Positions 1 to 64,000 of a DNA stretch of 64,000 nucleotides are shown piece after piece. The notes under the pieces are model-generated. The model ran no database searches, had not been told where the DNA came from, and was given only the letters and a program-made list of their open reading frames with translations. Numbering within the stretch: the stretch's first letter is position 1; every line of letters starts with the position of its first letter. Origin of the DNA: Deltaproteobacteria bacterium RIFCSPLOWO2_12_FULL_60_19 (GTDB taxonomy: Bacteria > Desulfobacterota > Binatia > UBA9968); contig MGSS01000064.1 in the NCBI GenBank assembly GCA_001798595.1, positions 1 to 64,000 of the forward strand, read 5' to 3'. The translations under genes and the position numbers were made by a program.

Positions 1-46
1 CTCAAAAGGTGGGATTGTCAAGATAGCAATGGCTGACCCTCGCTAC

Positions 47-70
47 TTGTCAAGCTAGTCAACAACGTCC
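47..70 (+). repeat. Dispersed repeat R2 copy 1 (TTGTCAAGCTAGTCAACAACGTCC)
   Basis: Near-identical to 921-944 and 4682-4705; lies between cassettes. Confidence 0.8.
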
Positions 71-162
71 CCCAGGACGTCCCCTAGGACCGTAGGACGG
101 AGATGGGCCGAAGGAGGAGCCTTTTTAAGGTGATCCAAAGCTGGAGCTGCCCGCTATGATCC

Positions 163-191
163 TTGACAAGCGTAACCCGAACGGTTACATC
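163..191 (+). promoter_or_regulatory. Candidate sigma70-type promoter of higBA (TTGACA-N17-TACATC) with palindromic operator GTAACC-cgaac-GGTTAC at 172-188
   Basis: -35/-10-like hexamers with 17-nt spacer just upstream of the GTG start at 200; perfect 6-bp inverted arms overlap the spacer and -10. Confidence 0.6.
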
Positions 192-199
192 TTGCTTAA

Positions 200-478
200 G
201 TGATAAAAAGCTTCCGGCACAAAGGGCTTCAAAAGTTTTTCTTCGATGGAACCAAGCAAGGAATTCAGCCCAAGCATGCAGAGAAGCTGGCCGACATCCT
301 TGATCTGCTCGACGCCGCAGGGGAAACTAGGGATATGAACTTCCCGGGGTCTGACCTGCATCCGTTGAAAGGCGACTTGCGAGGGTTTTGGTCGGTCAAG
401 GTTTCAGGCAACTGGCGTATTATCTTTCGCTTCGAAAACGGCGACGCGTCTGACGTGGATTACGTCGACTACCATTGA
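200..478 (+). CDS. higB: Type II toxin HigB/RelE-like
   Basis: 92-aa HigB-type protein (DLHPLKGDLRGFWSVKVSGNWRIIFRFENGDASDVDYVDYH) directly upstream of HigA-like gene; GTG start. Confidence 0.9.
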   Translation: MIKSFRHKGLQKFFFDGTKQGIQPKHAEKLADILDLLDAAGETRDMNFPGSDLHPLKGDLRGFWSVKVSGNWRIIFRFENGDASDVDYVDYH

Positions 479-481
479 CAG

Positions 482-790
482 ATGGGAGAGGACGAAATGG
501 AAAGAAGAAAAAGGGCGCCAAATCATCCCGGCGGCATTCTATGCCGGGAATACTTAAAGCCGTTGGGACTTACGGTGTCTGAGCTGGCGAAGATCCTGGG
601 TGTGTCGAGAAAGACTGTTTCCAAGATTATCAACGAGCGCGGGTCGATCTCGGCGGATATGGCGCTGAGATTATCGAGGGCGTTCAATACAACCCCGCAA
701 CTCTGGTTGAACCTCCAGCAAAACTGCGACTTGTGGCATGCGGCTCAAGACTCGGATCGCTGGAAGAAAATCAGAGCCGTTGCCGCTTAA
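482..790 (+). CDS. higA: Type II antitoxin HigA-like, XRE-family HTH
   Basis: HPGGILCREYLKPLGLTVSELAKILGVSRKTVSKIINERGSISADMALRLSRAFNTTPQLWLNLQ is the HigA/VapI-type HTH. Confidence 0.92.
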   Translation: MGEDEMERRKRAPNHPGGILCREYLKPLGLTVSELAKILGVSRKTVSKIINERGSISADMALRLSRAFNTTPQLWLNLQQNCDLWHAAQDSDRWKKIRAVAA

Positions 791-920
791 CCTTGCTCCC
801 CTCCGACATCGTTGACCTCCGGCTCGGCCGGAGGTAGGGTTGCCTGGCACTATAGCTTCACGCAAGCCTTCAACTGTTATCGGTTCCGAAGCGCCCCCTG
901 GGCATGCCAAGCATCTGCGT

Positions 921-944
921 TTGTCAACCTAGTCAACAACGTCC
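921..944 (+). repeat. Dispersed repeat R2 copy 2
   Basis: TTGTCAACCTAGTCAACAACGTCC shared with 47-70 and 4682-4705. Confidence 0.8.
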
Positions 945-991
945 CCTAAGACAACCCCAAGCCTTTACTGACTCCACTGACCCTCCCGAAA

Positions 992-1309
992 CTACTTTGA
1001 GAGCGCAATTGCGATTGCCAGAACTGCAAGCACCGCCACACCGATCATCGAATAAGCCAGAATTTTTAGAGATTTTTGCATTCCGGCGAGCACCGACTGA
1101 ATCATATGCAATTGGCTGGTCAGATTCTCGGTGATCTCGACCTGAAGCCTTAAAGCTTTTTCGATGTCGTCGAGATGCTCGGTAGCGGTTGGATTGTCGG
1201 GGATCTTCGACACCGCCCGGCGCAAAGTCTTCACCAGCGCGTCGGCCGCCGGAATCAGGACCGTCAGCTGTCCGAGAAGCTGCGCGATCGCTACAAGCGG
1301 CAATGCCAT
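992..1309 (-). CDS. Hypothetical protein with coiled-coil-like body and C-terminal TM helix
   Basis: 105-aa ORF; C-terminus ILAYSMIGVAVLAVLAIAIALSK looks like a tail-anchored TM segment. Confidence 0.55.
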   Translation of the reverse strand: MALPLVAIAQLLGQLTVLIPAADALVKTLRRAVSKIPDNPTATEHLDDIEKALRLQVEITENLTSQLHMIQSVLAGMQKSLKILAYSMIGVAVLAVLAIAIALSK

Positions 1310-1383
1310 TTATTCACCTCTTAAACCGGCACGGTGATAGTTGCGGATTTGCGCAATTGAGCAAACGTGACAGCGCATCGATT

Positions 1384-1481
1384 GTGAGATTACTCCGGTT
1401 CCGCCGGCGCTGCAACGAAGCGATGCTCGCATCTCGGCGTTGCGGAAACAAGGTGGGATTGTCAGGAGATAAACGCCTTGC
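1384..1481 (+). repeat. Partial dispersed repeat R1' copy 1
   Basis: 1384-1432 matches 4461-4509 and 1460-1481 (TGTCAGGAGATAAACGCCTTGC) matches 4587-4608; core GGTTCCGCCGGCGCTGCAACGAAGCG is shared with R1. Confidence 0.8.
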
Positions 1482-1555
1482 GTCAGGAGGCTTTGCTCCA
1501 GGCGGTCTGGCCTTCGCGCGAGAGAAAATAGTCCAGAAAGAGTTTGAAATCGGGG

Positions 1556-1795
1556 TCAGCTGGCTGCTTGCAATTCGCGTGCGTGGGGAATGTCGTGGGT
1601 GTGAAGCGAGCGCACTTGGGAACGTTCCAGCGTCAGCAGGGCGACGGTGTGGCCATCGTAGCCCACAAACTCCACCTCGAAGGCTTCCCCGTTGCCATGC
1701 ACCAGCACGGCTGTACCCACATCGCCGCGCACCAGCCCATGTTCAGGCTGGTCGCACGTCAAAGCCACGGCGTCCAGTTCATTGATTGTGTTCAT
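1556..1795 (-). CDS. DUF4926-like small protein
   Basis: 79-aa ORF; NELDAVALTCDQPEHGLVRGDVGTAVLVHGNGEAFEVEFVGYDGHTVALLTLERSQVR resembles DUF4926. Confidence 0.75.
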   Translation of the reverse strand: MNTINELDAVALTCDQPEHGLVRGDVGTAVLVHGNGEAFEVEFVGYDGHTVALLTLERSQVRSLHTHDIPHARELQAAS

Positions 1796-1983
1796 AATTT
1801 CGGCAACGGATGTGCGGTCACAAAGCGCGGCGCATCACCACTCGGATTAATATACCGTGCGGTGCGAACATTCAAGTTTGTCCTGTCGGCCACGGTGAAA
1901 CCAAAACGCAGAAAAAACGACGCCTTGCTTCCGCCTGCGGGATGAGCCGGGTTGAGCAAATAATGCGTCACCTTCCGCAGAGA
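1792..1983 (-). pseudogene. DUF6883-like protein, N-terminally truncated by repeat R1
   Basis: Minus-strand reading KVTHYLLNPAHPAGGSKASFFLRFGFTVADRTNLNVRTARYINPSGDAPRFVTAHPLPKL resembles DUF6883; upstream sequence is repeat R1; overlaps the DUF4926 start by 4 nt. Confidence 0.55.
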
Positions 1984-2197
1984 GAATAGACAAGCTGGTC
2001 GATCTCGGCCTCCAGGGCGGAAGCATCCGCGCCCTCGGCGCCTCCGTGGTGAGATTATCCCGGTTCCGCCAGCGCTGCAACGAAGCGGTTCCCACACTTC
2101 CGGAGTTCCGGAAACGTGGAAGTGACTGGGTATTAGCTCATCTTGATGATTTGAGAATTCTCGAAAGGTAAGATTGTCAAGAAAGCAATGTCTGACC
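1984..2197. repeat. Dispersed repeat R1 copy 1 (214 bp)
   Basis: Near-identical to 5673-5886 and of equal length; ends ...TTTGAGAATTCTCGAAAGGTAAGATTGTCAAGAAAGCAATGTCTGACC. Confidence 0.9.
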
Positions 2198-2690
2198 GTA
2201 TGCCGCGGAAGCAGTGCAACTTGCCGGTTAAAGTCCGGCACGGGGAATTATCGGTACACCCCGTTAGCGAAGATCCGGTTTTGAGAGGCGACTCTCAGGG
2301 CTAAGTGGATCGAGAAAACTTTCTTCGGAAAGGATTGCGAACCCACAGGCCGTACTATCAAGGAACCCATAGAGCCTCGTGACTTGTTCAGTGAGAGTGC
2401 CGACCCTGTGGTCAAGTGGGGAAGGCCGCCGCCATCTGTGGGGCTAACCGGGAAAAGCAGATGGGCTCTCCGGGGTCGTCGGGACGGCATGTGGGGGAAG
2501 CTGCACTGGGTAACGCGGGAGAACTCGCCTGTCGCGGGTGATGACCGCAACGGCTCGGTATAAGGGCAACCGAAGTCGGGGCCGGGCGGGCGAGAAGTCG
2601 GAGGGGCGCGTAGTACCGTTGAGGCCGGGTAATGCCGGAAGAGGGAAGGCGCCCTGCTTTCATCAAGTTTCCTAAAGAGGAAAGGAGCGG

Positions 2691-2789
2691 GTGATTGCCG
2701 TGAGGCTTCAAACACCCGACAAGATTCGAGACCTCCAGCGGAAACTCTATCTCAAGGCCAAGAGGGAGTACTCGCATGCCTTGAGGTGA
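2691..2789 (+). pseudogene. ltrA: Group II intron reverse transcriptase/maturase, N-terminal remnant (32 aa)
   Basis: VIAVRLQTPDKIRDLQRKLYLKAKREYSHALR* matches the N-terminal motif of intron RTs (RLQTPDKIRDLQRKLYLKAK) then stops. Confidence 0.75.
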
Positions 2790-2800
2790 GGATGATCGGA

Positions 2801-2833
2801 AAGCCGTATGCGGGAAAACTGCAAGTACGGTTT
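2801..2833 (+). ncRNA. Group II intron domain V-like hairpin
   Basis: AAGCCGTATGCGGGAAAACTGCAAGTACGGTTT: AGC triad, GAAA-type loop, paired CCGTA/TACGG. Confidence 0.7.
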
Positions 2834-3023
2834 GATGAGGGGGGACAGGACTTCTTGCTATGGGCAACCCTAAACGGGCACGAAGCTGAAAACGGCGGAT
2901 ACAGCCAAGGGTTGACCTAATGAAAGCTGAGCCTGTCCTCTACTCTACCCGCAGTCCGTGACCGCATGGATTCCCGGAGGTTGTCGAGATAGCAGTAAGC
3001 CATCGCAGCTCGCAGACGACTAT

Positions 3024-3057
3024 GTTGCGTAGTTGCGCAATTGCGCAAGTACGCAAC
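3024..3057. repeat. 34-bp near-perfect palindrome
   Basis: GTTGCGTAGTTGCGCAA|TTGCGCAAGTACGCAAC; one mismatched pair. Confidence 0.9.
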
Positions 3058-3063
3058 CGTCCG

Positions 3064-3603
3064 TTAAGGGATACTTGCTTTGATTTCGGAAAGAAGGCCG
3101 AAGAGTTTTCGGGCAAGCTCTTCGTGTTGCTGTACGTTATGCGGAAACAGATCGAATCTCCTGATCTCGTACAGGTCCACGGTTCTCAGAAACTTTCCCG
3201 GCTCGAAGGCACTTAAATCGAGGGCTTGAAAGCATGAGCGCTTCTCACCGGCGTTCTCCGTGACAAACACAAGGCAGAGATGGGGCCATTTCTGTTTTGC
3301 CTGAATCAACTCGCTCGCTTTCCCCCTTTTTTTCTCCAGCGCGAGGTACTTGACCAGGTTCGACCGGTACTTGACCTCGACCATGTGAGTTTCGTAAACG
3401 CCGGGGGAATCGGCGACGACCTCCTTCATGGCGAGGAAGTCGGGAGTGAAAGATTCGTCTCTGCCGGCCTTCAGCATTCCCCGCAGGTCGCTCTCCCGGC
3501 CGAAACGCGTCATCTGGAACTTGGCCCGTCGAAAGATGGATTCGACCAGGGCCTCCGCGATGCGGCCTTTGATATCGTTTAAGTCGATCGGCCGTGTGGG
3601 CAT
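3064..3603 (-). CDS. Putative PD-(D/E)XK nuclease-like protein
   Basis: Long ORF; PDFLAMKE...ETHMVEVKYRS fits a D-x(n)-E-x-K nuclease core. Confidence 0.6.
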   Translation of the reverse strand: MPTRPIDLNDIKGRIAEALVESIFRRAKFQMTRFGRESDLRGMLKAGRDESFTPDFLAMKEVVADSPGVYETHMVEVKYRSNLVKYLALEKKRGKASELIQAKQKWPHLCLVFVTENAGEKRSCFQALDLSAFEPGKFLRTVDLYEIRRFDLFPHNVQQHEELARKLFGLLSEIKASIP

Positions 3604-3677
3604 ATTAGCTTCCCCCCGACCTCGTAGTAAAATCAAGATTCAGACCCTGAGCCCCACAATGACGCCTCTACAGCATC

Positions 3678-4430
3678 CTATTCTACCTTCCACTTCCCGG
3701 CCTCAACCTCGCGCCGGATATCCTCAAGCGATATCCATCGGTTGTCCTTGCGCCAGGCGATGTGATCGTAGATGCGTCCACCGTGGCTCCGGCGGTGAGG
3801 TTGAAGTCGGCGGCTCGTCACCGTAAATGCATGATTCAGGCTACGAACCCAGGCCATTATCATTTTACGCTCTACAACAACGTCTATGCGTTCGATCTTC
3901 ATCAGAATCGCTTCTTTGTCTAGTGAGCCGGCATTCTCGAGCGGAATCTCGACTGTGGCGTTTACGTCCCTGCACTCGAATCGCTGGGACACTGCCTTGC
4001 CAGGCCCCATCTTCAACGCACCGAGTAGCTTGATCCTACCGTCTGGCTGGGCTTTCGTTGGAACCGAAAAAACCGGTGCACCGAACGAGCGAAATGATTT
4101 TAGAAACACGCCCAATTCCTGACCGCGATTGAGTACGGTGACGGGTTCCTTTTTCTTCCACTCGTCCTCGTCGGACCGCAGCCGAGTTCCAAGCTCCCGA
4201 AGGATCCTGGGCTCGGTTGTTAACGCTTCCCATAACCACTCTAACTGATTGTCCGCCAGACGGGCCTTCCGCTCGGCGGTAGCTTCCCGGACCGCCTGAG
4301 ACCAAGATTGAAATGTGACCTTTTGCCGCCCTTTAGCTAGCGTTTCTATCTGAACTCCTCCGATGAGCAGCAGTTCTGCCAAAAACTGCCCGTGCGTGTT
4401 AGGAGCGCTTGGATCACAGAACAGAGTCAT
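3678..4430 (-). CDS. Hypothetical protein (250 aa)
   Basis: Uninterrupted ORF upstream of and co-directional with the nuclease-like gene; no family recognised. Confidence 0.6.
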   Translation of the reverse strand: MTLFCDPSAPNTHGQFLAELLLIGGVQIETLAKGRQKVTFQSWSQAVREATAERKARLADNQLEWLWEALTTEPRILRELGTRLRSDEDEWKKKEPVTVLNRGQELGVFLKSFRSFGAPVFSVPTKAQPDGRIKLLGALKMGPGKAVSQRFECRDVNATVEIPLENAGSLDKEAILMKIERIDVVVERKMIMAWVRSLNHAFTVTSRRLQPHRRSHGGRIYDHIAWRKDNRWISLEDIRREVEAGKWKVE

Positions 4431-4460
4431 TGCGTCTTTGCCCTCCTCAGCGCCTCCCTG

Positions 4461-4608
4461 GTGAGATTATCCCGGTTCCGCCGGCGCTGCAACGAAGCGA
4501 TGCTCGCATTTTCGGGATTGGGGGAACGTCGGAGTGTCTAGGTCTTGGCTCGGTTTTACGTTTTGAGAATTCTCAAAAGGTAGACCTGTCAGGAGATAAA
4601 CGCCTTGC
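4461..4608. repeat. Partial dispersed repeat R1' copy 2, including palindrome TTTTGAGAATTCTCAAAA (4561-4578)
   Basis: Shares 49-bp and 22-bp blocks with 1384-1481; contains an 18-bp perfect palindrome also present in R1. Confidence 0.85.
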
Positions 4609-4681
4609 CCCACGCGCGTGGGATTTGAGCGGGGCGTTCAGCGCAATAAGTCCATAGTCAGGCCTGAGCTGCCCCTCGCTA

Positions 4682-4705
4682 TTGTCAACCTAGTCAACAA
4701 CGTTC
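4682..4705 (+). repeat. Dispersed repeat R2 copy 3
   Basis: TTGTCAACCTAGTCAACAACGTTC. Confidence 0.8.
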
Positions 4706-4747
4706 CCTAGGACGCAGCCGGAATTTTGAGGGGCGAGGCCAGTAGAC

Positions 4748-5074
4748 TTATTTTGCAGAGACGACGTCGGCATCTTGGGTATAGGCCGTGATAAGGGATG
4801 TGTTGTTCTCCTCAGGAGTCAGGGTGACAATATCGAGGGGGATCATGAATTTCTTAAGGGTTCTCACTTCCGCGTCTTTCGTCATTGCCGCCCGTTGCAA
4901 AATATCCTTATTGCGGAAATCCTCTGAAATGATGACGACGTCAATATCACTTTCTTTGGTTGCTTTGCCTTTGGCTTGTGAGCCGAACAAAATGATCCTT
5001 GAGGGGGTCACCCCGCCCTCTTTTAGGCATCGCTCCAAAAACTCAATCGCCGCTTTCACCTTGCGCTTAGCCAT
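4748..5074 (-). CDS. mntA: MNT-type minimal nucleotidyltransferase (antitoxin of HEPN/MNT pair)
   Basis: IILFGSQAKGKATKESDIDVVIISEDF: GS-x(n)-DxD motif; overlaps HEPN gene. Confidence 0.88.
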   Translation of the reverse strand: MAKRKVKAAIEFLERCLKEGGVTPSRIILFGSQAKGKATKESDIDVVIISEDFRNKDILQRAAMTKDAEVRTLKKFMIPLDIVTLTPEENNTSLITAYTQDADVVSAK

Positions 5075-5433
5075 TGCAGCACCTGCTTGCTTTGATCCAG
5101 CACTTCCTTGGTCTTCTTCTTGTCGTAATCTTTTAGAATTCTCTGGAGGTCATCCGGGTAGCGGGTCGGAACGCTTACCCTGTTGAGCGTGGAAATAAAA
5201 TCAAACAGGTCCTCCGGTAACGCAAGTTTCATCTTTTCGAGCAAGTAAAGCAAGTTGTGTGTTTTAGGCGGTTCCTTGCCGAGTTTTTCTGCGTAGAGTC
5301 CCTTCAAGGCTTTCTCTAGAGATAAATGGCACATAAAGACCGTATACATGTACCGTCCGCCCCTAAACATGTAGTCGGCGGTGTCCATATCGTAATTGGC
5401 TTGCGTCAGCCATTCCTCAGGCGCTTGCGCCAT
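5056..5433 (-). CDS. HEPN-domain protein (toxin of HEPN/MNT pair)
   Basis: WLTQANYDMDTADYMFRGGRYMYTVFMCHLSLEKALKGLYAEKLGKEPPKTHNLLYL is HEPN-like. Confidence 0.88.
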   Translation of the reverse strand: MAQAPEEWLTQANYDMDTADYMFRGGRYMYTVFMCHLSLEKALKGLYAEKLGKEPPKTHNLLYLLEKMKLALPEDLFDFISTLNRVSVPTRYPDDLQRILKDYDKKKTKEVLDQSKQVLQWLSAR

Positions 5434-5562
5434 TAGTACCTCAGGTGAAACTCCTTAAAAACTCCCTCAATCGGTGGAAATCGAGGTCTTCTGTCTCTGT
5501 AGAAAGCAAAAAAATTCTACCACCTTCAGAACCGACTTGCGACTGGAAAACTCCATGTCGGC

Positions 5563-5694
5563 TCACGTTTGCGGTTCAAGCGCTTCATCGTCAGCAACTT
5601 CCCGGCTAGCCGTTCTTTCTCGCAGGCTCTCCTCGATAATGGCGACCTCTTCACGCGTGAGGCCGTAGTAAGGAATAGACAAGCCGGTCGATAG
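5563..5694 (-). pseudogene. Frameshifted C-terminal remnant resembling restriction-modification enzymes
   Basis: IDRLVYSL (frame 1) then YGLTREEVAIIEESLRERTASREV (shifted by one nt); IDxLVYxLYGLTxEExAIxE is a recurrent R-M C-terminal signature. Confidence 0.5.
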
Positions 5695-5886
5695 CGGCCT
5701 CCGGGGCGGAGACATCCGCGCCCTCGGCGTCTCCGTGGTGAGATTATCCTGGTTCCGCCGGCGCTGCAACGAAGCGGTTCCCACACTTCCGGAGTTCCGG
5801 AAACGTGGAAGTGACTGGGTATTAGCTCATCTTGATGATTTGAGAATTCTCAAAAGGTAAGATTGTCAAGATAGCAATGTCTGACC
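5673..5886. repeat. Dispersed repeat R1 copy 2 (214 bp)
   Basis: Near-identical to 1984-2197. Confidence 0.9.
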
Positions 5887-5987
5887 CCGTAGACGTTACC
5901 GAAAGATCACGCACTGTGCGAGAAGAAGAAAGGGGGAAAGAAGAAAATTCTTTTCACGGGGAACGTCTGTGCTTCTTGACCTGCGGG

Positions 5988-6443
5988 CTAATGGGTGACA
6001 CCCGCTATCAATCCACGATATGTAAAAAGCAAATAAGCAAAGCCTGACATCTCCCCAACGTGCGCGGCTCTCAATCCGATGGAGATGCGTAATACATGGC
6101 AACTCACGACAAAGACACTCATCTGCACCGCGCGAGGACTGCTGAGCACGTTCGCCGCCATGATCGCGCCGTGCTCCGTAAAGGCGAACGGAAGATATTT
6201 AACGTTTGCCCCTCGTTTCAAGGTCACAGATTGTGATCTTGAACCCGCGATATCCTCCGCTTCAGTGCGCTTCAGCCTGAACATAAAATCCCCGGGGAAC
6301 TTGTCGATGTTTCGCTTGACCGCCTGATTGAGCGCGCGGGTCTCGACGCCGTAAATCCGCGCCAGATCGGAGGCGAGCATAACTCGTTGGCCTCGGACTA
6401 ACATGATCGCACTCTCGATGGGGATCGCTTCTCGACCTGCCAT
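5988..6443 (-). CDS. ORF6N-domain DNA-binding protein, C-terminally altered
   Basis: IPIESAIMLVRGQRVMLASDLARIYGVETRALNQAVKRNIDKFPGDFMFRL is ORF6N; normal-looking sequence ends after AVQMSVFVV. Confidence 0.75.
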   Translation of the reverse strand: MAGREAIPIESAIMLVRGQRVMLASDLARIYGVETRALNQAVKRNIDKFPGDFMFRLKRTEAEDIAGSRSQSVTLKRGANVKYLPFAFTEHGAIMAANVLSSPRAVQMSVFVVSCHVLRISIGLRAAHVGEMSGFAYLLFTYRGLIAGVTH

Positions 6444-6629
6444 AACTGCCTCCTTGGACTTTGCGGCGGAAAACGGGTTCGGCGGAGTGTAGCGATTTGC
6501 GGGTAAAGTCGCAAGCGGCGACTCATAGATGCAATAAGCGCGCGGCAACGGGCGCTCGCAAAAGCGCGTGCGGCGCGGGGTCGAATTGCATTCGAAAACC
6601 GGGAAGTGTATCGTAATGTCCATCTAACC

Positions 6630-7076
6630 ATGAAACCAACGCTTTTCGAACAGCTCGGCGGCGAGGCGAAGCTGCGCGAGATTATCGAGACCTTCATCGA
6701 TCGCGTTTTCGACGATCGGATGATCGGTTTTTTTTTCCGCAACGCGGACCGGCGGCGGATCGGCGAGATGGAATATCAGTTCACGGCGAAGTTTTTCGGC
6801 GCCGACGTCGAGTATCACGGGCGGCCGCTGGACGAGGCTCATGCCAAGCACCCGATCATGGGCGGGCAGTTCGCCCGCCGGCAGCAAATCCTCAAAGAGA
6901 CGTTGGAGATTTACGGCGTGCCGGAGCATATCCGCGAGGCGTGGCTCCAGCACAATGAGAGTCTGAGGCCGCTCATCACCAAGGATGCCGGTTCGGACTG
7001 CGATCCCGTGGGAGCGCGGGAGCGAGCCGGACTGACGACAAAGACTGCGAGAGAGGGTCGCGCCAGGCGTGTCTAG
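6630..7076 (+). CDS. Truncated (2/2) globin
   Basis: TLFEQLGGEAKLREIIETFIDRVFDDRMIGFFF...HAKHPIMGGQFARRQQILKETLEIYGV. Confidence 0.85.
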   Translation: MKPTLFEQLGGEAKLREIIETFIDRVFDDRMIGFFFRNADRRRIGEMEYQFTAKFFGADVEYHGRPLDEAHAKHPIMGGQFARRQQILKETLEIYGVPEHIREAWLQHNESLRPLITKDAGSDCDPVGARERAGLTTKTAREGRARRV

Positions 7077-7078
7077 GG

Positions 7079-7963
7079 TTGGGGCGAGGGACTGCTGAGG
7101 TGAAGCTGCGCGACCTGTACGCCCGTTCCGGGCCGACGTTTTCGATCGAATTTTTTCCCCCCAAGACGGAAAAAGGGGAAGAGGCGCTCTTCAACGAGAT
7201 CGCCGCTCTCAAATCTCTCCATCCGGCCTTCTGCTCGGTCACTTACGGCGCGGGCGGCAGCACGCGCGACAAGACGGTCGATCTGGTGGAGCGTATCCAC
7301 CGCGAGTGTGCTCTCGAAGTCATGTGCCATTTGACGGTCGTCGGGCAATCCAAGGAAGAGGTCCGTTCGGTTCTGGGCCGCCTCCAGCAGATGGGGATCG
7401 AAAACATGATCGCGCTCGGCGGCGATCCGCCGCAGGGCGTGGAGGACTGGACGCCGCATCCGGGCGGCTTCCATCATTCCATCGAGTTGGTCAAAGAGGC
7501 GGCCGCGCGCCGGTGGTTTTCCATCGCGGTCGCCGGATTTCCGGAGGTTCACCCGCGGGCGGAGAGCCGGGAATCGGATCTGCGCTATCTCAAGGAAAAG
7601 GTGGAGGCGGGCGCGGACGTCGTGATCACGCAATTATTTTTCGACAATGAGGACTACTACCGCTACGTCGAGGACGTAAGAAAGCTCGGCGTGAGCGTGC
7701 CGGTTGTTCCGGGCGTGCTGCCGGTTCTGTCGGTCCCGCAGGTACGGCGCTTTACGGCTCTCTGCGCGGCAAAGATTCCGCTAAAGCTCGAACGCCTGCT
7801 GGCGAAAGTTGAGAACGACGAAGAGGGCGCGGTCGCGCTCGGCATCGACTACGCTACCGAGCAATGCGCCGGTCTGCTCAAATTCGGCGCGCCCGGCATC
7901 CACTTTTACTCGCTCAACAAATCCCGCTCCGTCAAGGCCATCTTTGCCAACCTCAACCTTTGA
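7079..7963 (+). CDS. metF: 5,10-methylenetetrahydrofolate reductase (start may be GTG at 7100)
   Basis: FSIEFFPPKTEKGEEALF...VTYGAGGSTRDKTVDL...NMIALGGDPP. Confidence 0.95.
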   Translation: MGRGTAEVKLRDLYARSGPTFSIEFFPPKTEKGEEALFNEIAALKSLHPAFCSVTYGAGGSTRDKTVDLVERIHRECALEVMCHLTVVGQSKEEVRSVLGRLQQMGIENMIALGGDPPQGVEDWTPHPGGFHHSIELVKEAAARRWFSIAVAGFPEVHPRAESRESDLRYLKEKVEAGADVVITQLFFDNEDYYRYVEDVRKLGVSVPVVPGVLPVLSVPQVRRFTALCAAKIPLKLERLLAKVENDEEGAVALGIDYATEQCAGLLKFGAPGIHFYSLNKSRSVKAIFANLNL

Positions 7964-8181
7964 CATGACAGGCCGTTGAAAGAGACGCATCTCTACCGTG
8001 AGCCCACCTGGAAATCTCTCTCCGGGCCGATGCGATACGTCGATATAACGCCGCTCCTAAGAGATGAGAGCAACTCCGAGCTACGCTTGCACCTTCTCGT
8101 CCCACGCATCGGCCCTTCGAGAGACCCCCAGGTGGGCTGTGGTCAGGCCGCGGCCATCTTTCTCGCGCCCATCGGCCTCGC

Positions 8182-8270
8182 AGTGAAAGACGGCGCCCGG
8201 TCGGAGAGCCCGCGCATCCGATACCGCCGGTGGGAATAAGTAGCTACCCATTGCGCGGGATCGTAGAGCG
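8182..8270 (+). repeat. Dispersed repeat R3 copy 1 (hairpin-forming, ~90 bp)
   Basis: GTGAAAG...AGCCCGCGCATCCGATACCGCCGGTGGGAATAAGTAGCTACCCATTGCGCGGG; inverted copy at 19269-19356. Confidence 0.8.
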
Positions 8271-8360
8271 GGTGGCGTCTTTCATCGATCTCAATTGAAT
8301 TCACGGGCCGCCGATAGTAAGGTAAGCGGCATTCAGTAATGCTCCATTGAACGAAACCTC

Positions 8361-9842
8361 ATGGACGAAATCACCGAACAGATGGAGGTGAGGCGGCAGA
8401 AGCTCCTCAAGCTCAAGGAGTCGGGACAGGCGCTTTACCCCAACGACTTCAAGCCCGCTCACGTCACCTCCGACCTTATCGCCGGCTACGGCAGTTTCTC
8501 GGACGAGCAGCTTCATGCCGTCGAGAACGAATTCTCCCTCGCCGGGCGCATCATGGGGATCCGCTCTTTCGGCAAGGCCTCGTTTTTCCACCTTCAGGAC
8601 CGCGCGGGACGGCTCCAGATCTACGTGCGGCGTGACCGCGTTGGAGACGACGGCTACGCGCTGTTTCAGCAGCTCGACGCCGGAGATATCGTCGGAGTGT
8701 GGGGGCGGGTGTTCCGCACCAAGACAAAAGAGCTGACCATCGAAGCGCGCGGCCTCCGGCTCCTCTGCAAGTGCCTGCGGCCGCTGCCGGAGAAATGGCA
8801 CGGCCTGGCCGACGTGGAGGCGCGCTACCGGCAACGATACGTCGATCTGATGGTCAATCGCGAAGTGAGGGATCTGTTTCAGAAGCGGTCGCGCATTATC
8901 CGTCTCATGCGGAAATTTTTCGAGGAGAAGGATTTCCTCGAGGTCGAGACGCCGATGATGCAGTCGATCCCCGGCGGAGCGGCGGCGCGGCCGTTCACCA
9001 CCCACCACAATGCGCTGGGCATGGATCTCTACCTGCGCGTCGCGCCCGAGCTGTTTCTCAAGCGGCTGCTGGTCGGCGGGATCGAGCGGGTCTTCGAGCT
9101 CAACCGCAATTTCCGCAACGAAGGAATCTCGGTCAGGCACAATCCGGAATTCACCATGATCGAATTCTACCAGGCGTACGCCACTTACGAAGATCTGATC
9201 GCGCTGACCGAGGAGCTGTTCGCGCGGATCGCCGAAGAGGTCAACGGCTCGCTCACGCTGACCTACGGCGAGCACGCGATCGACTTGAAGCCGCCGTGGC
9301 GGCGGTTGTCGCTTCGGGAGGCGATCGAAGCGCACGGCGGCGCGGCGAGCAAGGATACGGCCACGGCGGAAAGCCTGCTCGCCTTCGCGCGGGCCAAGGG
9401 GCTCAGCGTCGATCCGGCGCTGCCCTACGGCAATCTGCTGGTCGAGGTCTTCGAGCAGGTGGCCGAGGCGCATCTGATCCAGCCTACTTTTATCGTCGGC
9501 TATCCCCTGGAAGTCTCGCCGCTGGCGCGGAAAAACGATAAGAATCCCGCGCTGGTCGACCGGTTCGAGCTTTACATCGCCGGGCGCGAGCTGGCCAACG
9601 CGTTCTCGGAGCTGAACGATCCGCTCGACCAAAGGGAGCGTTTCGAGAGCCAGGCCGCGGCGCGCAAGGCGGGAGACGACACCGCTCACGAGGTGGACGA
9701 CGACTATGTGCGGGCGCTCGAGTACGGCATGCCGCCGGCCGCCGGCGAGGGGATCGGCATCGACCGGATGATCATGCTCTTTACCGGCGCGGCTTCGATC
9801 CGTGACGTGATTCTTTTCCCTCTGCTCAGGCCCGAGCGGTGA
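8361..9842 (+). CDS. lysS: Lysyl-tRNA synthetase, class II
   Basis: RYRQRYVDLMVN, FLEVETPMMQSIPGGAAARPFTTHHNALGMDLYLRVAPELFLKRLLVGGIERVFELNRNFRNEG. Confidence 0.97.
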   Translation: MDEITEQMEVRRQKLLKLKESGQALYPNDFKPAHVTSDLIAGYGSFSDEQLHAVENEFSLAGRIMGIRSFGKASFFHLQDRAGRLQIYVRRDRVGDDGYALFQQLDAGDIVGVWGRVFRTKTKELTIEARGLRLLCKCLRPLPEKWHGLADVEARYRQRYVDLMVNREVRDLFQKRSRIIRLMRKFFEEKDFLEVETPMMQSIPGGAAARPFTTHHNALGMDLYLRVAPELFLKRLLVGGIERVFELNRNFRNEGISVRHNPEFTMIEFYQAYATYEDLIALTEELFARIAEEVNGSLTLTYGEHAIDLKPPWRRLSLREAIEAHGGAASKDTATAESLLAFARAKGLSVDPALPYGNLLVEVFEQVAEAHLIQPTFIVGYPLEVSPLARKNDKNPALVDRFELYIAGRELANAFSELNDPLDQRERFESQAAARKAGDDTAHEVDDDYVRALEYGMPPAAGEGIGIDRMIMLFTGAASIRDVILFPLLRPER

Positions 9843-9865
9843 AATGCGGAGAGCCGGAGAAGTCG

Positions 9866-9901
9866 GTTCAAGTCGTTCAAAAAGTTCAAGCCGTTCAAGT
9901 T
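9866..9901 (+). repeat. 9-bp-period tandem repeat (GTTCAANNN)x4
   Basis: gttcaagtc gttcaaaaa gttcaagcc gttcaagtt. Confidence 0.85.
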
Positions 9902-9924
9902 CGGAAAACCACGAGTAACGAAGA

Positions 9925-11190
9925 ATGAAATTCGAGTTTTTCATCGGCCTGCGCTATCTGAGAGGCCGGCGGCGCGAGACCTTCATCTCGCTCATCACGG
10001 TCATCTCGATCGTCGGGGTGCTGATCGGCGTGATGACGCTCAACGTGGTGATGGCGGTGATGACCGGATTCGAAGAGACGCTGCGCGACCGCCTGCTCGG
10101 CATCAACGCCCACGTTGCCGTGGTCAAGCCGGGCGACCGGCTGGCGGACTACCCGGCTCTCGTCGATCGGCTCGCTGAGGAGCCCGGCGTCGTCGCCGTC
10201 TCGCCTTCGGTCTTCGGCCAGGTGATGTTGACTGTGGGAAACCGCATCGCCGGCGTGGTGGTGCGCGGCGTCGATCCGGACCGCGTGAGCGGTGTGGTGG
10301 ATATCGAGCGCTACATCAAGGACGGCAAGCTCCAGGACCTCAAGCGGCTTCATCCGGTCCGGCTCGACGAAGGCTCCGTCAAGCTTCCCGGATTGATCAT
10401 CGGCAAGCGGCTTTCGGGGCAGTTGGGCGCGCTGGTGGGGCAGCCGATCCAGGTCGTATCGCCGCTAGGGACGGCCACGGTGATGGGCGTCATCCCCAAG
10501 ATCAAACGCTTCGTCGTGACCGGTCTGTTCGATTCCGGCATGCACGAGTACGACGCGACGATGGTCTTTATGAGCCTCAGGGACGCCCAGGAGTTCTTCG
10601 GTCTCGGCGACACCGTCACGAGCATCGAAATCCGCGTGCGCAACGTGTATGAGGCGCAGGCGGTGGCCGACCGGATCAAGCAGAAACTCGGCATGCCCTA
10701 TTTTGCCGAGGATTGGTCGCGCCTGTGGCCCAATCTCTTCGCGGCGCTACGGTTGGAGAAGACCGTCTATTTTCTGGTGTTGCTTTTAATGATCCTGATC
10801 GGCGCCTTCAACATCATCTCCACCTTGATAATGGTTGTGATGGAAAAACGGCGGGACATCGCCATCCTCCAGTCGATGGGCGCGACGCGCCGGAGCATCC
10901 GAAACATTTTTTTGTTCAAAGGCTGCGTGATCGGCACGGTCGGGACTCTGCTGGGGACGCTGTTCGGCTTTGTGATTTGTCTTTTGGTCTCGAAGTATCA
11001 GTTTATCGAGTTGCCGAAAGACGTATTCCTGATCTCGACGGTGCCGATCCGTTTTTCGCTCGGTTTTTTCCCTGGGGATATCTTCTTTTTTACGGCCCTG
11101 GCCTCGGTCCTCATCTGTCTCCTCGCGAGCATCTATCCGGCGCGACAGGCGGCCAAGCTCGACCCGGTGGAGATCATTCGCTATGAGTAA
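9925..11190 (+). CDS. lolC: Lipoprotein-releasing ABC transporter permease LolC/E
   Basis: FIGLRYLRGRRRETFISLITVISIVGVLIGVMTLNVVMAVMTGFE; C-terminal FtsX-like TM domain. Confidence 0.93.
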   Translation: MKFEFFIGLRYLRGRRRETFISLITVISIVGVLIGVMTLNVVMAVMTGFEETLRDRLLGINAHVAVVKPGDRLADYPALVDRLAEEPGVVAVSPSVFGQVMLTVGNRIAGVVVRGVDPDRVSGVVDIERYIKDGKLQDLKRLHPVRLDEGSVKLPGLIIGKRLSGQLGALVGQPIQVVSPLGTATVMGVIPKIKRFVVTGLFDSGMHEYDATMVFMSLRDAQEFFGLGDTVTSIEIRVRNVYEAQAVADRIKQKLGMPYFAEDWSRLWPNLFAALRLEKTVYFLVLLLMILIGAFNIISTLIMVVMEKRRDIAILQSMGATRRSIRNIFLFKGCVIGTVGTLLGTLFGFVICLLVSKYQFIELPKDVFLISTVPIRFSLGFFPGDIFFFTALASVLICLLASIYPARQAAKLDPVEIIRYE

Positions 11191-11860
11191 CCTCATCCGG
11201 GCCCAAAAGCTCTGCAAGTCGTTTTCGGAGGGCGGGAAAGAGATCCGCGTGCTCCAGGATTTGGAGCTGGAGCTGGAAGAGGGCTGCTCGCTCTCCATCG
11301 TCGGGGAGTCGGGGGTGGGCAAGAGCACCCTGCTCCACATTCTCGGCACGCTCGATCGGCCGAGCGGCGGAGAAGTAATCTATCGCGGGAAGGACCTCTC
11401 CCAACTGGACGATCGCGCCGTGGCGGAATTTCGCAACCGCGAGATCGGCTTCGTGTTTCAGTTCCACTATCTGCTGCCCGATTTCACGGCGTTGGAGAAC
11501 GTCATGCTGCCGGCCCTCGTCCAGGGTTGGGGAAGGGAGCGGGCGCGGGAGGCGGCGCTCGAGCTGCTCGACGTGGTGGGGCTCGCCGAGCGGGTCTCGC
11601 ATCGGCCGGGAAAACTGTCGGGGGGCGAGCAGCAGCGGGTGGCGGTGGCGCGGGCGGCTATTTTGGCGCCGCGACTGATCCTCGCCGACGAGCCGACCGG
11701 AGACCTCGACGTCAAGACCGGCGAGGGGATTCAGGAGCTGCTTTTTCGGCTGAATCAGGAGTCGGGCATCGCCCTGGTGGTGGCCACCCATAATCGCCGG
11801 TTTTCCGAGAAGTTCGGCGTGCGGATGGAGCTCCGGGAGGGGCGCCTCTTTGGGCTGTGA
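11183..11860 (+). CDS. lolD: Lipoprotein-releasing ABC transporter ATP-binding protein
   Basis: Walker [33 protein letters not shown]; overlaps lolC. Confidence 0.93.
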
Positions 11861-11950
11861 GCCCGCCCCCAGATTTGGCTTTACAAAAGTTGCCGGATTT
11901 GTTAGAAAAAGGCCGTTTACCAAGCCTTCCTTGGGAAGGAGAGGTGTCGC

Positions 11951-14386
11951 ATGGAAAATCAGACAAGCTCTTTTAAAGCAGGCCGTTTACTCCTTCTCGT
12001 TTTTTCCTTAGTTCTTTTGTCGCATTCATCCATCAACGCTCAGCAAAATATCCGGCTGAGAGAGGTCAAGATCGAGGGTAATGCCAGGGTGGAAGAGGAG
12101 GGCATTCGTCTCCATCTGCAAGCGCGCGCCGGCGACCTGTTCGATCAGGACGTGGTGGAGAAGGACATAAAGTCCATCTTCCGCATGGGTTTTTTCGACG
12201 ACGTTAAAGCCGACCTCTCCCCCGCCGCGGTGTTGACCTACGCGGTGAAAGAAAAGCCTTACGTCCGGGAGGTGAAAGTCCAGGGCGCCTCGCGTCTGGG
12301 AAGAGAGAAGATCGAGACGGCCTTTGGGGTTGCCGCGCGCACCATCCTCGATCGAGACAAGATCGCCGAAGGCGTGGAGCGTGTCAAGAAGCTCTATAGC
12401 GAGCAAGGCTACGTCAACGCCCAGGTCGATTACACGGTCTCCGTGGGGGACAGCAACCAGGCGGTCGTGTTATTGGACATCGAAGAGGGCGGCCGGCTGC
12501 TGGTCAAAAAAGTCTCTTTCCAGGGGAATCGGGCCTTTTCGGAAAGCGAGCTGAAGGGGCTCATGGCCACCAAGCCGGAATGGTTCCTCTCGTTCATCAC
12601 CAATCGCGGTATCCTTGACCACGACGTGCTCACCAACGACATGGCGATCGTCTCCTCCCACTACTACGACCACGGATATATCAACCACAAGATAGCCGAC
12701 CCGGTGATCGTCCGGGCGAGGGACGGGATCGAGGTCGTGGTCCGCGTCGAAGAGGGGGAGCAATTCAAAGTGGGCAAGGTCGAGCTTGGCGGGGAGATGG
12801 TCGACGATCCCCGGGTCCTGCTCAAGAAGGTGCAACTGACCTCGGGACAGGTTTTCCGCGGCAGCCGGCTGCGCGACGATCTCTCGATGCTGCAGGATAT
12901 CTACGCCGACAAAGGCTTTGCGTTTGCCCAGGTCGAGCCCCTCACTAAAATCAATCCGAAAGAAAAAAACGTCGATATCTCCCTGGTGGTCACGAAAGGC
13001 CCCCCGGTCTATTTCAATCGAGTCCTGATCTCCGGAAACAACAAGACCCGGGACAAGGTCATCCGCCGCGAGGTCGGCGCCACTGAGCAGGAGATGTTTT
13101 CCGCCAATAAAATCAGGGGGAGCCGCAACGCGCTCCAACGCACCGGCTACTTCGAAGACGTTCAGCTTTCGACAAAAAAAACCGACGAGCCCGACACGGT
13201 CGACCTGCTGGTCGACGTGAAGGAGGGGCCGACCGGAACGTTCAGCGTAGGCGGCGGCTACAGCAGCGGAGACTCGTTTATCTTTACCGCGTCTATCGCC
13301 GAGAAGAACCTTTTCGGCCGGGGGCAGCAAGCCAACGGCTCATTTGACATGGGGTCGAAGCGGCAGGATTTTAAGCTGAACTTTACCGAGCCTTATTTCC
13401 TCGACACCTCCCTGAGCCTCGGCTTCGACGGTTATAACACCGAGCGGGAGAATATCGATTACACTTCGACAAAGCTCGGATTCGGGGTCAGCGCCGGCTA
13501 TCCGATCAGAAAGCTCGGGCTGCCATTCCTTAGGCTCGGACCCGGAGATCCCGGGTATAACGGCGTTGACGTGGTGTACCACCCCTTGATTGAGTATCTG
13601 CGCGGCGGTCTTTCTTACAATATGACGCGCGAGAAGATCAACAATATCGACGGCAAGGCCGCGGACGAGATCCAGGACGCCCAAGGGACCTTCTGGACAA
13701 GCAGCATCACGCCGAGCCTCGTCTATGACAGCCGCGATCATTTCTTTAATCCGACGGAAGGAACGAGGACCGATCTCGCGGTCAAGTTTGCCGGGCTCGG
13801 CGGCGATAGCCACTTTCTGAAGAACGATCTGAAGGCAAAATGGTTTTACACTCCGTTCAACGATCGGAACTGGGGAGGGGCCTATACCTTCGCTATAGGC
13901 GGAACCGTCGGATATGGGCTTGGATTGAAAGGCGATAGCGATCTGCCCCTCTTTGAACAGTATTTTACGGGCGGCATCAACTCGGTGCGTGGCTTTACTG
14001 AGCGGTCTATTGGGCCGTACGGAACAGTAAGGAGGTGTCCGTCCGGTTCCGCCGTAGTCGTTGGTGTCTGTCGTGTTATTGCTACGAATGCTGTCGTTCC
14101 CTTTAACATAGTACAAACGACGGATATAGTCGGCGGTAGCAAGCTGGCGGTCGGGAATTTCGAGTTCATGTTCCCGGTCTACGAATCGTTCGGCTTGCGC
14201 GGAGTCGCGTTCTTCGACATAGGGTCGGCGTTCAACTCCTTCAGCTTCGGCGATCTCCGGCAGTCCGCGGGCGTCGGCGCGCGATGGATGTCGCCATTCG
14301 GTCCGTTGCGGGTGGAGCTCGGATTCCCGCTCAAGAAGCTGAAGGGCGACGATACGTCGGTGCTGGGCTTCTCGTTCGGCCAGTAG
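11951..14386 (+). CDS. bamA: Outer membrane protein assembly factor BamA
   Basis: POTRA repeats, then GGINSVRGF and C-terminal barrel ending in GFSFGQ. Confidence 0.95.
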   Translation: MENQTSSFKAGRLLLLVFSLVLLSHSSINAQQNIRLREVKIEGNARVEEEGIRLHLQARAGDLFDQDVVEKDIKSIFRMGFFDDVKADLSPAAVLTYAVKEKPYVREVKVQGASRLGREKIETAFGVAARTILDRDKIAEGVERVKKLYSEQGYVNAQVDYTVSVGDSNQAVVLLDIEEGGRLLVKKVSFQGNRAFSESELKGLMATKPEWFLSFITNRGILDHDVLTNDMAIVSSHYYDHGYINHKIADPVIVRARDGIEVVVRVEEGEQFKVGKVELGGEMVDDPRVLLKKVQLTSGQVFRGSRLRDDLSMLQDIYADKGFAFAQVEPLTKINPKEKNVDISLVVTKGPPVYFNRVLISGNNKTRDKVIRREVGATEQEMFSANKIRGSRNALQRTGYFEDVQLSTKKTDEPDTVDLLVDVKEGPTGTFSVGGGYSSGDSFIFTASIAEKNLFGRGQQANGSFDMGSKRQDFKLNFTEPYFLDTSLSLGFDGYNTERENIDYTSTKLGFGVSAGYPIRKLGLPFLRLGPGDPGYNGVDVVYHPLIEYLRGGLSYNMTREKINNIDGKAADEIQDAQGTFWTSSITPSLVYDSRDHFFNPTEGTRTDLAVKFAGLGGDSHFLKNDLKAKWFYTPFNDRNWGGAYTFAIGGTVGYGLGLKGDSDLPLFEQYFTGGINSVRGFTERSIGPYGTVRRCPSGSAVVVGVCRVIATNAVVPFNIVQTTDIVGGSKLAVGNFEFMFPVYESFGLRGVAFFDIGSAFNSFSFGDLRQSAGVGARWMSPFGPLRVELGFPLKKLKGDDTSVLGFSFGQ

Positions 14387-14403
14387 CCGGCAGTTCCGGT
14401 AAA

Positions 14404-14958
14404 ATGCATCCGTTGGAGGTGTTCGTGAAGAGGATTATTGCGGTTTTTTTCCTGGCGCTATTTGCCGTGCCGGCCTGGGCGCAGGACAAGGTGAAAATCG
14501 GTTTGATCGATATCCAGAGGGCGATCAGCGACTCCCAGGCGGGCAAGAAAGCCCGCGAGAAGTTCCAGGCGCAGGTTAAGAAGACCGAAGCGGACCTGAT
14601 GCGCGAGAAAGGGGACGTCGAGAAGCTGAAGACGGAGGTCGAGAAGAAGGGCCCGCTGATGAAGGAGGACGACCGCAAGAACCTCGAAAAGGAGCTGCAA
14701 CGGCGGGTGTTGAACTATCAACGCAACCTGCGCGATTCCCAGGAGGAGCTGCAGCAAAAAGAGCGCGACATGACGAACGAGATCTTGAAGGATCTGGAGA
14801 AGGTGGTCGCCGATTTAGGGAAGAACGAGAAATACGGCTTGATTCTGGAGCGCTCCACGATTCTTTACAGCGACTCCGCGATGGACGTGACCACGAAGGT
14901 GGTCGACCTTTACAACAGCCGCGGTGCTCCGGCTAAAGCACCCGCCAAGGGCAAGTGA
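14404..14958 (+). CDS. skp: OmpH/Skp-family periplasmic chaperone
   Basis: Signal peptide then [25 protein letters not shown] and coiled coil. Confidence 0.9.
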
Positions 14959-16037
14959 CCACGGGTGCGCAAACCCTTTCAAAGCTGGCCCGCCTGGTCG
15001 GCGGAAGAGTGATCGGGGATGGAAGCGCCGTCGTTTCGAGAGTGTCGCCGATTGAGGAAGCCGGCCCGGGCGACATAACCTTTCTTGCGCATCCGCGCTA
15101 TCGTTCTTACCTGAAAACCTGCAAGGCCACTGCGGTGATCGTCGCGGAAGGGGTGGAGGTCGAGCCGCCCGCCGAACCCGGCCGCGGATATCTTATAGTG
15201 GCCGAGCCCTACCCGGCCTTCGCCAAGATTCTCGGCTGCTTGAACCCGCCGCGCCGCTACGGCGGCGAGACTAGTCCCCTCGCGAGCGTGGATCCGGCGG
15301 CGACTGTGGCGGAGAGTGTCACTATTTTCCCCTTCGTCTACGTCGGCCCGGGCGCGAGGATCGGCCGGGGCACGGTTCTGTTCCCCGGAGTATTTGTCGG
15401 AGATGAAGCTCACGTGGGCCGCGATTGCGTGCTGCATTCGAATGTGACCGTGCGCGAACGGTGCCGTCTCGGCGACCGGGTCGTTCTCCACGCGGGCGCG
15501 GTGGTCGGGGCGGACGGATTCGGCTACGCCGACGTAGGCAAGGAGAGGATGAAGATCCCTCAGGTCGGGACGGTGGAGATCGGAGACGACGTCGAGATCG
15601 GGGCCAACAGCACCGTGGACCGCGCGACGATGGGCCGCACCGTGATCGGAAAAGGCGTCAAGATCGACAACCTTGTCCAGGTTGCCCACAACGTGGTGAT
15701 CGGGGAGGGAACGATCATCGCGGCGCAGACCGGTATCGCCGGCAGCACCAAGATCGGCCGGCATGTGATTCTGGCCGGCCAAGTGGGGGTCGCCGATCAT
15801 GTCACGATCGGCGACAACGCGATGGTGGGGCCGCGCTCGGGCCTGCCGCGTTCGGTCCCGCCCGGCGCGGTGCTGGCCGGCACGCTGGAGGCCGCGCCCC
15901 GGCGGCAGTGGGACAGGGTGATCGCCCTCTTGCCTCGCTTGCCGGAGTTGTGGAGCGAACTGCGCGATGTGAAACGGAGGCTCTCTTCGAGCGCGCGGAG
16001 GGGGCGAAAGGGAGTGAAGGGCCATGCTCGACGTTAG
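14955..16037 (+). CDS. lpxD: UDP-3-O-(3-hydroxyacyl)glucosamine N-acyltransferase
   Basis: Hexapeptide repeats; [43 protein letters not shown]. Confidence 0.95.
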
Positions 16038-16476
16038 AGAGATATTGAAGCGGATTCCGCACCGTTTTCCTTTTTTGCTGGTGGACCGGATCGTAGAGAT
16101 CGAGGGCGACCAGCGGATCGTCGGAATCAAGAACGTGACGGTCAACGAGGGTTTTTTTCAAGGCCATTTCCCCGACCATCCCGTGATGCCCGGGGTGTTG
16201 GTCTGCGAGGCTATGGCCCAGGTGGCGGCGATCATGGCGTACCAGGTCGGCGGCGACAGCAACGGTAACAAGGTGTTTGTGCTGACCGGTCTCGACGGAG
16301 TCAAGTTCAAGCGGGCGGTCGAGCCCGGCGATCAGCTTCGGCTGGAATTGGTTTGTCTTAAGCGGCGCGGGTCGTTTTGGAAGATGAGGGGGACGGCGAC
16401 GGTGGAGGGGAAAGTGGTGGCGCAGGCGGAGATCTCGGCGATGGAGGTTCCCATCCAGGGAGTCGGATCAAGGTAA
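16024..16476 (+). CDS. fabZ: 3-hydroxyacyl-ACP dehydratase
   Basis: [17 protein letters not shown]...[26 protein letters not shown]. Confidence 0.96.
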
Positions 16477-16568
16477 AATGCAAATTGCAAAATGAAAAAT
16501 GAAAGAAGAGATAGGATTTTGACTTTTACACTTTGCAATTTTCATTTTGCAGTGGGTCGAAGACGACA

Positions 16569-17345
16569 ATGACCAAGATCCACAAGACAGCGCTGGTGGA
16601 TCCGTGCGCGGAGCTGGATTTCGACGTCGAGGTTGGACCCTACACCGTTATCGGTCCCAAGGTTAAAGTCGGCAAGGGCACGCGGATCAAGTCCCACGTC
16701 GTCGTCGAGGGCCATACCGCGATCGGCCGCGACAACCTGATTTTTCAGTTCGCGACGGTCGGCTCGGATCCCCAGGACCTCAAGTACAAGGGCGAAGAGA
16801 GCCGGCTCGTGATCGGCGATCGCAACACGGTCCGGGAATTCGGTTCGCTCAATCCAGGCACCACGGGGGGCGGGATGGAAACGCGCGTGGGGAGCGGCAA
16901 TCTTTTCATGATGCATTGCCACATCGCGCACGACTGCATTCTCGGCGATCATAACATCGTCGCCAACGGCGCGACGCTCGGCGGGCACGTGGTCATCGAA
17001 GACTACGTGATCGTCGGCGGGCTGGTCGGCGTCCATCAGTTCGTCAAGATCGGGACCGGCGCGATTCTGGGGGCCGGCTCGATGGTCTCGAAGGACGTGC
17101 CGCCTTACTGCAACGCTACCGGAGACCGCGCCCGCCTCCGTGGTTTGAACCTGGAGGGGCTCAGGCGCAGAGGTTTTACCAGGCCGCAGATCGACGCCTT
17201 AAAAAAGGCCTATCGCATCCTCTTTGACTCCGGACTAAAGGCTAAGGACGCTGTGAAAAAGCTGCGGCAGCAGCTCGGCGACTCGCCGGAGGCGGAGCGC
17301 CTCGCCCGGTTTGTCGAACAGTCGCAACGGGGAATTTGCCGCTGA
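16569..17345 (+). CDS. lpxA: UDP-N-acetylglucosamine acyltransferase
   Basis: IHKTALVDPCAELDFDVEVGPYTVIGP; QFATVGSDPQDLKYKGE; GGLVGVHQFVKIG. Confidence 0.96.
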   Translation: MTKIHKTALVDPCAELDFDVEVGPYTVIGPKVKVGKGTRIKSHVVVEGHTAIGRDNLIFQFATVGSDPQDLKYKGEESRLVIGDRNTVREFGSLNPGTTGGGMETRVGSGNLFMMHCHIAHDCILGDHNIVANGATLGGHVVIEDYVIVGGLVGVHQFVKIGTGAILGAGSMVSKDVPPYCNATGDRARLRGLNLEGLRRRGFTRPQIDALKKAYRILFDSGLKAKDAVKKLRQQLGDSPEAERLARFVEQSQRGICR

Positions 17346-17356
17346 CGGGGGCCTTC

Positions 17357-17383
17357 GTTCAAGCCGTTCAAATTGTTCAAATT
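17357..17383 (+). repeat. 9-bp-period tandem repeat (GTTCAANNN)x3
   Basis: gttcaagcc gttcaaatt gttcaaatt. Confidence 0.8.
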
Positions 17384-17417
17384 TGCCGGAAGGCCGAACC
17401 CCCTTGAACTTGTTCCT

Positions 17418-18245
17418 ATGCGAAAGTTGGGACTGATCGCCGGCAATGGGAAATTTCCGCTGCTGTTCGCCGAGCAGGCGGCGCGCGAAGGAATTTCCCT
17501 GGTGACGGTCGCCCATCGCGGCGAGACGTTGCCGGAGATCGACGCTCTTGCGGGTCCCGTCACCTGGGTCTATGTGGGCGAGTTGGGCAAGATCATCCGC
17601 ACCTTTCACGAGGCGGGGGTGACCGAGGCGGTGATGGCGGGCGGGATCAAGAAGGTCAAGATATTTTCCAACTTTCGGCCCGACTTGAGGGGCGCGGCTT
17701 TCCTCGCCAGAGTCAGGAGCAGAGACGACGATCGGCTGTTGCGCGGGGTCGCCGACGAGCTCGAGCGCGAAGGGATCCACGTGGTGGAGTCGACGATTTT
17801 CCTCTCGCAAATTATCGCTCAAGAGGGGGCGCTGACCCTCCGCTCGCCGAGCAGTGAGCAGTGGGACGATATCCGCCTCGGCTTTCAAACGGCGAAGGAG
17901 GCAGGACGGCTGGGAATCGGGCAGTGCGTAGTCGTGAAGAATCGAGTGGTTTTGGCGGTCGAGGCGATCGAGGGGACGGACGCGACGATCCGGCGGGGAG
18001 GGGAGTTGGGGAAGGATGGGTTTGTCGTCGTGAAGGTGAGCAAGCCGCGGCAGGATCTCCGTTTCGACGTGCCCGCGGTGGGCGTGGAGACGATCAAGCT
18101 GCTGCGCGAGCTCAAAGGATCTGTCCTGGCGGTCGAGGCGGGGAAAACCATTTTGTTGGAGAAAGAAGCGCTCCTCGCAGAGGCGGAGAGCGGTGGCATC
18201 GCCGTCGTCGGAGTGAGCGAGAAGGTGCTGGAGGATAGGGGATAA
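17418..18245 (+). CDS. lpxI: UDP-2,3-diacylglucosamine diphosphatase LpxI (DUF1009)
   Basis: LGLIAGNGKFPLLFAEQA; GGIKKVKIF; follows lpxA. Confidence 0.9.
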   Translation: MRKLGLIAGNGKFPLLFAEQAAREGISLVTVAHRGETLPEIDALAGPVTWVYVGELGKIIRTFHEAGVTEAVMAGGIKKVKIFSNFRPDLRGAAFLARVRSRDDDRLLRGVADELEREGIHVVESTIFLSQIIAQEGALTLRSPSSEQWDDIRLGFQTAKEAGRLGIGQCVVVKNRVVLAVEAIEGTDATIRRGGELGKDGFVVVKVSKPRQDLRFDVPAVGVETIKLLRELKGSVLAVEAGKTILLEKEALLAEAESGGIAVVGVSEKVLEDRG

Positions 18246-18306
18246 AAGATAAAATGCAAAATGCAAAATGCAAAGAGAGCGTTGCTGCTTAATGTTTTGA
18301 TCCGTG

Positions 18307-19239
18307 ATGAGTACTGGAGAAGAAATTCCGGTGGGCGTGGTCGGTGTGGGTTACGCCGGGCGGCTCCATGCCGAGAAGTACGCGGCCTCTTCAAAGGCGA
18401 AGCTGGTCGGTGTCGTCGATATCGACGGCGGGCGCGCCAAAGAACTTGGCGAACGTCTCGGTGTGCCGTCGATGACCGACTACCGCGATCTCTTCGGCAA
18501 GGCCAGGTGCGTGAGCGTTGCCGTCCCCACCAAGCTGCACTTCGAAGTTGCAGAGGCCTTTCTCAAAGAGGGGATCGACGTTTTGGTGGAAAAACCGATG
18601 ACCGCTACGCTCGACGACGGGCGGCGGCTGGTCGCTTTCGCGCGCGAGGGGGCGCGCGTTCTCCAGGTGGGCCATCTCGAAAGATTCAACCCCGCGATCC
18701 GCGCGTTGGAGAAGGCGATTCGCGAGCCGAAGTTCGTCGAGTGCCACCGGCTGGCGCCGTTCGTGGAGCGCGGCACCGACGTCGACGTGGTGTTGGACCT
18801 GATGATCCATGACATCGATGTCATCGCGAGTCTCGTTCGGGCGCCGGTGCGGCAGGTCGATGCGGTCGGCGTCCCGGTGCTCACCGACAAGCCCGACATC
18901 GCCAACGCCAGAATCACGTTCGCCAACGGTTGCGTCGCCAACGTGACCGCAAGCCGGGTTTCGATGAAGCGCGAACGGAAAATCCGCATCTTTCAGCCGG
19001 ACGCCTACGTCTCGATCGACTATGACCAGAAGCGCGCGCAGATCTACCACAGGCCGGCGCGAGGCGCCTCGTGGATGGATATTCGCGGCGAGACCATCGA
19101 GATCAAAGAGGGCGACGCGCTGGCGGATCAGCTCGATTCGTTTCTGGAGTGCGTGCGGAGTCGCGCGACGCCGTTGGTCAGCGGGGAAGAGGGACTGCGC
19201 GCGCTTGAGATCGCGGCGAGCATCAGCGAGCGGCTGTGA
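18307..19239 (+). CDS. Gfo/Idh/MocA-family oxidoreductase
   Basis: GVVGVGYAGRLHAEKYA; VEKPMTATLDDGRRLV; VGHLERFNPA. Confidence 0.9.
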   Translation: MSTGEEIPVGVVGVGYAGRLHAEKYAASSKAKLVGVVDIDGGRAKELGERLGVPSMTDYRDLFGKARCVSVAVPTKLHFEVAEAFLKEGIDVLVEKPMTATLDDGRRLVAFAREGARVLQVGHLERFNPAIRALEKAIREPKFVECHRLAPFVERGTDVDVVLDLMIHDIDVIASLVRAPVRQVDAVGVPVLTDKPDIANARITFANGCVANVTASRVSMKRERKIRIFQPDAYVSIDYDQKRAQIYHRPARGASWMDIRGETIEIKEGDALADQLDSFLECVRSRATPLVSGEEGLRALEIAASISERL

Positions 19240-19268
19240 TGGGCGCTGACGATGCGCAAGGCGCCGCC

Positions 19269-19356
19269 CGCTCTCCGAGCCCGCGCAATGGGGTGCTGCT
19301 TAATCCCACCGGCGGTATCGGATGCGCGGGCTGTTCGACCGCGCGGCGCCTTTCAC
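19269..19356 (-). repeat. Dispersed repeat R3 copy 2 (inverted relative to 8182-8270)
   Basis: Reverse complement reads AGCCCGCGCATCCGATACCGCCGGTGGGATTAAGCAGCACCCCATTGCGCGGG. Confidence 0.8.
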
Positions 19357-19453
19357 TCGCGTCCGGTGCCGTCGCCCTTCAAGACTCGCCCCAAGCGCTA
19401 CGCCGCGTCGCGATCTGTTTTCGTGGCATGGATCGTTGAAGCTAAGGTTTTTA

Positions 19454-20626
19454 ATGGCGGTGAATGAGGTGGGGAACGAGCGCAAGCGGATCATGCTGGT
19501 GGTGGGCGAGGCCTCCGGAGATCTCCACGGCTCGCGCGTTGTCCGGGCGTTGCATCAGAAGGAGCCGGCCGTGGAGATTTCGGCGGTGGCCGGCGAGGCG
19601 CTCCGAGCTGAGGGCGTAAAGGTCCTGTTCGAGGTCGGCCGGCTCACCGGAATGGGGTTCTCCGAGCTCGCCGGCAACCTGGCCAATCTCTGGCGAGCCT
19701 ACTCGGTGCTCAAACGGGAGTTGACGGAGCGCCGGCCCGACCTGCTGATCTTGATCGACTTTCCGGAGTTCAACCTGCGCCTGGCGCGGATCGCCAAGCG
19801 GTTGGGGGTTCCGGTGTTGTACTACATCAGCCCGCAGGTCTGGGCGTGGCGCAAGCGCCGCGTCGCGGAGATCGCCCGCTCGGTGGATTGCATGGCCGTG
19901 GTCTTTCCCTTCGAAGTTCCGCTGTACGAAAAGGCCGGCCTCCGGGTTGAATTTGTCGGCCATCCACTGCTGGAGGTCGCCCGGTCGACGCGTACTCGCG
20001 AAGAAACTTTGGCTAATCTCGGTCTCGATCCGGCGAAGCTCACCGTCGCTATGCTGCCGGGAAGCCGCCGGCGCGAGGTGGCCTATCACCTGCCGGTGAT
20101 GATGGAAGCCGCCGAGCTTCTAGAGCGGGAGATGGCGGTGCAGTTTGTTCTGGTTCGGGCGAGCACCGTCCACGACAGCGGAATGACGCAAGCGCCGGAT
20201 CAAGCAGCGGCCTGGGTTTCGATCAGCGACGGGGATGTGTATAATGTGCTCCACGCGTGCGACCTGGCCTGGACCGCTTCGGGCACGGCGACGCTTGAGA
20301 CCGGCCTGATGCTCCGGCCCATGATCATCGTCTATCGCCTCGCGCGGCTGACGTATGCTCTGGCGAGACTGCTGGTGCGGGTGGAGCACGTCGGGATGGC
20401 CAACATCCTCGCCGGAGAGAGAGTGGTCCCTGAGTTGATTCAAACGGAGATGACGGCTCGCCGCATTGTCCACGAGAGCAAGGCGATTCTCGGCGATCGA
20501 GGGACGCGCGAGCGTATCGTCGCCAAATTGGCCGGAGTGCGGGAGAAGCTCGGCCAGCCGGGCGCCGCCGGGCGCGTGGCGGATCTCGCCCTGCAGTTGA
20601 TGGGTGAGGCCCGGCTCGACTCATAG
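19454..20626 (+). CDS. lpxB: Lipid-A-disaccharide synthase
   Basis: MLVVGEASGDLHGSRVV; ISPQVWAWRKRRV; LPGSRRREV. Confidence 0.96.
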   Translation: MAVNEVGNERKRIMLVVGEASGDLHGSRVVRALHQKEPAVEISAVAGEALRAEGVKVLFEVGRLTGMGFSELAGNLANLWRAYSVLKRELTERRPDLLILIDFPEFNLRLARIAKRLGVPVLYYISPQVWAWRKRRVAEIARSVDCMAVVFPFEVPLYEKAGLRVEFVGHPLLEVARSTRTREETLANLGLDPAKLTVAMLPGSRRREVAYHLPVMMEAAELLEREMAVQFVLVRASTVHDSGMTQAPDQAAAWVSISDGDVYNVLHACDLAWTASGTATLETGLMLRPMIIVYRLARLTYALARLLVRVEHVGMANILAGERVVPELIQTEMTARRIVHESKAILGDRGTRERIVAKLAGVREKLGQPGAAGRVADLALQLMGEARLDS

Positions 20627-20641
20627 AGCGAAGGAGAAAAC

Positions 20642-22396
20642 GTGAAGCAGGTTTGGCGCTTATTCCCATTTGTTAAACCCTACCTCTGGCCCTACTTCGT
20701 TTTGTCGTTGGTCTGCATGGCCGCTTTCGGCGGCAGCAGCGCGTTTTTGCCGTATCTCGTGCAAAACGTGTTCGACGACGTCTTCGCGCAAAAGAATGAA
20801 GCGGTGCTGGCCTATCTTCCGGTGGTGATCGTAGTCGTCTTTGTTTTTCGCGGCGCGGTGAACTTCGGCCAGAGCTATCTGAGTTCCTATGTCGGCCACG
20901 GAATCATCAACGACGTCCGAAACGCAATTCACCGGCACTTCCAGACCCTGTCTCTCTCGTTCTTTCATCGCAACCCGACCGGCACGCTGATCTCTCGCGT
21001 CACCAATGACGTGAACCTGGTGCGCGGCGTGCTGACGGATGCCGTGGCCTCTTTTATGCGCGACGCCGTTTCGCTCGCGGCTTTGACGGTCGTGGCGTTT
21101 CTTAAGGACCCGCTGCTCGCCAGCATCGCCTTTGTCGTATTCCCCGCCTCCGTCTATCCCATCATGCGGCTGGGCAAGAAGATCAAGCGCGTCACCAAAC
21201 GCGGGCAGGTGGCGAAAGGACTTTTGACCAGCATCCTGCAAGAGAGCATCCAGGGAAATCGCATCGTCAAGGCGTTCGGGATGGAGAACTATGAAATCGA
21301 GCGCTTTCAGCAAGAGAATCGTCGCGTCTTCAAGCAGGCGCTGCGGAGTAGCCGGACGCAGTCCATGGTGCAGCCGTCGATGGAGCTGCTGGCCTCTTTT
21401 GCGATCGGCGCAGTCGTCTGGTACGGCGGTCACAGCGTCATCGGGGGCGGGCGCAGCCAGGGTGAGTTTATCGCGTTTCTGGTAGCTATGTTTCTCATGT
21501 ATCAGCCCTTCAAGGGGCTCGCCAAGACCTACACGATGATCCATCAGGGTATTGCCGGCGCCGAACGGATATTTGAGGTCCTCGACGCCGACCCGGAGAT
21601 CAAGGACCGGCCGGGAGCGCAGCCGGCGCCGCGCTTTGCGCGGGAGATCGGATTTCACAACGTGAGTTTCGGCTACGCCCGCAAGCTCGTTCTGAGCGAC
21701 ATCGATTTGAAGGTCCGAGCGGGAGAGATGGTCGCGCTGGTCGGCGTCAGCGGAGTCGGCAAGAGCACGCTGGCGGATCTGGTGCCGCGCTTTTACGACG
21801 TGACGGCGGGCAAGATCACGATCGACGGCGTCGATATCCGCGATGTCACCGTGGAATCGTTGCGCTCGCAAATCGGGATCGTGACCCAGCAGACGTTTCT
21901 GTTCAACGATACCGTCAAGAACAACATTGCCTATGGGGATCCGACGAAGGACATGGATCATATCGTCGTCGCCGCCAAGGCCGCGCATGCCCATGAGTTC
22001 ATCGTGGCGATGCCCCAGGGCTACGATACGATGATCGGCGAGCTGGGAGTGAGGCTTTCAGGGGGGCAGCGCCAGCGGCTGGCGATCGCGCGGGCCCTAC
22101 TCAAAGACGCGCCGATTCTGATCCTGGACGAGGCGACGTCGTCGCTGGATACCGAGTCGGAAATGCTGGTGCAGCGAGCTCTGGAGAACCTGATGGTTCG
22201 CCGGACGACCTTGGTGATCGCCCATCGTCTCTCCACGATACGCAATGCGAACCGCATCGTCGTGCTGGTGGATGGGAGAATCGCGGAAGAGGGGACCCAC
22301 GAAGAGCTGCTGGGGCGGGAGTCGGAATACAGGCGGCTCCATACGCTCCAACTGCTGGAGGATGAAGGCGCTCACTCCGGCAAGGTTCTCCATTGA
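20642..22396 (+). CDS. msbA: Lipid A export ATP-binding/permease protein MsbA
   Basis: ABC exporter with TM domain and NBD ([43 protein letters not shown]). Confidence 0.93.
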   Translation: MKQVWRLFPFVKPYLWPYFVLSLVCMAAFGGSSAFLPYLVQNVFDDVFAQKNEAVLAYLPVVIVVVFVFRGAVNFGQSYLSSYVGHGIINDVRNAIHRHFQTLSLSFFHRNPTGTLISRVTNDVNLVRGVLTDAVASFMRDAVSLAALTVVAFLKDPLLASIAFVVFPASVYPIMRLGKKIKRVTKRGQVAKGLLTSILQESIQGNRIVKAFGMENYEIERFQQENRRVFKQALRSSRTQSMVQPSMELLASFAIGAVVWYGGHSVIGGGRSQGEFIAFLVAMFLMYQPFKGLAKTYTMIHQGIAGAERIFEVLDADPEIKDRPGAQPAPRFAREIGFHNVSFGYARKLVLSDIDLKVRAGEMVALVGVSGVGKSTLADLVPRFYDVTAGKITIDGVDIRDVTVESLRSQIGIVTQQTFLFNDTVKNNIAYGDPTKDMDHIVVAAKAAHAHEFIVAMPQGYDTMIGELGVRLSGGQRQRLAIARALLKDAPILILDEATSSLDTESEMLVQRALENLMVRRTTLVIAHRLSTIRNANRIVVLVDGRIAEEGTHEELLGRESEYRRLHTLQLLEDEGAHSGKVLH

Positions 22397-22402
22397 GGTG
22401 TC

Positions 22403-23689
22403 GTGGGCTATCCACTCTACAATGCGCTGCTTGCGCTCAGCACCGTCCTGTTCCTGCCTGTATTGCCGATCTTGCTGCTTTCGGGAAAACGGTTCCGTGA
22501 AGGCTTTTGGCAACGCTTCGCTGTTTATTCGAGGGCCACGCGCGAGGCCGCGCTGGGCTCGAAGCCGATTTGGATCCACGCGGTCTCGGTCGGCGAGGTG
22601 CTCGCGGCACGGGGGATAGCCGCTCGGTTAAAAGCTCTCTTGCCGGATAAAAAAATCCTGGTTTCAACCTTCACCTCCACAGGCAACGCCGTGGCGCGAG
22701 AGAACCTGGCCGCTGCGGACATGATCATCTATCTGCCGCTCGATTACCCCTGGGTGGTGCGGCGCGCGCTCAAGCTATTCGATCCGTCCTTACTGATTAT
22801 CTTTGAGACCGAGATATGGCCGAATCTTCTGCGCGCGGCGGCCGAGCGGGGAACGCCGGCGCTGCTGCTCAGCGGAAGATTGTCGCGGCGCTCGTTTCGC
22901 AGGTATCATTTGCTTCGGCGGTTTTTCGCCGCCGTGTTGCAGCAGTTTGCCGCGCTCGGCATGCAGAGCCGGGAGGATGCCGAGCGCATCGTCCGGCTGG
23001 GGGCCGACCCGCGCAAAGTCTCGGTTACCGGAAATCTCAAGCGCTCTTCCGCGCCGGCGGGCGAGAGCCGCGCCGGAGGGAAGTGGCGGGACCTCACCGG
23101 TCTCGGCGCCGGGTCCGGCCGGGTGCTGGTGGCCGGGAGCACGCATCGCGGGGAGGAAGAGATTTTACTGAACGCCTTTGTTTCTTTGAAGCAGCGCTTT
23201 CCCGACCTTGTCATGGTGTTGGCGCCGCGCCATCCCCAGCGCTTCGCCGAAGTCGAGAAACTGATCGAAAAGAGCAATTTGCGCTACGTGCGGCGCAGCC
23301 GGCTGAACGGCCGGCTGGGCCAAGCGCCCGACGTGCTGTTGCTCGACACGATCGGGGAGTTGGCGGACTTCTACCGCGTGGCGGACGTGGCTTTTGTCGG
23401 GGGAAGCCTGGTCGATGCGGGTGGCCACAATTTGCTGGAGCCGGCGTGGCATAGAAAACCGGTTTTGTTCGGGCCATGGGTCGGCGGCTATGCGGAGATC
23501 GCGGCGGAGATGAAGCAGAGCGGCGGCGGCGTCGAGGTCGGCGGAAAAGAGGAATTTGTTTTAGCAGCGTCCCGGCTCCTGTCGGACCGGGAGCGCGCGC
23601 GAACGGCAGGGGAGAAGGCCTATCAGGCGGTCCAGGCGACCGGCGCCGTCGTTGAAAAGAGCATGGAGCTTGTTTCTCGCTATGTGTAG
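22403..23689 (+). CDS. waaA: 3-deoxy-D-manno-octulosonic acid transferase
   Basis: IWIHAVSVGEVLAA; PLDYPWVVRRAL; FETEIWPNLLRAA; GGSLVDAGGHNLLEPA. Confidence 0.95.
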   Translation: MGYPLYNALLALSTVLFLPVLPILLLSGKRFREGFWQRFAVYSRATREAALGSKPIWIHAVSVGEVLAARGIAARLKALLPDKKILVSTFTSTGNAVARENLAAADMIIYLPLDYPWVVRRALKLFDPSLLIIFETEIWPNLLRAAAERGTPALLLSGRLSRRSFRRYHLLRRFFAAVLQQFAALGMQSREDAERIVRLGADPRKVSVTGNLKRSSAPAGESRAGGKWRDLTGLGAGSGRVLVAGSTHRGEEEILLNAFVSLKQRFPDLVMVLAPRHPQRFAEVEKLIEKSNLRYVRRSRLNGRLGQAPDVLLLDTIGELADFYRVADVAFVGGSLVDAGGHNLLEPAWHRKPVLFGPWVGGYAEIAAEMKQSGGGVEVGGKEEFVLAASRLLSDRERARTAGEKAYQAVQATGAVVEKSMELVSRYV

Positions 23690-23698
23690 GGCGGACGG

Positions 23699-24799
23699 GT
23701 GTCAGGGGAGATGAGTGCGGATTGGGCTCGCGGGATCTGGGACCGGAAGGGAATCGCGTCCCGGATCCTCTGGTTGCTGCTCCTTCCCCTGTCGTTTCTC
23801 TACGGCCTTGGGGCGCGGGTCCGAAACCTGCTCTATTCGCTCGACTGGCTCCACCCGAAGGGCCTCCCCCGACCGGTGGTGAGCATCGGGAATCTGACCG
23901 TCGGCGGAACCGGCAAAACCCCGACCACGCTCTGGCTCGCCGACCAGCTGGAGCGGCGAGGTTATCGGGTGGCGATACTCAGCCGCGGCTACAAGCGGTC
24001 TGAGAAACAGTGCGTCATCCTTGAGCCGCGCGGCGAAAACGGTCATTTTTTCAGCGAGGCCGAGGAGCTTCGGGCCGCCGGCGACGAGCCGGTGATGATG
24101 GCGCGCGTGTTCGGCCACCGCGTCGGCGTCGGGGCGGTGCGCTATGAAGTCGGCGCGCAGATGCTGCGGGACGGAGAGGTGGACGTGTTCATTCTTGACG
24201 ACGGCTTTCAACACCGCCGGCTCAAGCGAGACCTCGACCTGCTCTTGCTCGGTTTGGATTGGGAGGGATGGTTGATTCCCGCGGGCCCGTTTCGTGAGCC
24301 TCGAAGATCGCTCAACCGGGCCGACCTCTGCCTGGTGACCGGCGCGCGAGAGAGATGGGAGAAACTGCTCCGGGGCAGGCCGGCGGAGACGATCTTTTCC
24401 GGCGCGCTTGAGCCGCGGGCGCTGGTCGGCCTGGAAGCGGGGCGATGGAAAGAGTATCCGTTGACGATTCTGGGACGTAACAAGGTGCTCGCCGTGGCGG
24501 GCATCGCGGACCCGGGTCCCTTTTATCATGTGATCGACGAATGGGAAGGCGAGATCGTGGACACGATGCAATTTCCCGATCACTACAACTATTCGGCGCG
24601 GGATTGGCAAGATATCAATCGCGCCGCACGGGAAGTCGATCTGATCGTGACCACTGAAAAAGATCTTGTCAAGTTGGCGCGCTTTCCGTTCGCCCGGGAG
24701 AAACTCCTCGCGTTGCGCGTCGAGATGACGGTGGAAAACGGAGAGGCGCTGGTCCAGGCGGTGGAAAAGGTGATCCGAGGCAAGCAGCCGGAGTTTTAG
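23699..24799 (+). CDS. lpxK: Tetraacyldisaccharide 4'-kinase
   Basis: VVSIGNLTVGGTGKTPTTLWLA; ILSRGYKR; FILDDGFQHRRLKRDLDLLLL. Confidence 0.96.
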   Translation: MSGEMSADWARGIWDRKGIASRILWLLLLPLSFLYGLGARVRNLLYSLDWLHPKGLPRPVVSIGNLTVGGTGKTPTTLWLADQLERRGYRVAILSRGYKRSEKQCVILEPRGENGHFFSEAEELRAAGDEPVMMARVFGHRVGVGAVRYEVGAQMLRDGEVDVFILDDGFQHRRLKRDLDLLLLGLDWEGWLIPAGPFREPRRSLNRADLCLVTGARERWEKLLRGRPAETIFSGALEPRALVGLEAGRWKEYPLTILGRNKVLAVAGIADPGPFYHVIDEWEGEIVDTMQFPDHYNYSARDWQDINRAAREVDLIVTTEKDLVKLARFPFAREKLLALRVEMTVENGEALVQAVEKVIRGKQPEF

Positions 24800-24805
24800 A
24801 CAGAC

Positions 24806-25393
24806 ATGGGCGTCGTGAAGCGTCCAAGTCCCGCGGCGCTGCTTGACCGCGACGGCACCGTGATCCGTGACGTCGGCTACCTCAGGCGCGTCGAGGAGAT
24901 CGAACTGCTGCCCCGGGCGGCGGACGCGATCGGACTCCTCCGCCGGCACGGCCTAAAGGTTGTGATCGTCACCAATCAGTCGGCTGTGGCGCGCGGTCTT
25001 CTTACGGAAGCAGAGTTGGCGGCGATTCACCGTGAGCTGGCCCGGCGGCTGGCCGACGGCGGCGCGCCGCTGGACGGTCTTTACTACTGTCCGCACCACC
25101 CGACGGAGGGATGGGGGGCTCATCGGCGGGCGTGCGAGTGTCGCAAGCCGAACATCGGTCTGGCCAAGCGCGCGGCGGCCGAGCTTCATTTGGATCTCGG
25201 TCGCTGTTACGTCGTCGGCGACCAGCGGAGCGACATGGAGTTCGCGGCGCGCATTCCCGCACGGGGCTTCTTGCTGCAATCCGACGCGGCGCAGAGGGCG
25301 GCCGAGGCTGGGATCGAGCGCTTCTCTCTGGTAAAGGATTTGTGGGAAGCCGCCGAACTTATCGTCGAGGATATGGAACGGAAGGAGTCGTAA
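24806..25393 (+). CDS. gmhB: HAD-family D-glycero-D-manno-heptose-1,7-bisphosphate 7-phosphatase
   Basis: LLDRDGTVIRDVGYL; VTNQSAVARG; CECRKPNIGLA; VGDQRSDME. Confidence 0.92.
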   Translation: MGVVKRPSPAALLDRDGTVIRDVGYLRRVEEIELLPRAADAIGLLRRHGLKVVIVTNQSAVARGLLTEAELAAIHRELARRLADGGAPLDGLYYCPHHPTEGWGAHRRACECRKPNIGLAKRAAAELHLDLGRCYVVGDQRSDMEFAARIPARGFLLQSDAAQRAAEAGIERFSLVKDLWEAAELIVEDMERKES

Positions 25394-25400
25394 CAGGCGC

Positions 25401-26342
25401 ATGGTTTCATTGATCACAGGGGTAGCGGGCTTTGTCGGCTCGCACCTGGCCGAGCGGCTGCTCGGCGAGGGCCATCGGGTGCGCGGCGTCGATATGTTTT
25501 TGGGAAACTATCCTCGCCGCTACAAAGAACGGAATCTCTCCCGCTTCAACGCGCATCCCAGTTTCGAGTTTATCGAATCGGATCTGCTCCGGCTCGACCC
25601 GGCCGGTCTGCTGCGCGATGTTTACTATGTCTTTCACCTGGCCGCACAGCCGGGCGTGCGCGCGAGCTGGGGACAGGAATTTTCCCAATACACGCACCAC
25701 AATATCCTGGTGACTCAGGCGCTGCTCGAAGCGAGCAAGGGGAGCGGCATCAAGAAATTCGTCTACGCGTCGTCGTCGTCCGTCTACGGGGACACCCAGG
25801 ACCTCCCGATGCGCGAGACCGGCATGACCCGGCCGGTCTCGCCCTACGGCGTGAGCAAGCTCGCGGCCGAGCAACTCTGCTACCTTTACTGGAAAGAGTT
25901 CGCCGTGCCCACGGTTTCCCTCCGCTACTTTACCGTTTACGGGCCGCGCCAGCGGCCGGACATGTTTTTTCACATTCTGATGCGCGCGCATCATCGCGGC
26001 GAAGCGATCCCGCTCTACGACGACGGCGGGCAAAGCCGCGACTTCACCTTTTGCGCGGACATCGTCGAGGGAACCTTCGCCGCCGCTCTCTATCCGGGGT
26101 CCGGAGAGGTTTTCAACCTCGGCGGCGGGTCGCGCACGACGATCACCGAGGCGCTGGCGATGGTTGAAGAGATCTCCGGAAAGAAGCTGAAACTCAACCG
26201 GCTGGAGCGCCAGAAGGGCGACGTGCGCCACACCGCGGCCGAGATCGCCGCGGCGCGCTCCAAGCTCGCCTTCAATCCCCGCGTCAAGTTATTCGACGGC
26301 CTCGTCCAAGAGTGGGATTGGATACGGCAGATCGCCGAGTAG
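25401..26342 (+). CDS. NAD-dependent epimerase/dehydratase (extended SDR)
   Basis: LITGVAGFVGSHLAERLL; YASSSSVYG; SPYGVSKLAAE. Confidence 0.92.
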   Translation: MVSLITGVAGFVGSHLAERLLGEGHRVRGVDMFLGNYPRRYKERNLSRFNAHPSFEFIESDLLRLDPAGLLRDVYYVFHLAAQPGVRASWGQEFSQYTHHNILVTQALLEASKGSGIKKFVYASSSSVYGDTQDLPMRETGMTRPVSPYGVSKLAAEQLCYLYWKEFAVPTVSLRYFTVYGPRQRPDMFFHILMRAHHRGEAIPLYDDGGQSRDFTFCADIVEGTFAAALYPGSGEVFNLGGGSRTTITEALAMVEEISGKKLKLNRLERQKGDVRHTAAEIAAARSKLAFNPRVKLFDGLVQEWDWIRQIAE

Positions 26343-26347
26343 CGGCG

Positions 26348-27535
26348 TTATCGCTTTTGCGCCTGAGTCTGCGCCCAGCGGCCTGCAACTTCGAGCGTCG
26401 CTCTCCAAGCCCGCCGCGCCCGCCTAGAAATCGCATACGCCGCCAGTCGCCATAAACTGTTCACCCCGCAGAGACGCTGAAGATATGCGGCAAAGCCGGG
26501 CAGGTTATATTTCGAACCGGCGCCGGGCTCCAGGCGCAGATAGTTGAACCAATGAAGCGGCAGATAACCGAAAGGCTTCGCGCCGTAGTTCCGACTTTTA
26601 TACCGGTATTCGATCCGCTCCAATCTGGAGGTGGGCATATTCTTAAGGCGGCGCAACACCTCGGCGGGGATGGGGGCATCGAAGCGATCCCGCAGATAGG
26701 TGAGGGCCGCTTTGAGTGGGCAGAGCAGACGGCGCTGTTCCGTCTGCGCGAGCAGCCGTTGCCAATCCAGCTCGGATGTCGAGCCGTTGATGATCGCTAG
26801 GGCGTCCGCGATCCAGCGGAACGGCGGCAGCGGATCCCATCGCACGCCGTGCGCGCAGACGTGCAGCAGGTGGTCGGTTGAATTCAACGTGTAACTCGAC
26901 ACCTCATCGATCTTTAGGGTGACCGCTCCGTCCCAGAGGTCATCGTCCGCATCGGGCCGGCAGCATTCTGGGAAGACATGCCAATGAAGATCGAATCTCC
27001 GGCCCGCCGCGTCCCTGAACCCGAACCCGTGGCCGACCGACAGGTAAGTTTCGTGCAGAGTTTCCGGCCAACTGTCCGCGGCCACCCAGCCTGAACCCTG
27101 CAAGAAGCGGACGGCCGTCAACGCCTGCCCTCTCCGGACCAGAACATCGAAGTCAGCCATAGGACGAAGCCCGTAGTCCCGGTAATACAGCAAAACCAAA
27201 GGGACCCCTTTGAGCACCAGCGTGTCGATACCAAGGTCGTGAAGAGAGCGTAGCAGAGCCGCCATGTGGCGAAACGAGATTTGGTTCTTATACCAGGTCA
27301 GACGATAAACACCCTTGAGCTTGTCCACCAGGGGCCCTCGGATTCCGTGCGCGTGAACATTTTTGTAAAGCTGCGGGAGCAAGCGGTACGAGGCGGCATC
27401 GAGCCGGTCCGGATGGACGCTCGATCTCCATTCATCCCAGGCGGCGATCACCTGTGGCCCTCGCAGGAGCGCGGCGCGCAAGAGCAACTCTTGCTCCGGG
27501 GTAGGCCAACAGTCGGTTTTAACCCTTGGGTTCAT
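26348..27535 (-). CDS. Nucleotidyltransferase-family protein (NTP_transf_5-like, PF14907 type)
   Basis: LGIDTLVLKGVPLVLLYYRDYGLRPMADFDVLVRRGQALTAVRFL; FDLHWHVFPEC. Confidence 0.85.
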   Translation of the reverse strand: MNPRVKTDCWPTPEQELLLRAALLRGPQVIAAWDEWRSSVHPDRLDAASYRLLPQLYKNVHAHGIRGPLVDKLKGVYRLTWYKNQISFRHMAALLRSLHDLGIDTLVLKGVPLVLLYYRDYGLRPMADFDVLVRRGQALTAVRFLQGSGWVAADSWPETLHETYLSVGHGFGFRDAAGRRFDLHWHVFPECCRPDADDDLWDGAVTLKIDEVSSYTLNSTDHLLHVCAHGVRWDPLPPFRWIADALAIINGSTSELDWQRLLAQTEQRRLLCPLKAALTYLRDRFDAPIPAEVLRRLKNMPTSRLERIEYRYKSRNYGAKPFGYLPLHWFNYLRLEPGAGSKYNLPGFAAYLQRLCGVNSLWRLAAYAISRRARRAWRATLEVAGRWAQTQAQKR

Positions 27536-29717
27536 CGTCGTTTGCGGAACCTTCTCCACCGTCGCGAGCCGCATTCCGGCGACGATCCAAGGCGGCCTTG
27601 AGAACCCGCACATAGTCCGTCCGCGCCCAGCGCTGCACGATGCCTTGATTGGCGGCATGGAGCCTCCGCCGCAACAGAACGTCCGGCAAGACTATGCTTT
27701 TGAGCCCGATCTGCCGGGCTCTCGCATACCAGTCGATGAATTCTCCCACTTGCCAGGAGACCTCGAACGGTCCGACGCGGGAAAAAGCCGCGCGCGTGAC
27801 GAGCATCGTCGAGCAGGAATATCCCGGCATCGCCACCGTCGGGCAATAGATTTTCTTCTTGGCCTCTTCGGGCAAATCCGGACTGTGAAAATGTCGCACA
27901 TGCCCAAAGGCGATGTCCAATCCGGGGTCTCGGTCAAAAGCGGCCGTCTGAAGAGCGAGTTTATCTTCCGTCCACAGGTCGTCCGCGTCGAGGAACGCGA
28001 GGTAACGGCCCCGCGCCGCGTCGACGCCGCGATTGCGCGCTGCGCCGATTCCGGCATGGGGTTGCAAACAATATCGAACGGCAGAACCGAAACTCTGGGC
28101 CACTTGGCCGCTGTCGTCAGTGGAGCCGTCGTCCACGACGATGATTTCGAGCGGGCGATAGCTCTGCCGCAGCGCGCTCTCGATGGCCTCTCCTAAGTAG
28201 CGCTCGCAGTTGTAGACGGGAATAATCACGCTTACGAGCGTCTCTCCGTCGTTCCGTCTCGCCGAATCGCGCTTCCGTTTGCGGTGCATGGACGATTTTA
28301 CGGCGCGTAAAAACTCTGAATTCCGGGGTTCGGTCCTATAGGATCGGTTGGCGGCGTGGAGACGCCGGTACAGGAGAATCTCAGGTAAGATCGTCATCGG
28401 CATGCCGGCTTCTTTAGCCCGAAAGAACCAGTCCGTGTCGTTGGCGTGCGCGTAACTGGGATCGAAGTCGCCGATCTTCGCAAGAGCTGTTCTCCGGGCA
28501 ACCAGGGTGCTGACGTATAAACCCGCGTGTTCGGTCAATAAAAGATCCTGTGTCATCCGCTGAGGCCGGGGAGTCCCCGGCTCGACGAAGTTCCGCGCTC
28601 TGGCGGTCACATAGCCGGCCTCGGGATGCTTAAGGAGATAACCGATCTGCAGACTGAGCTTGCGGGGCGCCCACAAGTCATCGGCGTCCAGAAAGGCGAG
28701 AAACTCCCCTGTGGCGGCGGCGATGCCGGCATTCTTCGCCGTCCCGTGGCCCTGATTTGCCTGGTGGATATACCGGACCTCCCCGTAGGATTTGGCGACC
28801 GCGGCGGTTCCATCCAGCGAGCCGTCGTCGACCACAATTACCTCCAAGGGGCGGTAATCTTGGGCGAATATGCTGTCGAGGGCAGCGGCCAGGAAACGCT
28901 CGCCGTTGTAGACCGGCACGACAACGCTCACCAGGGGCCTTGCCGGCGGTTTACGCCCTTCGGCGATGGTGCCCGGCCTCGCCGCCCTTTCCCACTGGTA
29001 GCTGCTCACTTGCGGCAGCGATCGCGCGACGCCGTGATTTCGCCTCCGGCGATCCAACGACTGTTTCAGCATTTTTATCAGGTGGGCGTCGTTCACCTCT
29101 TTTCGCTCAGTTATGTTGCGGTCGTGTCGCCGGCAAAAAAGAACGACCTCGTCGCGGATCTCCATAGCGACGCTTCTCTCTCTCGCCCGCATAAACCAAT
29201 CCCAGTCATCGCAGTGCCTGAGCGTCTCATCGAACCGGCCGACTTTCTCGAACACGGATCTCCTGAAAAGGCCACAGCCTAAACTCAACGCCGTCAAAGG
29301 GTCGGAAGAGATCTCGAAACGAAGCCTGCCGTCGACCACGCCGGTCAGGCGCATGTTCTGCCGGCGGCCGAGGACGATTTCCATAGACGGGGCGGCGGCG
29401 AGATGCGCCAGTTGCGCTTTGAGCTTGTCTTCCGACCATAGGTCGTCCGCATCCAGAAAAGCGATCAGCTCTCCGTTCACGGCTTTCAAGCCGCGGTTGC
29501 GGGCCGCCGGCGGCCCGCCGTTTTCCTGAAAAATGTAGCGGACGTTTGGAAAACGTGCGGCCACCGTGGATGTGTCGTCGGTCGAGCCGTCGTCTACGAC
29601 GATGATTTCGAGCGGGTCATAAGCCTGCCGTCGGATGCTCTCGATCGCTTCCGCCAGAAAAGCTGCGCCGTTATAGACGGGGATGATCGCGCTGACGGAA
29701 ACCGGTTTCGTAGGCAT
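27519..29717 (-). CDS. Multidomain glycosyltransferase with three tandem GT2 domains (732 aa)
   Basis: Three repeats of (V/I)SxIIPVYNxxxFLxxAxxSIxxQ..YxPLEIIVVDDGSTDD...FLDADDLW in one uninterrupted ORF. Confidence 0.93.
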   Translation of the reverse strand: MPTKPVSVSAIIPVYNGAAFLAEAIESIRRQAYDPLEIIVVDDGSTDDTSTVAARFPNVRYIFQENGGPPAARNRGLKAVNGELIAFLDADDLWSEDKLKAQLAHLAAAPSMEIVLGRRQNMRLTGVVDGRLRFEISSDPLTALSLGCGLFRRSVFEKVGRFDETLRHCDDWDWFMRARERSVAMEIRDEVVLFCRRHDRNITERKEVNDAHLIKMLKQSLDRRRRNHGVARSLPQVSSYQWERAARPGTIAEGRKPPARPLVSVVVPVYNGERFLAAALDSIFAQDYRPLEVIVVDDGSLDGTAAVAKSYGEVRYIHQANQGHGTAKNAGIAAATGEFLAFLDADDLWAPRKLSLQIGYLLKHPEAGYVTARARNFVEPGTPRPQRMTQDLLLTEHAGLYVSTLVARRTALAKIGDFDPSYAHANDTDWFFRAKEAGMPMTILPEILLYRRLHAANRSYRTEPRNSEFLRAVKSSMHRKRKRDSARRNDGETLVSVIIPVYNCERYLGEAIESALRQSYRPLEIIVVDDGSTDDSGQVAQSFGSAVRYCLQPHAGIGAARNRGVDAARGRYLAFLDADDLWTEDKLALQTAAFDRDPGLDIAFGHVRHFHSPDLPEEAKKKIYCPTVAMPGYSCSTMLVTRAAFSRVGPFEVSWQVGEFIDWYARARQIGLKSIVLPDVLLRRRLHAANQGIVQRWARTDYVRVLKAALDRRRNAARDGGEGSANDDEPKG

Positions 29718-29720
29718 CGC

Positions 29721-30800
29721 CTAACTCCGAGCCAGTAACCCGAGGATGATGTCGGGCATTTTGCCCACGTCGGTTCCGAGCTCCAAGTGATAACAAGGGA
29801 CCTGCTTCACGACCGCGGCCATCGCCGCCATCGCCGCATCTCCCGCGCCCGATAGCTGAAAGAGCGTGCTCGGCGCGAGGGCCTTGAGCGCGGCGGCGGC
29901 CGACGCCGGCTTCCATGCGGTCTCCCGATTATCCGTGATGCTCGGCAGGAGAATCGCGCGAACCGGAAAGCCGGACGCGATGTTTTCCGGGTAAAGTTTG
30001 CGCAGAAACAAGAGCGCTTTTTCCGAACGAAGGCGATCCGCATTGCTGATGGCCGGTGCGAGATGCGGAAATCTCCGTATGCCGCCCGCGTCCAACTTGG
30101 CCGAGTTGTAAAGACTATAAGCGTGCGGGGAAGGCTCTTGGGCCAGCAAGCAATAGTCGTCACTGACGTAGAGCAGCTTCGAGCCGAGGCAGGCGAGGGT
30201 CGTGGTCGACTTGCCGGAACCGCCTTTGCCGACCAACAGCACGCCGCCCGCAGACGTTCCGATTGCGCCCGCATGGACCAACTGGCGTCCGTGGTCGCGC
30301 ATCCACCAATGGAGAATCGCTCGCAGCGGCGCGCCGCTTTCATAGTAGGGCAGGCGGCGCGCGTCACGGACCCAGAAAAACGCCAGATCGCGCTCCTTAT
30401 CGAGAATGCTGAGAGCATCGGCCCCGATATGGAATGCGGTCTCGATCCGTCGGTCAGAATAGCCGCACACCTCGCCGCGCGCGATATAGTCGCCCGTAGA
30501 CCAGGGAGGCGAGGGCATTTTCGTTCCGGTTGAGGCGCTGTCCCACAGGCAGACGGTCAAGGCGGACGGCGAGCCGGGCGGAATCGCCAGGTGTCCCAGC
30601 GCCGGCGTGATGAGCGGCAAAAGAGCGGGGCTGGCGAAGCGGAGACGAACGATGTAGCCGCCGATCCTGTAGAATCGGTCTATCGGCTCTCCGGCTGCCG
30701 CCTCGGCGCGCTGAAAGGTTTGAGAGACGGTTTCAAGAAAGGCGAGGGCCGCGTCCCCGGAAGTCTCGGGAGCGACGGACGGCACTACGGCGCTAGTCAT
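29721..30800 (-). CDS. HPr kinase-related kinase (HprK-rel-A type)
   Basis: P-loop GKGGSGKSTTTLACL; position between PqqD-like and glycosyltransferase genes. Confidence 0.8.
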   Translation of the reverse strand: MTSAVVPSVAPETSGDAALAFLETVSQTFQRAEAAAGEPIDRFYRIGGYIVRLRFASPALLPLITPALGHLAIPPGSPSALTVCLWDSASTGTKMPSPPWSTGDYIARGEVCGYSDRRIETAFHIGADALSILDKERDLAFFWVRDARRLPYYESGAPLRAILHWWMRDHGRQLVHAGAIGTSAGGVLLVGKGGSGKSTTTLACLGSKLLYVSDDYCLLAQEPSPHAYSLYNSAKLDAGGIRRFPHLAPAISNADRLRSEKALLFLRKLYPENIASGFPVRAILLPSITDNRETAWKPASAAAALKALAPSTLFQLSGAGDAAMAAMAAVVKQVPCYHLELGTDVGKMPDIILGLLARS

Positions 30801-31260
30801 CGTCCTTGGGAGAGGTCGGTTTAGTGTTGGGCCAGCCCGTTTCGTCGACCTCGTGAATCGGATCGAGCAGGATCAGCTCCTGCATGTCGGTAAATTTCTC
30901 CAGGTGAGGCGGCTCGAAAGCGGTTTTTTGGCTTGCAGGCGCCGCAGGCGCGCGCGTTTCCGCCTGGCCTCCCGGTTCCTTCGCTCCGTCGGCGACGATC
31001 AGATTTTCCAGCTCCAGTTCGGCGATCAAGCGCTGGATCCCGTCTTCGATCTCCGAGCGGCTACCCTCGTAACGGCCGGCGATGGCCTCGACAATTTTGC
31101 CGAGCGCGGCGCCTGCTCCAATGAACCCCCACACGTCGGCCCCCGCCTTGCTCAGACTGTAATAGCTGCCCGTCTCGAAGTTGATGATCACCACTTCGTC
31201 GTCGAAAGCCTCATCGATGACTTTAGGCCGGTTGATTCGAAAACGTCTGGACGACGCCAT
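30793..31260 (-). CDS. PqqD-family protein with C-terminal peptide-like extension
   Basis: Residues 1-91 PqqD-like (EVVIINFETGSYYSLSKAGADVWGFI...LIAELELENLIV); residues 114-155 FEPPHLEKFTDMQELILLDPIHEVDETGWPNTKPTSPKDDD. Confidence 0.85.
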   Translation of the reverse strand: MASSRRFRINRPKVIDEAFDDEVVIINFETGSYYSLSKAGADVWGFIGAGAALGKIVEAIAGRYEGSRSEIEDGIQRLIAELELENLIVADGAKEPGGQAETRAPAAPASQKTAFEPPHLEKFTDMQELILLDPIHEVDETGWPNTKPTSPKDDD

Positions 31261-31398
31261 GCCCTATTCCTCCCGCCTCGTCGGAATATATATCGCCGAT
31301 AACGTCAGGGCAAGGCAAAGCGCTCCGATGGATCGGGTCGTTTGATTTAACTCGAACCCGATGGCATAAAGAGAGGGAGAATCGCGGAGGCGTCGGCT

Positions 31399-31569
31399 AT
31401 GTCGATCAGTCAAGAGTTGTTGGAGATTCTGGCCTGCCCGAAATGCAAAGGCGAGATCCATCTGAACGCGTCGGCAAGCGGACTTGTCTGCGATGCCTGT
31501 CGCCTGGTCTATCCGATCCGGGATGACATCCCCGTCATGCTCATCGACGAAGCGACCAAACTGGATTGA
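31399..31569 (+). CDS. Trm112-family zinc-ribbon protein (56 aa)
   Basis: [56 protein letters not shown]; absent from supplied ORF track. Confidence 0.9.
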
Positions 31570-31652
31570 GCGGCTGCCGGCCCTCAACCATCAGCGGTCA
31601 GCCATGAGCCGAGAGGGGCGATCTCAAAAGGAGCGCTGAAAGCCGAACGCTT

Positions 31653-32747
31653 ATGGCCGAGAGTGAAAAGATTCTTTTGGTTCAAACCAGCTTTCTCGGC
31701 GATCTGATCTTGACCACTCCGCTCCTCGCCGAAATTCGCCGCCGTTTCCCCCGCGCGCTGATCTCCGTCTTGTGCCGCCGCGAGTTAAGGGACGTTTTGG
31801 CGGGCGATCCGGAGATTCACGAAGTCATGACCTACGACAAGCGGGGCCCTCGCGGCGGATGGACCGGCTTGTGGCGCATGGCGCAAGAGCTCCGCGCGCG
31901 AGGCTTCGACATGGCTTTGTCGGTCCATAAGTCGCTGCGCACGGCGTTGCTGCTCTTCTTGGCCGGGATTCCGCTTCGCGTCGGCTTTCGACAGAGCGCC
32001 GGGTGGTTTCTTTATCACCGGAGGCCGAGGCGGGCCGCCGCGCGCCACGACGTCGAACGGAGCCTGTCGCTCCTCAGCGCCGTCGAGATCGATCCGCGGA
32101 CGACGAAACCCGCGCTGCGCGTCGAAGTGAGCGCGCAGGTTCGGGCCGATGTCGAGCGAATATTTCGCGCTTGCGGGATCCGCGGCGACGGAATTATTTT
32201 CGGCGTCAACCCCGGCTCGGTCTGGGCGACCAAGCGATGGACGCCCGAGGGCTACGCGGCGCTGATCGGCCGGTTGCGCGAGAGTTACGGCGGCGAGGTC
32301 CTGCTGTTCGGCGGTCCCGACGATCGCGAGGTGGTCGAGCGAATTCTCGATCTCTCGAATCACGGGGGCACGAGCCTCGTAGGGAAAATCGGTCTCCGCG
32401 AGCTTGCCGGGGCCATTGAGCGCTGCCGTGTCTTTATCACCAATGACAGCGGGCCGATGCATGTCGCAGTTGCGCGCGGCGTTCCCACGGCCGCGATCTT
32501 CTGCGCGACAACTCGGGAGCTGGGGTTTTATCCTTACAGCTCCAATGCGGTGGTCATCGAGAAGGCGTTGTCGTGCCGCCCCTGTGCGCCTCACGGCGGG
32601 CTCAGATGCCCGCTCGGGACCGAGGACTGCATGCGTTTGATCTCCGCCGCCGACGTGATGCGCGGCGTGGAGCTCTTGTTGAACCGCGATCGCCGCCGGG
32701 ATGCCGGGGGAGTCGATTCCTGTTTTCCCCTGACTCTCGGCGTCTAG
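31653..32747 (+). CDS. waaF: Glycosyltransferase family 9, heptosyltransferase II-like
   Basis: ILLVQTSFLGDLILTTPLLAEIRRRFP; NPGSVWATKRWTPEGYAALI; CRPCAPHGGLRCPLGTEDCM. Confidence 0.9.
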   Translation: MAESEKILLVQTSFLGDLILTTPLLAEIRRRFPRALISVLCRRELRDVLAGDPEIHEVMTYDKRGPRGGWTGLWRMAQELRARGFDMALSVHKSLRTALLLFLAGIPLRVGFRQSAGWFLYHRRPRRAAARHDVERSLSLLSAVEIDPRTTKPALRVEVSAQVRADVERIFRACGIRGDGIIFGVNPGSVWATKRWTPEGYAALIGRLRESYGGEVLLFGGPDDREVVERILDLSNHGGTSLVGKIGLRELAGAIERCRVFITNDSGPMHVAVARGVPTAAIFCATTRELGFYPYSSNAVVIEKALSCRPCAPHGGLRCPLGTEDCMRLISAADVMRGVELLLNRDRRRDAGGVDSCFPLTLGV

Positions 32748-32756
32748 TTGGTTCTC

Positions 32757-33521
32757 ATGCCCACCGTCGGCGTCGTTATTTTCAGCACGGAGAGCATGAA
32801 GCATCTGGCCGAGTGCTTGAACAGCGTGGCCTGGGCGGATGAGATTTTGATGCTTCACGCCGGCGCGCCGCCGCCGGAGCTTCCAACGATCGCGGGCCGG
32901 CCGATCAAGTTAAAGACGGTGGATTCTCTGGTCGAGGCCGCCGCCCCGTGCGAGGAGATCGACAGCGAGTGGGTGCTGCGTTTGTGGGGCGAGGAGCGCG
33001 TTGAGCCGGAGCTCAAGGAGGAGTTGCAGGCATTGCGCCAAGGCGGGTTAAAGGACGGCGGATCGACTTATCGGGTCCCGATTCGCTCTTATCTCCTGGG
33101 CGGATGGGCGATAGGGAGCGTCTCCGGTGCGAGCCCCGCCCTGCGGCTCTACCAAAAGAGCGTCGGCCCCGGAGTCGGCTCGCGGATCAAGACCGAAGAG
33201 GCAAGAGTTTTGCGGCGCGGCTGGATCGAAGACTATTCCTGCTCGGAGCTGAGTCGCGCGGTCGATTACGTCCAGCTTCTCAGCGACTTTTGGGCGCGGC
33301 GGTCGGGCCTCAGGAAGGCGCCGCCCGGCGCGATGCGGGCGGCGCTTGGTTCGCTGCGGGTTTTTTTTCGGATACTCGTTGCCAACGGAATATTTTTTCG
33401 CGGGCTGGCGGGCGTGGCGTTAGCGGCGCTGGCCGGCTATGCGGTGCTGCTGTCGGAGGCGAAATTGTGGGAAGCGAAATACGCGGGGGCGCGGGAAAGC
33501 GCGCCTAAGCAGGCGCCATGA
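32757..33521 (+). CDS. WaaE/KdtX-like GT2-fold protein with degenerate active-site motifs
   Basis: VGVVIFSTESMKHLAECLNSVAWADEILML; DSGSTDRT absent; LDADE position reads LWGEE; WaaE-like C-terminus. Confidence 0.65.
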   Translation: MPTVGVVIFSTESMKHLAECLNSVAWADEILMLHAGAPPPELPTIAGRPIKLKTVDSLVEAAAPCEEIDSEWVLRLWGEERVEPELKEELQALRQGGLKDGGSTYRVPIRSYLLGGWAIGSVSGASPALRLYQKSVGPGVGSRIKTEEARVLRRGWIEDYSCSELSRAVDYVQLLSDFWARRSGLRKAPPGAMRAALGSLRVFFRILVANGIFFRGLAGVALAALAGYAVLLSEAKLWEAKYAGARESAPKQAP

Positions 33522-34291
33522 CGGCATCGGCCTGGCTCTGGGGCGAGCTTCCCGACGGGTTCAAGAGAGTTGACGAGCTTCCGGGGCGGATTGTGATCGT
33601 GCGGCGGGACGTGGAGACCTTTATTCCCGTCGACGCGCTGTTCGCGCAAGGGGAAATGTCGGAGGATAGCCGTTTTGTCGGGAGAGCGAGGCTCGGCCTG
33701 GTAAGGCTCGCCAACGGCGAGGAGGCGTTGTTGCGTCCCTACCGCCACGGAGGGTTGCTGCGCGGTTTGACTCGCGGGATATTTTGGACCTGGCCGCCGC
33801 GCCCGCTAAGGGAGCTGGCGGTCACCGAAGCGGCGCGCCGCAGAGGGGTGGCGACCGCCGAGATCGTCGCCGCTCTGGTGGAGCGGGTCGCCGGGCCGCT
33901 TTACCGTGGATGGCTTGCGATTCGCGTGCTTGAAGGCGCCCTCGATCTGTGGAGCGCCCTGCAAGGGCATGAGTTTGCCGCCGGCGGTAAATCGGCGATG
34001 ATTCGCGCTGCGGCTCAAGCGGTAAGGGAGATGCATCGCAAGGGCGTGTATCACGGCGATCTTAACCTTAAAAATATTCTAATTCGGCCCGAGGGCGGCG
34101 GACTCAAGGCCTACGTGATCGATCTGGACAAGGCGATTCTCTTCCCGCGCGAGGTGCCGGCGCGAAAAGCCCGGGCCAACCTCGCGCGCCTGCGCCGTTC
34201 GGTTTGCAAGCTGGACCCGCAGGGACTGCGCGTGTCGGGGGCCGACTGGGAGGCGCTCATTCGCTGCTATCAAGGCGCTGCGCACGCATGA
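33518..34291 (+). CDS. Kdo kinase/WaaP-family LPS core kinase
   Basis: REMHRKGVYHGDLNLKNILIRPEGGGLKAYVIDLDKAILF. Confidence 0.88.
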   Translation: MTASAWLWGELPDGFKRVDELPGRIVIVRRDVETFIPVDALFAQGEMSEDSRFVGRARLGLVRLANGEEALLRPYRHGGLLRGLTRGIFWTWPPRPLRELAVTEAARRRGVATAEIVAALVERVAGPLYRGWLAIRVLEGALDLWSALQGHEFAAGGKSAMIRAAAQAVREMHRKGVYHGDLNLKNILIRPEGGGLKAYVIDLDKAILFPREVPARKARANLARLRRSVCKLDPQGLRVSGADWEALIRCYQGAAHA

Positions 34292-35328
34292 AGCCGAGCC
34301 CGAACAGGATCTTGATCGTGCTGCACGGATCGGTCGGCGACGTCACCCGGGCGATTCCCCTGGCGAATCTCGTGCGCAAGGGGTTTCCTCAAGCGTTTAT
34401 CGCATGGGCGGTCGAGCCGGCCTCCGCGCCGCTGGTGGAGCGGCATCCGGCGATCGACGAAGTCATCGTATTTGGGCGCGCCGACTGGCGCCGCAGTCTA
34501 TGGCCGTTTCTTCGACGGATACGCGCGCATCGGTTCGATCTGGCTCTGGACCTCCAGCGGCATCTCAAGAGCGGTCTCATCAGCTGGTGGTCCGGGGCGC
34601 CCGCGCGGGTCGGATTCCACCGCCGCGACGCCAAGGAGCTGAACTGGGTGTTCAACAACCGGCACATTCCGCCGGCGGAGGCCGGGACTTCAAAGCTCGC
34701 GGATTACTTGAAGTTTGCCGAGCTTCTCGGTATAGAGCCGCATCCCATCGCATGGAATTTTTCGCTGGCGGCGGACGAAGCGGAGCAGGTCGGCGCGATC
34801 GTCGACGCGGTCGGGGCCCCGTTCGCCGCTTTCTACGTGGGAGCGCGATGGGAAAGCAAGCGCTGGTTTCCCCGCGAGACGGCGAAAGCCGCGGCCGAGG
34901 TTCACCGGCGCTACGGGCTTGAGGTCGTTCTCCTGGGAGGGCCGGAGGACGTCCCGTTCTCGCAGGAGGTCGAGCGCCACGCCGCCAGTCGACTATTCGA
35001 TTGGACCGGCCGGACAACGTTGCGCGAAGCGATCGGGATTTTAAGCCGCGCGAAGATCGCGGTCGGGCCGGACTCCGGTCTCATGCATCTCGCGGCGGCG
35101 GTCGGGACGCCGGTCGTCTCGCTCTGGGGAGCGACGGACCCGGCGCGCACCGGACCTTTCGGGTACGAGCGGTTGCTGGTTGAGGGAAGGGCGGCTTGCG
35201 CGCCGTGCTATCTCAGACGCTGCCCGATCGGACGGGTTTGCATGCGTTCCATCACGAGCGAGAGCGTTGTCGAAAAAGCCGGCGAGGCGCTCTCCTGGAA
35301 AGGCGGAAATCGTGGCGCGGCCCGCTAG
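34288..35328 (+). CDS. waaC: Glycosyltransferase family 9, heptosyltransferase I-like
   Basis: ILIVLHGSVGDVTRAIPLANLVRKGFPQAFIAWAVEP; CAPCYLRRCPIGRVCM. Confidence 0.88.
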   Translation: MKPSPNRILIVLHGSVGDVTRAIPLANLVRKGFPQAFIAWAVEPASAPLVERHPAIDEVIVFGRADWRRSLWPFLRRIRAHRFDLALDLQRHLKSGLISWWSGAPARVGFHRRDAKELNWVFNNRHIPPAEAGTSKLADYLKFAELLGIEPHPIAWNFSLAADEAEQVGAIVDAVGAPFAAFYVGARWESKRWFPRETAKAAAEVHRRYGLEVVLLGGPEDVPFSQEVERHAASRLFDWTGRTTLREAIGILSRAKIAVGPDSGLMHLAAAVGTPVVSLWGATDPARTGPFGYERLLVEGRAACAPCYLRRCPIGRVCMRSITSESVVEKAGEALSWKGGNRGAAR

Positions 35329-36184
35329 CTACCTGCGGCGTTACGACGGCGGCTGGCGTCTCCTCGTTCTTCGGGACGCGTGGAGCGATGCCTTCTGGGC
35401 GGCGGTGCGCTCGGAACTGGAAAACGCTGCGCCGGCGCGCCATCCTTTGACCCGGCGCTTGCGTTTTCCGTGCGGGAGCGGAGGCCGCGATTATTTTTTG
35501 AAGCTGTACTTTCCGTCGACCGGCGTTGCCGGCGGCCTCAAAGATCTGCTTCGCGATTCAAAAGCGCTCCGCGCTCTGAAGCAGGGCGAGGCGCTGAGCC
35601 GCAACGGCTTTCACGCCCCGCCGGCGATCGCGGCGGGGGAAGAGAGGATGTGCGGCCTGCTCAGACGCGCATTTTTGTTGACGGTCGAGATCGAGGCCCG
35701 GCCGATCGCGGCGCTGCTGCGCGAGCAGTTCACGCCGCCGCTCGACCGCATGCGGTTGGCGAGAAAGCGGGCCTGGCTGAGAAAGCTGGCGCTCGAGACC
35801 CGCAGGCTCCACGAACTCGGCTTTGTTCACGGCGATCTTGTCCCGTCGAACATCTTCGCCCGGCCGGAGCAAGAAGAGGTGACGTTTTTCTACATGGACA
35901 ATGACCGAACGCGGCGCTATCCCGCCTGGACGCCACAGCGGCTTTGGCGGAGAAATCTCGTCCAGCTCAACCGCTTCGTTCTGCCCGGGATCTCGCTCCA
36001 GGATCGGATGAGATTTTTGCGTGGCTATCTCGGAGAGCGCCCTTGGACCGAAGGCGAGCGGCGCCTGATCCGTTGGCTGGAGTCAAAGACGCGGCAGCGA
36101 CGCAAGGAATGCGAGCGGATCGAAACACCAGTCAGTTTTCGGGAGCTTATGAGATGGAACGGCCCTTTCGCCCGAAATTCCTAA
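35312..36184 (+). CDS. Kdo kinase/WaaP-family kinase
   Basis: RRLHELGFVHGDLVPSNIFARPEQEEVTFFYMDNDRTRRYPAW; GTG start at 35312 overlaps previous stop. Confidence 0.85.
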   Translation: MARPASYLRRYDGGWRLLVLRDAWSDAFWAAVRSELENAAPARHPLTRRLRFPCGSGGRDYFLKLYFPSTGVAGGLKDLLRDSKALRALKQGEALSRNGFHAPPAIAAGEERMCGLLRRAFLLTVEIEARPIAALLREQFTPPLDRMRLARKRAWLRKLALETRRLHELGFVHGDLVPSNIFARPEQEEVTFFYMDNDRTRRYPAWTPQRLWRRNLVQLNRFVLPGISLQDRMRFLRGYLGERPWTEGERRLIRWLESKTRQRRKECERIETPVSFRELMRWNGPFARNS

Positions 36185-37635
36185 AAGAAATATGGGACGC
36201 GATTGACCCGCAGGGCGGGCCTCCGCTTCAGAGCGAGGGTTTGGAGGCGCAGGCTCTGGCGCGCCCGGTTCTCCATGTCGGCATTCTGATCGCGCTGGCG
36301 GTCGTCTATTACTTCGCCCACATCGGCGCGAAAGTGCTCGAAGGAGACGAGGCCACCTACGCGCTGCTGTCCAAAACCATCGCGATGACCGGCGATTGGG
36401 GCCGGCTCGCGCTCAACGGCGAGCCTTACCTGCGCAAGCCGCCGCTCTATTTCTGGCTCACTGCGGGCCTGTTTCAGTTTTTACCCATTTCAGGATTCAG
36501 CGCGTCCGTCGTGTCATCTCTCTTCGGCGTTGCGGATACTTTGCTTGTTTATGCGCTCTGTCGCGTGATGTTCCCTGGCTGGGTGACCGCGTTCGCCTCC
36601 TCGCTCGCCTATCTCACGACGCATGAGGTGCTCCACTGGAGCCGCGGCGTCCACCTGGAGACGCTGGTGACCTTTTGGCTGCTGCTCGGTCTTCTTGCCG
36701 TTTACTGGTCGGTGCGCCGTCCTGCGGCCACGGCGCTCGTGGGCGCGGCGCTGGCCGGCGGCTGGCTCTCCAAAGGAGTACAGGGTTTGTATCCGGCGTT
36801 GATTCTCGCTCTGGTCTGGATGAAAGAGCGCATTCTCTTTCGGCGGCTGCTGTCGATCTGGGGCGTGATCATCGTCTGTTTGTTTGGGGTTGCGGTAGCG
36901 AGCTGGATTTGGATCGGCGGCGACGACGCGAAAGTTTTTATCGAAGGCTATCTTGTGAGGCAGGTCGGCGCCAAGCTCTTCAGCAGTCTGGTTCCCCACC
37001 ATGGTTATTGGTGGTATTTTCGTCTTCTGTTCGCGACGTATTGGCCGTGGTTGCCCGCAGCCGTGATCGGCATCATACTGCTCGCGCGGAGCTGGCGCAG
37101 CTCGGTGGGGAGCAGGGTCTGGCTCCTGTTCGCCGCGGTGGTGATTGTCGCGATCTTACTGACTACGGAAAAGCGGAGCCGCTATCTCTTTCAACTCTAC
37201 CCCGTCCTCTCGGTCGCTTCCGGCATCGCTCTGGCCCGCTGGGCGAGACGCTTTCCACGACTGCCGTCGTTGCTCGTCGGCCTGACCTTAGTGGGCGCGG
37301 TCGCTCTCGGTATCTTCGGGGGGCGGCGCTCGGCGCCGGCGGGAAAGACGGCGGATACGGTTCTCATCGCAGCGCGGCTCGAAGCAAGACCCGTGCGGCC
37401 GGTCCTCATCACGGGGCAGACACAGCATGGGCGGCCGAGAGTGGGAAGAATCCTTGGATTCTACGCGGCGCCGCTGCTTCGCACCTGCAAAGCGCGCTGC
37501 CTGGAGGAGGCCGTTCCGGGCTCGACCATTGTGACGCGGGCGGACGAGGCGGATCAGGTGGCTGCTGCGGTCGGCGGTAGGGTGGCTTACGGCAACGGCA
37601 CCCTGGCGATCGTTGTCGTGCCGGAGAAATCTTAG
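36154..37635 (+). CDS. ArnT-like polyprenyl-phosphate-dependent glycosyltransferase (GT39/GT83 superfamily)
   Basis: EGDEATYALLSKTIAMTGDWGRLALNGEPYLRKPPLYFWL; multiple TM helices. Confidence 0.88.
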   Translation: MERPFRPKFLKEIWDAIDPQGGPPLQSEGLEAQALARPVLHVGILIALAVVYYFAHIGAKVLEGDEATYALLSKTIAMTGDWGRLALNGEPYLRKPPLYFWLTAGLFQFLPISGFSASVVSSLFGVADTLLVYALCRVMFPGWVTAFASSLAYLTTHEVLHWSRGVHLETLVTFWLLLGLLAVYWSVRRPAATALVGAALAGGWLSKGVQGLYPALILALVWMKERILFRRLLSIWGVIIVCLFGVAVASWIWIGGDDAKVFIEGYLVRQVGAKLFSSLVPHHGYWWYFRLLFATYWPWLPAAVIGIILLARSWRSSVGSRVWLLFAAVVIVAILLTTEKRSRYLFQLYPVLSVASGIALARWARRFPRLPSLLVGLTLVGAVALGIFGGRRSAPAGKTADTVLIAARLEARPVRPVLITGQTQHGRPRVGRILGFYAAPLLRTCKARCLEEAVPGSTIVTRADEADQVAAAVGGRVAYGNGTLAIVVVPEKS

Positions 37636-37668
37636 CAACGGCCGGTTAGCCGAGGGCGCGCGCCTCCC

Positions 37669-38199
37669 ATGGGAAAGATCTTCGGCCTGGGCTTGAGCAA
37701 GACCGGCACGACGAGCCTGCATCAGGCGTTCAAACGTTTAGGGCTGAACAGCGTGCACTACCCTCATAAGAAGGAGATCTTCGTCGGAGACTTCGGCTGG
37801 GTTGACGGCCATGACGCCGTTTCCGACATCCCCGTTGCGCCTTATTACCCGCAGCTCGACAAGATTTATCCCGGCTCCAAGTTTATCCTGACCGTCAGGG
37901 AGGTCGGCGAATGGCTTGAGAGCATGCAGCGATGGTGGAGCCAGCCCGCCAGGGTCTCGGACTACATGATTCGCATGCGGATTGCGGTGTACGGGGTTCA
38001 TGCGTTCCACGCCGACCGTCTGCGCTACGTTTACCAAAAACATATGAAGGACGTGACGGAATATTTTCGCAACCGGCCGCGCGACTTTCTGGTGTTCAAT
38101 ATCTGCGGCGGCGAAGGCTGGGAGAAGCTCTGCCCCTTTCTCGATCGGCCGCCGCCGGGCGGCAATTTCCCTTGGGTGGTCCCCGGCGATAAGAAGTAA
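37669..38199 (+). CDS. Sulfotransferase-family P-loop protein
   Basis: KIFGLGLSKTGTTSLHQAFKRLG; FILTVREVGEWLESMQRWW. Confidence 0.85.
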   Translation: MGKIFGLGLSKTGTTSLHQAFKRLGLNSVHYPHKKEIFVGDFGWVDGHDAVSDIPVAPYYPQLDKIYPGSKFILTVREVGEWLESMQRWWSQPARVSDYMIRMRIAVYGVHAFHADRLRYVYQKHMKDVTEYFRNRPRDFLVFNICGGEGWEKLCPFLDRPPPGGNFPWVVPGDKK

Positions 38200-38245
38200 A
38201 ATAGATACAGGCTCTATTTCTTTTCGCTGTCAGTGTTCCTGTTAA

Positions 38246-39383
38246 ATGAAGATCGCGCTGGCGCACAAGAGACTGGCTCTTTCGGGCGGGACCGAACGGG
38301 ACTTTTATCGCACCGCGGAAGGTCTGCGCGATCTCGGTCATGAGGTTCATCTGTTCTGCGCCGAACTCAGGACCGCTCCGCCCGGCGGCGTCGTCGTCCA
38401 CCGGATAGCCGTGCCGCCGTTGGGACGGACGGTCCGAATGCTCGCCTTCGCGTTTCGGGGTCCCAGGGTCGTTCGGCGGCACGGCTGCGATGTCTCGATC
38501 AGCTTTGGGCGCATGGCGTGGCAGGACGTGCTGCGCAGCGGCGGCGGCTCCCATCTGGTTTTTTTGGACAAGATGAAGGTCGGAGAGAACTTTTTGCGGC
38601 GCTTGTGGCATAGCGTGAGCCTGTATCATCGGAGCCTCTTGGCCGTGGAGCGGCTCCAGTTTCAAGCGGGGAACTACAGGCAGATTCTGGCGGTGTCGGC
38701 GGAAGTGAAGCGGGAGATCGTTGCGACTTACGGCGTGCCGGAAGAAAGAGTCTGTGTGATCTACAACGGAGTGGACGACCGGCGATTTCACCCGCGCAAT
38801 CGGGAGACGGTGCGCGCCGCGATCAAGCGGCAGTGGTCGATTCCCCTCGATCGGCGGCTGGCGCTGTTCGTCGGCAGCGGCTTTCAGAGAAAGGGCTTGG
38901 AGAGGCTGCTGCGGGTTTGGGGAGCCGAGCGACTCAACGACGTCTATCTTCTCGTGGTGGGCGACGATCAACAGATCGCCCGCTATCGTTTGCGCGCTGA
39001 GCGGGAATTCGGCGGGCGCGTCGTTTTCGCCGGCCCGAGGGAAAACGTGGAGGATTATTTCGCCGCCGCCGATATTTTTCTTTTGCCGGCCTTTCAAGAG
39101 GCTTTCGGCAACGTGGTATTGGAGGCCTTGGCTTCGGGGCTTCCGGTTTTGGTGAGCCGCGAGGTCGGCGCCTCCGAGGTGCTCAGCGGCGCGATGGAAG
39201 AAGGCTTTCTGGTTTCCCCCGACGACCCGGCTGCCGTCGAATCGCAAATTCGCGCGTTGCTCGACCCGAGTCGCTGGAGCGATCTCTCTCAGCGCGCTCG
39301 AAAGATCGGCGAGCGCTACTCGTGGAACAACCACTTTCAGGAGCTCGAGCGCCGCCTCCTGGCGGTGGCCGAACAAAAACGCC

Positions 39384-39400
<17 letters not shown>
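38246..39400 (+). CDS. Glycosyltransferase family 4 (WaaG-like)
   Basis: FVGSGFQRKGLERLLRVW; FLLPAFQEAFGNVVLEALASGLPVLVS. Confidence 0.9.
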
Positions 39401-42015
<2,615 letters not shown>

Positions 42016-42074
42016 GTTGACGAGAAGCGTCTTTCCGACTCTGTCCACGACATCCGCCAATAGGCTGCAGGGAG

Positions 42075-43196
42075 GTGCCGACGATGCGCTTTATAGCCGA
42101 ATCAATCTCAAACCTGTTTGCGGGGACTCGTCGCTCCCGCGAGAGAAGACGCCATGAAAGGATGGTCACGAAATCGTTGACCGGGAAACGAGCGGACTTG
42201 CGTGATCTGTACGACGGTTGGCTGGAGAACAACATCATTTCGGTCAAGTGTCCGGTGGTTTTAATCTCGCAGCTTCAACGTTCCGGCGGGACTCTTTTAT
42301 GCCAGCTGTTTGACGGCCACCCTCAATGCCACGTGCATCCGCCGGAATGGCACATCGCCTATTCGGGCAAGGGCGCATGGCCGGAGTTGGATTTAGGGGC
42401 GCCTCCGGAAGAATGGTTCAAGATCCTGTTTGAGACCCAAGTCTCAACCGCGTTCCGGAAGGGATATCAAAAGTTTGCCGGGGACGAGGTGGATCGATTC
42501 CCGTTTCTTTTCCTGCCGTCTCTCCAGAGGGAAATTTTCCTCCGCTGCCTAACCCGAACGAAAGTGACGTCGCCGCGAGACGTGTTTGACGCTTACATGA
42601 CTTCTTACTTCAATGCGTGGCTGGACAACCAGAATCGCTACGGCCCGAAAAAGATCGTGACGGCCTTTGCGGCGGGATTTGCGACGCGCGAACGGAACGT
42701 CGAGCGGTTTTTTGATGTCTATCCCGACGGAAAGCTTCTATCCACCATCAGGGATCCCGAAACGTGGTACGTCTCGGCGCGTGGATACAGTGAGAAACGC
42801 TGGGGGGACTTCGAGCATTCCCTGGGCCAGTGGCAACAGGCCGCTCAATCAATGTTGAAGAGCAAAGAGAGATACGGGGATCGTGTTTGCATCCTGAAAT
42901 TTGAGGACGTCTTGGCTCACACCGAGGCTACCATGCGCTCACTTGCGCCCAATCTTGGCATTCATTTCGACAATGCTTTGCTGGTCCCCACGTTCAATAA
43001 GTTCCCGATCAGGGCGCATTCGAGCTTTCCGGTGGAGAGCGGAGGCGTGGTGCTCGATCCTCTGTCAAGGCGCGAACTGCTAACCAGCAAGGAGAGGGAT
43101 GCCATCAAGCGTCTCACGGGTGAGACATATGAACGAGTCGTGCAATTTGCTCTCCGCGTCGAAAGGCTATCTGCCCTTGAGCAAAAGCAAGTGTGA
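42075..43196 (+). CDS. Sulfotransferase-like protein
   Basis: VVLISQLQRSGGTLLCQLFDGHPQCHVHPPEW resembles a 5'-PSB loop; LLSTIRDPETWYVSARGY. Confidence 0.75.
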   Translation: MPTMRFIAESISNLFAGTRRSRERRRHERMVTKSLTGKRADLRDLYDGWLENNIISVKCPVVLISQLQRSGGTLLCQLFDGHPQCHVHPPEWHIAYSGKGAWPELDLGAPPEEWFKILFETQVSTAFRKGYQKFAGDEVDRFPFLFLPSLQREIFLRCLTRTKVTSPRDVFDAYMTSYFNAWLDNQNRYGPKKIVTAFAAGFATRERNVERFFDVYPDGKLLSTIRDPETWYVSARGYSEKRWGDFEHSLGQWQQAAQSMLKSKERYGDRVCILKFEDVLAHTEATMRSLAPNLGIHFDNALLVPTFNKFPIRAHSSFPVESGGVVLDPLSRRELLTSKERDAIKRLTGETYERVVQFALRVERLSALEQKQV

Positions 43197-43288
43197 TCGG
43201 AGAAGCGTGCGTCACGCGCGCGATCGCGGGAGACCGCTTCCGTAACGGCGCACAACACGCCTGCTATGATCGGATCGATGTCCAGGGG

Positions 43289-43414
43289 ATGAATTCCAAG
43301 GACATCATCTGTATCGTCGGGATGCACCGGGCCGGGACCTCAACGGTCTCACGGCTGACTCCCCGGACGAAAGCTGCGATGACTGTTTCAGCAGGCAATG
43401 CGAGGCTGGCCTAA
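43289..43414 (+). pseudogene. Sulfotransferase 5' fragment
   Basis: KDIICIVGMHRAGTSTVSRLTPRT... then homology ends; same motif as intact gene at 44326 (VCIVGMHRSGTSMVSRLLN). Confidence 0.7.
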
Positions 43415-43417
43415 TCC

Positions 43418-44272
43418 ATGCTCGTTGAAAAGGTGAGACTCCCCGTCGTTCGATGGAACCTTACAGCCAACGCCCGGCTCTACCAGCAAGCCGATGCTCT
43501 CGTCGTTTCGATACCGAAAAGTGGCCGGACTTGGCTGCGTGTGTTTCTCTATGCGTATTTCTGCCGGCTTGACGACAGGCCCTTTACCATGCGCAGCGAT
43601 GCTCTGACTACGGGGACGCCAAGAGTGGAATTTACGCACGATGTCTGGCTTAACATGACGGCCAGGAAGATCAAACATTGGCTGCTCGGCAGGTCCGTCA
43701 TCCCTCCATCTGTTCGGCGTAGCAAGCCCATTATCTTGATGGCGAGAGATCCGAGGGATCTCATCGTCTCTTACTTTTTTCAGCTGACGACGAGAAGGCA
43801 CGGATACCGCCGTCTCACGTTGACCAAACTGGTTCGTCACCCAAAATTCGGTATCCGAACAGTCGTCGATGTCATGAATCAGTGGATGGGTGAGTGGGCA
43901 GACCGACGGGATTTCAGGTTTCTGCGTTACGAGGATTTGAAGAAAGACCCGGAACGGCACTTTCGCGGAGTGCTGAGTTTTCTGGGATTTGCCGAGGTTG
44001 TCGAGTCGGCGCTGCGCCATGCACTGGATTTTTCCAGCTTTGAGAACATGAAGGCGATGGAGGCGACGGGTGGGTTTAAATCACGGAAATTAACGCCTGC
44101 AGACGGGTCCGATCCAGAGTCCTACAAGGTTCGCAAAGGGAAGGTAGGAGGATACATCAACTACCTGGCCCCCGAGGATATTGCGTATGTGAATCGGGCG
44201 CTCGCGGAGCTCGATCCGCGATACGGCTATACGGTCCGGGGGCAAGAGGAGCCCGACAGGTCGGGCGCGTGA
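43418..44272 (+). CDS. Sulfotransferase domain protein
   Basis: VVSIPKSGRTWLRVFLYAYF; PIILMARDPRDLIVSYFFQ; LRYEDLKKDPE; RKGKVGGYINYL. Confidence 0.93.
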   Translation: MLVEKVRLPVVRWNLTANARLYQQADALVVSIPKSGRTWLRVFLYAYFCRLDDRPFTMRSDALTTGTPRVEFTHDVWLNMTARKIKHWLLGRSVIPPSVRRSKPIILMARDPRDLIVSYFFQLTTRRHGYRRLTLTKLVRHPKFGIRTVVDVMNQWMGEWADRRDFRFLRYEDLKKDPERHFRGVLSFLGFAEVVESALRHALDFSSFENMKAMEATGGFKSRKLTPADGSDPESYKVRKGKVGGYINYLAPEDIAYVNRALAELDPRYGYTVRGQEEPDRSGA

Positions 44273-44325
44273 CGCAGAGCCGACAAGTCTCCATGTATGT
44301 GTGCCTGCGAAGCTAAGAGTCGTTC

Positions 44326-45363
44326 ATGACCTCTTTTGAGACACAGCCGGTTTGCATCGTCGGGATGCACCGCAGCGGGACTTCCATGGTCTCGCGGCTG
44401 CTCAATCTTTGCGGGCTCGACTTAGGGCGGCCTTACGAACTCACGGAGGCGAACAAAAATAATCCGGTCGGGTATTTCGAGAACAAAGCCTTCAATAAAA
44501 TTAACCGGGCGCTCCTGTCGCACCTGGGAAAGAACTGGGACAATCCGCCGGCGATCGGCGACGGATGGGAGGCCGATCCGGCGTTGGTGTCGCTGGCCGA
44601 GGAGGGCCGGCGCGTGATCGAGAGCTTTGCCGGCAGCCCGCACTGGGGCTGGAAAGACCCCAAGACCACGGTGGTCTTGCCCTTTTGGCAGCGGCTGCTT
44701 CCCGTCATGCGCTATGTCGTTTGCCTGCGCAACCCGCTGGATGTTGCCAACTCGCTGCTAAAGCGCAACGGCTTTCCCGTCGAGCATGGCGCCTATCTGT
44801 GGCATCATTACACGCGCGCCGCGATCCGGTACACGGAAGGGCACCGGAGGATCTTTGCTTTTTACGAGGACTTCTTCAACGACGGCGCGGCGGAGCTCGA
44901 AAGATTGGCGGCGTTTTGCGGTTTGGGAGAGGCGGGCGATCGGAGCGGCGCGCTGGAGACGATTTTGCCCGATTTGCGCCACCATCGGGATGAAACCTCT
45001 CGACTCTTAGACCATCCCCAAATCGCGGCCGAGCACAAACTTTTTTATCTGGGACTCCGGGCGTTGGTCGCCGGAGCCTCGGCGAACAGCGGGGGCGAGA
45101 GTGACCGGGAGGCCGCGGTCTCGGTAAGAGTCGGCCGACTGGCGCGTCTGTTCGATGCTTTGCGCGATCAGCAGCCGATCGCGGGCCTCGAATCGGAGCT
45201 GGTGGAAAAGGAGCAGCGCTTGCGAGAGCTCCACGCGAAGCTTCAGCGCCTGGAGCAGGCCGCGACGGAGAGTCGCAGGGGTCTGGGATTCAAGTTGACC
45301 GCCGCGCTTGCCAGGATTTTCGGAACGGGGGAATCGCCGTCCGGCGCGCGGAAACGCTCATGA
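44326..45363 (+). CDS. Sulfotransferase-family protein with C-terminal coiled coil
   Basis: VCIVGMHRSGTSMVSRLLNLCGLDLG; WGWKDPKTTVVLPFW; YVVCLRNPLDVANSLLKR. Confidence 0.9.
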   Translation: MTSFETQPVCIVGMHRSGTSMVSRLLNLCGLDLGRPYELTEANKNNPVGYFENKAFNKINRALLSHLGKNWDNPPAIGDGWEADPALVSLAEEGRRVIESFAGSPHWGWKDPKTTVVLPFWQRLLPVMRYVVCLRNPLDVANSLLKRNGFPVEHGAYLWHHYTRAAIRYTEGHRRIFAFYEDFFNDGAAELERLAAFCGLGEAGDRSGALETILPDLRHHRDETSRLLDHPQIAAEHKLFYLGLRALVAGASANSGGESDREAAVSVRVGRLARLFDALRDQQPIAGLESELVEKEQRLRELHAKLQRLEQAATESRRGLGFKLTAALARIFGTGESPSGARKRS

Positions 45364-45397
45364 CGGCCATCGCGTCTAAAGGAGTGACCCGCTTCGC

Positions 45398-46318
45398 ATG
45401 ATCAGCGAATTGAAATGGCGTTATCTCGACAATCTCGGGCCGGTGCTGGCTCATCGGCGGGACCGGCAGCCGCTGGCGGGCGAAGCGGCGCGTGTCGTCG
45501 CCGAATTGAATCGGAACGGCATCGCGATGACCTCGGTGGCCGCCTTGCTGCGCGATCCGTCGTGTTTTTCCTCGCTTGAGACTGCCGTCGCCGAGCTGGA
45601 GCGGCTGGCGGCGGACGAGATCGCCGCGGCGCGGCAGGCCGCGAATCGCGCCGACGGCTGGAAAACCTATCTTCTGGAGTTTCTCGGAAAACATCCCGTG
45701 CTCGATCCACAGAGCGTCTATGCCCGCTTCGCGCTGCAAACGGAGATCCTACGGATTGCCAACGGCTACTTTGGCATGCGCACGCGGTTGCGGACCTACA
45801 ACGTCTGGCGCAACTTCGCCACGAAAATGGCGCCGCGCAATTCTCAACTCTGGCACCGCGATCCGGAAGATCGTTACGTTCTGAAGGGTTTTGTGTATCT
45901 CGACGATGTGGGCCGGGGCTGCGGCCCCATCACCTACGCGGCGGGCAGCCATCCCAAGGGGGGCTTGAAGCGCGCGCCGGCCTTCACGAAGACGGCTGGG
46001 GACAAAGCGAAGCGGAGCGACGACGCGCAAATGGCCGCAGTCGTGCCGCCGGAGCGCTGGATCGAAGGGACCGGTCCTAAAGGGACGATGGTTTTTGCGG
46101 ATACGCGCGGCTATCACAAGGGGGGACAAGCGACGGAGCGCGATCGCCTCTTGTACATGTGCATGTTTACCTCCAGGGCCTCGAGATATCCGGAGGGCTT
46201 TCAACGTCCTGCGGATTTTACCGTGCCGGCGGGGATAAACCGGGAACAGATATCCGCCCTGAGCGCCGAGGGCAGGGAGCTACGTGGTTTGGGAAAACCT
46301 AACGGCGGTGGCGTGTAG
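45398..46318 (+). CDS. Phytanoyl-CoA dioxygenase (PhyH)-family Fe(II)/2OG oxygenase
   Basis: SQLWHRDPEDRYVLKGFVYLDDV (HxD) and ADTRGYHKGG (distal His); ends ...LGKPNGGGV*. Confidence 0.8.
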   Translation: MISELKWRYLDNLGPVLAHRRDRQPLAGEAARVVAELNRNGIAMTSVAALLRDPSCFSSLETAVAELERLAADEIAAARQAANRADGWKTYLLEFLGKHPVLDPQSVYARFALQTEILRIANGYFGMRTRLRTYNVWRNFATKMAPRNSQLWHRDPEDRYVLKGFVYLDDVGRGCGPITYAAGSHPKGGLKRAPAFTKTAGDKAKRSDDAQMAAVVPPERWIEGTGPKGTMVFADTRGYHKGGQATERDRLLYMCMFTSRASRYPEGFQRPADFTVPAGINREQISALSAEGRELRGLGKPNGGGV

Positions 46319-46324
46319 CCGTGA
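46282..46324 (+). repeat. 43-bp direct repeat DR1 left copy
   Basis: ACGTGGTTTGGGAAAACCTAACGGCGGTGGCGTGTAGCCGTGA; 40/43 identical to 47837-47879. Confidence 0.92.
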
Positions 46325-46451
46325 ACGGGGTAAGCTTCCCTGTCAAGATCACAGAGTCTGGCTTCCACTGAGGTTCGACATGCCACGTAGACTCAAAAGA
46401 GGCGTCCGATCCCTCGCAGACGCCCTTCTTAAACTCATGTCACAGTTTCTT

Positions 46452-46479
46452 TTGACAGCGTGCGGGAAGATGATATAGT
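46452..46479 (+). promoter_or_regulatory. Candidate sigma70-type promoter (TTGACA-N16-TATAGT)
   Basis: Consensus-like hexamers ~105 bp upstream of the methyltransferase-kinase gene. Confidence 0.5.
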
Positions 46480-46583
46480 TGCCGGAAACTTTTAGGGATG
46501 CACGATCTGACATGTGTTTCAATGAAGCCGGCACCGGCGGAATCCGGAGCCGTTAACAGTGAACCAAGGAGCCGAGCCTCGCT

Positions 46584-47873
46584 ATGGATTTACCCAAGCT
46601 AACTTCAGCGACAGTCTGGACCGAGGATCGGGTGCGTCGATTGCTCAAAGAGGAATCCTTCAGCTATCAGCGAATCTCCCTGCCCTACAACCTTCACACC
46701 GGAGGCAAGGATCGCTCTGCCAGTTGTCGTAAGATCCTTCCCGATGATCTCACGGGAAAGACTGTTCTCGATGTAGGCAGTTACAACGGCTACTTCTGTT
46801 TCGAAGCGCTCAAACGAGGAGCAAAAAGCGCGCTCGGGCTTGAACTGCATGCCGACAGGCTCCGCAAGGCGAAACTGCTTGCAGAATGCCTAGGGTCGCC
46901 GGCAGAGTTTCGCCCCGCCGACGTCGAAAGGGAACCTATCGATGGACAGTTCGATTACGTGCTTTGTCTCAACGTCCTCCATCACACGAGGAATCCGCTC
47001 GCCGTGCTCGAGAAGTTGATCGCGGCGACTCGCGAAAAATTAATTCTCGAGGTGGCAGGGCTCGGCAGTCATGAACGTCGTAAGATCAAAGTACCCTGGA
47101 CAAGCGGGTGGATCCTGAATCGCTCGCCGATTTTATTCGTGAGCCACCGGGAATCACCAACGCGGGACTACGGCCAGCGTTTCTTCATTACCGCTCCAGC
47201 CATCAAAAATCTCCTCCTGTCCCACGGCAACCTGTTCGCTTCGGTGGATATCCTCCCGTCCGCAAAAAAAGGGCGGTTTATCGCCATCGCCCACAAACGG
47301 CAGGTCGGGAAGTTGCTGGTCATCGCCGGGCCCAGTTCCGCGGGAAAAAGCACCCTGATCAAGAGACTGCGCGGCGGGGAACTGCCTCAGATCGAAGAGC
47401 GGATCGGCTTCAGCCTTTCTGGAGTTCGCGTTGCCAGCGGGCGGAACCTTCCGCGCGTGCGAGAAGCTCAGTTCGACCGCCTCATCTTCCACTATGATTT
47501 TCTTCGTCCCCGATGGCGCAGCGCTTGCGTCTACGAGCGAGACGAAGCGCTGGACATCTTGGCTTGCGCAAAGGAAATCACGTTTGTGACGATCTGGACC
47601 CCGCCCGACGTGTTGCTGCGTCAATTTGAGCAAGACGAGCTAAAGCTCGGCGGAAAGCGACCTGTTCGCTGGAAAATCAGACGGCACAACATTGTTCGCG
47701 AACAGTACCGGAACCCGGCGAACGTGTACGGATTTTACAAGGATTGGTTCGCATTTTGCCGGGGCAGGCCGGGCAAACATATCGTGGTGTCATTCGAAGG
47801 CGGCCTCCAATTCTACAGCCCCGATGAATGGGAACAACGTAGTTTGGAGAAACCTAACGGCGGTGGCGTGTAG
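46584..47873 (+). CDS. Fusion of SAM-dependent methyltransferase and P-loop NTPase/kinase
   Basis: LDVGSYNGYFCFEALKRGAKSALGLELHADRL...DYVLCLNVLHHTRNPLAVLEKL, then LLVIAGPSSAGKSTLIKRL; ends ...LEKPNGGGV*. Confidence 0.88.
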   Translation: MDLPKLTSATVWTEDRVRRLLKEESFSYQRISLPYNLHTGGKDRSASCRKILPDDLTGKTVLDVGSYNGYFCFEALKRGAKSALGLELHADRLRKAKLLAECLGSPAEFRPADVEREPIDGQFDYVLCLNVLHHTRNPLAVLEKLIAATREKLILEVAGLGSHERRKIKVPWTSGWILNRSPILFVSHRESPTRDYGQRFFITAPAIKNLLLSHGNLFASVDILPSAKKGRFIAIAHKRQVGKLLVIAGPSSAGKSTLIKRLRGGELPQIEERIGFSLSGVRVASGRNLPRVREAQFDRLIFHYDFLRPRWRSACVYERDEALDILACAKEITFVTIWTPPDVLLRQFEQDELKLGGKRPVRWKIRRHNIVREQYRNPANVYGFYKDWFAFCRGRPGKHIVVSFEGGLQFYSPDEWEQRSLEKPNGGGV

Positions 47874-47879
47874 CCGTGA
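47837..47879 (+). repeat. 43-bp direct repeat DR1 right copy
   Basis: ACGTAGTTTGGAGAAACCTAACGGCGGTGGCGTGTAGCCGTGA. Confidence 0.92.
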
Positions 47880-47933
47880 TGGCTGTCCGTTCTTCATGAA
47901 CCGTATCAGTTGTACCTGCCGGGCGTTACATCG

Positions 47934-49163
47934 ATGCGGCGAGAGCGCGGCGTCGCGGCGTTCTACATTGGCTTCTTCGTGAGACCTCTAAACATTCTGA
48001 TCGCCAACAACTGGCGTTACAACATCGGCGGGGTCGAGCTGTGGGCGGATAGATTAGCGGCCGACTTGAGGGGGCGCGGCCATCGCGTCGCTTTCGTCGT
48101 GCGGCGGGACTCCAAGCTCTATCCGAAGCTCATCGCCGACGGAGCCGAGGTTCATGCGTTTCCCATGCGCGGCGACATGGATCCACGCACGGTGATTCCG
48201 TTGGCCCGGCTCATTCGGCGAAAACGCTTGGACATCATTCTCACTCTTAGAGAACGGGACTTTCGGTTGGCCGGATTGGCGGCCAAGCTGGCGTTTCGGG
48301 GTCGCGTCGTGGCCCGGATGCGGGCTGTTTCCGGTCACGACCAGAGCCAACACAAGCGCAATTTCCAATTTTACCGCCAGCGCTGGAGGTACAATTATTT
48401 CGCCGCGAAAGTGATTACGAATTCCGCAAGAGGGAAGCGGGATTTAGTGGAGGGTGGGTGGCTCGCGGCGGATCGGGTGGAGATGCTGCGCAACGGCGTG
48501 GATCTGACCGTGTTCGATCCCGACCGGGTTCCAAGAGGGGCGGTGAAAAAAGAGTTCGGCATCCCCGCCGATGCGCCGGTCGTGTCCCTTATCGCCCGGT
48601 TAAGCGAGGGAAAAGGGCAGCTCCTGTTGGCCGAGGCTGCGTGTCGACTGCGGGAGCGCCACCCAAACGCATTTTTCTTATTGGTCGGAGGGCCGACGCG
48701 GCAAAAGTTTCTTCAGACGCTACGCGAGTTTATCCAGGAGGCCGGCCTGCGGGAGCGTTTGATTCTCACCGGTTTTCGGACCGACGTGGCGCGCATTCTC
48801 GCCGACACCGACGCGGTGGTGCTTCCCTCGGTCGCTGAGGGGCTGCCCAACGTGGTCCTGGAAGCGATGGCCATGCGCCGCCCGGTGATCGCCACGGATG
48901 TCGGCGGGACGGAAGAGGTCGTTGAGGACGGGGTGAACGGTTTTTTGCTTCCTGTCCCCGTGTCGGGTCCGCTGCTCTGCGAGAAGCTCGATTTTCTCCT
49001 TGCGCATCCCGCGGAGCGGGAGAGAATGGGAAGAATGGGACGGGCCGTGGTGGAGCGCGAGTTCGATCTTCGCCGTAGCGTGGAGCGCTACGAAGAGCTT
49101 TTCTATCGTGTCTTAGGCGAGCCATGCGCGGGAGAGCGCGCGCCGGGCCTTTCCGGTCGTTGA
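47934..49163 (+). CDS. Glycosyltransferase family 4 (start may be GTG at 47979)
   Basis: NILIANNWRYNIGGVELWADRLAADLRGRGH; VVLPSVAEGLPNVVLEAMAMRRPVIATDVGGTEEVV. Confidence 0.92.
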   Translation: MRRERGVAAFYIGFFVRPLNILIANNWRYNIGGVELWADRLAADLRGRGHRVAFVVRRDSKLYPKLIADGAEVHAFPMRGDMDPRTVIPLARLIRRKRLDIILTLRERDFRLAGLAAKLAFRGRVVARMRAVSGHDQSQHKRNFQFYRQRWRYNYFAAKVITNSARGKRDLVEGGWLAADRVEMLRNGVDLTVFDPDRVPRGAVKKEFGIPADAPVVSLIARLSEGKGQLLLAEAACRLRERHPNAFFLLVGGPTRQKFLQTLREFIQEAGLRERLILTGFRTDVARILADTDAVVLPSVAEGLPNVVLEAMAMRRPVIATDVGGTEEVVEDGVNGFLLPVPVSGPLLCEKLDFLLAHPAERERMGRMGRAVVEREFDLRRSVERYEELFYRVLGEPCAGERAPGLSGR

Positions 49164-49515
49164 CTTGGCGGAGGAAACCCATGGAGATTCTCGCCGTCAT
49201 TCCCGCGCGAGGCGGATCGAAGTCCATGCCGCGAAAAAATATCCGGCCGCTCTTGGGCAAACCGCTGATCGCCTGGATCATCGGCGAAGCGAAAAAGTCC
49301 GGGCTTATCACCCGCGCCATCGTATCGACGGACGACCCGGAGATCGCCGCCGTGGCAAAGGCCTGCGGCGCCGAAGTTCCCTTCATGCGGCCGGCGGAAC
49401 TGGCGCAGGATCTCTCGACCGACGTGGAGTTCTTGGTGCACGCGCTGGACTGGCTGAAGCGCGAAGAGGATTACGAGCCGGAGATTGTCTTGTGTCTCCC
49501 GGCCGACCGCTCCCC
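49077..49515 (+). repeat. Long direct repeat DR2 left copy
   Basis: GT4 3' end plus cytidylyltransferase 5' part; counterpart at 51605-52035, ~90% identical by eye in the coding part. Confidence 0.85.
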
Positions 49516-49561
49516 TTTGCAGAGTAGCATCGATTTTCTGACGCTCATGTCACGCAGGTAG
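49181..49561 (+). pseudogene. Truncated acylneuraminate (CMP-sugar) cytidylyltransferase
   Basis: MEILAVIPARGGSKSMPRKNIRPLLGKPLIAWII...EPEIVLCLP then frame change (PADRSPLQSSIDFLTLMSRR*) versus full copy LRLPPTSPLCTAARIDEGI. Confidence 0.88.
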
Positions 49562-49565
49562 AAGC

Positions 49566-49594
49566 TTGACAAATTTCCATTTTATATCTATACG
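49566..49594 (+). promoter_or_regulatory. Candidate sigma70-type promoter (TTGACA-N17-TATACG)
   Basis: Consensus -35, 17-nt AT-rich spacer, TATACG, just after the truncated cytidylyltransferase stop. Confidence 0.6.
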
Positions 49595-49632
49595 ATAGTC
49601 TACTTCGCTAATTTAACCCCCTGGAGACCTAA

Positions 49633-49731
49633 ATGAAGGCCGGACGCGTTTTATGCCTCTACCCTAATGAACGCGGGATGAGCACCCTACCACCATCGCT
49701 AGCAATCTTGTCCCAGGTTCTCACCCGATAG
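49633..49731 (+). pseudogene. 32-aa 5' fragment of a second B12-radical SAM gene
   Basis: MKAGRVLCLYPNERGMSTLPPSLAILSQVLTR* aligns with N-terminus of next gene (MANFRVLFIYPNQRTESLVPPSLAIFSRILKDRG). Confidence 0.8.
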
Positions 49732-49752
49732 AAGAGGTTGGAGGTTTGCTTT

Positions 49753-51369
49753 ATGGCTAATTTCCGAGTCTTATTTATTTACCCGAACCAACGTACCGAA
49801 TCCTTAGTGCCACCATCGTTGGCTATTTTTTCCCGCATTCTAAAGGATCGGGGTTATACCGTTGATCTCTTTGATACTACCAACTACGATCTTGATGCTG
49901 ATGACTACATTCAGACTAAATTCACCAAGGAGCGCAACGATTCGAAGGGTTATGTGCAAAGTCTCCTTGTTCGGCCTTTCGAGTCACGTGCCGAACTTCA
50001 CCGGAAACATACTCGGGCTGTTGATGGACTAAGAAAGAAGGTTGAGGAATTCAAACCCGATTTGATCGCGGTAACTTCCACAGAGAGCACATTCCTTCTG
50101 GCTATTAATCTCCTTAAGGCCATCAAAGAATATCAAATTCCTAATATCGTTGGAGGTGTCTTCCCAACGTTCGCCCCACACCGTGCTTTGAGTTTCCCTG
50201 AGGTTGATATGATATGTGTTGGCGAAGGCGATAACCTCCTCGTGGAACTTTGTGAAAGGATGAGCAAGGGTCAGGACTATAGCAAGGTTACTAGCTTGTG
50301 GCTCAAAAAGAAAAATGGGGATATCGTTAAAAATACAATGACGGATCCTGTGAATGTTGATGAAGTTCCGGATCCAGATTTTGAGCTCTTTGAAGAAATT
50401 CAGCTTTATCGTCCGATGTATGGCAAGGTTTATAAAATGATTCCGGTCGAGACCATGAGAGGATGTCCCTATACCTGCACTTTCTGTAATTCTCCCGCCC
50501 AAAATTATCTTTATAAAGAGAGGACAGGTAAGAATTTTTTCCGAAAGCGTTCCTTGGAACGTGTCCACAACGAGCTGGTTTATTATCGGGACGTTATGAA
50601 GGCAGAATATATCTATTTCTGGGCCGATACCTTCTTCGCCTGGTCAGAAAAGGAATTTGATGCATTTTGTGAGATGTACTCGGATATCAAGTTGCCATTT
50701 TGGTGCCAGACACGCGTAGAAACTGTTACCGAAGACAAGCTCCGAAAAATAAAAGACATCGGGCTACATTTCCTTGGATTTGGGATGGAACATGGTAACG
50801 AGAAATTTCGTGCCGAGGTTGTTAGCCGCAAGTATAGTAATGAAACGGCCATCGAAGCCCTCAAAATCCCTAAACTTTTCGATGTTCCATTTTCGATGAA
50901 CAATATTATCGGTTTTCCTGATGAAACTCGTGAATTGTCTGACGATACTATTGAAATCAACCGTAGTATCCAGCCTACACAAATGAGCTGTTCCATTCTG
51001 CAGCCTTATTACGGAACTCCAATCCGACCCCTTTGTGAGGCAAAAGGTTATCTTCATCCAGACATCCTCTGCCCTGCTAACTCGGAAAATACGGTGATGA
51101 ACTTGCCCACTTATACCCCCGATCAACTGATCGGGCTTAAGCGAACTTTTGCCATGTACGTTAGGTTTCCTAAGAGCCGCTGGCCCGAGATCAGAATCGC
51201 AGAACAGTTGACTCCGGAGGGAGACGCCATGTGCCGAAAGCTTGGTGAAGAGTTTACAGCAACTTTCTTCTCCACCCCTAAGACAGACATCACTGAACAA
51301 GGCAATCCCATTCCTGTCGACGTCCAAAAAAGGTTGGCGGCCGACGACACTTTGCCACTCAATAATTAA
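49753..51369 (+). CDS. B12-binding-domain radical SAM protein
   Basis: N-terminal cobalamin-like domain; ETMRGCPYTCTFCNSP (CxxxCxxC); LGFGMEHGNEKFR; AT-richer than flanks. Confidence 0.93.
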   Translation: MANFRVLFIYPNQRTESLVPPSLAIFSRILKDRGYTVDLFDTTNYDLDADDYIQTKFTKERNDSKGYVQSLLVRPFESRAELHRKHTRAVDGLRKKVEEFKPDLIAVTSTESTFLLAINLLKAIKEYQIPNIVGGVFPTFAPHRALSFPEVDMICVGEGDNLLVELCERMSKGQDYSKVTSLWLKKKNGDIVKNTMTDPVNVDEVPDPDFELFEEIQLYRPMYGKVYKMIPVETMRGCPYTCTFCNSPAQNYLYKERTGKNFFRKRSLERVHNELVYYRDVMKAEYIYFWADTFFAWSEKEFDAFCEMYSDIKLPFWCQTRVETVTEDKLRKIKDIGLHFLGFGMEHGNEKFRAEVVSRKYSNETAIEALKIPKLFDVPFSMNNIIGFPDETRELSDDTIEINRSIQPTQMSCSILQPYYGTPIRPLCEAKGYLHPDILCPANSENTVMNLPTYTPDQLIGLKRTFAMYVRFPKSRWPEIRIAEQLTPEGDAMCRKLGEEFTATFFSTPKTDITEQGNPIPVDVQKRLAADDTLPLNN

Positions 51370-51604
51370 CTTTTTGTCGGAGTTTTAAAGCATTGATCCT
51401 ATGCAAAAGGCGTTTGCAAAAAAAGGCCAGAGCGCTTGAGGTTTGTCCAGCGCTCTCCACTCTGCTTGTCTGCTTCCGTTTATTCACCGGCGGCTCCTGA
51501 AGGGGTCTTCCGTCCGCTATACAATCGAATCTAAGCTCATGATTTGCTGCCGTAAACAGATGCGTTGTATCCCGAATAGTAGGTTCGGTAATACGAGTAC
51601 CCGG

Positions 51605-52035
51605 AGCGTGGAGCGCTACGAAGATCTTTTCTATCGGGTGTTGGGCGAAAGCCGGTGAGCAGGATCTTTCCTGCCCGCGAGGTGAAGGAGGACACCCATG
51701 GAGATTCTCGCAGTTATTCCCGCGCGAGGCGGTTCGAAGTCCGTGCCGCGAAAAAATATCCGGCCGCTTGCGGGCAGGCCGCTGATCGCCTGGATCATCG
51801 GCGAAGCGAAGAAGTCCAAGCTCGTCACCCGCGCCATTGTATCGACGGATGATTCGGAGATCGCCGCCGTGGCAAAGGCCCACGGCGCGGAGGTGCCGTT
51901 TATGCGGCCGGCGGAGCTGGCGCAGGATCTCTCGACCGACGTCGAGTTCCTGCTGCACGCGCTGGGCTGGCTTAAGCGCGAGGAGAATTACGAGCCGGAG
52001 ATCGTCCTCCGCCTCCCGCCGACCTCTCCTCTCTG
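51605..52035 (+). repeat. Long direct repeat DR2 right copy (includes orphan GT4 C-terminal remnant SVERYEDLFYRVLGESR* at 51605-51658)
   Basis: Matches 49077-49515. Confidence 0.85.
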
Positions 52036-52435
52036 CACGGCGGCGCGGATCGACGAGGGAATCCGCAAATTGCTCGACACGCCGGAGGCCGACGCGGTCC
52101 GGCCGGTCATCGAAGCCTCCAAGCATCCCTACAAGATGTGGAAGATCTCGGCGGATGGCCGGTGGCTGGAGCCTTTCCTGGCGACGGAAATCACCGGATT
52201 TGCCGCGCCGCACGATCTGCCGCGGCAGCTCTTCCCGAAAGTCTACATGCAGACGGGAGCGATGGATGTGATCCGGCTCCGCACGCTGCGCGACTTGAAA
52301 TCGACCTCGGGAAATAAGCTCGCCTATTTTGTTATGGAGGCCGACGAAGCGATCAACATCGACCACGAGATGGATTTCGCGATGGCCGAATTCTTTATGC
52401 AGCGGCGGCTGCGGTCGCAAGGCGGCGGAAAATAG
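51698..52435 (+). CDS. neuA: Acylneuraminate cytidylyltransferase-family protein (full length)
   Basis: ILAVIPARGGSKSVPRKNIRPLAGRPLIAWIIGEA; LRLPPTSPLCTAARIDEGI. Confidence 0.92.
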   Translation: MEILAVIPARGGSKSVPRKNIRPLAGRPLIAWIIGEAKKSKLVTRAIVSTDDSEIAAVAKAHGAEVPFMRPAELAQDLSTDVEFLLHALGWLKREENYEPEIVLRLPPTSPLCTAARIDEGIRKLLDTPEADAVRPVIEASKHPYKMWKISADGRWLEPFLATEITGFAAPHDLPRQLFPKVYMQTGAMDVIRLRTLRDLKSTSGNKLAYFVMEADEAINIDHEMDFAMAEFFMQRRLRSQGGGK

Positions 52436-52526
52436 CCGTCCGGCATGGCTGTAAACCTTGCTACGGGCGTCGTTTAGGGTTAAAATCAGCTAATTTTCGT
52501 TCGACAAAAGCAGCGGAGGTGCCAAG

Positions 52527-54086
52527 TTGCCTGAGGGCAAGGAATTCGATTTTAACGGCCTGTTTATTTTTGAGGTCGCGAACAATCACCAGGGAAGCGT
52601 GGCGCACGGCCACCGGATCGTCCGGGAGATCGGGCGCGTGGCGAAGGCCGCGGGCGTGCGCGCGGCCGTCAAGCTCCAACTACGCGATCTCGACACTTTT
52701 ATCCATCCGGCGTACCGGGAGAGCCGCGAGAACAAGCATATCCAGCGGTTCTTATCGACGCGGCTTACGGAAGCGCAGTTCGGCGATCTGGTCGGCGAGA
52801 TCGGGAACGAAGGGTTGATCCCGCTCTGCACGCCGTTCGACGAGCCGTCGGTCGACCTCATGATGCGGATGGGGCTCGAGTTGATCAAGATCGGCAGCTG
52901 CTCCGCGCAGGATTGGCCGCTGCTCGAACGCGTGGCCGACGCGGGCAAGCCGGTGATCTGCTCCACCGGCGGGCTGACGGTCAAAGAGATCGACAACATC
53001 GTGAGCTTCTTCCAGCACCGCGGCATTCACTTCGCGTTGATGCATTGCGTGGCGATCTATCCGTCGCCGAACGGCAAGCTGAGCCTGTCGCAGATTCAAG
53101 TGCTGAAAAACCGCTATCCCGGCGTTCCGATCGGCTTTTCGACGCACGAAGAGCCATCGAATCTGACCGCCGTCGGCATCGCGTATGCGATGGGCGCGCG
53201 GCTCTTCGAGAAACATGTGGGGGTTCCCGACGACGGCGTCCAGTTGAACGCCTATTCCGCGACGCCGGAACAGGTCGGGGCCTGGCTGGCCGCTTACGGG
53301 CAGGCCGTAGCGGCTTGCGGCGGGAACGGCGAGCGGGCGATCGAGGAGGCGGAGATCAAGGATCTGCGCTCGCTGACGCGCGGCGCTTACGCCAAGCGGC
53401 CGCTGAAAACGGGCGCGGCGATGAAGCGCGGCGACGTGTTTTTCGCTATGCCGCTGTTAGAAGGCCAGCTCACGAGCGGCCATTGGAAAGAGGGACTGGT
53501 CGCCGATCGCGACTATGCGACCGGAGAGGCGGTGGCGGCCGCTTTGCGCTCCGGCCGCCCGACCCGAAAAGAGCTGATCTATTCCAGTATCCACCAGCTC
53601 CGGGGGATGCTGAACGCGGCCCGCATTCCGCTCGGACACGATTTTTCTGTCGAGCTTTCCCATCACTACGGTCTGGAGCGGTTTCACGAGATCGGCTGCA
53701 CGCTGATCGAATGCATCAACCGCGACTACGCCAAGAAGCTGGTCATCCAAACGCCGGGGCAGTGGAATCCGGTGCATTACCACAAGAAAAAGGACGAGAC
53801 GTTTCAGGTGCTTCAGGGAGTGTTGGAGGTCGAGCTGGAGGGCAAAAGAAAAATCCTCGAGCCGGGCGACGCGCTGTGGATTCCGCCCGGGGTCTGGCAT
53901 GGATTCGGCACCAAGACCGGCGTGATCTTCGAGGAGATCTCCACCCGGAGCCACAACGACGACTCGTTTTACGTCGATCGGGAGATCGCCGCGATGCCCC
54001 GGGAAGAGCGCAAGACGTCGCTGCACAATTGGGGGCGGCACCAGTTCGATTCCGCGAGCGAGGAAGAAACGGAAGAGCGGAAGTAG
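52527..54086 (+). CDS. neuB: N-acetylneuraminate synthase-family protein with C-terminal cupin domain
   Basis: FIFEVANNHQGSVAHGHRIVREI; KIGSCSAQDWPLLERVADAGKPVICSTGG; C-terminal HYHKKKDETFQVLQGVLEVELEG...PGDALWIPPGVWHGF. Confidence 0.93.
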   Translation: MPEGKEFDFNGLFIFEVANNHQGSVAHGHRIVREIGRVAKAAGVRAAVKLQLRDLDTFIHPAYRESRENKHIQRFLSTRLTEAQFGDLVGEIGNEGLIPLCTPFDEPSVDLMMRMGLELIKIGSCSAQDWPLLERVADAGKPVICSTGGLTVKEIDNIVSFFQHRGIHFALMHCVAIYPSPNGKLSLSQIQVLKNRYPGVPIGFSTHEEPSNLTAVGIAYAMGARLFEKHVGVPDDGVQLNAYSATPEQVGAWLAAYGQAVAACGGNGERAIEEAEIKDLRSLTRGAYAKRPLKTGAAMKRGDVFFAMPLLEGQLTSGHWKEGLVADRDYATGEAVAAALRSGRPTRKELIYSSIHQLRGMLNAARIPLGHDFSVELSHHYGLERFHEIGCTLIECINRDYAKKLVIQTPGQWNPVHYHKKKDETFQVLQGVLEVELEGKRKILEPGDALWIPPGVWHGFGTKTGVIFEEISTRSHNDDSFYVDREIAAMPREERKTSLHNWGRHQFDSASEEETEERK

Positions 54087-54112
54087 CTCCCCTCCCCGGA
54101 AAATCCGCCTCC

Positions 54113-54814
54113 ATGATCAAAGCGGTCGTCCTCGATTTCGACGGAGTCATCGTCGACTCCAACCGGCTCAAGCGCGAGAGCTTCTTCGCCCTGTTTTCCC
54201 AAACCGAGGAAGTCGCCTCCGTCGTCGGCGCGATCCTGTCGCAGAAGTGGCGGCAATCCCGTTTTGAAATCCTGCGCGAGGCGATCCAACGATTGAACTT
54301 GGCGGGCGAAGCAGAGATCGAGAGCCTGGTTCAGGACTATGCTCACCGTTACAACGAAAAGGTCCAGCGCGGAATCGCCGAGATGGGACTGATCCCGGGC
54401 GTCGGCGAATGGCTGGCGGCGCTGTCGCAAAGATATCTGCTCTATCTCGATTCCGGGACCTACGAGCCGGCGCTGCACGAGAGCATCGAACGGTTGAATA
54501 TCGCGCGCCGGTTCTTAGCTGCGTACGGCGGCCCCGCGGGGAAAGTTGAAAATTTACGAAAAATATTCGCCCATCGGTCGATCCGGGCGGAGGAAACGAC
54601 GTTCGTCGGCGACGGCGCGGAGGACCGCGACGCGGCCCAGGAGTGCGGCTGTTGGTTCGTCGGCGTGGGGAACGAATTCAACGGCTGGGGCGAGGAGGAG
54701 TTTCCGGTGGTCGGCGGCCTCGGCGCCGCGCTTTCCATCATCGATGGCTTTAATTTAAAGAATCCCGGTGAAAACGGTCAAAGTCAAAATTATCGGCGCG
54801 GGCTCGATCGGTAA
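54113..54814 (+). CDS. HAD-superfamily hydrolase
   Basis: MIKAVVLDFDGVIVDSNRLKRESFF; TTFVGDGAEDRDAA; supplied ORF 52913-54814 has a spurious N-terminal extension antagonised by neuB. Confidence 0.9.
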   Translation: MIKAVVLDFDGVIVDSNRLKRESFFALFSQTEEVASVVGAILSQKWRQSRFEILREAIQRLNLAGEAEIESLVQDYAHRYNEKVQRGIAEMGLIPGVGEWLAALSQRYLLYLDSGTYEPALHESIERLNIARRFLAAYGGPAGKVENLRKIFAHRSIRAEETTFVGDGAEDRDAAQECGCWFVGVGNEFNGWGEEEFPVVGGLGAALSIIDGFNLKNPGENGQSQNYRRGLDR

Positions 54815-55856
54815 TCATCTCGCCCAGGCTTGCCGGCGGATGGATTGGGACGTCGTGGTGGTGGACCGCGACCGCGCGGCGCTCGACAGGATGCGGAACG
54901 ATCTCTACCCGAGCCGGTACGGCCGCTGGGATGCGCGCATCGAGCTTCGCGTCTCCGCGGAGGAGCCGCGCGGCGGCTTCGATATCATCTGCATCGGCAC
55001 TCCGCCGGACGCGCGCATGGGGCTGGCGGTCAGGGCGTTGGAGGAGCGGCCGAAAATTTTGCAGCTTGAAAAGCCGCTCTGCTGCCCGACGTTGGAGGGG
55101 CTGGATCTCTTTTTGTCCCGCTACGGCGCGCAGCGGGAAACGATCGCTGTGGTCGGCTACGATCACGCGGTCTCGCAGGCGGTCTCCGCAGTGCTCGAAC
55201 GGCTGGATTCCGGTTGGGCCGGCGAGATCGCTACGGTCGATGTCGAGTTCCGCGAGCATTGGGACGGTATTTTTAAAGCGCATCCGTGGCTGTCCGGACC
55301 GCGGGATTCCTATCTCGGATTTTGGTCGCGCGGCGGCGGCGCCGGCGGCGAGCACTCTCACGCGCTTCATCTTTGGCAGCTTTTCGCCGGGCGCGCAGGG
55401 TTGGGGAGGTGGCGGCAGGTCAGCGCCGTCATGGCGATGGAGCAGGCGGGAGGCGCGGATTACGATTCGTTGTGCGCATTTTCATTTGTGACCGATCGGG
55501 GAAAGGTGGGACGAGTGGTCCAGGATGTCGTGACTTCGCCGCCGCGCAAATGCGCGCGGCTTCAGGGGTCGGAGGGCTTTATCGAGTGGATTTGCAACGG
55601 CCACGCAAAAGGCGATATGGTTTGCTATGGGCGCGCGGGCAAGGATCCGGTCGAAGAGGTCTATCCGAAGACGCGGCCGGATGATTTTTATCGCGAGATG
55701 GACCACCTGCGGGAACTGCTTGAAAAGAGGATTTCGCCGGAGCAGTCGCCGATATCGCTGGACAGCGGGGTGGCGGTGATGCAGGTCCTGGCGACGGCAC
55801 ACCGGCATCGCAACGGGACGGCGGAAATTCCATCGGCTCCATACACTTCCCGCTGA
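54768..55856 (+). CDS. Gfo/Idh/MocA-family oxidoreductase
   Basis: VKIIGAGSIGNHLAQACRRMDWDVVVVDRD; LQLEKPLCCPTLEGL. Confidence 0.85.
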   Translation: MKTVKVKIIGAGSIGNHLAQACRRMDWDVVVVDRDRAALDRMRNDLYPSRYGRWDARIELRVSAEEPRGGFDIICIGTPPDARMGLAVRALEERPKILQLEKPLCCPTLEGLDLFLSRYGAQRETIAVVGYDHAVSQAVSAVLERLDSGWAGEIATVDVEFREHWDGIFKAHPWLSGPRDSYLGFWSRGGGAGGEHSHALHLWQLFAGRAGLGRWRQVSAVMAMEQAGGADYDSLCAFSFVTDRGKVGRVVQDVVTSPPRKCARLQGSEGFIEWICNGHAKGDMVCYGRAGKDPVEEVYPKTRPDDFYREMDHLRELLEKRISPEQSPISLDSGVAVMQVLATAHRHRNGTAEIPSAPYTSR

Positions 55857-55900
55857 TAGCGCTGCGATTCGTAGTTCGATTCATGACTCAAGGGTAACGA

Positions 55901-57370
55901 ATGGCTCAGGAGACGACGTTATTTATTTACCTTCGGTTGGGAAGTTCCCACCGTGCCATCCTGCGTTCGGAGCTGTTTCCGACGCTCAGGTCCAATCCCA
56001 ATCTGCGGCTGGTCATCATCTCTCCGCTGGGCGACGAGGCCTACCTGCGCGGCGAGTTTCAAAGCGGGAACGTGTTTGTCGAGCGGCTGCCCAAAACGCG
56101 CGCCGATGGGTTGGAGCGCAAGCTCAAGAAGCTGAAAAATTATATCTGGCTGTCGCACAACCCGCCGCAGACCTTTCGCATCCGTCGGGAGAGGACGCGG
56201 CGGGGGCGGCTGTCCGGCCGTTTGCGGGTCCTTTGGGAAGAGAGCGTCGCGGCTTTCATGAGCGTATTGGGGATTACCGAGAAGAGCGTCGGCGGATGGG
56301 AGATCGCGCTGTTTCGCCGCCGCAGGATCGCGCGCCTGTTCGACCGTTACCGGCCCGACGCCGTGCTGTTTACCAAGCTCCATTCCACCAATATTCATGT
56401 CGTGAAGGAGGCGAAGAAGCGGAACGTGGAAACCGTCTGCTTCGTCGAGGGGTGGGACAATCCGACGAGCAAGGGGCCGTTTTCGGTCGAGCCGGACCAT
56501 ATCCTCGTCTGGAACGACTGCATGAAGCGGGAAATCGTCGAGCACCACGGCTTTCCCGCGGAGAAGATCGACGTGGTGGGGGTTCCGCAGTTCGATTTTT
56601 ATTATGACCGCTCGAAATTTTGCGGCCGGGAAGAGTATTTCCGCAAGCACGGATTCGACCCGGCGCGCAAGCTGATCGCCTATTGCGTCGCGGGCGGGAC
56701 GATCGCGCGGACCGAGCCCCTGATCGTCGACATGCTCTATCGGGCGATGATGGAGGGGCAGGTGAAATCGCCGGCGCAGCTGCTGGTCAGGCTCCATCCC
56801 ACGACGCACGGGGACTATCTAAAACAATTCGACCGGTTCAAGGGGCTGCCGCATCTGATCCTCCAGCCGGCGGGGCGGGTGGCGAAGATTCAGGACGGCT
56901 GGGATCCCTCCCGGGACGATATGACGCGCCTGGCCGAGACCATGATCCATTCGAACGTCGTGGTCAATGTCCAGTCCACCATTTCGCTCGACGCGATCGC
57001 CTTCGACACGCCGGTGATCGGCATCGCGTTCGAAGGGGACGGGCCGCACGATTATCTCGACTCGTATCGCCGGTACTACGACTACACGCACTTCAACCCG
57101 GTGTTGCGCAACGGCGGGCTTCGGCTCGCCGGCAGCCTAGCGGAGCTGATCGAACATGTGAATCGCTACCTCGACGATCCGTCGTTGGACGCGGAGGGAA
57201 GGGCCCGCGTGAGAAAAGAGCAGATGTACGCGCTGGACGGGAAGTCGGCGAGGCGGGCGGGCGAAGCGGTTCTCAAGGCGATCGGGCTGAGACCCGGCGG
57301 CGCCGAGGCTCAGCGTCGGGCGGATTTGGGGAGCGCGCCCGCAAAACTTGAGTCCCCTTCGGAGGCCTAA
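55901..57370 (+). CDS. Surface-polysaccharide biosynthesis protein, GT-B/CDP-glycerol transferase-like
   Basis: DHILVWNDCMKREIVEHHGFPAEKIDVVGVPQFDFY; VVNVQSTISLDAIAFDTPVIGIAFEG. Confidence 0.7.
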   Translation: MAQETTLFIYLRLGSSHRAILRSELFPTLRSNPNLRLVIISPLGDEAYLRGEFQSGNVFVERLPKTRADGLERKLKKLKNYIWLSHNPPQTFRIRRERTRRGRLSGRLRVLWEESVAAFMSVLGITEKSVGGWEIALFRRRRIARLFDRYRPDAVLFTKLHSTNIHVVKEAKKRNVETVCFVEGWDNPTSKGPFSVEPDHILVWNDCMKREIVEHHGFPAEKIDVVGVPQFDFYYDRSKFCGREEYFRKHGFDPARKLIAYCVAGGTIARTEPLIVDMLYRAMMEGQVKSPAQLLVRLHPTTHGDYLKQFDRFKGLPHLILQPAGRVAKIQDGWDPSRDDMTRLAETMIHSNVVVNVQSTISLDAIAFDTPVIGIAFEGDGPHDYLDSYRRYYDYTHFNPVLRNGGLRLAGSLAELIEHVNRYLDDPSLDAEGRARVRKEQMYALDGKSARRAGEAVLKAIGLRPGGAEAQRRADLGSAPAKLESPSEA

Positions 57371-57377
57371 CGCTTCC

Positions 57378-58298
57378 GTGAATCCGAAAAAAGATTATTT
57401 TGTATCCGTTGCCGTTGCCACCAAAGGGCGCATCGAGGGGCTGGACCGGCTCTTACGCACGCTTTCAGAGGACGAGGCCCGCGCGGAGATTCCCCACGAA
57501 ATCTTGGTCGGCAACAACGCGCCCGACGAGGCGACCGCTCGCGCGGTCGAGGAGACGGTGCGAAAGTATTCGGAGCGGCCGAATTCCGCCCTGCGCTCGT
57601 TCCGTGAGCCGGTGCCGGGCAAATGCCTTATCCTGAATCGTCTCTTGCCGATCGCCAAGGGGGACATCCTTGCATACCTGGACGACGACGTCGAAGTTGC
57701 GCCGGGGTGGCTTAGGACGACGCGCGATTTTTTCGTTCATCATCCCTACGAGGTGATGCAAGGCCGTATTCTCTTTCCACCGGCGATCAAGGACGATCCC
57801 GAGTTCCTGAAAGCCTGGAACCGCTACCGCACGATCATGTACGTGAATTTCGGGGATGAGGTGAAGCAAATCCGCGACTTGACCGGCGCCAATATGGCGG
57901 TCAGGCGGGAGGTCTTCGACAAGGTCGGCCTGTTCGACGAGCGCATCGGTCCGGGACAGTCCGGCACTTCGATGGACGTGGAGTTCGGCCAGCGGGTCAT
58001 GCGCATGGGACTGCGCATCGGCTACGAGCCGGCCTCGATCGTCTACCACGACATCGACTGGTCCCGCTTTACCGAAGAATATTTCCGTTCGCGCCACGAG
58101 CAGCAGGGCAGAAGCCGCCTGATTTACAAAAACAGCTCGATGGCGGCGATTGTCGCAGATCTCACTCGTTCGCTGCTTTCGCTCGGCTGGTATTCGCTAT
58201 TTTACAACGAGCGTAAGAGATACCGATCTTTGGGAAGAAGCTATCATTATCGAGCGATGCTCAAGGAGAAGATGGGACGCCTATGCGAGTCTGCCTGA
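57378..58298 (+). CDS. Glycosyltransferase family 2
   Basis: VSVAVATKGRIEGLDRLLRTL; ILAYLDDDVEVAPGWL; LTGANMAVRREVFDKVGLFDERIG. Confidence 0.92.
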   Translation: MNPKKDYFVSVAVATKGRIEGLDRLLRTLSEDEARAEIPHEILVGNNAPDEATARAVEETVRKYSERPNSALRSFREPVPGKCLILNRLLPIAKGDILAYLDDDVEVAPGWLRTTRDFFVHHPYEVMQGRILFPPAIKDDPEFLKAWNRYRTIMYVNFGDEVKQIRDLTGANMAVRREVFDKVGLFDERIGPGQSGTSMDVEFGQRVMRMGLRIGYEPASIVYHDIDWSRFTEEYFRSRHEQQGRSRLIYKNSSMAAIVADLTRSLLSLGWYSLFYNERKRYRSLGRSYHYRAMLKEKMGRLCESA

Positions 58299-59755
58299 TT
58301 TTCCCGAAATCCACATTTTTAGAAGACCCGATGGTGTTTCCTCCCCTGGGTCTTTGGTGGCTCTGGTCGGTGCTGAAAAAAGCCGGCCATGAAGTCGGGT
58401 TCATCGACATGTCCGAGCATAACCTCGAGACAAGTGAGATTCCGCGCGGCTTTGACACCTATCTGGTTTCGGGGACCTCGCCGCAAGGCCGGGAGATAAG
58501 AAAGCTCGGAGTAGAGTTTCGCAACCGTGGAGTGCCGGCGATCTTGGGCGGCCCCCATGCGACCAACTATCCACGCGACTGCCGGAAGTATTTTCCGCTC
58601 GTTGTCCGTAGAGAAGGCGAGAGCGCCGTGCTGAAGGCCCTGGAGCGCGTGCAGCGCGGCGCGGCGCTCGAGTATCTTTCGGACGAGGATCTGGTGAGAG
58701 TGCGGATGGGCGAAAAGCCGGCTTTGGAGAAATGCCACCGCGGCGTGATCGAGGACGCCTTCATCGGCGACCTGGGCGCGATACCGATTCCGAACCGCTC
58801 TTACGCCGGCCACTATCACTACTACCTTCCGGACGAGAACGGCATCAAGCGGCGGGGAACCAGCATGTTCACCTCGCGAGGCTGTCCGAAGCGGTGCGAT
58901 TTTTGCGACTCGCCCAACCTGTGGTCGCGCGTCGTTCGCAATACGCCGGTTGCCAGAGTCGCCGAGGAATTCGCGCAGATCAAAGAATTGGGAATGGACG
59001 CCATTCAGTTCTACGACGATATCCTGCCGATCAATCCGCGTCGGGTCGCCGAGATCTGCGGCCATCTCAAACGCTACGGGTTTATCTGGAGATGTTTCTG
59101 CCGCGTCGATATCATCACGAAGCATGGCGGCAAGGACTATCTCAAGTTTATGTACGACCACGGGCTGCGGGAGGTTCTGATCGGCGCCGAATCCGGCTCG
59201 CAGACGATCCTCAACAACATTCACAAAGAGACGACGGTCGAGCAGAACGCCAATGTCCTCCAGTGGTGCGACGAGGTCGGGATACGGTGCAAGCTGTCTT
59301 TCATCATCGGTCTCCCCGGGGAAACGCGAGAGACCCTGGAGGAGACGCGAAAGTTTCTCCGCACGCACCTGATCCAGGCGCCGCGCAGGATGCGGCACAA
59401 AGTCGATCTCTGCTCGTATATCCCGATGGCGGGAACGCCGATCTACAAGGCCGTGATGCGCCGGCAAGACGACAGCTTGGATGGGGGAGAGGAGTTTGAC
59501 AGCTACGGTTATCATCCGGGGGAAAACGCCTCCGATTTCGATCTGCGGTGGAATGTCGACGCCGCGCTGATGGATAATTTTTTCTACGAACCGGAGAGCC
59601 TCGACGGCCATCTCGCCCCCGACGAGATTTTCTATAAGGGAAGGGCCGGCGCCGTGCGCCAGATTGTCTCCACTTCGAGCATAACTCGGGAAGAGCTGCA
59701 AAAGGCCCGCGATGAGATCGAAGCCGAGGTGCGGGCCGCAGGAATCTCATACTGA
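58283..59755 (+). CDS. B12-binding-domain radical SAM protein
   Basis: FPPLGLWWLWSVLKKAGHEVGFID; MFTSRGCPKRCDFCDSPNLW; EVLIGAESGSQTILNNI. Confidence 0.93.
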   Translation: MRVCLIFPKSTFLEDPMVFPPLGLWWLWSVLKKAGHEVGFIDMSEHNLETSEIPRGFDTYLVSGTSPQGREIRKLGVEFRNRGVPAILGGPHATNYPRDCRKYFPLVVRREGESAVLKALERVQRGAALEYLSDEDLVRVRMGEKPALEKCHRGVIEDAFIGDLGAIPIPNRSYAGHYHYYLPDENGIKRRGTSMFTSRGCPKRCDFCDSPNLWSRVVRNTPVARVAEEFAQIKELGMDAIQFYDDILPINPRRVAEICGHLKRYGFIWRCFCRVDIITKHGGKDYLKFMYDHGLREVLIGAESGSQTILNNIHKETTVEQNANVLQWCDEVGIRCKLSFIIGLPGETRETLEETRKFLRTHLIQAPRRMRHKVDLCSYIPMAGTPIYKAVMRRQDDSLDGGEEFDSYGYHPGENASDFDLRWNVDAALMDNFFYEPESLDGHLAPDEIFYKGRAGAVRQIVSTSSITREELQKARDEIEAEVRAAGISY

Positions 59756-59836
59756 CGCCCTCTGGGGAGCGCGGCGGTGGCCCACAGGGGTACGAGGCTT
59801 GCCGAGCGGTCCTACCCGCTTATACTTAGACACGCC

Positions 59837-60736
59837 ATGAACGAACAAAGGATCAGCGTTGTCGTCCCAACGCGAAATCGCCGCGACAGCCTCCATAGAC
59901 TGCTTTCCAGCTTACGGCAGACGCGCGGCCTGGGAAGGATCGCGCTCGAAGTGATCGTCGTGGATAACGGCTCTACGGACGACACAGCGAAGTATCTCAA
60001 CGAGATCAGCGCCGAATGGCCGACCGTCAAAAGCCTATCCGAGGCGCGAGTCGGCAAAAACTTCGCGCTCAATAAAGGCATCGGCGAAGCTAAGGCTGAG
60101 ATCCTTTGTCTGATGGACGACGATATCGTGCTGGATGCGGGATGGCTGGAGGCGCTGGTCGAAGATTACGCGACGACCCGATACGATGCGCTGCAACCGC
60201 GGGTCCTTCCGGGCACGGATCCGACGGGAAAGTCCGCGGAGCCTAGCCGCCTCTACGAATACAACATCCCGATCGTCGATTACGGCGACTCGATCAAGGA
60301 CCGGCGGGGTCTCACGGGCGTCATTATGTCGTTGCGGCGCCGCGTGATCGAGAAGGCCGGGTTGTTTGATGAAAGGCTCCCCGCGCTGGGATATCACGGA
60401 GACACGGATCTTTCCCGACGCATCCGTGGAGCAGGCTTTTCCATCGGCTACACGCCGCACGTCGTCGCGTACCACGAGCTAAACCCGAATCGCTATGGGA
60501 TCCGTTATGCCCGCCTGTTCCAATATCGGAAAGGTGTGAGCCGTAGTCTCTATGCGAGGGATTCCATCTTGTTCAACGTTATCCCGAACCTGCTGGCGAA
60601 TATTTCACGTTATATCTATTATCGCGCCGCGCGGAATGCGCAGAAGATCTACAAAACAGAGATGCGCATCATGAAATACTGGGGTTACCTCGCGGGAAGA
60701 CTTCAGCGCGTGACCGGCAAAGAGCCATGGAAATAG
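59837..60736 (+). CDS. Glycosyltransferase family 2
   Basis: ISVVVPTRNRRDSLHRLLSSL; VIVVDNGSTDDT; CLMDDDIVLDAGWLEAL. Confidence 0.93.
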   Translation: MNEQRISVVVPTRNRRDSLHRLLSSLRQTRGLGRIALEVIVVDNGSTDDTAKYLNEISAEWPTVKSLSEARVGKNFALNKGIGEAKAEILCLMDDDIVLDAGWLEALVEDYATTRYDALQPRVLPGTDPTGKSAEPSRLYEYNIPIVDYGDSIKDRRGLTGVIMSLRRRVIEKAGLFDERLPALGYHGDTDLSRRIRGAGFSIGYTPHVVAYHELNPNRYGIRYARLFQYRKGVSRSLYARDSILFNVIPNLLANISRYIYYRAARNAQKIYKTEMRIMKYWGYLAGRLQRVTGKEPWK

Positions 60737-61635
60737 CTTCGCAGACCAAAAGTCCCGCCGTTTCCGTCGTCGTGGCCGCATTCAATCGAGCGCAACTTCT
60801 TCCCCGGACGATCGACAGTCTTGTAAGCCAGAGCTTCAAGGAATTCGAGTTGATCGTAGTGGACGACGGCTCCACCGATCACACTTTCGAGGTTCTCAAA
60901 GCCTATGGGGACAACGTGCGAGTTTTCCGCCAGGAAAATCGCGGCCCCTCGGCCGCGCGCAATCTCGGCGTGCGCCACGCGCGGGGCCGGTGGATCGCGT
61001 TCCAGGATTCCGACGACTTGAGCGCGCGCGACCATCTTCAGTCGCTCTTCGATTTCATCCAAACGCGCCTCGACCACGGCCTGGTCTTTGCCAACGGCGG
61101 TTATCTCGCCGGCCCGCAGCACGACCGCGAGACGATCATTCCGCCGGCCAAATCGCGACGGCTCGCCGCGAGAGGGGTGACGCTCGGGGACCTCTTCGAC
61201 AAAAGCATTTTTCGTCTGCAAGCCTCGCTCATTCAAAAATCCGCGCTGGAGTCGGTCGGCGGATTCGATGAGAGCATTCGCGTCGGCGAGGACCTCGATC
61301 TGGCGATGAGAATTTGGCTGCGCTACCCCGTGGCCTATCTGGATAAGGTCGTGTTTTTCTATCGCCGCCACGAGGGCAACCTGGTGGGCAACAGCGAGCT
61401 GCGGCTGACGGACAACATCCGGGTGATCGAGAAACTGGCGCGCGAGTCTCCACGGGCGCGAGAGATCCTCGGCCCGGCGAGGATTGCGCGGCGGATCGCC
61501 TATCGCTATTATCGGCTGGCTAAGAACTGCTGGAAGCGCGGCGAGAGGGAGAAGGCCCGGCGGGCTATCCGACAGGCGGTTTCGCTCCGCCCCTTTGCCC
61601 TGAAGTACCGCTATTACCGGTCGGTGTGGGTTTGA
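60727..61635 (+). CDS. Glycosyltransferase family 2
   Basis: VSVVVAAFNRAQLLPRTIDSLVSQSFKEFELIVVDDGSTDHT; FQDSDD. Confidence 0.93.
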   Translation: MEIASQTKSPAVSVVVAAFNRAQLLPRTIDSLVSQSFKEFELIVVDDGSTDHTFEVLKAYGDNVRVFRQENRGPSAARNLGVRHARGRWIAFQDSDDLSARDHLQSLFDFIQTRLDHGLVFANGGYLAGPQHDRETIIPPAKSRRLAARGVTLGDLFDKSIFRLQASLIQKSALESVGGFDESIRVGEDLDLAMRIWLRYPVAYLDKVVFFYRRHEGNLVGNSELRLTDNIRVIEKLARESPRAREILGPARIARRIAYRYYRLAKNCWKRGEREKARRAIRQAVSLRPFALKYRYYRSVWV

Positions 61636-61680
61636 TCTCGGTAGTGGATCCCTCCCGCGAAATAGAAGAAAAAAATCAAA

Positions 61681-62496
61681 TTAATTATAACCGTAACGCT
61701 TATCCAAGTGGGCGATGACTTCATCGAGATAAAGAAGGTCCTGCGGGCTTAAGTAATCCTTGTAACCCCCTACGAGACCGCGCCTCACTTTAAAAGACTC
61801 CGGGTCGTCGATGTTCCCCGGCGTTAAAATCTGCGTGCGGAATTCCCCGGCAGCCTCCATTCGTTTCATGTTGTCGAAGCTGGAAAACTTTATGCTGCGC
61901 CCCAGGATGGACTCGTCGATCTCTTGAAATCCTACGAAGGCAAGCACTTCACGAAAGACCTTCGCGGTATCGCGCTGGCAATCCTCATAACGAACGAGTT
62001 TGAAGGCGGCTCGCTCAGCCCACTCGCTCATCCAACGATTCATAATGCCAACGATCATCTCTATTCCAGACTTCGGGTGTCGGATCAATTCGGATAGTGT
62101 GCCTCGGTATCGGTAGCTTCTCTTTGTCATCTGAAAATATAGTGAAACTATTACATCTCTTGGATCTCGCGCCAGCAACAGTATTCGCTTCTCGCGGCGC
62201 TCACGGCGAGGAATAAGATATCTCCCGAGCAGCCTATGCTTGAGTTTCCGTGCAGTTGCAACTTCCCATAGATCATGGGTCAATACGACTTTCGGGATCT
62301 TATCTCCGAAATCACCCCTATTCATCGTGAATGACCGGTTGTCGAGTTCGGAAAAGTAGGAATACAAAAAAACCCTTAGCCAGGTCCGGCCGCTTTTACC
62401 GATCGAGACCACTATAACATCCGATTGCGCAATGGAACGAGCGGTCTTTGTGAAGTTCCACCAGATTCTGGGTATCCTACAGGTTTGCGGGAGCAT
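61681..62496 (-). CDS. Sulfotransferase domain protein, paralogue of 43418-44272
   Basis: VVSIGKSGRTWLRVFLYSYFSELDNRSFTMN; ILLLARDPRDVIVSLYFQ; RRGLVGGYKDYLSPQDLLYLDEVIAHLDKRYGY. Confidence 0.92.
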   Translation of the reverse strand: MLPQTCRIPRIWWNFTKTARSIAQSDVIVVSIGKSGRTWLRVFLYSYFSELDNRSFTMNRGDFGDKIPKVVLTHDLWEVATARKLKHRLLGRYLIPRRERREKRILLLARDPRDVIVSLYFQMTKRSYRYRGTLSELIRHPKSGIEMIVGIMNRWMSEWAERAAFKLVRYEDCQRDTAKVFREVLAFVGFQEIDESILGRSIKFSSFDNMKRMEAAGEFRTQILTPGNIDDPESFKVRRGLVGGYKDYLSPQDLLYLDEVIAHLDKRYGYN

Positions 62497-62843
62497 AGTC
62501 TTAACTTGAAGGGGTTGGGCGCTGCCTGCGCGACTTCGGGCTTGTTCTTCCCGCTTTTCTCTCCTGACGTCTATATTGTTGGCGTTGACGCGACGAAGTT
62601 TCAACTGAACAGTTGACCATATCGACGTTTTCATTAAAAGCGCGCGATAGAGATGTTCCCTCCATGAGGCCGAGTGTAGGCAAACCATAGTCCGGTCCCT
62701 AGGGAAAATCAATCTTTGTCGTTATAGGAGCTAAGTCTCCGGAGGAATACGAGAGGCGTTTTCCTTTCTTTCTTTACGCAGGCATTTGAAGTATAAACGG
62801 TCTTGGCGCACGGCTTTGTCGGGGAATAACCGCCTTCGGAACA

Positions 62844-63632
62844 ATGCGAAACCATAAACCGGAAATTTCCGCCATTGTCGTTTGCTTTAACGAGGAGCAC
62901 AACATTGGCCGCTGTCTCGAAAGCCTCAAGTGGTGCGACGAAATCGTCGTGGTCGATTCCTTCAGCACCGACCGGACGGTCGAGATCTGCCGCCGCTACA
63001 CCGACCGGGTGATTCAACGGCCCTGGGCGGGCTATCGCGATCAGAAGGCCTTCGCCCACTCGCAGGCGTCCAAGGAATGGGTCTTCCTGGTCGATTCCGA
63101 CGAGCAGGTCTCTCCTGAGTTGAAGGAAGAGATTTCTTCTGCTTTGGCTCATGCCGACGGCCGTGTCGCTGCCTTCGCCGCGCCGCGCCTGGTGCATTAT
63201 CTCGGCCGATGGTGGTGGAACGGCGGCTGGTATCCCGACTACGATATCAGGATTTTCAGGCGCGAGCGGGCGCGCTGGGGTGGAAACGATCCGCACGAAA
63301 AAATTCTGGTCGACGGCGCGGCGCGGCGGCTGAAACATCCGTTGTTCCACTATTCGTATCGCGACGTCGCCGACCATTGGCAACGCATCAACCGCTTCAC
63401 CACTATCTCGTCGTCCGAGTTGCAGGCCGCCGGAAAGCGGTGGAAGTGGATCGACAATCTGCTGCGGCCTCCGTTCCGCTTCTTTCGTTCCTATGTGTTG
63501 AAGCGCGGCTTTCTCGAAGGCTTTCCCGGATTTTTCGTCTGCGCCACGGCGGCGATTTACGTATTTCTCAAATATGCTAAGCTCCGGGAACTCGAGCTGA
63601 AGCCGCAGGAAAGCGGGCGCAGTGGATCGTGA
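62844..63632 (+). CDS. Glycosyltransferase family 2, WaaE/KdtX-like LPS core transferase
   Basis: ISAIVVCFNEEHNIGRCLESLKWCDEIVVVDSFSTDRTVEI; WVFLVDSDEQVSPELKEEI. Confidence 0.92.
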   Translation: MRNHKPEISAIVVCFNEEHNIGRCLESLKWCDEIVVVDSFSTDRTVEICRRYTDRVIQRPWAGYRDQKAFAHSQASKEWVFLVDSDEQVSPELKEEISSALAHADGRVAAFAAPRLVHYLGRWWWNGGWYPDYDIRIFRRERARWGGNDPHEKILVDGAARRLKHPLFHYSYRDVADHWQRINRFTTISSSELQAAGKRWKWIDNLLRPPFRFFRSYVLKRGFLEGFPGFFVCATAAIYVFLKYAKLRELELKPQESGRSGS

Positions 63633-64000
63633 ACGGAGGCCTCTCCGTATCCTTCACATCGATCCCGAAAGGGCGTGGGGAGGCGGAGAGCGGCAGGTGA
63701 TCGGACTATTGAGCCATCTGTCGCGCTGGGGACATGACAATCATCTCCTTTGCCATCCGGATTCGCCGCTTGAGGAAGCGGCGCGGCAAATCAAGGCTCG
63801 GACATCGCCGATCAGGATTCGCAACGAGATCGACTTAAGAGCCGTCGTTCCGTTGAGACGGCTGCTCAGGGGCGGGCGATACGATATTCTCCATTTTCAC
63901 ACCAAGCGGGCGCATGCTTTGTCGCTCTGGCTTGGGCGGCCGCCGCAAGGGTTGAGGCGCGTCGTAACGCGGCGAATGGATTATCCGGTGCGGCGCAACT
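63622..64000 (+). CDS. Glycosyltransferase family 4, N-terminal part, runs off window
   Basis: GTG start; VDRERRPLRILHIDPERAWGGGERQVIGLLSHLSRWGHDNHLLCHPDSPLEEAARQ...YDILHFHTKRAHALSLWLG; absent from supplied ORF track because it has no stop. Confidence 0.85.
   Translation, partial: MDRERRPLRILHIDPERAWGGGERQVIGLLSHLSRWGHDNHLLCHPDSPLEEAARQIKARTSPIRIRNEIDLRAVVPLRRLLRGGRYDILHFHTKRAHALSLWLGRPPQGLRRVVTRRMDYPVRRN

Follow-up and report, generated by a model that had tools for sequence, protein, structure and literature searches.

The PqqD-fold RRE protein encoded in a four-gene cassette of Deltaproteobacteria bacterium RIFCSPLOWO2_12_FULL_60_19 carries a highly conserved, leader-like C-terminal tail in its own chain and is accompanied by an HPrK/PEPCK-fold kinase, GT2 glycosyltransferases and an NTP_transf_5 protein. 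The four genes are a conserved system spanning many phyla. They are a real, widespread and apparently undescribed variant of the RRE-kinase-NTP_transf_5 systems, with the fused leader-like tail and the near-obligate GT2s as the defining new feature; among the open-licence papers searched, none describes a tailed RRE together with a kinase, GT2 and NTP_transf_5. The cassette probably adds phosphate and sugars to a cell-surface or exported molecule. That it does so as an RRE-guided phosphoglycosylation cassette, with the recognition peptide in the same chain as the RRE, is a reading to which we give about an even chance. "The window" below is the whole stretch of DNA analysed, 64,000 nucleotides in length (MGSS01000064.1:1-64000).

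RREs are a common adaptor in about half of the known RiPP pathways (PMC13381572). They normally bind a separate precursor, whereas the cassette RRE has a leader-like peptide within its own chain. This fused RRE-leader, nearly constant over more than 12 phyla and accompanied by a kinase, GT2s and a PsmN-type transferase, suggests a co-option of RiPP recognition for glycan assembly. The widespread HprK-like and "uncharacterised nucleotidyltransferase" (PF14907) genes of polysaccharide loci would thereby gain a role.

Organization of the cassette

The original prediction of four minus-strand genes packed end to end is borne out, coordinates included, by the ORF positions (Table 1). The RRE and kinase genes overlap by 8 b, the kinase and GT2 genes are separated by 3 b, and the GT2 and NTP_transf_5 genes overlap by 17 b. 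The mechanical ORF of the last gene starts at 27658, and the Met at 27535 agrees with the start of its homologue in the related genome G017. The predicted LPS setting is likewise confirmed, the cassette being flanked by opposing plus-strand epimerase and heptosyltransferase genes. We take the order of the locus to be lpxB-msbA-waaA-lpxK-gmhB-epimerase-cassette-heptosyltransferase, the names of the epimerase and heptosyltransferase coming from HMM matches. The cassette is inserted in an LPS-core locus.

Table 1. Features of the cassette and of its borders in the window
Feature	Coordinates	Strand	Evidence
RRE-tail protein, 155 aa	30793..31260	-	PF05402 43.1 bits; AF2 fold closest to leader-bound TbiB1, a lasso RRE
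C-terminal tail of RRE protein, aa 115-148, FEPPHLEKFTDMQELILLDPIHEVDETGWPNTKP	30817..30918	-	conservation in 86 homologues; AF2; tail-only search
HPrK/PEPCK-fold kinase, 359 aa	29721..30800	-	family profile, AlphaFold model, conserved catalytic residues
Three tandem GT2 domains in 732-aa protein	27519..29717	-	PF00535, three stretches
NTP_transf_5 protein, 395 aa	26348..27535	-	PF14907 137 bits; conserved columns
NAD-dependent sugar epimerase/dehydratase, left border of insertion site	25401..26342	+	PF01370; borders empty site in relatives
Heptosyltransferase (GT9), right border of insertion site	31653..32747	+	PF01075, TIGR02195 above cut-off
56-aa Trm112-like ORF between RRE and heptosyltransferase, outside cassette	31399..31569	+	family assigned by eye

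The RRE protein and its C-terminal tail

The PqqD-fold RRE domain (aa 22-88), whose PF05402 match of 43.1 bits exceeds the gathering score of 23.4, is followed by a variable linker (aa ~93-113) and then by a conserved tail with the pattern [FYW]xxPxLxKYTDMQDLLLLDPIHEVDxxGWP. In the window this tail consists of a leader-like motif, F115-P118-L120, and the conserved stretch DMxxLxLxDPIHEVxxxGWP. Among 86 homologues F115, P118, L120, D125, M126, D133, P134, I135, H136, V138, G142, W143 and P144 are nearly invariant. Per column, conservation of the tail exceeds that of the RRE domain, with the limit that columns 125-133 formed the pattern by which homologues were retrieved, so that only the remaining columns give unbiased evidence. 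The original prediction had overlooked the tail, which is the key feature of the protein.

Lasso and PQQ leaders bind the RRE through the motif [YW]xxPx[L..] (PMC13381572), to which the F-x-x-P-x-L of the tail is close in sequence. The annotated paeninodin leader WKKPELEVLDV lies in register with FEPPHLEKFTDM. A genuine Priestia paeninodin precursor has WKKPELEVLDVNKTM in a register matching that of the tail; its RRE is separate and tailless, and its kinase is recognised by the cassette-kinase model. Two lasso B1 proteins in complex with their leaders, one of them TbiB1 with that of TbiA, are the solved folds nearest to the AlphaFold2 model of the RRE protein. In this one monomer model residues 111-120 have a pLDDT of 96 and residues 131-155 of 54-62. 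Since an undocked segment past a flexible linker would not attain a pLDDT of 96, the tail motif is predicted to dock onto the leader groove of its own RRE and to leave the remainder of the tail exposed.

In the 86 homologues, conservation in the exposed part falls on hydrophobic and acidic residues, on His and on Trp, rather than on Ser/Thr. Position 124 is Ser or Thr in 71 of them, and no Ser/Thr is universal anywhere in the tail. The kinases that accompany the other 15 proteins retain their catalytic residues, and Thr/Ser124 was rejected as a universal phosphosite on these grounds. A paralogue in the same genome has a tail with no Ser/Thr after residue 121 and also has an intact kinase. One subgroup of RREs carries a related tail, DMxxLLALDPPxPG. 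Genome G096 encodes an RRE joined in one chain to a canonical lasso-type leader and core (YAPPRLVAYASVAQLTVGSEKSG...), next to a PF13471 B2 peptidase, a kinase and an NTP protein, and RRE-precursor-like fusions thus do occur in related clusters.

Kinase, GT2 and NTP_transf_5 proteins

The kinase scores below single-sequence thresholds (PF07475, 15.8 against 33.3 bits, E=0.01; TIGR04352, 37.4 against 200 bits). Its family profile nevertheless matches solved HPr kinases (1jb1/1kkl, E=3e-7), its AlphaFold model (pLDDT 95) matches PEP carboxykinases and thus has the PEPCK/HPrK fold, and the catalytic H176, the P-loop (191-198), D214, D215 and K261 are conserved. PEP carboxykinases are known fold relatives of HPr kinase. 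The earlier HprK assignment, which fails by single-sequence scores and stands by profile, fold and catalytic residues, is therefore right in kind but not in the sense of NCBIfam.

Three stretches of the 732-aa protein exceed the PF00535 threshold. In other loci GT2s occur as separate tandem genes or fused to the kinase; because separate tandem genes are the usual form, the three-domain protein of the window is a fusion. The NTP_transf_5 protein, with 137 bits against a PF14907 gathering score of 31.2, passes its threshold as the PqqD-like protein does, in line with both original calls. It has the conserved nucleotidyltransferase signature LKG...R...DxD, and its profile found no relative by sequence among solved structures.

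Conservation and distribution

The RRE alignment, searched against 85,462 species genomes, gave 155 confirmed relatives, and 80 loci were kept. Their labels include Chloroflexota, Cyanobacteria, Nitrospirota, Acidobacteria, Ignavibacteria, Bacteroidota, Planctomycetes, Actinobacteria, Proteobacteria, Bacillota, Gemmatimonadota, Lentisphaerae and others. The usual gene order, RRE - kinase - GT2s - NTP, is seen in more than 12 labelled phyla, beyond what chance would give. Home-made HMMs were used to score gene content in the 55 loci whose downstream flank is 8 kb or longer. A kinase is present in 54/55, GT2 in 54/55 (1-7 domains per locus where present), NTP_transf_5 in 45/55 and all three in 45/55. 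The number and type of glycosyltransferases differ among loci while RRE, kinase and NTP protein are constant. An ABC exporter is found in 24 of the 55; within the window there is only the msbA-like gene of the LPS locus (20642-22396).

When 150 genomes of the class were scanned with the kinase profile, a test that does not depend on retrieval by the RRE, strong matches came from exactly the 12 genomes that encode the full-length RRE-tail protein. PF14907 occurs in all 12 and in 73 of the 150 overall. The distance matrices of RRE and kinase are correlated (Mantel rho 0.53, a value reached in 0/500 permutations). The kinase is fused to GT2 in 11 loci, and RRE=kinase fusions are found in relatives. 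The co-occurrence on which the original prediction depended is thus strongly upheld by the neighbourhood survey, and multi-GT2 content is a genuine part of the system, given the kinase=GT2 fusions.

Searches for a precursor, peptidase and cyclase

Regular expressions, clustering of small ORFs and a tail-HMM applied to 85 loci returned antisense or frame shadows, or nothing, in place of a separate precursor. No recurring small ORF accompanies the system, the clusters being shadows of the same kinds. A free copy of the tail was found neither in the fetched loci nor in 150 whole genomes, where the tail search matched RRE tails only, and the window's cassette has no space for a separate precursor ORF. 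A separate precursor was accordingly rejected. The tailed-RRE loci contain no SpI (SipW-like) leader peptidase, an S24/S26-like gene being present only in the syntenic variant of G017. The cassette has no B2 peptidase, and the two B2 matches in other loci belong to separate RREs; a leader peptidase was therefore rejected as a member of the system. A macrolactam cyclase is absent from the four genes and from the recurrent neighbour families.

Relation to known systems

In paeninodin-type clusters the HprK-like kinases phosphorylate a Ser of the precursor, and pseudomycoidin is phosphorylated and glycosylated by its kinase and NTP_transf partners (reviewed in PMC9266682). PsmN, an annotated nucleotidyltransferase, is required for placing one or two hexoses on the precursor phosphate (PMC9266682), an activity known from one system only. 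Clusters for linear polyphosphorylated peptides (LPPs) combine an RRE, kinase, NTP transferase and exporter, and they are located in polysaccharide loci (PMC13381572, 2026); LppN had no activity in a heterologous host (PMC13381572).

Like the paeninodin type (PadeK/ThcoK/PsmK, PsmN, B1 RRE), the cassette has a homologous RRE with a fold matching B1, a kinase with His-Lys-Asp-Asp residues and a leader motif of the same register; in Paenibacillus, too, an NTP_transf_5-type protein lies close to the RRE and kinase. Unlike that type, it has no cyclase, B2 peptidase or separate precursor, its leader-like peptide is fused to the RRE and its GT2s are near-fixed. With LPP clusters it shares the combination of RRE, HprK-like kinase and NTP transferase, the lack of a cyclase and the location in polysaccharide loci. 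LPP clusters include an MsbA-like exporter; here an ABC exporter occurs in 24 of the 55 loci with long flanks. LPPs, however, depend on the SpI peptidase LppS and on a separate LppA with the motif YxxPxVLxHQxIxFETxxS, neither of which was found with the cassette, and they are described mainly from Bacillota, with neither a fused tail nor obligate GT2s in their description. By gene content the cassette thus resembles the tailoring part of both pathways. It belongs to neither, because it lacks a cyclase, B2, SpI and a separate precursor.

The uncharacterised HPr-rel-A loci also have a PqqD-like protein, an HprK-related kinase and a nucleotidyltransferase as neighbours. The proposal that the cassette is of this type was rejected on the low TIGR04352 score, on the failure of TIGR04353 (the PqqD-like partner) to match it at E<=1, and on the content of the genuine HPr-rel-A loci examined, which have kinase and NTP_transf_5 but neither GT2 nor a tailed RRE. 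The PQQ and mycofactocin pathways use a PqqD-fold chaperone and a peptide that is conserved rather than variable, and mycofactocin has a GT2 (MftF). The cassette differs from them in having no radical SAM partner, and its RRE scores 12.1 against 46 bits with the PqqD equivalog TIGR03859.

Proposed function and alternatives

In the RRE-guided cassette the RRE and its docked tail, as a recognition complex that is always loaded, would recruit the kinase, which would phosphorylate an acceptor. The NTP_transf_5 protein, related to paeninodin-type NTP proteins such as PsmN, would place the first sugar on this phosphate, the GT2s would extend the sugar chain, and the product would be exported or attached to surface polysaccharide. 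Either the tail itself, as a precursor that stays tethered and is not cleaved, or some other molecule may be the acceptor.

This reading is favoured by the conserved gene set and order, by the identical genomes and correlated distances of RRE-tail and kinase, and by the kinase=GT2 and RRE=kinase fusions that tie the parts together. It is also favoured by the conserved and, in the model, docked tail, by the leader-bound TbiB1 as nearest fold, by the matching paeninodin register and the recognition of the paeninodin kinase, and by the precursor-modifying kinases of pseudomycoidin (PMC9266682) and LPP (PMC13381572). It gains further support from the failure to find a separate precursor and from the RRE-leader-core fusion of G096. 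Against the reading stand the lack of a universal tail Ser/Thr and the Ser/Thr-poor paralogue with its intact kinase, the strict conservation of the tail, unlike most RiPP cores, the absence of a leader peptidase, the single known case of PsmN activity (PMC9266682) beside an LppN inactive in a heterologous host (PMC13381572), and the derivation of cis docking from one monomer model. The tail is positioned like a precursor but has neither a universal hydroxyl nor a peptidase, so that either another residue, or most rather than all members, would be modified, or the tail is an adaptor for a separate acceptor.

The adaptor alternative, in which the tail keeps kinase, NTP_transf_5 and GT2s together as a docking motif, the RRE stays unmodified and some other glycan, lipid or protein (e.g., LPS core) serves as substrate, is a serious possibility, though short of an even chance. 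It accounts for the choice of residues conserved in the exposed tail, for the Ser/Thr-free tail beside an intact kinase, for a kinase fold near that of PEPCK, whose substrate is a small molecule, and for glycosyltransferases that vary around a constant RRE, kinase and NTP protein. It fits less well with a tail that begins with a leader-like motif in the predicted RRE groove, as expected for a precursor, and with the RRE-precursor-like fusion of G096, which adjoins a leader peptidase. Rather unlikely, in our estimate, is that the tail is itself the precursor, a leader and core fused and never cleaved, serving as carrier for a phosphate-linked glycan passed to the surface; if true, this would be a tethered RiPP serving as glycan primer.

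A regulatory module, in which RRE and kinase sense metabolic state like HPr kinase and phosphorylate a glycosyltransferase or another protein to control polysaccharide synthesis, would suit the HPrK family fold and the location in LPS or glycan loci. It is improbable given the near-fixed NTP_transf_5 and GT2s, with their gene fusions, and the known peptide-tailoring role of related kinases (PMC9266682; PMC13381572). Ordinary HPr-rel-A or degenerate paeninodin/LPP tailoring genes beside unrelated GT2s, with an inert tail, would explain the same three enzyme families but are very improbable in view of scores far under TIGR04352/TIGR04353, of HPr-rel-A type loci without tailed RRE or GT2 and of a tail kept across more than 12 phyla. 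The original idea of a peptide-guided modification coupled to glycan assembly survives in the RRE-guided reading; the original interpretation as a whole is supported in part, without its HPr-rel-A identity.

Insertion site and mobility

In four genomes of the same family the site is empty, the heptosyltransferase gene directly following the epimerase gene. In G017 this position is occupied, on the same strand, by a different set: another RRE, the S24/S26-like peptidase, an HprK-like kinase, a double-GT4 protein, and an NTP_transf_5 protein that is 55% identical to that of the window. The empty sites and this different cassette mark the insertion site as a hot spot where related cassettes occur. 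No foreign signal is seen in the base composition, the GC content of the cassette (0.60-0.63) being close to that of the window (0.60), and recent transfer is unsupported on this measure. The paralogue mentioned above belongs to a diverged second copy elsewhere in the same genome, with the order kinase=GT2, GT2, GT2, RRE. Crinalium epipsammum PCC 9333 also carries a complete set, on its mobilizable plasmid pCRI9333.04.

Related gene arrangements

RREs also occur in fused forms (listed below). In one genome (G096) an RRE shares a single ORF with a lasso-type leader and core; the neighbours of this ORF encode a B2 peptidase, an HprK-like kinase, an NTP_transf_5 protein and a Wzc-like protein, and no cyclase was seen among those fetched. 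Two further ORFs join an RRE to an HprK-like kinase. At the LPS site that holds the window's cassette, genome G017 carries an alternative cassette encoding an RRE, an S24/S26-like peptidase, an HprK-like kinase, two GT4 domains and NTP_transf_5. The C-terminus of this RRE, YEAPRLTKFGELEKLILSGE, resembles a leader motif, and no core follows it. The second set in the Bacillota MAG lies ~2-5 kb from the tailed-RRE system of that MAG, an arrangement resembling the LPP/paeninodin pairs of Paenibacillus.

Features of the cassette surroundings and related loci
Feature	Location	Strand	Remark
RRE + canonical lasso-type leader + core, single ORF	L169 8291-8755 (G096)	-	
RRE + HprK-like kinase, one ORF	L163 832-2067	+	adjoins NTP_transf_5
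RRE + HprK-like kinase, one ORF	L166 1495-3282	-	adjoins NTP_transf_5
Alternative cassette	L022 4970-10262 (G017)	-	same LPS site as window's cassette
Second RRE, B2-like ORF, kinase, NTP_transf_5 set	L081 4847-7970	+	Bacillota MAG
Paeninodin-cluster kinase WP_243495797.1	L190 5000-5935	+	Priestia plasmid; annotated 'aldolase'
Putative Trm112-like ORF, zinc-ribbon-type, 56 aa	window 31399-31569	+	between RRE and heptosyltransferase genes
257-aa protein	window 32748-33521	+	LPS locus

The 257-aa protein had no Pfam or NCBIfam match and is kept in the LPS locus across several same-family genomes.

Our home-made HMM of the cassette kinase matched the Priestia protein (E=4e-16). The Klebsiella pneumoniae label on MAG CAMBZJ010000003.1 (L100) looks wrong; its contig agrees in both length and coordinates with G053, a genome from the window's class.

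Follow-up and report, generated by a model that had tools for sequence, protein, structure and literature searches.

A PqqD-type RiPP recognition element with a highly conserved, leader-like C-terminal tail in a kinase and glycosyltransferase cassette of many phyla

The DNA analysed here (the window) is a stretch of 64,000 nucleotides of contig MGSS01000064.1 from Deltaproteobacteria bacterium RIFCSPLOWO2_12_FULL_60_19. On its reverse strand, positions 30793-31260 encode a protein of 155 aa in which a PqqD-type RiPP recognition element (RRE) is joined through a linker to a tail; the original prediction had described a PqqD domain followed by an Ala/Pro/Gly linker and a tail, and this is exactly what the ORF contains. 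The RRE domain (aa 10-91; 30988..31233, reverse strand) was delimited by Pfam, AF2 (pLDDT 95-97) and Foldseek. PF05402 (PqqD) spans aa 22-88 (E = 5.3e-11; 43.1 bits against a Pfam cutoff of 23.4), the AF2 model has a beta3-alpha3 winged-helix fold, and the best Foldseek matches in the PDB are lasso RRE-leader (TbiB1-leader) complexes (5v1v and 5v1u; TMt 0.89). The curated cutoff of the NCBIfam model lasso_PqqD_Bac (NF033536) is missed by the window RRE (42.1 bits against 80), and TIGR04353 gives no match to the protein. The linker (aa 92-111; 30928..30987, reverse strand) is rich in Ala, Pro and Gly, variable, low in conservation and modelled with a pLDDT of 62-66. With F115, at window position 30918, as the start of the tail and the gene's stop codon ending at 30793, two parts were distinguished on the reverse strand: a leader-like proximal half (aa 112-124, KTAFEPPHLEKFT; 30889..30927) and a near-invariant distal half that is predicted to be loose (aa 125-147, DMQELILLDPIHEVDETGWPNTK; 30820..30888). 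PDB matches of tail segments to Tektin-3 and restin were rejected as chance.

The RRE-tail gene is followed on the same strand by three further genes. Its stop is overlapped by the start of a gene (29721..30800) for a kinase of 359 aa, whose model (pLDDT 95.2) has the HprK/PEPCK fold and whose sequence profile matches HPr kinase structures. The match of this kinase to TIGR04352 (E = 1.4e-9; 37.4 bits) lies below the curated cutoff of 200, and its Walker A residues G194-G196-K197 and H176 are invariant in 57 relatives. Three bases after the kinase stop begins an ORF of 732 aa (27519..29717), in which PF00535 is recognized in three stretches and GT2 HMM matches lie at 6-228, 260-485 and 492-718; it is a tandem fusion of three GT2 domains, which are elsewhere in these cassettes separate genes of about 230 aa. 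The last gene (26348..27658) encodes an NTP_transf_5 nucleotidyltransferase (PF14907, E = 8.8e-40), the true start of which is probably near 27535. The window cassette is situated within a lipid A/core LPS locus (19322-36184), where lpxK, an HAD phosphatase, two heptosyltransferases and two Kdo/WaaP-type kinases were identified by Pfam and LpxB-like, MsbA-like and Kdo-transferase-like ORFs were read by eye; the window msbA belongs to these LPS genes.

A similar gene set recurs around related RRE-tail genes. Among 86 scanned loci, the kinase was found in 79, GT2 in 79, NTP_transf_5 in 65 and an MsbA-like ABC transporter in 41; the corresponding numbers for the 34 full-length loci are 32, 34, 32 and 21, with two or more GT2 domains in most of these. 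The RRE-tail gene is usually the first of the cassette, and the next cassette gene is no more than 40 bases away in most loci. RRE, linker and two-part tail form one obligate protein, encoded in an operon with the kinase, NTP_transf_5 and several small GT2 enzymes. The same order was found on a cyanobacterial plasmid, on which the genes are annotated as PqqD family, nucleotidyltransferase, HPr kinase, methyltransferase and glycosyltransferase A. In 14 loci a single gene encodes both kinase and GT2, and a fusion of this kind (643 aa) is also seen in the second cluster of the window's own genome (L105, 9474-11402). The commonest additional neighbours are sulfotransferases (12 and 4 matches) and sugar epimerases. 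No peptidase recurs, none being present in the 25 commonest neighbour families (100 proteins scanned), nor does a B2 leader peptidase family recur among the cassette neighbours, and radical SAM proteins make up only four of 100 neighbours. A macrolactam cyclase was sought as an SGGxDS ORF among the predicted genes and as a family in the neighbour tally, and was found in neither. Apart from the fused tail, no ORF with the leader motif, and hence no separate precursor, was found in the fetched loci, in which the small-ORF families look like frame shadows.

A motif-based scan of 84,980 genomes, one per species, yielded 148 relatives, and 80 loci were kept. By their record titles, these belong to well over ten phyla, among them Cyanobacteria, Chloroflexota, Bacteroidota, Acidobacteriota, Planctomycetota, Nitrospirota, Verrucomicrobiota and Pseudomonadota, and a second RRE-tail protein is encoded in the window's own genome. 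A scan of viral contigs with the full-length protein gave no relative. In 78 of the 80 kept loci the tail motif is fused to a PqqD protein; of the two exceptions, one (L071) ends at a contig edge and the other (L072) has no recognizable PqqD upstream. In L072 (1541-1837) the motif lies on a short ORF, on a contig that is possibly chimeric or rearranged. Stand-alone small ORFs carrying the tail motif, which had been proposed as something to look for, were searched for and no convincing copy was found. One further locus (L085), from a MAG titled Klebsiella pneumoniae, encodes the same protein as a genome of the window's class (G051); its species label is doubtful.

Because the genome scan had selected for the tail motif, the presence of the tail was retested through the neighbouring kinase. 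A kinase search among 117 relatives detected the kinase in ten genomes, namely all seven of the genomes with the tail and three with a variant tail. This kinase-found set was extended by samples of three phyla, loci reached through the tail being left out, and the tail was present at each of the 30 kinase-found loci that have a PqqD gene next to the kinase: 25 tails belong to the type seen in the window (type 1) and five to a second type (type 2). Two loci (L138 and L139) were at one stage taken to be tail-less, until the wider sequence showed that the stretch had been cut; both have the tail. Given the second copy in the genome, the 148 relatives and these 30 loci, the tail is not a chance feature. 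Its conservation exceeds that of the RRE, with 3.30 bits per column in 83 aligned proteins as compared with 2.10 for the RRE and 0.80 for the linker, and with 3.26 as compared with 2.28 for the RRE in the kinase-found type-1 set (n = 18). Poor conservation of the tail and the lack of a family-wide motif, which were to be expected if the original prediction had been wrong, were not observed in the relatives. The type-2 tails (L101-L104 and L147; YxxPxLxxYxDMxxLxALDPPxPG) share the leader half with type 1 and differ in the distal half, of which they keep little beyond LDP. In L062 (9671-10153) and L077 (5693-6193) the terminal GWP of the tail occurs twice (GWP...GWPT).

The proximal half resembles the peptides to which such domains bind. 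Discrete lasso and LPP (linear polyphosphorylated peptide) RREs bind a leader motif, [Y/W]xxPx[L/V/I/F/A] (PMC13381572), and F/Y/W115, P118 and L120 of the tail are spaced as in this motif, the proximal consensus being FxxPxLxK[YF]. In the AF2 model, run as a single chain with an alignment of 83 sequences, the mean pLDDT rises to 95 for aa 111-120, beyond the loose linker, and DSSP assigns strands to aa 113-114 and 121-123. Five rows of this alignment (L002, L004, L005, L007 and L008) came from the genome search, and loci of this origin were left out of the second modelling run. In the PbaB1-PbaA complex, the N-terminal part of the leader is held by backbone bonds and the residues that follow the conserved leader Leu (-9 to -7) extend the RRE sheet; the predicted tail strands match these leader positions, with aa 121-123 after L120 corresponding to residues -9 to -7.

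Additional evidence was obtained from covariation. Asp70 of LppB binds the hydroxyl of the leader Tyr, a contact that is seen in solved RRE-leader complexes, and by profile alignment to 9x8z it is equivalent to position 74 of the window RRE (31039..31041, reverse strand), which is Gly in the window protein; position 74 was fixed beforehand on this basis. Among 87 sequences, Asp74 accompanies Tyr115 in 8 of 14 and Phe115 in only one of 68 (p = 7e-7), which ranks best of 435 residue/column tests, and within type 1 alone the association (p = 7e-4) is again the best, of 411 tests. As the pooled p value is inflated by relatedness, the weight is carried by the held-out kinase-found sequences, in which Asp74 is present in all three with Tyr115 and in none of the 15 with Phe115 (p = 0.0012), and by the number of origins of the Tyr115 and Asp74 pair, about seven on the RRE tree. 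The pair 74-115 also appears, though not at the top, when mutual information is calculated for the columns of tail and RRE; because of phylogenetic noise this was not used as proof. The RRE pocket positions 78, 82 and 87 are conserved. The aromatic residue at 115 is absent in three kinase-found families (L137, L140 and L138/L139), so that the groove contact is not universal. From the three independent lines, namely the motif match, the predicted order and the covariation, we infer that the proximal half probably occupies the peptide groove of the RRE, either in cis or in a dimer-swapped manner. The protein would then very probably be an RRE with a built-in leader, and the part of the original prediction that called the tail precursor-like is borne out in its proximal half, as a leader mimic.

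The distal half presents a different picture. Its consensus, DMQxLLLLDPIHEVDExGWP, is nearly invariant, and D125, L130, D133, P134, H136, V138, G142, W143 and P144 are invariant in the 18 kinase-found type-1 sequences. When modelled alone, however, it is predicted to be loose, with a pLDDT of 78 and then of 54-64. Such a combination of predicted looseness and near-invariance is what would be expected for a segment that takes up its fold on binding to a partner. No Ser or Thr is conserved in the tail, and none occurs after position 120 in the genome's second copy (L002) and in L034. T/S124 was rejected as a universal kinase target, since it is present in 92% of type 1 but is mostly Arg in type 2 and Glu in the second copy. 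Asp133 is invariant in 83 tails and by the YxxP spacing sits where LPP precursors have their phosphorylated Ser, a post-hoc observation that is not counted as evidence. In a natural fusion (L130/L146; L146, 7174-9120, from a genome of the cyanobacterial sample), one ORF of 649 aa contains RRE, tail, a second partial RRE and kinase; the tail lies inside this ORF, which continues into the kinase, and is therefore not a free C-terminus there.

Several readings of the distal half have to be weighed. It might be a core modified by the kinase, NTP_transf_5 and GT2 enzymes while still attached, as in borosins, whether as a glycan carrier or for later release by a housekeeping protease. Such a built-in precursor would agree with a tail in which a displayed segment comes after a leader-like half, with a leader half common to types 1 and 2 whose distal halves differ, with the leading position of the gene in a tight operon that has little space for another precursor, and with the kinases and NTP enzymes of paeninodin/pseudomycoidin and LPP clusters, which modify RRE-bound precursors. 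RiPP core peptides are usually variable, whereas this segment is near-invariant; moreover, it offers no conserved Ser or Thr, it is internal in the L130/L146 fusion, and no peptidase recurs nearby, so that the reading is unlikely. Of the built-in leader and core that had been proposed, the leader half thus stands, and a product-forming core is less supported. A related and rather improbable possibility is a RiPP-like system common to many phyla, with recognition element and peptide in a single protein, whose distal half would be a reusable, covalently anchored carrier, on which kinase, NTP transferase and GT2 would build a phospho-glycan. The near-invariance itself would be explained if the distal half were processed into a small molecule that is always the same, as PqqA is into PQQ or MftA into mycofactocin, and the mycofactocin system also employs an RRE and a GT2 enzyme; but neither radical SAM proteins nor peptidases recur, and type-2 tails retain little of the distal half, which makes this the least probable of the readings.

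Two further readings were considered. If the tail were a pseudo-leader blocking the RRE until the true precursor, encoded elsewhere, displaced it, the predicted filling of the groove by a leader mimic would be accounted for, and the tether would raise the local concentration of the tail. This kind of autoinhibition is quite improbable, as none of the fetched loci encodes a leader-motif peptide that could be this precursor and the high conservation of the distal half is left unexplained. That the tail merely stabilizes the RRE, with neither partner nor product, is very improbable, since the most conserved part is the one predicted to be loose. On balance we prefer to regard the distal half as a docking or activating element rather than as a product, a reading that is somewhat probable.

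We propose that the RRE is naturally loaded in cis. The proximal half would fill the groove as lasso and LPP leaders do, so that the RRE would always be loaded, and the loaded RRE may plausibly present the distal half to the cassette enzymes as a docking or activating element, most simply to the kinase, for which the original prediction had named a docking peptide as one alternative. The real acceptor, a sugar, a lipid or a leaderless peptide, would be supplied from elsewhere. This proposal takes together the leader motif, the AF2 order, the covariation, the tails of all 30 kinase-found loci and the L146 fusion with the lack of a conserved Ser/Thr, of a separate precursor and of a recurrent peptidase in the loci studied, and it draws on the constitutive activity of engineered leader fusions. 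One locus (L081) keeps the tail in a genome that gives only remote HprK-like matches, which speaks weakly against the kinase as sole partner. The proposal as a whole, in which the distal half docks or activates HprK, NTP_transf_5 and GT2 partners, we consider marginally probable.

RREs are defined by their gripping of a separate leader peptide. In the present family, found in many phyla, the leader is apparently fused onto the RRE, and laboratories have deliberately done likewise so that RiPP enzymes no longer depend on a leader. No description of the cassette or of a natural RRE-leader fusion was found in the literature searched. If the proposal is true, RRE-tail clusters will escape searches that expect each RRE to have a precursor gene next to it, and the cassette would be a natural test of the effect of a permanently loaded RRE on kinases and glycosyltransferases. 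In one survey, 21% of PF05402 proteins exceeded the size of a discrete RRE with no other annotated domain (PMC12710340), and the RRE tail accounts for some of these oversized proteins.

The cassette has a discrete RRE, an HprK-like kinase and an NTP transferase in common with the LPP clusters of Bacillota (PMC13381572), which are likewise rich in glycosyltransferases and use a YxxP-type leader. The MsbA-like exporter of LPP clusters has a counterpart in 21/34 full-length loci, the msbA of the window being one of the LPS genes. However, the LPP precursor is a separate peptide (YxxPxVLxHQxIxFETxxS), whereas in the present family the leader-like segment is part of the RRE protein; the LPP core has a phosphorylated Ser three residues in, where the same spacing leads here to Asp133 with no Ser conserved; and the SpI-like leader peptidase of LPP clusters has no recurrent counterpart among the cassette neighbours. 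This situation differs also in that GT2 genes are a fixed part here and that many phyla are covered. In LPP and paeninodin-type clusters a Ser of the precursor is the target of the kinase, which phosphorylates it, and hexose addition has been linked to the NTP enzyme. The paeninodin/pseudomycoidin lasso clusters also possess an RRE (B1), a kinase (K) and a nucleotidyltransferase (N), and the window RRE is closest to lasso RREs in the PDB and NCBIfam, but no lasso cyclase, B2 protease or separate precursor was found here. Since a separate precursor, a phosphoserine and a leader peptidase were sought and not found, the cassette was not assigned to the LPP or the paeninodin type. The HPr-rel-A system (TIGR04352/TIGR04353) likewise has an HprK_rel_A-related kinase beside a PqqD-family protein, but the window kinase lies far below the curated cutoff and TIGR04353 is unmatched. 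Functionally, the nearest known thing would by analogy be the engineered leader-enzyme fusions, which are constitutively active and act on leaderless substrates (PMC10604976; PMC11048544). In the engineered LctM, LynD and ThurKC, a tethered leader keeps the recognition site filled, as is proposed here, whereas the RRE-tail protein is natural, is built on a discrete RRE and carries a conserved distal half as well; it would thus be a natural counterpart of these laboratory fusions, which act on substrates that have no leader.
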